IMG/VR virus record: IMGVR_UViG_3300032240_001630
Span: 1-27,271 of that record
Origin: a virus
Length of the DNA: 27,271 bases
Reading direction: 5' to 3' (one strand)
Within the stretch, counting starts at the first letter, position 1, and every line of letters begins with the position of its first letter. The notes under the pieces were generated by a model. It ran no database searches. It was not told where the DNA came from and worked only from the letters and a program-made list of their open reading frames with translations. The position numbers were made by a program, and so were the translations under genes. This document shows, piece after piece, positions 1 to 27,271 of the stretch.

Positions 1-696
1 ACTTTCTCCTGGCTGATTGGTTTTCACCGGATCAGTAGTACTCTTCATATCTATGATTAATTGTGCTAATTGTTTAGAATGTAATAACAACATCTGAATG
101 GTATCATCTGTTGCTGTTGTGTTCCTGCAGAACTTATCTATTGCCTCATGCTTAGCTACTAACATATCTACATCATTTAACGACTTAAGTGATGTGATTG
201 GTGTCAATGGATTTGCTCCCCATGCAGTAAGTGAACTACCCTCATACAACTTTATCTCAGTAATCTCATATTGTCCTAACTGAGGATTCTTAAGATAGTT
301 TTCATAGGATTGGATTTGATTTCTCTTGATTATCTTAAAACCAATAGAATGCTCTGTAATAAGTCCACTCTCAACCATCTTAATAAAATCTTCGCCACCC
401 TCATGACTTCCTATTTGTGACTCATATGCTAATCCATAACTATCTTCTGTAAGTGTCTTAATAACACCTAACGGTAATGATGGATCATGATTGAGAAGAT
501 GTTTGATTCTTGGTAATGCCGACTCAGGACCTTGCTCTCTTATTGTCTTAGTAAATGCACCTGGTCTAATTATATCACCATCAGAATCTACATTATTAAA
601 CTTAGAGAAGTAACCGGTTACAAGTCCTTGCTTAGGATTCAAATCCATTATCTCAGCAGAGAGTACTTCAGTCTTGATATTAAATATGTTGCTCAC
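1..696 (-). CDS. HK97-family prohead protease (3' end beyond window)
   Basis: Capsid maturation protease that would cleave scaffold and coat protein N-termini inside the procapsid. I translated it by hand from a GTG at 694-696. A TAA lies in the same frame a few codons upstream and no ATG lies between, so GTG is the best start; the first internal ATG is codon 17. Family signs: an N-terminal strand then GYFSKF at residues 28-33, DSDGDIIRPGAF at 37-48, the histidine motif HLLNHD around His70, the serine motif EHSIGF with Ser117, and a late WGANPLTPI stretch typical of the fold's end. The reading frame stays open to base 1, so the C-terminus is missing (232 codons visible). It follows the MuF-like gene after 38 bases, the usual place just before the major capsid gene. 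Fold and role are confident; the start is moderately so. Confidence 0.88.
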   Translation of the reverse strand, partial: MSNIFNIKTEVLSAEIMDLNPKQGLVTGYFSKFNNVDSDGDIIRPGAFTKTIREQGPESALPRIKHLLNHDPSLPLGVIKTLTEDSYGLAYESQIGSHEGGEDFIKMVESGLITEHSIGFKIIKRNQIQSYENYLKNPQLGQYEITEIKLYEGSSLTAWGANPLTPITSLKSLNDVDMLVAKHEAIDKFCRNTTATDDTIQMLLLHSKQLAQLIIDMKSTTDPVKTNQPGES

Positions 697-734
697 GTTA
701 TAAAGTTAATTTATTTCTATTTAATTACAAAAAT

Positions 735-1523
735 TTATCTTCTAATGATTCTACCCTGTGAATCTCTCTTGGCCATAAATGCAACAGTACATCTACAATT
801 GACAATCTCGGCTGCAGGTACTGGTAATCCATTAGGTTGCTTTCTCACACCAGGTTGCATCATTTGTATATCTCCAAGCTTCTGCGACTTTAATGTAAAT
901 GGTTCATAAATATCTTTTTTTGTACCATCAATAGTCACATGGTTTGCCCAAGAATTATGCCTAGTTCTTTTATCCTTTACACTTATCCAAATCTTATCCA
1001 TTGCATTGCCTGATGTCTGAGCATATATCATAGCCGCACCATTGGCAGCAGTCACCGTCTCAGTTCTAGCAATCCTTCTTGCTCTCATGGCTCCTAGTTC
1101 TGTATTGCTCGTTAAACTTCTAACTATATCATCAAATGATGCACCGGTTAATGCTGCATCTGATAATACTTTCTGTATAACTTCCTTTGTATATGCTGTG
1201 ATATCCTCAGCATCATTAAGTAAATCAATGCCGTAATATTGACGCATTAACTCCACTATCCTTTCATTAATCCCCATCTGACCGGTTGCCTTAGTCATTG
1301 ACAACTTAGATATCTTTGCCCATCTTGGACCAACTGTCTTATACATATTAACCAAAACCGTATAAATGGGAAAAGATGGAATACTCATGACATCTTGAGT
1401 CTTGATAAATGCAGCCAATTGTATTTTTAATGCAGCAGTAAACTTCTTCTCATAGTATTTCTCATACCTCTGCTGGAACTTCTGCCACTCGTAGAAATAT
1501 TTATTTTGCTCTGCTTGTGTCAT
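735..1523 (-). CDS. MuF-like (SPP1 gp7 family) minor head protein
   Basis: Minor capsid protein of the Mu gpF/SPP1 gp7 type, a head morphogenesis protein that in SPP1 travels with the portal and affects DNA ejection. The 262-residue protein has a helical N-terminal half and the family's C-terminal domain from about residue 145: RARRIARTET, then a strand KIWISVKDKRTRHNSW, and near the end the NCRCTVAF cysteine motif. The cysteine pair and the R-x-E-T motif are the hallmark. It starts 23 bases inside the preceding 60-residue gene and sits between portal and protease, which is the usual order. No toxin or other extra domain is fused at the C-terminus, unlike some long MuF proteins. Confidence 0.9.
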   Translation of the reverse strand: MTQAEQNKYFYEWQKFQQRYEKYYEKKFTAALKIQLAAFIKTQDVMSIPSFPIYTVLVNMYKTVGPRWAKISKLSMTKATGQMGINERIVELMRQYYGIDLLNDAEDITAYTKEVIQKVLSDAALTGASFDDIVRSLTSNTELGAMRARRIARTETVTAANGAAMIYAQTSGNAMDKIWISVKDKRTRHNSWANHVTIDGTKKDIYEPFTLKSQKLGDIQMMQPGVRKQPNGLPVPAAEIVNCRCTVAFMAKRDSQGRIIRR

Positions 1524-1683
1524 TTAATCTTTGTGCTAATGTCTTTTTTACTTGCTCTATCTTCCAGTTATTATGATCACGTTTTCTTGGACAATCAGGA
1601 TTAGGCAACTGCTCCAATAATATCATGAATATCTTCTTCTCGATTATATTCACCACATACTCTATTGATTTATTATCACTCAT
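1501..1683 (-). CDS. small protein between portal and MuF-like gene
   Basis: A 60-residue charged protein I do not recognise. Its ATG shares four bases (ATGA) with the portal stop codon and its 3' end overlaps the start of the MuF-like gene, so it is tightly coupled on both sides and very likely translated. It is mostly helical in appearance, rich in Lys, Asn and Ile, with one cysteine in a PNPDCPRKRD stretch and no membrane segment. Being locked inside the head operon suggests a small morphogenesis or portal-associated factor, but nothing in the sequence proves that. Confidence 0.7.
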   Translation of the reverse strand: MSDNKSIEYVVNIIEKKIFMILLEQLPNPDCPRKRDHNNWKIEQVKKTLAQRLNDTSRAK

Positions 1684-3023
1684 GATTGATATGGCATTGT
1701 TACATCTGGAACTGCACCTAAATCAGATATTAATTGCTTACCAGCATCAATTATTATTTGGTCCATCAACGGATCCATCAACTCATCAAATCCCATCATA
1801 TCTCTCTTCTCATTTGGAGTAGTCCACCACATAGCAGCTAAACCTTCTGCTTGCAGTTTCATGTTTTCTTGCAAAGCTTCAATCTCAGATAAATCAATCT
1901 CAATAGTTCTTTTTATACCGTCACCTGCATACAATGGAATTATATTTTTTATCAACGCATCTTTAAACATATATATGTTTGGAAGGATTGAATTAGTATA
2001 AAGCATTTTCTCAGCTGTTGCAACATTGTTATATGTTGAGCTGTCTTGATTGTTTAATAATATTTCTGGGAACTTGTAAGCATTACATAACTTAGTAAAA
2101 TCAATCCCAGAAAGAGTACTAACATCCAAATCAGCCAACGATAACCCCAATGGTAAGTAACCCATTTCACCTGCTGCGAAATATGGCGCACCTTTATTAG
2201 ATGAATTACGAAGATAACTAGCAAAATCATTCTTTCTTTGTCCTAATGTTTCAATGGCAAAATCGCTTTTCTCATATACTATACCTGGCATTCCTCCATT
2301 CTGCATCTGTGCTACTGATGCATCCATTGAGGCATTCCATCTTGTTAATCTCTTGGTCAATACCTGCAATGGACTCAATCCCCTCCAATACTGTCCATTC
2401 ATGATATTAGGATTATAATACTTAATATGAATCACATCATCTGTGCTTAATGATCCATTGAATCCCATATCAAAATAATCATACCCAATCACACGCTGAG
2501 GAAATACCTCACTAACCTTTACAATTATATTCTGAGCCTTCATTGGATGTAGGATAACCTTACCAGCATTTGGCCCTAACTCAATCACTTCTTTATACAA
2601 GAACAACTCACCATTTATGTATAGCATGGTATAATACATAACCATATCTTCATAAGTAATATCATTTAGGAATTGGTTGAAGATGTCTTGGTCAGGTAGA
2701 TCCTGCATTGCCTTAGTCTGATAATGCTTACCTAGTAATGATGTCTTTGAATACTTCTTCATAGACTTCATTGCCGAGTCATCAACTATCTGATAACCAT
2801 ACATTGGTATCCTTGCTGCAGTCTGAGCCAAATAAGATATAATAGAATAAACATCATCAACTGTGATATATGTCTGAATATTCTCTATTGTTGCCCAGCT
2901 TGGATAAATACTTGTTGAAGCACTAATGACATTGGATAGGCCTGTTTGTTGTAGTGATTTAACTTGTTGTTGTAGATTCTTAACTAGCTTCGTCTGTCCG
3001 AAGAGTCTATCAATCATTCCCAT
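1680..3023 (-). CDS. phage portal protein (HK97-type)
   Basis: Forms the dodecameric ring at one capsid vertex through which DNA is packaged and ejected and on which the terminase docks. I prefer the ATG at 3023 (about 447 residues); the frame extends to a TTG at 3029 and another ATG is at 3017. Recognisable features are the N-terminal helix, DDVYSIISYLAQTAARIPMY at about residues 60-80 (a typical portal entry motif), the central wing with VIHIKYYNP and GLSPLQVL, and a helical stem region followed by NNQDSSTYNNVATAEKMLY. Length suits the family. The start overlaps the terminase stop by 14 bases and the stop overlaps the next ATG by four. Confidence 0.92.
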   Translation of the reverse strand: MGMIDRLFGQTKLVKNLQQQVKSLQQTGLSNVISASTSIYPSWATIENIQTYITVDDVYSIISYLAQTAARIPMYGYQIVDDSAMKSMKKYSKTSLLGKHYQTKAMQDLPDQDIFNQFLNDITYEDMVMYYTMLYINGELFLYKEVIELGPNAGKVILHPMKAQNIIVKVSEVFPQRVIGYDYFDMGFNGSLSTDDVIHIKYYNPNIMNGQYWRGLSPLQVLTKRLTRWNASMDASVAQMQNGGMPGIVYEKSDFAIETLGQRKNDFASYLRNSSNKGAPYFAAGEMGYLPLGLSLADLDVSTLSGIDFTKLCNAYKFPEILLNNQDSSTYNNVATAEKMLYTNSILPNIYMFKDALIKNIIPLYAGDGIKRTIEIDLSEIEALQENMKLQAEGLAAMWWTTPNEKRDMMGFDELMDPLMDQIIIDAGKQLISDLGAVPDVTMPYQS

Positions 3024-4521
3024 ATGCAAACACCATTTTAGGTTTTAATTCAAATATTTCCCTCATCATGAACATATCCAGTAAATCCGGTGAATCACCA
3101 TTAAGCTTCACCTTCATCTCATCCTTACCAATAATCCTTAGCTTTCCATCATTGTCAGACTTATCTCTCCTAATGGCTTTTCTCTCATACATAAAACGCT
3201 GACGTATAGTCATCGTATTATCATACATGTTATAAGCCACTCTCTTATTAATCTTCATCTGACCATCACTAACTCGACCGCCTGAACGATAGTAGCATTG
3301 TGTCTTTAGGTTAAAGTAGTTCTCCTTAATAAGCCTTCCTGATGCCTCATCCTTAACTGCCAAAGCCGCAGCACCTCCATTGAAAGGAACAGCACCACGA
3401 ATGAATCCATCGACATATGAACCTACACCATCTGCGTCATAACAAATATAACGATTTTCTACAGAATACTTCTTGGCCATGTTAGATATTAATTCTATTA
3501 CCTGCTTGCCATCACTCTTATCCATTATCTCTATGTCACATAACTCCATCCCTTCCCAATAACCAACTACAAGCTTATTGCTTCCCTTCATCGCAATATC
3601 TGCTGTGATGTATTTGCCTGATGTATTAACACCTTTTAGATTCTCAAACAATCCCATGAACACATCATGCTCATACACATCCATCGGACTATTACTAATC
3701 TTCCATCTTCCTTCCAACAACTGCCGCCTGGTATCTTCATCTTGGGATAGCAGATTACCTGGATAGGATGGATCATATTGCAATCCTTTCTTATTGTCAT
3801 AGATGGAACCGGAGACAAATGTAATGGACTTGATAAAGTCTTGTGCTGACAATCCTGATGAATCCATCATTGGCTTGATGATATGCTCAGCTTTGTCGTA
3901 AACTTCTCCATAATTATCCCCCCAAATATAATTAGCACCGTACTTTATAAAGTATCTCAACTTACCTCTGCGTTCCAATATTGGGAAACCACTATCAGGA
4001 TCTATCCACCAGCTGATAAGTTTAAACACCCATGACTCTGGATCAGGATTGCAGGTTGCCCTAACATATGGCTTGACACCACAACCTGATCTGTTACGAG
4101 ATAGCAGATAAAAGAACATAGACTCAGTAAAGTGAGTCAGCTCATCAAATCCTAAGAATGGTATCTGCGCACCCTGCCAATCATACTTATTCTTCTCAAA
4201 CTCTAGATGTCTAAATGATATCTTTGAACCTACTGGAAACTTCCAGTCAAGGGATGATTCTCTTGGCTCACCATTAACCAATGGATAAAGCTTCACCGAT
4301 GTATCCCATAATCCACCCTCATTCCTAATCTGTACGCTGGTCCTTCTGAATATCACACCACCAAAGCCAGGTACAGTTATGTGACGTAGTGGATCAAGGA
4401 GCAACGCAAATGTCTTACCAACAAATGCCGCTGCTCCTCCGATCACGATATCGGCTTTACTACTAAGCGCAATCTGTTGATAGCCTTCTTGAGGTTCTAT
4501 GTATGTTATTTGTTGATTCAA
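3010..4521 (-). CDS. terL: terminase large subunit
   Basis: ATP-driven packaging motor and headful/cos nuclease. The 503-residue protein has a variant Walker A GGAAAFVGKT at residues 28-37, Walker B FLGFDEL with Asp126-Glu127, coupling motif TCNP at 155-158, and an RNase H-fold nuclease half with acidic residues in ITADIA (about 305), CYDADGVG (about 360) and SPDLLD near the C-terminus. The start is a TTG (4519-4521) that overlaps the TGA of the small subunit as TTGA. No ATG occurs before the Walker A motif, so TTG is forced. The unusual start may tie its translation to that of the small subunit. Confidence 0.96.
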   Translation of the reverse strand: MNQQITYIEPQEGYQQIALSSKADIVIGGAAAFVGKTFALLLDPLRHITVPGFGGVIFRRTSVQIRNEGGLWDTSVKLYPLVNGEPRESSLDWKFPVGSKISFRHLEFEKNKYDWQGAQIPFLGFDELTHFTESMFFYLLSRNRSGCGVKPYVRATCNPDPESWVFKLISWWIDPDSGFPILERRGKLRYFIKYGANYIWGDNYGEVYDKAEHIIKPMMDSSGLSAQDFIKSITFVSGSIYDNKKGLQYDPSYPGNLLSQDEDTRRQLLEGRWKISNSPMDVYEHDVFMGLFENLKGVNTSGKYITADIAMKGSNKLVVGYWEGMELCDIEIMDKSDGKQVIELISNMAKKYSVENRYICYDADGVGSYVDGFIRGAVPFNGGAAALAVKDEASGRLIKENYFNLKTQCYYRSGGRVSDGQMKINKRVAYNMYDNTMTIRQRFMYERKAIRRDKSDNDGKLRIIGKDEMKVKLNGDSPDLLDMFMMREIFELKPKMVFAYGND

Positions 4522-4826
4522 TTAACTGATGGCAAATCATTATCAATGTCAAATGTATCTCTTCCATTGTCAGGCAGTCTAATTATCTGAACGTGTTGAA
4601 CGTCTGCATCTATCTCTATGTCAAACTTTTCTCTAGGTTTGCCTGCTGCATGTTCCCACACGAACTTAACCAATGATGGTTCATTGGTTTGGATTAATGC
4701 TTTAAACCCCTCTAAAAGGGAGCCATAATGCTCAGTGATAGCTTGGATGGCAATCGACTGAATGCCTAGCTCTTCTGCCCTAGATTTACGTCCTGCGCCT
4801 AATCTTGCGCCTCCTCTTCCTGCCAT
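4518..4826 (-). CDS. terS: terminase small subunit
   Basis: DNA-recognition partner of the terminase motor. At 102 residues it is short for the family. It opens with GRGGARLGAGRKSRAEE, a basic glycine-rich start seen in many small terminases, followed by two or three helices (SIAIQAITEHYGSLLEGFKAL) and an oligomerisation-like segment with GKPREKFDIEIDADVQ. It sits directly upstream of terL with a 4-base overlap, which is the strongest evidence. It is the first gene of the packaging/head operon and its promoter should lie in the divergent gap at 4827-4926, although I see no full consensus on this strand. Confidence 0.85.
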   Translation of the reverse strand: MAGRGGARLGAGRKSRAEELGIQSIAIQAITEHYGSLLEGFKALIQTNEPSLVKFVWEHAAGKPREKFDIEIDADVQHVQIIRLPDNGRDTFDIDNDLPSVN

Positions 4827-4909
4827 ATGAATTTTGTTGAATATTCGTTCTGAAAGTAAAGTTAAACATTTTTTATTAACACCTATAAATAACGCTCAAA
4901 TCCTTTGTG

Positions 4910-4917
4910 TATCTTTG
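4910..4917 (+). promoter_or_regulatory. candidate -7 element (TATCTTTG) for the plus-strand gene
   Basis: TATCTTTG matches the Bacteroidota -7 consensus TAnnTTTG exactly and ends nine bases before the ATG at 4927. No TTTG is at the expected -33 distance, so the promoter would be partial. If used, the transcript would have a leader of only about 4-6 bases, close to leaderless. Confidence 0.45.
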
Positions 4918-4926
4918 TTACAGCCT

Positions 4927-5859
4927 ATGAAAACACTTTTAACCTTACTCAGCCTGAGTTTCAGCCTGTGCATATCTGCACAATGCACTGATATCTATGG
5001 TTCTAAAGTTGACTGCCCAACTGAAGAAGATAGCCTAATACTTTACAATAATGCCATAAAAGTAGTACAGTTCTATGACAGCAACCGTTCATATCAGCTA
5101 ACTAATAGCATTGAACTGGAGACTAAGTCACAAAAGCAAGACATATTTGAGCAACTTAAAGAAGCTCGCAGAATGTTTAATATCATCAGACGTGAGCTTG
5201 CAAACATAAGTGAAGCTGAGAAAAAGTTCACCGCAGGTAAACCTAAGCCAGGTTATAAGGATATATCTTACAAAGATTACTATCAAGAAGTTGATGAGTA
5301 CCGGTTCTATCAACGTGAGCTGGAGAATCAGATTATAAATGCAAATGCTCAGATGCCCATCTATGATAATCGTATTGCTCCCATCCTAGTTAATACTTAT
5401 CAGAACTATGACACATCATCAATATACTTTGGTGACCTAGTACAATTGCCTTTATATGTACCTGTAGTAGTTAAGCCATTTGCACTGCTTACTGGTCCTG
5501 AACTGATGCTTAGAAATAAGGTTCTTAAGTTACCTGCTCCAAAAGTTTATCCAACTAGATCAATGGTTAAACGTGATTCTACACCTCAGCCAAATTATAC
5601 TCAAAAGAATATAATTGAGCAGAAAAACCCATTATTATATCCTTCTGCATATAAATTACCAGTTTACTATTATAATCAGTATGGCTCAGCCTGTGTTATC
5701 GGTTTTATGATTGGTCACAAGTTTAAGAAGCTAACCCATGAAGAATATTCTAACTATGCTGTTTCTACGTTTGCACGCAATCTATTGGCAGATGATATAT
5801 TACTGGATAAACAGTTAAAATTAAAGTTTGGAAAATATTACGAAGGATTGCTCCAATGA
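4927..5859 (+). CDS. exported protein of unknown function (moron candidate)
   Basis: The only convincing plus-strand gene. The frame is open from an ATG at 4834, but I choose the ATG at 4927 because it begins a clean signal peptide: MKT, a leucine-rich core, then CISA before Gln-Cys, which fits signal peptidase I cleavage before Q as is common in Bacteroidota. The mature part (about 290 residues) has a charged, coiled-coil-like helical segment around residues 60-150, a proline-rich stretch, and a C-terminal part with PVYYYNQYGSACVIGFM. I recognise no family. Its orientation is opposite to every neighbour, it has its own promoter-like element, and it overlaps the converging 87-residue gene by 22 bases. 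This is the profile of a moron expressed independently of the phage programme, perhaps acting in the host envelope. Confidence 0.8.
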   Translation: MKTLLTLLSLSFSLCISAQCTDIYGSKVDCPTEEDSLILYNNAIKVVQFYDSNRSYQLTNSIELETKSQKQDIFEQLKEARRMFNIIRRELANISEAEKKFTAGKPKPGYKDISYKDYYQEVDEYRFYQRELENQIINANAQMPIYDNRIAPILVNTYQNYDTSSIYFGDLVQLPLYVPVVVKPFALLTGPELMLRNKVLKLPAPKVYPTRSMVKRDSTPQPNYTQKNIIEQKNPLLYPSAYKLPVYYYNQYGSACVIGFMIGHKFKKLTHEEYSNYAVSTFARNLLADDILLDKQLKLKFGKYYEGLLQ

Positions 5860-6101
5860 TATTTAGGTTTTCTACCCATTTTAAGCTGATTTATGACCTT
5901 AATTCTTTCTCCATTACGAAATATATGCACAACACCTTTATCAGCCTTAAAACGCTCTATTAATGTGTTTAAAACATCTTCTTGGTCTTTCATAACTGAA
6001 GTACATCTATAAATTAACCTGCAATCACGTTTTACCACATAATGAAACTTAGGTTTCCCATAAAAATGTGGTTTTACTAACTCACTAACCGATTTTTCCA
6101 T
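5838..6101 (-). CDS. small protein of unknown function
   Basis: An 87-residue basic protein with mixed strand/helix character (KFHYVVKRDCRLIYRC, then DVLNTLIERFKADKGVVHIFRNGERI). I do not recognise it. Its 5' end carries one copy of the 12-bp repeat that clusters between here and the primase gene (ATCGGTTAGTGA, coding for part of KSVSEL), so its first codons may double as a protein-binding site. Its 3' end overlaps the stop of the converging exported-protein gene. It lies downstream of the replication genes after a 147-base gap and may be the last early gene. Confidence 0.6.
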   Translation of the reverse strand: MEKSVSELVKPHFYGKPKFHYVVKRDCRLIYRCTSVMKDQEDVLNTLIERFKADKGVVHIFRNGERIKVINQLKMGRKPKYHWSNPS

Positions 6102-6278
6102 TTTTTTGCTATTTCTCTTTATATAATTAATTAATTAAGATAAGTTCAATAAATTAATAAAAATAGGTTAGATACGTTAGTGATTTTGTAACTTATTGAT
6201 ACTCATAGCGTATTTCACTAACCGATTTTTATAAAAATGCATTAGTAACTAATATAAATGCTCATTATCGGTTAGTGA
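6082..6278. repeat. four copies of a 12-bp element ATCGGTTAGTGA; candidate origin iterons or operator
   Basis: Copies: minus strand 6082-6093 (exact), plus strand 6172-6183 (10 of 12: ATACGTTAGTGA), minus strand 6215-6226 (exact), plus strand 6267-6278 (exact). Two minus-strand copies extend to a 16-base identity ending in five T (plus-strand view TCACTAACCGATTTTT at 6082-6097 and 6215-6230). Copies 3 and 4 form a perfect 12-bp inverted repeat around 40 bases that contain a further palindrome, ATTAGT-A-ACTAAT, at 6241-6253. The outer copies lie in the coding ends of the 87-residue gene and the primase gene. Between them is AT-rich DNA (6110-6170). Repeats plus AT-rich DNA next to a primase-helicase gene fit a replication origin; alternating orientation also fits a regulator's operator. 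Confidence 0.65.
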
Positions 6279-8594
6279 TTTGTCTATATTATTACTTTTT
6301 TTATTAATCTTAAACATCTTGATATTATTATGTTGCCAGTTTTTATCCTCCAAAAACTCGTTTTCAAAGACTTCAGATGCTATTACTAACCCTTTTTTAA
6401 AACGCTTCAAAGAGTACTCTTTTTTGTCCAATTCAAACTTAATCAAGAACCCTTTCCACTCATCAGTAATTGATTTAAAGTTTCCTGATTCTAAATCATC
6501 ATAATAATCCAAGAAATCTTCTCCAAACTGCTGTTTTATCTGTTTACGTTTCAACTTAGCAGAATTATCAACCTGTACTATTCCAATTTCCATATATTCT
6601 TTAACGCAGTAAAACATCAAATTATAAAACTTGGTCCATTCATCATTATCCCAGTCAGCAAAGAAAGTATGTCCAAAAACATCTAATGGTGTATTCTTGC
6701 TGTTAAAGAAAGGAGCAAATTCAAGTACTTTTTGCCTTCTTCTACTATGCTCAGAATTATTGCTAATAGTATAATTGGTAGTAAATGCAATTTTTGGTGA
6801 TTCGGAGAAGTTAAGATGTAACTCATCCTGGTTCTTCTTCTCAATGGTAATACCTTCAGTTATAGTTGGATAAAATTTCTCAAAGTCTACATTCTTTGGA
6901 CAATCTTCAATAATAACGAGTTTAGTTCCTAACGTCACACGTTGGTACGCAAATGTCTTATCCGGTTTAAATGTTTTACCATCAATAATGACTACAGGTA
7001 TAAGCTTAGCAATGGCTTGAAAGAATAAACCTTTACCGGTACCACCACCTTTGCTTTCATCATCAGTCTCTTCTGCAAGAATTGGAGCATATGGCTTAGA
7101 TGGATCTTTAAAGCTGTGCAGAATGTAACCTATAAGAGTCATAGCGTACTGGACACGCTTAGGATCATCAGAAGATATTTTACATAAGAATTTAAAGAAT
7201 ACTGATGTTAATGGATCAAATTCTGTATTAATTTTTATATCTCTGTCTATGATTTGTGATTCCCATATGTATTCATCAATATCACCATAATTTATAGAGC
7301 TAATATTGTCTTTAGTTATAACTACAATTTGGTTCTTAAAAGGGAAATAGCATTTATCGTGTTTATCATGCAAAATATTTACATCTGCCTTATCAATATA
7401 TTCAAAAAATGAATTAGAGAAGATACTATTGGTATGTTTTATGATTTCTTCCATTACATCATAATGTTTATTCTCAACAAGCTTCTTCTTTACAAATTTC
7501 TTTATATCCTCAGCATATACCTCTCTTATTCTTTTATTTTCAGTGTGTACAAGACGATATGCGCCACTTTTTTCATTATGGAAGTATAACTGTACATAAC
7601 AATCATGTAGCCACTCCTGAAGCTTATATTTATTGATAATAATATTGCCTCTTTGTGATATTGTCCAAAACCATCCATCATTGTTTACGTCTCCGTAAAC
7701 TTCTGATAATTGTTTACAAGCTTTCTTCCAGTCTCCTTTGCATTCAAGATGAGTGTATACGGCAAAAGGATTATAACCCTTATTTTGGAAGGATGTTGAT
7801 GTAGTATGAGGGTAAAATATACGCTTGTCTTTAAAGATAACGGCAGATGTTACACTTGAAGTTTGACCTGGACGCAAAAGATAATATCTTTCACCATCTT
7901 CTTTGACTATCTTCCATCCATGCTTCTCCATTAATGCAATTATATCACCACGCTTATTATAATCATCCCATACAGTTAGATTGCTACCAGTTGTAGGCAT
8001 AACCGGTTGCTTTATTTGCTCAACAATCTGATTAAAACTTCTCGCGATACTGAGCAATAAATCACGCTCTTCCAACGTTATGATAGGTATGTCATTTTTG
8101 TCTAATGGAGTGTAGCCTTCTGATGGAGGAGCAATTACATATCCTGCTTCACCACGAGTCTCAATAAGTACAAATTGCTTTGCATTAGGATTGATAAACT
8201 TCTCATCATCCGTCGCTGGTCTCTCAGCAAGCTTCTGATTACCTTCAATGCTTTCGCATCTATAATAGATATGGTAGCCATTAGATTTAGTTTGGATTAT
8301 TTTAAGACGTCCATAAAGCTCAGGATGAGCATCTAATATCTTGGCTTCATAATCTTCCCATTTGATACCATATTTGCAATCTACATCTATTACTTCAAGA
8401 TTACCACTAACGGCACCACATATAACAGCAATACCTTTAGCTTTTAATGTGTTGAACATTTGCTCCAGTTCCTGATCAGTGGCAATGTTAGATTGATATT
8501 TTTTCCAAGGGAAGATAGATGTTTTACTATTGTCAGTTGAGATTACCGACAAGCCTTTGATGGCGTAGCTTTTCGCTGATTGTAATAAATTCAT
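6249..8594 (-). CDS. PrimPol-type primase fused to SF3 (D5-like) helicase
   Basis: Replication initiator that would prime DNA synthesis and unwind the fork. The 781-residue protein has an N-terminal bifunctional primase/polymerase domain: EVIDVDCKYG with Asp70 and Asp72, GYHIYY with His108, then ETRGEAGYVIAPPS at about 145-158. A middle region (205-300) with RPGQTSS and NPFAVYTHLE follows. The C-terminal SF3 helicase shows Walker A GGGTGKG (516-522), Walker B LVIIEDC (559-565) and motif C KIAFTTNY (601-608), as in phage DUF5906/D5-like proteins. It starts 62 bases inside the VRR-NUC gene, so it is translated as part of that operon. Its last codons contain one copy of the 12-bp repeat of the following intergenic region, which places the candidate origin at its 3' end. 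Confidence 0.93.
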   Translation of the reverse strand: MNLLQSAKSYAIKGLSVISTDNSKTSIFPWKKYQSNIATDQELEQMFNTLKAKGIAVICGAVSGNLEVIDVDCKYGIKWEDYEAKILDAHPELYGRLKIIQTKSNGYHIYYRCESIEGNQKLAERPATDDEKFINPNAKQFVLIETRGEAGYVIAPPSEGYTPLDKNDIPIITLEERDLLLSIARSFNQIVEQIKQPVMPTTGSNLTVWDDYNKRGDIIALMEKHGWKIVKEDGERYYLLRPGQTSSVTSAVIFKDKRIFYPHTTSTSFQNKGYNPFAVYTHLECKGDWKKACKQLSEVYGDVNNDGWFWTISQRGNIIINKYKLQEWLHDCYVQLYFHNEKSGAYRLVHTENKRIREVYAEDIKKFVKKKLVENKHYDVMEEIIKHTNSIFSNSFFEYIDKADVNILHDKHDKCYFPFKNQIVVITKDNISSINYGDIDEYIWESQIIDRDIKINTEFDPLTSVFFKFLCKISSDDPKRVQYAMTLIGYILHSFKDPSKPYAPILAEETDDESKGGGTGKGLFFQAIAKLIPVVIIDGKTFKPDKTFAYQRVTLGTKLVIIEDCPKNVDFEKFYPTITEGITIEKKNQDELHLNFSESPKIAFTTNYTISNNSEHSRRRQKVLEFAPFFNSKNTPLDVFGHTFFADWDNDEWTKFYNLMFYCVKEYMEIGIVQVDNSAKLKRKQIKQQFGEDFLDYYDDLESGNFKSITDEWKGFLIKFELDKKEYSLKRFKKGLVIASEVFENEFLEDKNWQHNNIKMFKINKKSNNIDKSLTDNEHLY

Positions 8595-8844
8595 GTTGTA
8601 GTTCTTTGAGTGATTTGGTTATAAATACGAAAAATCCTTGTTCTGTAAGTTGTTTGTGTCGGTAGTGCTGAAGTTCAGAGACAACTCCATGTTCAGACTT
8701 TACCTCTACAAATATGGTAATTCCGAATTTGTGTATTTGAAGGTCTGGCCATCCATTCTTATTAGTTTGGATAATTTTGACAACTAGCCATCCTTCCTTT
8801 TCAAGCCAATGAATTATTTGGGATTGGATTTGTGATTCACGCAT
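8533..8844 (-). CDS. VRR-NUC domain nuclease
   Basis: Small stand-alone VRR-NUC protein of the PD-(D/E)XK superfamily, which in relatives acts on branched or flapped DNA. At 103 residues it is a bare catalytic domain. GWPDLQI holds Asp34, FVEVKSEHG holds Glu47 and Lys49 (the D...ExK site), followed by the family's ELQHYRHKQLTEQGFFVFI, a Q-x-x-x-x-x-x-L helix and final strand. Its 3' part overlaps the primase-helicase start by 62 bases, unusually long for a gene pair, indicating coupled expression. The likely role is processing replication or recombination intermediates alongside the primase-helicase. Confidence 0.92.
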   Translation of the reverse strand: MRESQIQSQIIHWLEKEGWLVVKIIQTNKNGWPDLQIHKFGITIFVEVKSEHGVVSELQHYRHKQLTEQGFFVFITKSLKELQHEFITISEKLRHQRLVGNLN

Positions 8845-8863
8845 AGAACCACAATATTAAGAA

Positions 8864-9082
8864 TTATTTTGTGAGCAAACGCTCTTCACCTGGTATGAAG
8901 TTGGTACCGGTGCCACCAACCTTATTTATAAAGTCTATTTCAACTTTAGCAGAATTAATAATGACCTGTGAAACTTCAGCAATTGCTTTAGCTCTATCCA
9001 GGTCCATTGGTTTTTCTTCATCTTGTAAAGCTTCAAGGGTAGCAAATAAATGGTTACGGAGATCCTCAATTTTGTTTCTCAT
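8864..9082 (-). CDS. small conserved-looking phage protein, unknown function
   Basis: A 72-residue acidic helical protein: RNKIEDLRNHLFATLEALQDEE, a linker with Met-Asp-Leu-Asp, AKAIAEVSQVIINSAKVEIDFI, and a glycine-rich tail GGTGTNFIP. The layout of two helices of the HLFA-LE and SQVI-NSAK kind is familiar from small phage replication-region proteins in Bacteroidota, but I know no assigned function. It overlaps the HNH gene by 17 bases. Its leader contains one copy of the early leader element AATTAAAA(A)CTAC five bases before the ATG, which supports this start. Confidence 0.75.
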   Translation of the reverse strand: MRNKIEDLRNHLFATLEALQDEEKPMDLDRAKAIAEVSQVIINSAKVEIDFINKVGGTGTNFIPGEERLLTK

Positions 9083-9689
9083 GTAGTGTAGTTTTTAATT
9101 TATTATTTAATTTGATTAATTGTTGTAGTTCAATTGGATATTTAGTAACGGTATTGCGAAGCATATTTTCACGCTTACTTATCATCTGCAGGTTATCAAT
9201 AGTAATGTTATATTTATCCTTATCCTTGAAAATAATAATATTGCCTTTAGGTATTGGTCCATTATGCTGCTCCCAGACAAACCTATGCTTTAATACGTAT
9301 TTTCCTTTTGCAATTCGCACGTATACATATCCATCCTTAGGATCTAATCTTTCATGGCCATCATATTTCATATTATGTGGCTCATTTCCTTTCTTAAACA
9401 TAGATACTTTTACACGCTCATATAATTCTTTGGACATTTTTTGTCCTTTATTATGTGAGATATTACCAGGTTTAAATCTTGATGAAGCACCCAAAACTTT
9501 CAGCTTCTCAGCTTCACGCTCTAAACATATTTTTATAAACTCAGGTGATTTTCTAACGTTTAAATTAATGGCCGCCTGATACACTGCTCTGTCTGATCTA
9601 TTAATGGCAGTAGCAATATCTTTTGTATATTTATCAGAGTAATTTAGTCTGACATACTCTAATTCTTCATTAGTCCATTTTCTTCTCAT
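9066..9689 (-). CDS. HNH endonuclease with N-terminal Myb/SANT-like domain
   Basis: Free-standing HNH endonuclease of the kind often called a homing endonuclease. The N-terminal 45 residues (KWTNEELEYVRLNY, then DIATAINRSDRAVYQAA) form a Myb/SANT-like DNA-binding helix set. The catalytic core is VLKHRFVWEQHNGPIPKGN with His135 and His142-Asn143, and NITIDNL (161-167) supplies the final Asn. It lies inside the replication operon, overlapping the helicase gene by 20 bases and the next gene by 17, so it is not simply inserted between intact genes with its own signals. It may be a genuine phage factor (for example in packaging or DNA processing) instead of a selfish element. Confidence 0.9.
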   Translation of the reverse strand: MRRKWTNEELEYVRLNYSDKYTKDIATAINRSDRAVYQAAINLNVRKSPEFIKICLEREAEKLKVLGASSRFKPGNISHNKGQKMSKELYERVKVSMFKKGNEPHNMKYDGHERLDPKDGYVYVRIAKGKYVLKHRFVWEQHNGPIPKGNIIIFKDKDKYNITIDNLQMISKRENMLRNTVTKYPIELQQLIKLNNKLKTTLHEKQN

Positions 9690-10932
9690 CTTTCTTAAAA
9701 TATGATAGTGTATAATTTTTTTTGTTTGTTACTGCTTTGTATATCCAATCCTCAATACCACCTTCAGCAAATACCCAGTGTACTTCTGCAGTTCTAGTTC
9801 TGTCCTTACTTTGTAATCTTGCTCTAACTTGGAAATAAGTAATGGCAGAGAAGTCAATATTAATGCAGATTAAAGCATCAGCACTGGATAAGTTAACACC
9901 TTCACGACCACTTACGAACTGAGAGATATAAATGCATGATATATCAGTCATATTGAACTGTTCTGCATCATTAGTGACTGATAAACCATGCATTTTGCAC
10001 GCTACTTCTATCATTATTGCCTCAGCTCTGAATTTATAGTAAATGGCTATTTTGCGCCCCTTAAACTTGTCTAGCACCCATTTTACTTTTGTATCATCTA
10101 GTATTAGGCCATCGTTGATCTCTGTTCCCGAATCGAATAATACAGTGCCTGAGTAAAGCTGATGTAATTTATTGAGAAGTTTGACCTCTGTGTCAGCCTC
10201 AATAACTTGGCCATCTTTACCGGTGACAACTTTGTCAATCCGTAACCTATTTGCAATCTGATATATCTTATCAGACATCTTTACATGATGTACAGTCTCA
10301 TGTACAAGCTCAGTAAAGCCAGCCTCTTCTTGTGTGTATGGTATGAATAGATGTTTGGTTGCATCTTCTATTTTCTGTTGAATTGCGTTACTATAATCGT
10401 TTATTTTCCGATTAAAGATATATTTTTCAGCAACTATTACATAATCTTTGGCCCATTTGTAAAAGTTAGGCTCAGGGAATGGTGAGAAGCTACTGACTGC
10501 GAACTGGTGATATAGCTGAGAATAAGACTCAGGAGATGGTGTACCGGATAAATAGATAATGGGTAAGTTCTTACACAACTTCTTTAGTTCTTGTGTTCTT
10601 AATGATGCGATAGGATACTGACCTAAGCTATGAGCTTCATCAATAATAAAAATATCAGCTTTGATGTCTTTAATCTTATGTAACGATTCAAAGTTGATAA
10701 GGTAGCATTTAAAATCACCTAAATAATTTTGCAAGTAATCCATCTCAACTGATGACATGGCTTTCTTTTTTGTCACAAATATTGCAACATTTGCCCCATA
10801 CTTCTTAACCGTCTCAAAAGCAGTAATGGTCTTACCAGTGCGCACCTGCATATTCAGATATGCAATTTTGTATTGTTTTAGCAATTCACAAGCTGCAGAT
10901 GATATGTCTATTTGGTATTGTCTTAGTTCCAT
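9670..10932 (-). CDS. SF2 (DEAH, SNF2-like) DNA helicase
   Basis: ATP-dependent DNA helicase or translocase. The 420-residue protein begins with a Q-motif-like LRQYQ, motif I VRTGKT (residues 30-35), motif II IIDEAH (96-101) and motif III LSGTPSP (128-134). The second RecA-like domain has SQFVSGREGVNLSSAD (motif V region) and ARLQSKDRTR (motif VI arginine fingers). The protein is compact and has no extra nuclease or zinc domain. It overlaps the genes on both sides by 10-20 bases. It probably serves replication or recombination with the nearby SSB-like protein and nuclease. Confidence 0.93.
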   Translation of the reverse strand: MELRQYQIDISSAACELLKQYKIAYLNMQVRTGKTITAFETVKKYGANVAIFVTKKKAMSSVEMDYLQNYLGDFKCYLINFESLHKIKDIKADIFIIDEAHSLGQYPIASLRTQELKKLCKNLPIIYLSGTPSPESYSQLYHQFAVSSFSPFPEPNFYKWAKDYVIVAEKYIFNRKINDYSNAIQQKIEDATKHLFIPYTQEEAGFTELVHETVHHVKMSDKIYQIANRLRIDKVVTGKDGQVIEADTEVKLLNKLHQLYSGTVLFDSGTEINDGLILDDTKVKWVLDKFKGRKIAIYYKFRAEAIMIEVACKMHGLSVTNDAEQFNMTDISCIYISQFVSGREGVNLSSADALICINIDFSAITYFQVRARLQSKDRTRTAEVHWVFAEGGIEDWIYKAVTNKKNYTLSYFKKDEKKMD

Positions 10933-11135
10933 AATGATAATTGTTGGTTTACTTCTTCAATAGTTTTATTTGTTATTGGTACTCTAATGTCTTTGGCTTT
11001 AATTTTTGTGATTTCTTCAATCATATTGCCATCATTTATTTTGCTGGCATATAATAAAGCACATTCACAAGCTTCTTCCCAAGTCAATGATCCAATAGTA
11101 AAAAATTCGGAGATAATTTTAGTAGTATTTTTCAT
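10923..11135 (-). CDS. small protein of unknown function
   Basis: A 70-residue protein with no family I recognise. It is predicted helical (SLTWEEACECALLYASKIND), has two cysteines, and lacks a membrane segment or signal peptide. Its ATG overlaps the stop of the upstream 71-residue gene as ATGA and its 3' end overlaps the helicase start by 10 bases, so it is part of a translationally coupled early set. Confidence 0.65.
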   Translation of the reverse strand: MKNTTKIISEFFTIGSLTWEEACECALLYASKINDGNMIEEITKIKAKDIRVPITNKTIEEVNQQLSLWN

Positions 11136-11347
11136 ATTGCTTGAATGTAATTTTTTAGCGCAATAAACAAGTTTTTTCTATCATCTCTGTCTTTGACATT
11201 TTCCACAATCATGACAAGTTCATGAAAAGCATCTGCACGCCTTTTGAAGTTTTCTTCAAACTCCTTATTTTTTATATCTTGATTGTCAGCTTCAACCTGA
11301 CGATTGGGATTTAAAACATCACCCATTACTTTGAATAAATCTTCCAT
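11132..11347 (-). CDS. small protein of unknown function
   Basis: A 71-residue charged helical protein (FEENFKRRADAFHELVMIVENVKDRDDRKNLF is its core, split here as a long amphipathic helix pair). No recognised family. It is the first gene after the tRNA-like locus. An exact 12-base leader element (minus strand AATTAAAACTAC, plus 11353-11364) lies five bases before its ATG, identical to the one preceding the first gene of the early operon, which supports both the start and early expression. Confidence 0.65.
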   Translation of the reverse strand: MEDLFKVMGDVLNPNRQVEADNQDIKNKEFEENFKRRADAFHELVMIVENVKDRDDRKNLFIALKNYIQAI

Positions 11348-11488
11348 CTTTTGTAGTTTTAATTGTTATAAATTTTGATTGTTTAAATATTGCTTTGAAT
11401 AACCTGGAGCCATTGCCTCTCCATAGATATGAGACATGGCCTTTCTTAAGAATATAGTTTAACATCTATTTTCGTTTATTTCGTTTAG

Positions 11489-11579
11489 CATCCAGTGAGG
11501 GATTCGAACCCTCATCTCTCACGATTAAAGCTGAGACGTTACCCTAGCCGATATTTATTCTCGATTACGCCAACTGGAT
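11489..11579 (-). tRNA. tRNA-like gene with enlarged D-loop; anticodon ambiguous (UUA or UAA)
   Basis: Read on the minus strand, a 7-bp acceptor stem pairs perfectly (ATCCAGT with ACTGGAT; an eighth C-G pair could be added). The T-arm is canonical, GAGGG-TTCGAAT-CCCTC. A D-stem of GCGT/ACGT (one G-U) closes a loop of about 27 bases that still has the conserved A at its start and GGTA at its end, so roughly 17 bases look inserted. The anticodon stem pairs TCTCA with TGAGA around a 10-base loop GCTTTAATCG; a 7-base loop needs one bulged G and then gives anticodon UUA, cognate to the stop UAA. A one-base shift gives UAA (Leu). CCA is not encoded. It may be a degenerate tRNA or one that is processed unusually. 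Confidence 0.6.
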
Positions 11580-11585
11580 GTCCTG

Positions 11586-11702
11586 TTACTTATTGACTTC
11601 ATTTATTATAATCAGTATCATTGCTATTGCTAGCAACATCACTAAAAAAATAGTCAGAATATCAAGAAACAACTGTTTCTGTTTAGTTTTCAACTTCTTC
11701 AT
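11586..11702 (-). CDS. 38-residue single-pass membrane protein
   Basis: Starts at an ATG (11700-11702) inside the end of the 87-residue gene and encodes a basic N-terminus (MKKLKTKQKQ) followed by a hydrophobic helix of about 20 residues (ILTIFLVMLLAIAMILIII). The frame is open further upstream to an ATG at 11789, but that longer form would run entirely within the neighbouring gene, and the short form has the proper basic-then-hydrophobic layout. Function unknown. Small membrane peptides of this kind in phage early regions can act on host envelope proteins, but nothing here shows that. Confidence 0.5.
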   Translation of the reverse strand: MKKLKTKQKQLFLDILTIFLVMLLAIAMILIIINEVNK

Positions 11703-11946
11703 TTTCGTATTGTTTACGGAAGTAATGGTTATGATCAGTGAATTTATATCCACCATCTTTTCTTGCGTCCATGACATTGGATTGGCCATCTAAGAAAGCA
11801 AGCTTAATTTGCTTCTGTTCTATATCTAATAACTCATTAGCTTTGCGAATAAGTTTAAGAAGCATACCAAATCTAATATCATTCTGATACATATTCAGAA
11901 GCTCTTTTTTCATCACTTCTATATGTTGTTCCATTGCAGTTTGCAT
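11683..11946 (-). CDS. small protein of unknown function
   Basis: An 87-residue helical protein (MEQHIEVMKKELLNMYQ, then LLKLIRKANELLDIEQ) with a polar C-terminus containing DHNHYFRKQYENEE. I do not recognise it. It comes right after a terminator and carries a leader element (AATTAAAAAACTAC, plus 11951-11966) four bases before the ATG, which suggests it heads a separately transcribed or processed unit with the 38-residue membrane peptide and the tRNA-like gene. Confidence 0.65.
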   Translation of the reverse strand: MQTAMEQHIEVMKKELLNMYQNDIRFGMLLKLIRKANELLDIEQKQIKLAFLDGQSNVMDARKDGGYKFTDHNHYFRKQYENEEVEN

Positions 11947-11967
11947 TATAGTAGTTTTTTAATTTAC

Positions 11968-11999
11968 AAAAAGTAAAGGCCACCATTAAGATGGCCTTT
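11968..11999 (-). terminator. intrinsic terminator after the SSB-like gene
   Basis: On the minus strand AAAGGCCATC pairs with GGTGGCCTTT (10 bp including one G-U) around loop TTAAT, followed by AC and five T. It lies nine bases past the stop of the SSB-like gene and separates the first early operon (14121-12008) from the next unit. The opposite strand lacks a T run after the hairpin. Confidence 0.8.
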
Positions 12000-12007
12000 G
12001 GTTTGGT

Positions 12008-12571
12008 TTAAAACGGCAGGTCATTAACACCACCATTTAGCTGTGGAATGATGTCATTATTAACCATATTCTCAAGGAACTCCATCATGTCGGAGTCATC
12101 CCAAGTAGTCTGGCCTTTAACTTTAATCTGCTTTAGTCCAGGACAATCATTAGGATTGTCTTTAGTGTAGGCCCATTTAATTGGTGTACCATTTTGACTT
12201 AAGAACATTGTAGTGCGCTTTTTGCCATCTACCTCAGTTGCCTTTGGTGTGAATGTTACAGGCTGGTTTAATTTGACATTAGGTAAGGCCTTAAGAAAGC
12301 TTGCGGCATAACCAGAAGAGTACTTAAATGATAGGATAACTGTCATAGTTCCATCATTTATCTCAACTTGCCACTCTTTACCATACTCGCTCTCACGAGT
12401 CGTAATGTTGGTTATTTTCCCCATCCAACCGTTGTAGTGTTCTTCATTAACCACACGACCATCTTTAGTAGTGCGCTGGACAGAAGAATTAGTTGGAGAT
12501 TGTACACGTCTGCAAATCCTACCATCACTGATGGTTAGATAGATGGCAGTAGAATTGTTGATTGCTCCCAT
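12008..12571 (-). CDS. SSB-like single-stranded DNA-binding protein
   Basis: Probable ssDNA-binding protein. The 187-residue protein has strand-rich OB-fold character (GWMGKITNITTRESEYGKEWQVEI, shown by alternating strands around residues 50-75; then GTMTVILSFKYSSGYAASFLKALP) and ends in the acidic tip GGVNDLPF, the kind of D-L/I-P-F tail that SSB proteins use to recruit partners. The tail and its place directly after a PD-(D/E)XK exonuclease argue for a replication/recombination role. Direct similarity to bacterial SSB is weak by eye, so it may belong to a phage-specific OB family. The gene is followed by a good terminator. Confidence 0.75.
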   Translation of the reverse strand: MGAINNSTAIYLTISDGRICRRVQSPTNSSVQRTTKDGRVVNEEHYNGWMGKITNITTRESEYGKEWQVEINDGTMTVILSFKYSSGYAASFLKALPNVKLNQPVTFTPKATEVDGKKRTTMFLSQNGTPIKWAYTKDNPNDCPGLKQIKVKGQTTWDDSDMMEFLENMVNNDIIPQLNGGVNDLPF

Positions 12572-12601
12572 TGTATTAATTAAGACAGTATGATGTCAGC
12601 A

Positions 12602-13354
12602 TTATAATTTATGAGTAATTTGATATGATTTTAATTTCGGTTGCATTTGTCCGTTCTGTGCTAACCATAGCTTATGCGTACATTGGAATAACTCCCAGTC
12701 ATTTGCTTCTTCTGTCTGATCACGAACAATCAGCTGCCATCCTGCACCTTGTATCTGGTCTTTTTTACCAGCTGTTCTAGTTTTAGCATTTAGCCATAAA
12801 ACTGCTACTTTATCGATTACATTTATAGAATGGTAATGCTCTTGCATAAGCTTCTTATAAGCCGCTAATTGACACCAATAATGCTCATAAACAGTATTAC
12901 TGGTCTTGATATCTACCAAAATGTTCTCTCCATTGATTTGTATTATTCTGTCAATGGTACCGGCAAAGCCAAGCTTAGGAGATATCATGTTAAACTCTGA
13001 GTGAATGATATCGAACTGGTAATTGTTTCTAAACTCTACATAACGCTCAAACATGGTCCACTCGTTAAGCTTGTAGCCAATATTACCTCCGTTATCTAAT
13101 AAGTTAACTTCTTCACCTGCATCATAACGCTCAGTTAGGCTATGCACTATTGATCCCCTTCTGCCAGCTTCATCACGAATCGTATCAGCTTCCTCACCCA
13201 CTTGCTTGAGCCATTGGAAGAAATGTGCATCCTTCGGATATGCGTTGAGAATTGTCGTGACTGATGGTACGTTGACTCCATCCTCTGTGGAGTAGAACCG
13301 GTTGTCTGTAAATGTGATTTGTTTGCTGTTGGTATCGATAAAATAATTTGACAT
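12602..13354 (-). CDS. PD-(D/E)XK exonuclease (RecB/Cas4-like)
   Basis: Nuclease of the PD-(D/E)XK superfamily in the RecB/Cas4-like group common in phage recombination modules. In 250 residues the motifs run: RGSIVHSLTE with His71, HSEF with Glu120, GFAGTIDRI with Asp135, LVDIKTSN with Asp148 and Lys150, and a QLAAYKKL motif helix (162-169). There are no iron-sulphur cysteines of the true Cas4 type, so this is more like the phage exonucleases. It lies 30 bases upstream of the SSB-like gene in the first early operon. No RecT/Erf-type annealing protein was recognised beside it. An overlapping 107-residue frame in this stretch is a shadow. Confidence 0.9.
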   Translation of the reverse strand: MSNYFIDTNSKQITFTDNRFYSTEDGVNVPSVTTILNAYPKDAHFFQWLKQVGEEADTIRDEAGRRGSIVHSLTERYDAGEEVNLLDNGGNIGYKLNEWTMFERYVEFRNNYQFDIIHSEFNMISPKLGFAGTIDRIIQINGENILVDIKTSNTVYEHYWCQLAAYKKLMQEHYHSINVIDKVAVLWLNAKTRTAGKKDQIQGAGWQLIVRDQTEEANDWELFQCTHKLWLAQNGQMQPKLKSYQITHKL

Positions 13355-13360
13355 AATTGG

Positions 13361-13549
13361 TTAATTTTTTGTTGTTGATGTATGGGATTTGATATGTGGT
13401 TCAATTGTAGTATGGATTCGACTATAGAACTCCATTTTTGCTTTTTCTTCTCTCTGTTTTTGTTCTTCATATTTAGAGATTTTATTACATTTGGAATTAT
13501 AATACCAGTAAGTTATCAATATGGATATCGTAATTATTAGTTCAATCAT
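13361..13549 (-). CDS. small N-terminally anchored membrane protein
   Basis: A 62-residue protein whose first 18 residues are hydrophobic (IELIITISILITYWYY), followed by a charged helical segment rich in Lys and Glu and a His/Thr-rich tail. It resembles a small N-anchored protein with a cytoplasmic or periplasmic coiled coil. Its ATG shares ATGA with the stop of the preceding gene, so it is coupled to it. Function unknown. Confidence 0.6.
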   Translation of the reverse strand: MIELIITISILITYWYYNSKCNKISKYEEQKQREEKAKMEFYSRIHTTIEPHIKSHTSTTKN

Positions 13550-13899
13550 ACATTAAAATATTTCATGAGTGATTGGATTGCGTTGTTGGTAATCTGATAG
13601 GCTTTATCAAAGTCGATATGTTTTACGCTGATATAATCATATAAATCTTCAACTACATCATCATAATGCATATTATTAAAATATTCATCCATTGATAATT
13701 GATAAGATTTAGATTGATAACTGCCTGTAGAGATATCATGAGTCTCGTAATATAATCTGTCGTATTTTTTCAAATAACGTTCAAACTTATGCTCATGTAT
13801 AACGATAGTATTTTCAGTGGTGAATTTATTTTCATCTATTTCAACAATGATGAAATCATCATCACGCTTCCAGCTTAGAATTTCGAAGAGTTTTTTCAT
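13546..13899 (-). CDS. early protein of unknown function
   Basis: A 117-residue protein rich in Tyr, Asp and His (YLKKYDRLYYETHDIS; later YFNNMHYDDVVEDLYDYI), acidic overall, with no membrane segment. I do not recognise a family. Its start lies 38 bases inside the 60-residue AT-hook-like gene and is preceded by a variant of the early leader element (GTAGTTT on the plus strand at 13910). The promoter-proximal position suggests an early host-interaction role, by inference only. Confidence 0.6.
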   Translation of the reverse strand: MKKLFEILSWKRDDDFIIVEIDENKFTTENTIVIHEHKFERYLKKYDRLYYETHDISTGSYQSKSYQLSMDEYFNNMHYDDVVEDLYDYISVKHIDFDKAYQITNNAIQSLMKYFNV

Positions 13900-14044
13900 G
13901 TCTTTTGATGTAGTTTAGTAATTTTAGTTTTGTTGTTTCAATACCGCCAATTCTGTCTATGCTTTGCTTTTCTAAATAAATCTGAATTGCAATTTTTCTT
14001 AGTTCAGGAGCAACTGGCTTTCTCCCTCGTTTTTCGGTTACCAT
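13862..14044 (-). CDS. small basic, AT-hook-like DNA-binding candidate
   Basis: A 60-residue basic protein starting VTEKRGRKPVAPELRKIA. The RGRKP core resembles an AT-hook or the basic start of small phage DNA-binding proteins. The remainder looks helical (KIAIQIYLEKQSIDR, then KLKLLNYIKRHEKTL) and could be a short helix-turn-helix. Its ATG overlaps the stop of the preceding 27-residue peptide (ATGGTAA), so the two are coupled. Being second in the early operon fits an early regulator, but no regulatory site for it has been identified. Confidence 0.6.
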   Translation of the reverse strand: MVTEKRGRKPVAPELRKIAIQIYLEKQSIDRIGGIETTKLKLLNYIKRHEKTLRNSKLEA

Positions 14045-14121
14045 TTAATAAAGTTTTCGATTAATAATGAGATGATGATGATGACTGTGACTGTGATTGC
14101 GTCTTGAGTTGACTTTTTCAT
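14038..14121 (-). CDS. 27-residue membrane peptide, first gene of the early operon
   Basis: Too short for most gene callers. It reads MKKSTQDAITVTV, a run of isoleucines, then SLLIENFIKW and TAA: a basic start and one transmembrane helix of about 17 residues. Support comes from a consensus promoter 30 bases upstream, an exact early leader element (AATTAAAACTAC, plus 14129-14140) seven bases before the ATG, and overlap of its stop with the next start. Function unknown. Confidence 0.55.
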   Translation of the reverse strand: MKKSTQDAITVTVIIIISLLIENFIKW

Positions 14122-14151
14122 GTTTTTAGTAGTTTTAATTAATTGATATGT

Positions 14152-14183
14152 CAAATCTATGATGACCTATTTTAATTACCAAA
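14152..14183 (-). promoter_or_regulatory. consensus Bacteroidota promoter for the early operon
   Basis: On the minus strand TTTG (14180-14183) is followed after exactly 20 bases by TAGATTTG (14152-14159), matching the Bacteroides -33/-7 consensus TTTG-N19-21-TAnnTTTG at every fixed base. Transcription would start near 14146 and read into the 27-residue peptide gene. It is the best promoter match I found in the intergenic regions. Confidence 0.8.
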
Positions 14184-14210
14184 TTTTTTTATAATTATTT
14201 AAAAAATAAG

Positions 14211-14219
14211 TTATCCACA
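14211..14219 (+). promoter_or_regulatory. consensus DnaA-box sequence TTATCCACA
   Basis: A perfect 9-base DnaA box beside AT-rich DNA (14160-14210) between the late terminator and the early promoter. It is a single copy and its last base overlaps the terminator T tract, so chance is possible; it could mark a DnaA-responsive promoter or a secondary origin. Confidence 0.3.
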
Positions 14220-14248
14220 AAAAAAGCCCAGTGTGGAAACACCAGGCT
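14219..14248 (-). terminator. intrinsic terminator of the late operon
   Basis: On the minus strand AGCCTGGTGT pairs with ACACTGGGCT (10 bp with two adjacent G-U pairs) around TTCC, followed by seven T. It lies about 35 bases beyond the endolysin stop codon and ends the long tail-lysis operon, isolating it from the early promoter downstream. Confidence 0.88.
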
Positions 14249-14282
14249 AAAACTACTGTAAAATCGTACACTCAAAAATTCC

Positions 14283-14849
14283 TTATTGTAAACAAAGATA
14301 AAACCTTTTACCGTATAAAGCAATAAGCTCTGCTCTATCATTACCATTAATTATCTTCCTGGCACTTACCCAATCCTCACGCTGATCATTAAAATAACGC
14401 TCTAAATTAACACCAGTAAATAATCCTTGAGTCATACCCTTAACAAGTATTTCAATTGATACATCCATCTTCATTACAAGCTCAGGATTACTTAATAAAT
14501 CAAGCTTTAATAACTTTCCAAATTTCTCATAATTATCATACCAGGTAAGCTGAACCAAACCACGTCCATAGTATAACTTATCTGGGAACTGGTATGGCTT
14601 AAGATTCATTTTAATTTTACGACCATAAGGCTTGCGTATTCCTTGACCAACTTCTTCAACCGGTTCAAATGCTCTACCTGTCTCATGATATACTGTAGCC
14701 AAGATATATGCTATCCATCTTAAATCGGTAATAAATTTATTACTTTCGCAGTATTCCACAATGGCCAGCATCCCCCTTAATTGATATGGTGTAACCTTAT
14801 TATAAAGATTATAAGATTTAAGCCTATTATGGAACGCTATTTCATTCAT
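14283..14849 (-). CDS. endolysin, GH19 chitinase/lysozyme-like
   Basis: Peptidoglycan-degrading lysis enzyme of the GH19-like fold. The 188-residue protein has the active-site helix YHETGRAFEPVEE (catalytic Glu56, second acid around Glu65), the YYGRGLVQLTWYDNYEKFG stretch (112-130, shown in two parts in the family as GRG and LTW-NY) and the closing ARKIINGNDRAE. There is no signal peptide and no separate cell-wall-binding domain, so it needs a holin to reach the wall. Its ATG overlaps the spanin stop as ATGA. It is the last gene of the late operon, directly before a terminator. Confidence 0.93.
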   Translation of the reverse strand: MNEIAFHNRLKSYNLYNKVTPYQLRGMLAIVEYCESNKFITDLRWIAYILATVYHETGRAFEPVEEVGQGIRKPYGRKIKMNLKPYQFPDKLYYGRGLVQLTWYDNYEKFGKLLKLDLLSNPELVMKMDVSIEILVKGMTQGLFTGVNLERYFNDQREDWVSARKIINGNDRAELIALYGKRFYLCLQ

Positions 14850-15349
14850 CGTTTGTTATAAGCAAATAAAATGTTACCTATAAAAGATATGGCTAAAAGT
14901 ATCAATAACCATTTTATCCATTCTGCTTTCTTCTCATTTTTTCGTACATAATTTTGTTGTCCTTCTACACTTTTCTTAAGGATAATCTCGCAACTGCTAT
15001 CTCTGATAACTTTAGTGATTGTTTTGGTAGTTGTTGGAATAGCCACAAACTTGTCTTTATATACTATATATGTCTTAGGCATTGACGGTTTTGTCAAGTA
15101 AAGTGTGTCAATTACTTGAACCGGTTCTGCCTGATCTGGACATTTAATCTCTATGAAATCATATTCAGTTTTGACAGCACTGTCAACATTAGTTTCTTTA
15201 CATGGAAACTTATCTCTCGCAAAGGCTGCGACTGTCTCAGGATAATTCTCATAAGCTTTATTGATGTCTTTATTGGCCTTATTAGAAGTGTAACAACTAC
15301 TCATCATTATTGTTACTACTATCATCAAAAGTTTCTTCATAGATTTCAT
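14846..15349 (-). CDS. unimolecular spanin (u-spanin) candidate
   Basis: A 167-residue protein with both an N-terminal lipoprotein signal and a C-terminal membrane helix. MKSMKKLLMIVVTIMMSSC places the lipobox cysteine at residue 19, the middle 115 residues are polar and periplasmic, and residues 145-163 (WLLILLAISFIGNILFA) form a transmembrane helix followed by YNKR. This topology, outer-membrane lipid anchor plus inner-membrane anchor in one chain, defines u-spanins such as phage T1 gp11, which fuse the two membranes in the last step of lysis. Its place directly before the endolysin agrees. A second ATG at 15340 would drop three residues. The start overlaps the upstream gene by 53 bases. 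Confidence 0.82.
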   Translation of the reverse strand: MKSMKKLLMIVVTIMMSSCYTSNKANKDINKAYENYPETVAAFARDKFPCKETNVDSAVKTEYDFIEIKCPDQAEPVQVIDTLYLTKPSMPKTYIVYKDKFVAIPTTTKTITKVIRDSSCEIILKKSVEGQQNYVRKNEKKAEWIKWLLILLAISFIGNILFAYNKR

Positions 15350-15572
15350 TAATATAGTGTGATAATATTCTTAGTGATTGTCTTTTTATTTTCTTTATCC
15401 GGTTTTCATCAGTCTTGCTAAGTATTGCCGTATCGATATTATCTATGGCAGCCATAGCATTAACTGCAGATGTGATATAATCATGAGATGTAGATAATGC
15501 AATCTCACCATCATACTCCATTTCTTCTTCAGCAGAAGTGACCGTTTCTTGTATTATGACTTTTTCACTCAT
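15297..15572 (-). CDS. small acidic protein in lysis region, unknown function
   Basis: A 91-residue acidic protein, no membrane segment. N-terminal SEKVIIQETVTSAEEEMEYDGE is followed by helices (YITSAVNAMAAIDNIDTAIL, and KKIKRQSLRILSHYINEIYEE) and an Asp/Asn-rich tail. I do not recognise a family. It lies between the metallophosphoesterase and the spanin and overlaps the spanin start by 53 bases, so it is expressed with the lysis genes and may be a regulator or chaperone of that step (inference). Confidence 0.7.
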   Translation of the reverse strand: MSEKVIIQETVTSAEEEMEYDGEIALSTSHDYITSAVNAMAAIDNIDTAILSKTDENRIKKIKRQSLRILSHYINEIYEETFDDSSNNNDE

Positions 15573-15594
15573 AACTTAAAGTTACGATATTTTA

Positions 15595-16581
15595 TTAATG
15601 AAGCTTGCCGTTTACTATTTGGTAATTCTTAACACTATAGTCAGCATTGGACTCAACTAGGATATGAGCAAAGCCATGCTGAGCATTGCTGACCATTGGT
15701 GAGTAGTTAGGTTTTAGCTCACAGAGACATCCTGTACTCCAGCAACTAATTATCTTTCCATCTAAGTCAACTTCAGGATGATGTGACGCTCTATGTAGGT
15801 GACCAACTATAAGGCTCTGTTTTGCCCTTAAAAACGCTCCTCGTGATGGATTAACTGGTGTAAATACTCCTTTGAAGATATGATGGCCATGAGTGATGGA
15901 TAATTTACCAGCCTTAACTAAAGTTTTATCATCCAATATTTTTACTTTTACAGAATTAAGTTGCAAACGCTCTTCTAGTTGGAAGTATTCATCATCCCAT
16001 ATCTCACGAACTTTCATTAGTAAAAATTTCTCCCACCGGATGCAATGGTTACCTTTTAGCCAGTAGATGGCAGCATCAGGGAAAGCAGCACGAAGAGAGA
16101 CAAGAAATTGCTTTGTAGCATCAAACTCCTGCTTTACACTTCGCTTCTTAGGATCAGTCTCAAATCTACTCACCTGGTGATTGTCTATTAGGTCACCATT
16201 GATAAATATTGTATTGACATTATTTGCTTTACCATAATCTAAAGCAATGGTTACTGCTTGAATATTATGGTAAGGGATATGTAGGTCAGAGATAAGCAAT
16301 ATGTTATTACAAGCTTTCGGTAAAACAAAAGCCTCACGTTTTTCTTCGTGAGACTCAGGTAGGTTATATGGATTTAGCGGCTTTGGTTCTGTCTTAAACT
16401 CTTTTGCAAAGCTCCGATTTTTTTTGCCAGCATTACCAGTGCAATATCTAATGATTGATCTTACATCTTCAATATCTTTAAATGCAAGATTATTCTCAGA
16501 ATATATTATTCTGGCTAGTTTTAAATTAGGGTAGTCAGGATACTTTTTAAGGTAATCCTGACAAATATTTTTTTTAGTCAT
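15595..16581 (-). CDS. calcineurin-like metallophosphoesterase
   Basis: Metal-dependent phosphoesterase (328 residues). All motifs of the superfamily are present: SDLHIPYH with Asp99 and His101, NGDLID with Asp130 and Asp133, GNHC with Asn178 and His179, THGHH around 231-234, and GHLHRA with His261 and His263. The first 90 residues form a separate helical domain (KNICQDYLKKYPDYPNLKLA, DIEDVRSIIRY) that looks like a DNA-binding or substrate-recognition helix set, not part of the catalytic fold. The usual Asp/Glu after GNH is Cys here. The substrate is unknown; it could be nucleic acid, a nucleotide or a cell-wall intermediate. It lies between the holin-like and spanin genes. Confidence 0.93.
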   Translation of the reverse strand: MTKKNICQDYLKKYPDYPNLKLARIIYSENNLAFKDIEDVRSIIRYCTGNAGKKNRSFAKEFKTEPKPLNPYNLPESHEEKREAFVLPKACNNILLISDLHIPYHNIQAVTIALDYGKANNVNTIFINGDLIDNHQVSRFETDPKKRSVKQEFDATKQFLVSLRAAFPDAAIYWLKGNHCIRWEKFLLMKVREIWDDEYFQLEERLQLNSVKVKILDDKTLVKAGKLSITHGHHIFKGVFTPVNPSRGAFLRAKQSLIVGHLHRASHHPEVDLDGKIISCWSTGCLCELKPNYSPMVSNAQHGFAHILVESNADYSVKNYQIVNGKLH

Positions 16582-16588
16582 TGGGTAG

Positions 16589-16816
16589 TTACGATGGATC
16601 CTTCTTCAAGAACTCATCATTTGAATTGGTAAGCAAATTCTTCGTTATATATGCAAACGCTGCTGATAAGGCAGCAATTGTAATAGCTTTCCAATCAAAT
16701 TGTACTGAGCCACTTTGTATTGTCGAATAAGCAGCTGTAATGATACCTGTTAATACTGCAATGACCAAACCTTTTACAAAATCTGCTTTGTTGAGAGTAA
16801 ACAATGATGACTTCAT
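16589..16816 (-). CDS. holin-like membrane protein
   Basis: A 75-residue protein with two hydrophobic segments (residues 15-31, GLVIAVLTGIITAAYS; and 44-60, AITIAALSAAFAYITK) separated by a short polar turn GSVQFDW, and a charged C-terminus ending FLKKDPS. Size and topology are those of class II holins, and similar short proteins with the LVIAVLTGIIT... FDWKAI layout occur before lysis genes in Bacteroidota phages. It follows another two-helix protein after one base. One of the pair could be the holin and the other its antiholin or a pinholin. Identification rests on topology and context. Confidence 0.7.
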   Translation of the reverse strand: MKSSLFTLNKADFVKGLVIAVLTGIITAAYSTIQSGSVQFDWKAITIAALSAAFAYITKNLLTNSNDEFLKKDPS

Positions 16817-16817
16817 A

Positions 16818-17036
16818 TTATTTTATTTTTTTGGTTGCGTAGTAATAGTATCTAACTGCGAAGATACCAGATAGGATAGCCACGATAGAACCAATCAAGG
16901 TAGCTATAGGCTGAATATCAGATGCAACCATGCAATAAGTAGCTGAAAAGATACTAATTAAAGTACTAGAGAAACCTACATATGGATGATTATCAGGCTG
17001 ATTTTCCATGTTGCTAAAGTTACTTAAATTTTGCAT
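16818..17036 (-). CDS. second holin-like two-helix membrane protein
   Basis: I choose the ATG at 17036 (72 residues); the frame extends three codons to a TTG. After a polar N-terminus (QNLSNFSNMENQPDNHPYV) come two hydrophobic helices (FSSTLISIFSATYCMVA; IATLIGSIVAILSGIFAVRYY) and a basic tail ATKKIK. This is holin topology. It precedes the other holin-like gene, which suggests a holin/antiholin pair. No dual-start motif is obvious. Confidence 0.65.
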   Translation of the reverse strand: MQNLSNFSNMENQPDNHPYVGFSSTLISIFSATYCMVASDIQPIATLIGSIVAILSGIFAVRYYYYATKKIK

Positions 17037-17058
17037 AATAACCAATAATATCCAATTA

Positions 17059-17208
17059 TCATGCCACCTCTTGTTTGCTTAGTTCTGTAACGATAGTCTG
17101 GAATGCCATTGCTATCATATTTGCCTCTTGCATATTATTAGCTATTCCCTTCTGAATACTGTTATCTAATGCAACTTTTAAAATCTGTAGAGCTTGTTCT
17201 TTGGTCAT
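17059..17208 (-). CDS. 49-residue helical protein, unknown function
   Basis: A short gene, hand-translated. It begins MTKEQALQILKVALDNSIQ and ends in TELSKQEVA and TGA, with a helical, amphipathic pattern rich in Ala, Met and Gln and no membrane helix. It lies between the tail fibre gene (three bases away) and the holin-like genes. The compact fit in an otherwise gapless operon and its regular helix pattern support it being real. Function unknown. Confidence 0.6.
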   Translation of the reverse strand: MTKEQALQILKVALDNSIQKGIANNMQEANMIAMAFQTIVTELSKQEVA

Positions 17209-17210
17209 AA

Positions 17211-18392
17211 TTAAATTTTGTGTAAAGGTATTGTAAATTGTTCTCCATTTACAAATATCTTAATTCCAAATCCTGAAAAATTACCTGTATCTACATCTTT
17301 TAAATTATCTGATGCAATTATATATTGACCATTATCATCAACTCCTAAATAAGTTCCATTATTTCTTATATCACTATCACCTAAGAGTGATTGATTGGTA
17401 TTTGAATTTAATTGCAATCCAGCATTTCCTGAATAAGCATAAATTTGATTTGTTGAATAAATTTCAACAATACCATTGCTAACTTTTACAACATTATCTA
17501 AAACTGTATAATTTCCTAAAAAAGATTCATTATTGATAAAATCTAATTTTAAACCATTTTCAGCTCCTCTAGTTGTTGTTTTTATTATTGAATTAAAATC
17601 ATCAACCTCTAATATTGTTTGATTTCCAGATGTATTATAATCACCTAATTTTATATTAATATCATCAAGCTGCATATTCAAACCCCTATTAAACTTAGCG
17701 TTAAATGGAGTACAAATTAATACAGAAGCATTACTATTACCAATATCCCCAAACGAATATCTTTCACCTGCAAAATCTAATTCAAAACCAGTATAGATTT
17801 TTTGATTAGAAGGATTAATAAAGGCAGTTTGAAATACTCCATCAGTTTTATTATCTAAATATGTTGAAATAGTAATACCAGAAAAATAAATTTCATTATT
17901 TGTTAAAGTTAAAGTACTTGCTCCAACTTGTAAAGATGGGATAGATGTACTAATTCTCATTGTCGGTTTTCTATTATCCCCATAAGTATCTAAACTTATT
18001 TGAGATGATTGACCTAAATCATTAGTTGATAACATTAAAAAATTTACAACATTTAAACCATTTAATTGACTTGTTGCCCCCGGAGCATATAATTGAATTA
18101 ATCCTTGAGCTGCAGGAGATACACCATTTTGAACAGTTGCAATAGCACTCCCAAAAATATTACCAAGCTGACATAATCTATTACTAGAATCAACTTTTAT
18201 AAATTTATCAACACTAATATGAGCATTTGCACCTGTTGCTGAATTACCCGTATCTAATACACTTTGTAATGTAGGAGCAGCACCAGCCAAAGCATCCGCT
18301 ATACTTACTTTACGAGTTTCACCAGCTTGAACTATTGGGAATACTTCTGTGCCTGCAATTGTACCTGCTAAATTTAATTCTGATATTTTCAT
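17211..18392 (-). CDS. tail fibre / receptor-binding protein candidate
   Basis: Likely distal tail protein that contacts the host. The 393-residue protein opens with MKISELNLAGTIAGTEVFPI and RKVSIADAL, the well-known N-terminal attachment module of Bacteroidota phage fibres and spikes, followed by LQSVLDTGNSATG. The rest is strand-rich, Asn- and Thr-rich with irregular repeats, as in trimeric fibre shafts, and ends GIKIFVNGEQFTIPLHKI. No enzymatic motif or intramolecular chaperone was recognised. It is the last gene of the tail module. The DNA looks even more A/T-rich in codon choice than the head genes, consistent with exchange of fibre genes between phages (qualitative). Confidence 0.75.
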   Translation of the reverse strand: MKISELNLAGTIAGTEVFPIVQAGETRKVSIADALAGAAPTLQSVLDTGNSATGANAHISVDKFIKVDSSNRLCQLGNIFGSAIATVQNGVSPAAQGLIQLYAPGATSQLNGLNVVNFLMLSTNDLGQSSQISLDTYGDNRKPTMRISTSIPSLQVGASTLTLTNNEIYFSGITISTYLDNKTDGVFQTAFINPSNQKIYTGFELDFAGERYSFGDIGNSNASVLICTPFNAKFNRGLNMQLDDINIKLGDYNTSGNQTILEVDDFNSIIKTTTRGAENGLKLDFINNESFLGNYTVLDNVVKVSNGIVEIYSTNQIYAYSGNAGLQLNSNTNQSLLGDSDIRNNGTYLGVDDNGQYIIASDNLKDVDTGNFSGFGIKIFVNGEQFTIPLHKI

Positions 18393-18398
18393 TTTATA

Positions 18399-18485
18399 TT
18401 AATTTTCTGTTGTTAAAGTTACATAATTTTCAGTTGTGATATCTATGCCATTTTCAGTCTGTAATGCTTTGGCTAGCTTTGGCCT
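18399..18485 (-). other. 28-codon open frame directly after the TGA of the tube-fold gene
   Basis: The same reading frame that ends at the TGA (18486-18488) stays open for 28 sense codons to a TAA and encodes RPKLAKALQTENG then IDITTENYVTLTTEN, a protein-like sequence with an internal TTEN repeat. No start codon lies in that stretch. An overlapping ATG (18490-18492) begins MAEGQS in another frame and stops at once. It may be a stop-readthrough tail, a broken small gene, or a single-base assembly error. Confidence 0.4.
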
Positions 18486-19172
18486 TCAGCCATAGGTAAT
18501 ATCAACTAATCCATTACCTTTAAAATTGGCAGTAAATGTAGCCATATTATCAAATGATGCTGTTTCATTGATAGACTCGATATAACCAACACCTCCCTTC
18601 CTTAAGAAATGGCCATCATCATCAGTCTCATAAAACTCAATATTAATACCCTGACCACTGATGATTGAATCATACATATTATCAATGCCATAGGATAATT
18701 CTTGATAGGTTACTGTCGCAGGATCTACTGGTGTAAATGCTGGAACCGGTTCAACTGTAATAATTCTAATTGCTCCTAAATAATCACCATAATTCGCAAC
18801 AGTATAAGTACCATCTGCATTGTCAGTACCACTAACTATTAATGTTCCTCCGATTTTAATGCATAAGCCTGTAGTCTCTAATATGAAGCCTGTAATGGGA
18901 TTTGGGATTGCTGCCTGATAATATCTTGTTAGTCCAACTTGTATAGTTACATCTTTAACATTAACAATACTAACCAACCCTTCAACACTAGCACTCCATG
19001 AAGCTGCACCAGGTACATATGTTCTAAATCTTCCGTTACCAGTGATGGATGTTTCTATCATGTCCTGTTGGATATCAAATGTCACTGATCTACCACAAGC
19101 AATAGGATGATTACACTTATCATTTAAATCATAAAGATATAATACAACATCTTGGCCTTTAACTTTTCCCAT
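18486..19172 (-). CDS. tail tube-fold protein (TP901-1-type pattern), third copy of fold
   Basis: A 228-residue virion protein with the TP901-1 major tail protein pattern: GKVKGQDVVLYLYD, PIACGRSVTFDIQQDMIETS, then GAASWSASVEGLV, and at the end VGYIESINETASFDNMATF with FKGNGLVDI. Between residues about 75 and 165 an extra strand-rich insert (including LIVSGTDNADGTYTVANYGDY) interrupts the fold. It lies downstream of the tape measure and the large distal protein, not next to the tape measure chaperones where the main tube gene sits. That suggests a distal tube/adaptor ring between tube and fibre, as tube-like folds do in Dit and related proteins (inference). Confidence 0.7.
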   Translation of the reverse strand: MGKVKGQDVVLYLYDLNDKCNHPIACGRSVTFDIQQDMIETSITGNGRFRTYVPGAASWSASVEGLVSIVNVKDVTIQVGLTRYYQAAIPNPITGFILETTGLCIKIGGTLIVSGTDNADGTYTVANYGDYLGAIRIITVEPVPAFTPVDPATVTYQELSYGIDNMYDSIISGQGINIEFYETDDDGHFLRKGGVGYIESINETASFDNMATFTANFKGNGLVDITYG

Positions 19173-19177
19173 AATAA

Positions 19178-21487
19178 CTAATTTTCATAAAGGTAATTAA
19201 ATTCATAAAGCCTATTTCCTTTCCATATTCTATATTGAGGAATAATACCATCTACAAATTCAGTCTCAGCTCCATTTAATAACTCGTAAAGTGACAAATC
19301 ACAATTTGCATTTTTATAATCAATTGTAAGCTTACCAACAACAAATCTGAATGAATTAGGAGTTATAGAATTTACAAAGATTGATAATGGTGTAACAAAT
19401 TTATAAGGACCATTACCTTGCAATACTTTCAAATAACTTCCTTCATATTTTGCTCTTGGTCTATATCTCGTAAATAAATATTCCTGAGTAGTTGCTTGAC
19501 CTAAGTTATCATATGTAAATACATCAATAGGAGGAAGTACAACAAATGCTGGATAACCCCAATCATTAGTTATATCTCTAAGTAAATTAGTATAACTGGC
19601 AATATATAAACTGCCCTTTATAGATTGTCTTGGAGAATTATCTAAATAAATATCTTCAGAACTATTATTTTTTATTTCTAATGATTGTGAGTCTGTATGA
19701 GTATGTCCTATAATTTTACCTGAATTATTTATTAGATAAGTAATATTAAAAGTTAAATCTTTGTATAAAGTTTCATCAGCTGAAGGAGTACCACCATTAG
19801 GAGTAGCCTCAGCTAAATAAACATTAACAATACCATCAATAGGAGCTGGATTAGAAATAATATTAACACTTTGCCAATCTAAAGTATTAGCTCCTGCAGG
19901 AGTTGAATATGTGAAACCTAAAGTAGTAGCCCAAGAACCATTATTATGTATAAAATATGTTGTAGTTCCATCTGTAATTGATACTACAAAAACATTATTT
20001 ATTGGACCTGCTTGACTAACACTTGTTCTAAAACTAAAATCAAATTCTATTGAATCTCCTTTAGATAAAGGTATATCACAACTTTTTATTGATCTTGCTG
20101 AATCACCAGTAGCATTTACAACAATAATATTTCTATCTAATTCTTGCTTATAAGTTCTTGATGTAGGATCATTATCATAAGTGATTCTAATAAATCTATC
20201 TGGAATAGGTGAATAAGGTCCATCAAACCAACTATTTAATACATATTCTTTTATTGTGTATAATCCTGAATCATATTGCTGAATTAATGGCCCTAAATCT
20301 TTAGCATTAGAATTACATAATAAATTATCAGGCTGAATATAATTAAATGTCTCTTTAACATACTTATATGGCCTTACAATTGATTTAATAACACCAGTCT
20401 CCATGTCTGAGCCATTCATGAAAATAAAGTCAGAAGTATTGGCTGTATAACCAATTCTTGTGAATGACTCATCATAATAATTGCCTCTTATTGTTGCACC
20501 GGTTCCAGTTGTATAACGATATAACTCATCCCATCTAACCAATGTCCAAGTAGCATTAGATTGAAATAATGAGCAGTTAAATCTTGTCATTATCTGATCT
20601 AAAATATCGTAACAAGTCATCCAGCTATTAGTATCTACTCTAAAAGTTGATGCATCTACAAAAGTATCATCCCATGTGCTTTCAACTGTTCCACCAACAG
20701 GAAATATAGTAATGAAAGAATTAAATGGTATTTCCAATAATGTTGATTTTAAACACAATTTTAAAACATCAATCAATGAGATATACCCAACTAATGGATA
20801 TGGTATAGTATATACAAAATCAAATGTAGTTGGACTATAACTAAAAGTAATAGGTCTATCACATAATACAATCCATCCTGCAGAAAGAACATAAGTAATG
20901 CCTAAACATACAAAATTATAAGTAGTAGTACCATTTACTAATTGGAATGCATCACCAGGTTTAAGTACTGATATTCTTGAATCAAAAGAAGAAAATGAAT
21001 TACCAAAAAATACTGGACTAACTTTTTGTGCAATCAATCCACTTTCAGTTGTAGGTACAGTTGTAATTACTGCAGCTCTATCTAATGTTATATCCTTAAG
21101 TATTCCTAATCCATCTGTAAAAGTCAATTTTATCTCATGATTAAAATCTAATTGTATTTCAGAGCAATCATCTTGTAATAAATAACCTTTGAATAAAAAT
21201 TGATCAGTATTAATACATTTAAACTCAACATAGAAATAACTGTCATCTTCAGAATAGAAATTTGTTAACCTTACGCCAGTTGAATTAGTAATTATAGATA
21301 CGTTCAAAGTACAACCTCTAATAGGAGTATATGGATCATCTTCTTGCCATTCTTGAATAACAGGATTAGCACTCAATAAAAGTTCTGATACTGCACCTGT
21401 ATAACCCTTCTGATAAATGTCTACCTGGTAGCTTTGTAATGGCTTAAAACTATCAAACTGTGATGTATATTTTATTCCGTATGACAT
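19178..21487 (-). CDS. large distal tail / baseplate protein
   Basis: A 769-residue structural protein following the tape measure, the position of distal tail (Dit) and tail-associated (Tal/hub) proteins. The N-terminal 130 residues (GIKYTSQFDSF, YQVDIYQKGYTG, then RGCTLNVSII and FYVEFKC) form strands like a tail-tip ring; the centre is long and strand-rich; the C-terminal part has TTQEYLFTRYRPRAKYEG. No lysozyme or peptidase motif was recognised. Its stop lies five bases before the next gene's start and its ATG overlaps the tape measure's last codon. The family is common in Bacteroidota siphophages but is usually unnamed, so the specific role is inferred from order. Confidence 0.72.
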   Translation of the reverse strand: MSYGIKYTSQFDSFKPLQSYQVDIYQKGYTGAVSELLLSANPVIQEWQEDDPYTPIRGCTLNVSIITNSTGVRLTNFYSEDDSYFYVEFKCINTDQFLFKGYLLQDDCSEIQLDFNHEIKLTFTDGLGILKDITLDRAAVITTVPTTESGLIAQKVSPVFFGNSFSSFDSRISVLKPGDAFQLVNGTTTYNFVCLGITYVLSAGWIVLCDRPITFSYSPTTFDFVYTIPYPLVGYISLIDVLKLCLKSTLLEIPFNSFITIFPVGGTVESTWDDTFVDASTFRVDTNSWMTCYDILDQIMTRFNCSLFQSNATWTLVRWDELYRYTTGTGATIRGNYYDESFTRIGYTANTSDFIFMNGSDMETGVIKSIVRPYKYVKETFNYIQPDNLLCNSNAKDLGPLIQQYDSGLYTIKEYVLNSWFDGPYSPIPDRFIRITYDNDPTSRTYKQELDRNIIVVNATGDSARSIKSCDIPLSKGDSIEFDFSFRTSVSQAGPINNVFVVSITDGTTTYFIHNNGSWATTLGFTYSTPAGANTLDWQSVNIISNPAPIDGIVNVYLAEATPNGGTPSADETLYKDLTFNITYLINNSGKIIGHTHTDSQSLEIKNNSSEDIYLDNSPRQSIKGSLYIASYTNLLRDITNDWGYPAFVVLPPIDVFTYDNLGQATTQEYLFTRYRPRAKYEGSYLKVLQGNGPYKFVTPLSIFVNSITPNSFRFVVGKLTIDYKNANCDLSLYELLNGAETEFVDGIIPQYRIWKGNRLYEFNYLYEN

Positions 21488-23163
21488 TATGTAGTGCGAC
21501 CATAAGTCTGGCCATATTTTTTATTGCTGAAATAAATATCTTGACCTCTAAGCATTCCAAATACCTCAATTTGTCCTCCAATTCCTCCCATCATTTGTGA
21601 TGTTTGTGCTGCAGGTATTACCTGAGAACCACGAGGCAAATTAATCATCTCTGGTCCTCTCTCACCCACTAAAGCCATACCACCAGGAGCATAACGTGTA
21701 CCAACTGCAAATCTTTGCTTAGATGTTGTTTTTTGAATGGCTGATCCTAATGCTGCTAAAGCAATACCTACAGCTATTGCTGCGAATGGATTGATTAAAA
21801 TATTATTCAAAGCTATTTTTGCTACAAGTGCTAAAGTACCAATTTTAATTAATTCCTTACCAAGTGATTCTATAACACCACCAAGAGCATTAAAAACACC
21901 TCTAAATGCATCTCCAAATGAAATACCACCAGTGATAGCTTGACTTAATATACTAGCAAATGAATTACCAATACTAACTGCAGAATCTTGTAAAAAACTT
22001 TCTATTGCATTAGTTATTTCAATTAAACCTGTTTTAGCTGGAAGAAATTTAATAGGTAGTTCTACATATTTTGGAAGAGTAATCTTAGATAAATCTTTAG
22101 CAATTTGGTCTTGTATCTTTTTATCTGAAATTACTATTGGTAAAACCTTAACCGGTTTGAATTTTAACTCACGCTCAAATGCTGGTTGATTCTTTTTTAA
22201 CTCATCTAATCTTCTCTGTTCAGCTGCTCTTAATGCTTCAAGTTTTAGCTTAGCTATTTCAATGTTCTGATAATATCCATAATAAACATCTCTTTGCTTA
22301 GCAACTGCTTTAGAAGCATCAATGACATTTTGTATGTAAGCTTTTTGCTCATCAGTAAAACCACTAAGATTAGCTGAACTAACATTTGTTAAATCACCTA
22401 ATTTAGAAACTGCATCAGCAAATTTATTTGTAGAATCAAATGAACCTTGTTGAGTTTGAGTAAATGAATATAAAGCTGCTTGAGCATCGTTAAGATCTTT
22501 CTTAGCATGTTGAAACTCTATGTTAGCTGATGCCTGCTCATACCCTAACTGTGTAATATCTAATTGTGCTAACTTAACATCAGTTGTGAATCCTTTTCCA
22601 AACTGAATATCAAATTTTAGTGTTTGATATTCTTTAATATAATTAAGTTGAGTCGTAAGAGTCTTTAAATCATCACCTAGATATTTAATATCAGATGATA
22701 AGTTTCTAGTTGATTCATCCATTGAATCAATAGAACTTTTAGCTGTACCACTTCCTCTTGTCCATGCACTGAATCCAATCTGAGCAAATGTAATGGCTGT
22801 AGTAACTGCTGCAAAAGCAAGTGATAAACCTGCTGGACCAGTTAAAGCTCCTATTAAATTATCTTTTAAAGAACCTCCTGTTGTTGCTGCTTCTTTTTTA
22901 GCATAACCTAATGAATCAATAAATGGCTGGATGTTATTTGCAATACCTATAAAACCATAAGCAGAATCTGAGACTATTCTGCCTAAATTGGTAACAGCAT
23001 TTGATGCTGCACCAGTTGAAGCTTTTAAATCATTTCCTAAAGCTTTGCCAGCCTTTGTTGCTGCTTCAGATGTCTGAGTTAAAGATTTAGCTGTACTATC
23101 TAATGCCTTATTTACTTGGTCAAATCCAACCGCTGACGCTACTATCTTTATATCTTCAGCCAT
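21487..23163 (-). CDS. tail tape measure protein
   Basis: Determines tail length and is ejected ahead of the DNA. The 558-residue protein has an Ala/Lys/Ser-rich helical N-terminus (SVGF-like start, then long coils with KSLTQTSEAATKAGKAL), hydrophobic membrane-active segments at about 107-125 and 440-475 (LALVAKIALNNILINPFAAI part), a coiled middle, and the classic C-terminal block RYAPGGMALVGERGPEMINL then PRGSQVIPA. At about 1.5 angstrom per residue it predicts a short tail of roughly 80-85 nm. The gene starts eight bases before the end of the frameshifted chaperone gene, the standard order. Confidence 0.93.
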   Translation of the reverse strand: MAEDIKIVASAVGFDQVNKALDSTAKSLTQTSEAATKAGKALGNDLKASTGAASNAVTNLGRIVSDSAYGFIGIANNIQPFIDSLGYAKKEAATTGGSLKDNLIGALTGPAGLSLAFAAVTTAITFAQIGFSAWTRGSGTAKSSIDSMDESTRNLSSDIKYLGDDLKTLTTQLNYIKEYQTLKFDIQFGKGFTTDVKLAQLDITQLGYEQASANIEFQHAKKDLNDAQAALYSFTQTQQGSFDSTNKFADAVSKLGDLTNVSSANLSGFTDEQKAYIQNVIDASKAVAKQRDVYYGYYQNIEIAKLKLEALRAAEQRRLDELKKNQPAFERELKFKPVKVLPIVISDKKIQDQIAKDLSKITLPKYVELPIKFLPAKTGLIEITNAIESFLQDSAVSIGNSFASILSQAITGGISFGDAFRGVFNALGGVIESLGKELIKIGTLALVAKIALNNILINPFAAIAVGIALAALGSAIQKTTSKQRFAVGTRYAPGGMALVGERGPEMINLPRGSQVIPAAQTSQMMGGIGGQIEVFGMLRGQDIYFSNKKYGQTYGRTT

Positions 23164-23799
23164 CCGTTTTCATTTTTATATTGTGACGCTTAAGAATTGC
23201 TTCATAACGCTCTTGTGTCATTGGTTCAATCTTCTTTTGTTCTGGTTCATCACCAGGCATAGGCCAAAATCTTTCCAATGATCCAACTGCTTTACTACCA
23301 GCCATACTTTCAGCTATACGAAAGGAAGCAAACCGAATGACTTTCGCCTGTTCAGCTTGCTTCTCTAAATATCCTTCAACTGCTGCATAAAACTCAATGG
23401 GAAGAGAAGTATAATACTGATAAGCTGACCAACCAAGTTTACCTAGAGCGAACTTGAGATTGTCGTAACATTGTTCACTTTTTTTTTCTCTTCTTCTATC
23501 TGTTCACCAGCTTTTACAAGATTCTTCCAAACCTGCGTTGATGTTAGTACTTCAGTAACTTTAGTTATAGCATCATTTTTATTTTCCATCTCATCTACCC
23601 AATCACATACTTCTTCAAATGTGTAATCAGGTTCTTCTCTCTTCACATAACTGTTGCCCATTAGTCCACCATAAATCATGGCATACATAAAAGCTGAATT
23701 TGTACTATTATCATTATGCGTTGATATAATCTCAATCGCAAGTTGATTAAACTTTAAACCCCTTAACTTTCCGCCAATTTCTAATTGTAGATAACTCAT
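23156..23799 (-). CDS. tail assembly chaperone, -1 frameshift (G-T type) product
   Basis: Long form of the chaperone. The upstream frame reads through residue 107 (KKK), then a -1 shift on the nine-A run at 23479-23487 opens 107 further codons that end at TGA 23156-23158. I translated this part by hand: SEQCYDNLKFALGKLG, then SLPIEFYAAVEGYLEKQ, AKVIRFASFRIAESMAGSK, LERFWPMPGDEP, and a final helix with TQERYEAILKRHN. The stretch has no ATG near its start, no stop codon, and protein-like composition, so it is unlikely to be translated alone. This matches the lambda G/GT arrangement found before tape measure genes of siphophages and myophages. The total is about 214 residues, and the 3' end overlaps the tape measure start by eight bases. 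Confidence 0.85.
23443..23799 (-). CDS. tail assembly chaperone, short (G-type) product
   Basis: The 118-residue unshifted product. It begins MSYLQLEIGGKLRGLKFNQ, has helical segments (FMYAMIYGGLMGN, EVCDWVDEMENKNDAITKV) and ends EEKKKVNNVTTISSSL and TAG. In lambda-like systems this product is made in excess over the frameshifted form and the two coat the tape measure while tube subunits assemble. It sits between the tail tube genes and the tape measure, as expected. The slippery A run lies 11 codons before its stop. Confidence 0.88.
   Translation of the reverse strand: MSYLQLEIGGKLRGLKFNQLAIEIISTHNDNSTNSAFMYAMIYGGLMGNSYVKREEPDYTFEEVCDWVDEMENKNDAITKVTEVLTSTQVWKNLVKAGEQIEEEKKKVNNVTTISSSL
23479..23487 (-). 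promoter_or_regulatory. slippery sequence for -1 ribosomal frameshifting
   Basis: Minus-strand codons are GAG AAA AAA AAA GTG. The run of nine A contains the X XXY YYZ heptamer A AAA AAA in the zero frame, followed in the -1 frame by AGT GAA CAA. The zero frame ends 36 bases later and the -1 frame is open for 107 codons. Homopolymeric A stretches also allow polymerase slippage, so either mechanism may apply. Confidence 0.82.
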
Positions 23800-23820
23800 T
23801 TTTTTTGTGGTTTGGTTTTA

Positions 23821-24702
23821 TTAAAAATATCTTGCTGCGTAAACTTTTAATATAACAAATTTATTAGTTGCTGTAGGAAAACCTGTAAAATCATAAGCAA
23901 ACGCATTATTAACTGGATCGCCAGTATTATCTTCAGCTGAACCCCATATATCATTTAGATTTGGCAAATATGCACCACAATAAAATAATTCATTTAGTAC
24001 AGGCATAAACCAATCTGTAAAACCTCCTGCCGTATAATTTGAACACAATTCAGCTGCCGAACCTACTGCAGAAATTGAAGCCATAATAGCTTGTGTATTT
24101 GCATATCCATCTCCATAAGCAGCAGTTGTACCTCCTACATAATCTGCTGTTGTTGACCATGCCATACTAGCTAATGGAGTAGTATTATTTAAAATCAATC
24201 CATGTAAACCACTTCCATCTATGTAAGCAATATATCCACCACCATAAGCTTGACCTATAGTAAATGGACTTGCACCATAAATAGTTATTGTTGGAGTGCC
24301 ATAAGGCATAATTGCACCAGTAAACTTACCTACAGAATCATAAGCATATGTACTACTTAATTCAGACAAAAAACCAGTACCTACTTGTATTTCATCTCCA
24401 TTAATTGGTATTTCAGGAGATATCTTCCAACCAATGGTTTGTTCAGCATTTAACAAAATTCTTAAATCAGTACCACTAATTCTTCCACCATTAGGATCTT
24501 GCAAATGTTGACCTTCAAAAGTATAAGATATCTCTAAAGCACCAGGTGATTTATCTGGACCACAAGCTGACGAAGCATCTACTGTACCAACAGTCATATT
24601 TGTACCTACACTTGTAAGACATACAACCATATCATAGTTAGTGCCTCCATTAGGATCTATAAAAAGTAGCATATTGCCACCTTGTACTTTATGTTCTGCC
24701 AT
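23821..24702 (-). CDS. tail tube paralogue with C-terminal Lcl_C/DUF1566-like domain
   Basis: A 293-residue fusion. Residues 1-143 repeat the neighbouring tube protein with about 105 of 143 positions identical by hand alignment (shared MAEHKV, VDASSACGPDKSPG, FEGQHLQDP, TIGWKISPE, LSSTYA). Residues about 145-293 resemble the Lcl_C (formerly DUF1566) pattern: GGGYIAYIDGSGLHGLIL, GDGYANTQAIMA, AGGFTDWFMPVLNELFY, IWGSAEDN and a terminal VLKVYAARYF. Domains of that family are surface-exposed and thought to bind ligands. The likely role is a minor tube subunit that displays a decoration domain along the tail, comparable in principle to the Ig-like domain on lambda gpV. It lies two bases downstream of its paralogue. 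Confidence 0.8.
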   Translation of the reverse strand: MAEHKVQGGNMLLFIDPNGGTNYDMVVCLTSVGTNMTVGTVDASSACGPDKSPGALEISYTFEGQHLQDPNGGRISGTDLRILLNAEQTIGWKISPEIPINGDEIQVGTGFLSELSSTYAYDSVGKFTGAIMPYGTPTITIYGASPFTIGQAYGGGYIAYIDGSGLHGLILNNTTPLASMAWSTTADYVGGTTAAYGDGYANTQAIMASISAVGSAAELCSNYTAGGFTDWFMPVLNELFYCGAYLPNLNDIWGSAEDNTGDPVNNAFAYDFTGFPTATNKFVILKVYAARYF

Positions 24703-24704
24703 TA

Positions 24705-25136
24705 TTAAGCTTGAATAGTGATAACTGGAGTTCCGAATGGTTGGAATACACCGGTAAATTTACCTACTGAATCAAAAGCATATGTACTGCTTAACTCAGA
24801 AAGATAACCAGTACCTTCTTCAATCTCATCACCAGTTACAGGAAACTCAGGAGATATCTTCCATCCAATTGTAGTCTTAGCTAACAATAATTGACGTAAT
24901 GATGTACCTGAAATCTTACCAGTTGCAGGATCTTGCAAATGTTGACCTTCAAAGCCATAAGATAATTCAATTGTACCAGGTGATTTATCTGGACCGCAAG
25001 CTGATGAAGCATCTACAACAGATACTGTTGCTGATTTACTAACTTGTGTTAAACATACAACTGTATCGTAAGTTGTACCACCGGTTGGATCAATGAACAA
25101 TAACATTGTTCCACCTGCTACTTTGTGTTCTGCCAT
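24705..25136 (-). CDS. major tail tube protein
   Basis: A 143-residue protein forming, by inference, the tube of the tail. It starts MAEHKVAGGTMLLFIDPTGG, continues with short strands, VDASSACGPDKSPG and LSSTYAFDSVGKFTGVF, and ends PVITIQA. Glycine/threonine-rich strands and its length fit an undecorated tube protein. Its place between the tail terminator candidate and the chaperone gene supports the call. A paralogue with an added domain follows immediately, so the virion may mix both. It is preceded by an A-rich leader (TATAAAAATTAAAATAAA). Confidence 0.82.
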   Translation of the reverse strand: MAEHKVAGGTMLLFIDPTGGTTYDTVVCLTQVSKSATVSVVDASSACGPDKSPGTIELSYGFEGQHLQDPATGKISGTSLRQLLLAKTTIGWKISPEFPVTGDEIEEGTGYLSELSSTYAFDSVGKFTGVFQPFGTPVITIQA

Positions 25137-25155
25137 TTTATTTTAATTTTTATAG

Positions 25156-25581
25156 TTATGAAATTACGAAAATATCTTGTTTAAATATAATTATTCTTGT
25201 AATAAATATTTTATTTGCAATCTCTCCAAATCTTTCTGTTCTGTCAGTCTGTACTGATAAATTCATCATTTGTAATCCAAAAGAATTTAAATCCAAAACA
25301 GAATTAGATGTTGGCTTAATAGCTTGATAAATTTGATTAGCGACATCATTAAGACTCTTAACATTATTGTATTTATATTCCCAAGAATTAATGTTTATTT
25401 GAATGGTAGATTGTAAATCTGATGAATTATCTGTTGAAGTTTCATTTGATACGATATCATTCAAAACTACATAAACCTTATTCTTTACATCATCTGGTTC
25501 TTCGCCAGCAAATACAGGAATATTTAAACCATCAATGATTTCAAAATAAGCTTGCAATAACGCACTATTTACATCTTTCAT
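25156..25581 (-). CDS. tail terminator / tail completion protein candidate
   Basis: A 141-residue alpha/beta protein: N-terminal helix NSALLQAYFEIID, then IPVFAGEEP and KVYVVLNDI, central strand IQININSWEYKYNNVKS, helix DVANQIYQAIK, and C-terminal strands. This order matches small tail-terminator (gpU/DUF3168-like) proteins that cap the tube and join it to the head. Its place after a gp10-like protein and before the tube gene is the expected slot. It overlaps the previous gene's stop by four bases. Confidence 0.72.
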   Translation of the reverse strand: MKDVNSALLQAYFEIIDGLNIPVFAGEEPDDVKNKVYVVLNDIVSNETSTDNSSDLQSTIQININSWEYKYNNVKSLNDVANQIYQAIKPTSNSVLDLNSFGLQMMNLSVQTDRTERFGEIANKIFITRIIIFKQDIFVIS

Positions 25582-26108
25582 TTATAAATATCTTTTAGGT
25601 CTTGTATTAATAATGGTAAGTTTTTATAGAATGAAGGATATAAAAATGGTCTTTGTTTTATACCTTTAGTTAATATTGATTTTGCTATTGGATAAGCTGC
25701 TTTTTCATCTATCCCTTTTCTTTTACACCATTGTCTTATAGCTTCAAAGAAATCACCTAAACTTCCACCCCATTGTGATTTACCACGAAATATATTAGCA
25801 TATGTTTGCCAATCAGCTGGTAATGTAGATACATATGATGCAGCAAATTTTCTTGTACCAAATTCAATATAAGCTGCATATTTACTATTAGATGTTATAC
25901 CTGCAAATCCTTGCCCATAAATAGGATATAAAGAACGAAGTAATGCACCTTCATCTGAACTATAAGTACTAACTAAATTTTTAGCATCTGTTACTGTTCT
26001 ATCTGCAAAATCATTTAAAGAGCTTTGAACCAATCCAATACTATCCTTTGATAAGTTGTCAAACTTTTGTCTTAATTCCTCAAATCCTTTAGTTTCAATT
26101 CTTATCAT
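25578..26108 (-). CDS. HK97 gp10-like neck/tail-component protein
   Basis: A 176-residue protein of the HK97 gp10 family. It opens IRIETKGFEELRQKFDNLSK, then a helix DRTVTDAKNLVSTYSSDEGALLRSL cut by the family's typical turn, followed by YAAYIEFGTRKF, which is the diagnostic Y-A-x-x-x-E-F-G-T motif at about residues 78-89. The C-terminal half has an insert of about 50 residues (WQTYANIFRGKSQWGGSLGD) before KGIKQRPFLYPSF, another family landmark. It lies three bases downstream of the head closure gene and overlaps the terminator candidate. Confidence 0.88.
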   Translation of the reverse strand: MIRIETKGFEELRQKFDNLSKDSIGLVQSSLNDFADRTVTDAKNLVSTYSSDEGALLRSLYPIYGQGFAGITSNSKYAAYIEFGTRKFAASYVSTLPADWQTYANIFRGKSQWGGSLGDFFEAIRQWCKRKGIDEKAAYPIAKSILTKGIKQRPFLYPSFYKNLPLLIQDLKDIYK

Positions 26109-26110
26109 TA

Positions 26111-26692
26111 TTAATAATATAAAACTGTTGCTACTTCTCCATCAATAAATGGTAACCCCCAAGTCATCTCCCCATTATTATCATTATAAAGTACTTGCTT
26201 ATCTACTGGTGTACCACTGGTTATAATTACAAATTGAACGCCATCCTTAAACGCATTAAATAAATGACGTCCTATAAAATTTGGATTAGTGAAATTAGTC
26301 TCACCACCGATGCCAGTGTAATTATAAACTTGTATTGTATTCAAATCCATTGGAGGTTCACTATTTACTGATTCATCTAATTTAATTGCCAAAACATATT
26401 CCCAATATAAATTCCCTTCGTTCCTTAATTGTAAGCTATAAACTTTATAGAATTGATTCTGATATGCTATAATATCATTGCTCTGCATTGGTCTATCTTT
26501 CTCATATCTAAAAATAAACACTTGATTGTATGACCACTCATGCTGTTGATAATCACTTCTTGATATACCAACCCTTTCACGCACTTCTGCCCATTTTGTC
26601 CAGTTACCAGTCTCAATAGGAATAAGGCCACCAAATTCATTCTTAGCTGCAGTATATCGATAAATTGTAACCCTTCTATTAAGTTTATACAC
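26111..26692 (-). CDS. head closure / head-tail adaptor protein with C-terminal extension
   Basis: A 193-residue protein. Residues 1-115 follow the head-tail adaptor pattern: LNRRVTIYRY, KNEFGGLIPIETGNWTKWAEVRE, a strand FIFRYEKDRPMQSNDIIAYQ and the closing YWEYVLAIKLDE. Residues about 118-193 form an added strand-rich domain with GRHLFNAFKDGVQFVIITSG, VDKQVLYNDNNGEM and a final GEVATVLYY; the family normally ends near 110 residues. The start is GTG (26690-26692), overlapping the connector's last codons; no ATG is available before the conserved N-terminus. The added domain may decorate the neck. Confidence 0.8.
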   Translation of the reverse strand: MYKLNRRVTIYRYTAAKNEFGGLIPIETGNWTKWAEVRERVGISRSDYQQHEWSYNQVFIFRYEKDRPMQSNDIIAYQNQFYKVYSLQLRNEGNLYWEYVLAIKLDESVNSEPPMDLNTIQVYNYTGIGGETNFTNPNFIGRHLFNAFKDGVQFVIITSGTPVDKQVLYNDNNGEMTWGLPFIDGEVATVLYY

Positions 26693-27239
26693 GTCTATAT
26701 GGATTTAGTAAATTCTTTGCTATTGGACTAATCTGATCTGTTGCCTGACTTCTATTGTCATACAAATAATAAATCTGATTTAATAATGCTGTCTTTAAGA
26801 TAGCAGGTAATACAGTATAACCAGTAATATAATCAATAAGAATATTTTTAGCTCTCGGTGACTGGAGTCTCTTGAATTGGTACCCAGAAAGAGAATAAGA
26901 AATATCAAGAATAAGAATATTACCATTTTGATCAGTAACTTGATTAATTGCTTGAAGTGGTCCGTAAGGTAAGTAAATATCTCCATTGATATTGTTTAAG
27001 GTAGCAACGGCATTATGAACAACAAATCCTACTCCAGTATAAGCTTCACACATTAATCTTGCTGCTGTTATAAGTGATATGATAAGATTATCATCAGTAC
27101 CGATATCAATCTTACAAAAGTCTTTAGCCTCTACTAATGTAACCGGTTCAATAATATCATCATGATTAAATACAACATCTAATACAGAATTATAACCCAC
27201 TCCTTCCCAATTATACAATTCATCGTGATATAAATTCAT
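26685..27239 (-). CDS. head-tail connector (gp6-like)
   Basis: A 184-residue protein of the HK97 gp6/SPP1 gp15 connector group. VTLVEAKDFCKIDIGTDDNLIISLI at about residues 33-57 (helix with the characteristic D-D-x-x-I), ARLMCEAYTGVGF, a strand-rich middle with YLPYGPLQAINQV, FKRLQSPRAKNILIDYITGY, and a closing helix LKTALLNQIYYLYDNR then NLLNPYRRV, the family's usual ending. It binds the portal and starts the neck. The major capsid gene would be expected just upstream, outside the window. It overlaps the next gene by eight bases. Confidence 0.88.
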   Translation of the reverse strand: MNLYHDELYNWEGVGYNSVLDVVFNHDDIIEPVTLVEAKDFCKIDIGTDDNLIISLITAARLMCEAYTGVGFVVHNAVATLNNINGDIYLPYGPLQAINQVTDQNGNILILDISYSLSGYQFKRLQSPRAKNILIDYITGYTVLPAILKTALLNQIYYLYDNRSQATDQISPIAKNLLNPYRRV

Positions 27240-27251
27240 ATTATCTTATTT

Positions 27252-27271
27252 TTAAAAGGCCCCTCCCAAAT
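27252..27271 (-). terminator. possible half of a terminator hairpin cut by the window edge
   Basis: On the minus strand GGGAGGGGCCTTTT precedes the connector gene. A GC-rich arm followed by four T is the 3' half expected of an intrinsic terminator, and the other arm would lie outside the window. It could end the major capsid transcript and tune head versus tail expression. Only half is visible. Confidence 0.3.

Follow-up and report, generated by a model that had tools for sequence, protein, structure and literature searches.

A duplicated tail tube gene with an exchangeable C-terminal domain in an uncultivated group of siphophages

Introduction

Phage tail tubes are usually regarded as uniform polymers, and genomes with two or three "major tail" genes have been flagged as odd by annotators. 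The question of what a second tube gene could be kept for is raised by the IMG/VR record IMGVR_UViG_3300032240_001630, which is analysed here over its whole length of 27,271 bases (the window). In this record, two adjacent genes encode similar tube proteins and only the second is extended by an additional C-terminal domain. The reading favoured here, to which a probability of about two in three is given, is that a non-contractile tube would be built from plain and decorated paralogues, with the projecting C-terminal domain of the decorated one displaying a surface-binding module along the tail. In an uncultivated phage group, the second tube gene may have been retained to serve as a docking platform; exchangeable docking subunits of this kind could explain other phages with several major tail genes.

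Two adjacent tube genes in a siphophage tail module

The two genes belong to a siphophage tail module on the minus strand that follows the usual order of head-tail adaptor, head closure, Neck1, tail terminator, first tube gene, second tube gene, chaperone-like gene and tape measure. The features needed here are the following:

25156..25581, minus strand, tail terminator (phrog_176, E 4.9e-7)
24705..25136, minus strand, plain major tail (tube) protein, 143 aa, Lys87 (phrog_1407, E 3.2e-7; orthologues at every surveyed locus)
23821..24702, minus strand, decorated tube paralogue, 293 aa, Glu87 (105 of 141 positions identical in the plain copy; a tube fold and a C-terminal domain in the AlphaFold2 model)
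24280..24702, minus strand, tube half of the decorated protein, residues 1-141 (residues 7-144 of the model align with the tube proteins of 80alpha, monocin, SPP1, GTA and lambda)
23824..24279, minus strand, C-terminal display domain, 152 aa, predicted Lcl_C/DUF1566 fold (8q4e, Z 12.4; family profile E 3.6e-14)
23443..23799, minus strand, tail assembly chaperone-like gene (position, and homologues in the related loci L009, L011 and L012)
21487..23163, minus strand, tape measure protein (phrog_19914, E 6.9e-10)

The location of the tube genes between the tail terminator and the chaperone and tape measure genes is that expected of a siphophage major tail protein. The decorated copy also matches the "major tail protein" profile phrog_1407 (7.4e-6), and the two proteins align by BLASTP with E 3e-78 and 74% identity, many residues being invariant across both copies. 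The preliminary description of this DNA, made from the letters alone, had proposed two adjacent tube genes of which only the second is extended, and the positions, the identity and the length of the extra domain bear this out. Both genes are complete, each with its own start and stop codon, and thus differ from the single gene with a translational frameshift known from SPP1. The decorated gene begins 2 nt past the plain stop codon and has no leader of its own. Since the boundary of the DNA repeat, at 24280, coincides with the start of the extra domain, the duplication covers the tube half only. The predicted structure of this half is a beta-sandwich with a flanking helix and a long beta2-beta3 loop, as in siphophage tube proteins; it matches those of lambda, 80alpha and monocin in Foldseek with E of about 2e-5 to 5e-5, and the 80alpha protein (6v8i) with a VIA Z of 10.1. 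Residues 38-54 of the decorated protein are modelled as a low-confidence loop by AlphaFold2.

Some further features of the record were noted. Between the tube and tape measure genes, the minus-strand frames 23156-23503 and 23443-23799 overlap, and within the overlap nine consecutive A precede a G (a plus-strand T run at 23479-23487), an arrangement resembling the programmed frameshift by which tail assembly chaperones of the lambda G/GT type are made. The low-coordinate end of the window (1-696) is broken within a prohead protease gene and the opposite end opens with the head-tail adaptor (26685-27239). As the major capsid gene is missing between these ends, the record probably stems from a circular or permuted genome that was opened at this gene. 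Among genes of appreciable size, that at 4834-5859 is the only one of its neighbourhood on the plus strand; it lies between terminase and replication genes, and its 341-aa product has no Pfam match.

The C-terminal domain of the decorated protein

The second protein contains all four landmarks by which the preliminary description had recognized an Lcl_C-type domain. Searched alone, the C-terminal domain of the window gave no Pfam match, and the assignment came from a homologous set together with structure. In particular, 16 of 21 aligned homologous display domains, the window's included, match PF07603 (Lcl_C, DUF1566) with E values of 0.1 or lower (the lowest 1.2e-8), and the family profile built from the 21 finds the crystal structure 8Q4E, which is the C-terminal domain of Legionella Lcl (PMC11162425). 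The last 150 residues of the whole-protein AlphaFold2 model (pLDDT mostly 83-93, but about 64 in two blocks) align to the same structure over 117 of 131 residues with an rmsd of 3.0 and 25% identity. A structure prediction without this fold had been named in advance as evidence against the proposal, and the fold was found; by profile and prediction, the display domain is thus assigned to the C-type-lectin-like Lcl_C/DUF1566 fold.

The fold and sequence family are therefore those of Legionella Lcl-CTD (8Q4E), whereas the setting is different, as Lcl is a bacterial adhesin that forms a trimer on a collagen stalk and binds glycosaminoglycans through a lysine-rich surface (PMC11162425). This surface is missing in the window domain, which contains 3 Lys+Arg and 11 Asp+Glu (net -8), too few basic residues for Lcl-like glycosaminoglycan binding, which was ruled out. 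The basic patch characterizes L. pneumophila Lcl, but other Lcl_C domains need not have it (PMC11162425), and, as it is absent here, the ligand of the window domain cannot be predicted from Lcl. All complete display domains of the group are strongly acidic whatever their fold, with few Lys or Arg and a net charge of -6 to -20; this shared acidity is accounted for by none of the explanations offered here.

Domains of this type also bring to mind diversity-generating retroelements, in which a C-type-lectin-like target is hypermutated by a reverse transcriptase, since in Bacteroides phages both DUF1566 and Fib_succ_major are known to serve as such targets (PMC8143477). No reverse transcriptase (PF00078) was found in 28 partial contigs (the window and 27 relatives), in a search whose positive controls worked, and no template/variable repeat pair was seen in the window. 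On these grounds the display domain was rejected as a retroelement target, the least probable of all the readings considered.

Distribution of the gene pair and exchange of the added domain

The preliminary description had also proposed to compare single and double tube genes among related phages. IMG/VR scans combined with a tube profile yielded 76 distinct gene arrangements, and in 46 of them a plain tube gene stands beside one or two longer paralogues (three tube genes in four: L003, L010, L057 and L079). The plain gene is alone in about 30, a split that is approximate because some contigs end close to the gene. Chance and assembly errors are excluded as sources of the pair by its recurrence in dozens of independent metagenome contigs. 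The decorated gene starts between 2 nt (window) and 13 nt (relatives) past the plain stop codon; where it is absent, as in L009, L011 and L012, the chaperone gene directly follows the 3' end of the plain one. The decorated gene is thus dispensable, since about 30 of the 76 arrangements have none. In L079 (2330-4692) the plain gene is flanked by a decorated copy with He_PIG and Lcl_C on its upstream side and by a Fib_succ_major-like copy on its downstream side. L012, which has no decorated tube gene, encodes a second, very diverged tube-like protein (9924-10358; 145 aa, 27.8 bits) about 4.5 kb downstream of the plain tube gene, past the large tail protein.

No convincing relative of either tube protein was found by tblastn among 50,697 isolate phages, and a scan of GTDB genomes gave no prophage copy from which the host could be read. 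Judged by structure, head-tail adaptor and tube profile, the isolate that comes nearest is Cellulophaga phage phi12:1. This phage has a single tube gene; the host of the window phage may belong to the Bacteroidota.

The added domain differs widely among the relatives. Lcl_C is the commonest class, and the others include a 105-aa Ig-like domain, He_PIG combined with Lcl_C, Fib_succ_major (PF09603, E 1.4e-31), PKD/LRR-like domains with weak PKD similarity, BspA-type LRR_5 and short tails of 26 aa. The 105-aa domain is modelled confidently (pLDDT 93), and its best matches reach a Z of only 8.4, spread over Ig- and cadherin-like chains, so that the name Ig-like is tentative. He_PIG, Lcl_C, Fib_succ_major and LRR_5 are families typical of surface-exposed proteins.

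These classes are exchanged within otherwise conserved genes. L024 and L036 are 85% identical at the DNA level upstream, 84% in the plain gene, 84% in the decorated tube half and 91% downstream, whereas their display domains are unrelated (Fib_succ_major versus Ig-like). Similarly, L071 and L078 are 87-93% identical throughout except in the domain, which falls to 68% in DNA and 49% in amino acids. Conversely, L024 and L027 have in common a domain that is younger (dS 0.08) than the tube half (dS 0.50). In a wider tree, the display classes are intermingled within the main decorated clade. The C-terminal domain is thus replaced by unrelated domains, which is cassette exchange; the added domain is an exchangeable cassette across a whole phage group, a pattern that was beyond the sight of the preliminary description.

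A structural function of the extra domain, in stiffening the tail or stabilising the virion instead of binding, has a precedent in the Ig domain of lambda gpV, which touches the neighbouring subunit and whose removal lowers activity 100-fold (PMC8718954). Such a function is a poor fit to the swapping of entirely different folds at the same place and to the many phages without any extra domain, and is considered improbable.

Divergence of the two paralogues

The history of the two copies was followed in a careful tree of 81 tube domains, from which outlying long-branch paralogues were left out. The decorated tube halves all fall on one side of a branch with support 98/90, the single exception being L083. 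The wider tree agrees (97) and adds a more distant set of longer paralogues and a recent re-duplication in L080, on account of which duplication probably occurred more than once. On these trees, most longer copies appear as one old clade. Purifying selection on the decorated tube half is strong (dN/dS 0.05-0.20 over ten pairs), which marks it as a functional tube subunit rather than a copy in decay.

The fixed differences between plain and decorated proteins cluster at residues 7, 10, 79, 82, 87 and 88, with residue 87 the strongest: it is Lys in 74 of 74 plain proteins and Glu in 34 of 36 decorated proteins of the main clade. When the copies are paired by locus, the Lys/Glu combination occurs in 35 of 45 pairs; the remainder mostly involve the outlying paralogues, and a few outlying longer proteins do not have the Glu87 signature. 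Plain genes with and without a decorated partner are separated by no strong position. In the AlphaFold2 model, the contrast positions fall in the N-terminal stretch and around the junction between the helix and the next strand. In the tube protein of YSD1, N-terminal loops are subunit contacts, and an inserted domain at the equivalent junction (helix-beta4) extends to the next subunit in the ring (PMC8718954). By this correspondence, a role of the contrast residues at subunit interfaces is plausible.

If so, plain and decorated subunits could be non-interchangeable partners in a patterned hetero-assembly, in which residues 87, 7, 10, 79, 82 and 88 would set the places and the cassettes would stand at fixed spacing. 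This extension of the favoured reading is tentative, and we hold the odds to be somewhat against it. Owing to the Lys/Glu contrast, two small proteins would suffice for a direct test of whether mixed tubes are ordered or random.

The same charge swap, with the differences at residues 7 and 10, suggests non-equivalent contacts and could also point to a decorated paralogue confined to one specialised ring, at the tail tip as a Dit-like hub or below the terminator, where the domain would act as a receptor-binding or adaptor module. Tube-fold proteins serve as tip and terminator proteins in siphophages, and such chains are among the structural matches. The high identity to the plain subunit, with many residues invariant in both copies, speaks against this reading, and so do the distinct terminator and large tail-tip genes present besides both tube genes; moreover, the loci with three tube genes and different domains (L003, L010) would require several special rings. 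A single specialised ring is thus unlikely, although it is the strongest of the competing explanations.

The decorated copy could, finally, have no virion function, being a transient by-product of recombination that is poorly expressed or not incorporated. The plain tube alone suffices in the arrangements that have no second copy, and the tight junction without a leader in the window would fit poor expression. The low dN/dS of the tube half, the old clade with fixed differences and the persistence over dozens of contigs are against this. In addition, the decorated tube half of L083 has the peculiar residues of its own plain copy, yet the decorated-type residues D79, I82, E87 and W92 of the helix segment are kept, which suggests that selection holds this segment. 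A functionless duplicate is therefore very improbable.

Comparison with known tail tubes

Tubes with subunits of two lengths are known. In SPP1, plain gp17.1 and C-terminally extended gp17.1* are reported to occur at 3:1 and the FN3 extension is dispensable (PMC8718954, PMC7666168). The window phage likewise has plain and C-terminally extended tube proteins, but from two genes with diverged paralogues in place of one frameshifted gene, and with C-type-lectin-like or other domains across the group in place of FN3. In lactococcal 936 phages, part of the tube subunits carry the TpeX extension, which is long, carbohydrate-binding and phage-variable and binds host cells specifically (PMC6669499). 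Variability among phages is shared with the window group, and extension of part of the subunits would be; TpeX, however, arises by programmed frameshift from one gene and always has one BppA-like fold, whereas here gene duplication and several folds are found. The tube proteins of lambda (gpV), T5 (pb6), YSD1 and JBD30 share with the window protein the tube fold and a projecting C-terminal domain, but they are encoded by single genes, and every subunit is decorated, with Ig-like domains only. In the portions of the HFTV1 and JBD30 literature consulted, two different tube proteins are not described.

Several paralogous major tail genes are also present in actinophages, such as Microbacterium phage Damascus (gp17, gp19 and gp20) and Rhodococcus phages Peregrin, Grayson and Weasels2. 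Damascus gp19 has 609 aa with a long extension, gp17 is 51% identical to gp19 and 42% to gp20, and no Pfam domain was found in Damascus. For Peregrin and others, the authors state that it is not known whether all major tail proteins are in virions (PMC13313380). Tail proteins and hosts of these actinophages are unrelated to those of the window phage, and the descriptions of them consulted here contain neither paralogue specialisation nor domain exchange. Duplicated tail genes were thus noted earlier, without an explanation.

The claim of novelty in the preliminary description stands in part. A duplicated tube gene with an Lcl_C-type domain was not found described in the literature covered, which takes in only a minority of subscription papers; two-length tubes (SPP1, lactococcal 936 phages) and duplicated tail-subunit genes (actinophages) were already known. 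Within the same literature, three features appear to be new: Lcl_C and Fib_succ_major as domains of a tube subunit, a dedicated paralogue on which unrelated domains replace each other, and conserved residues that tell the paralogues apart.

A possible working of the mixed tail tube

Indirect support for a single tail of plain and decorated subunits comes from the purifying selection on the tube half, the old and conserved paralogue split and the precedents above. Both subunits would enter the same tube, polymerising around the tape measure, with the plain copy as the majority subunit. The plain gene has its own conserved A-rich leader, of a kind that occurs in Bacteroidota; as the decorated gene starts so close to the plain stop codon, it is plausible that less of the decorated product is made. 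The projecting domains may then bind host-surface or matrix ligands weakly and repeatedly, and many such contacts would hold the virion near the cell until the tail tip engages its receptor. A cassette swap would retune this binding and leave the tube itself untouched. With two tube genes, and an added domain that is exchanged among relatives, the tail shaft is probably an interchangeable rack for surface-binding modules. By the rule of 1.5 A per residue, the tape measure of 558 aa corresponds to a tail of roughly 84 nm, or 21 rings.
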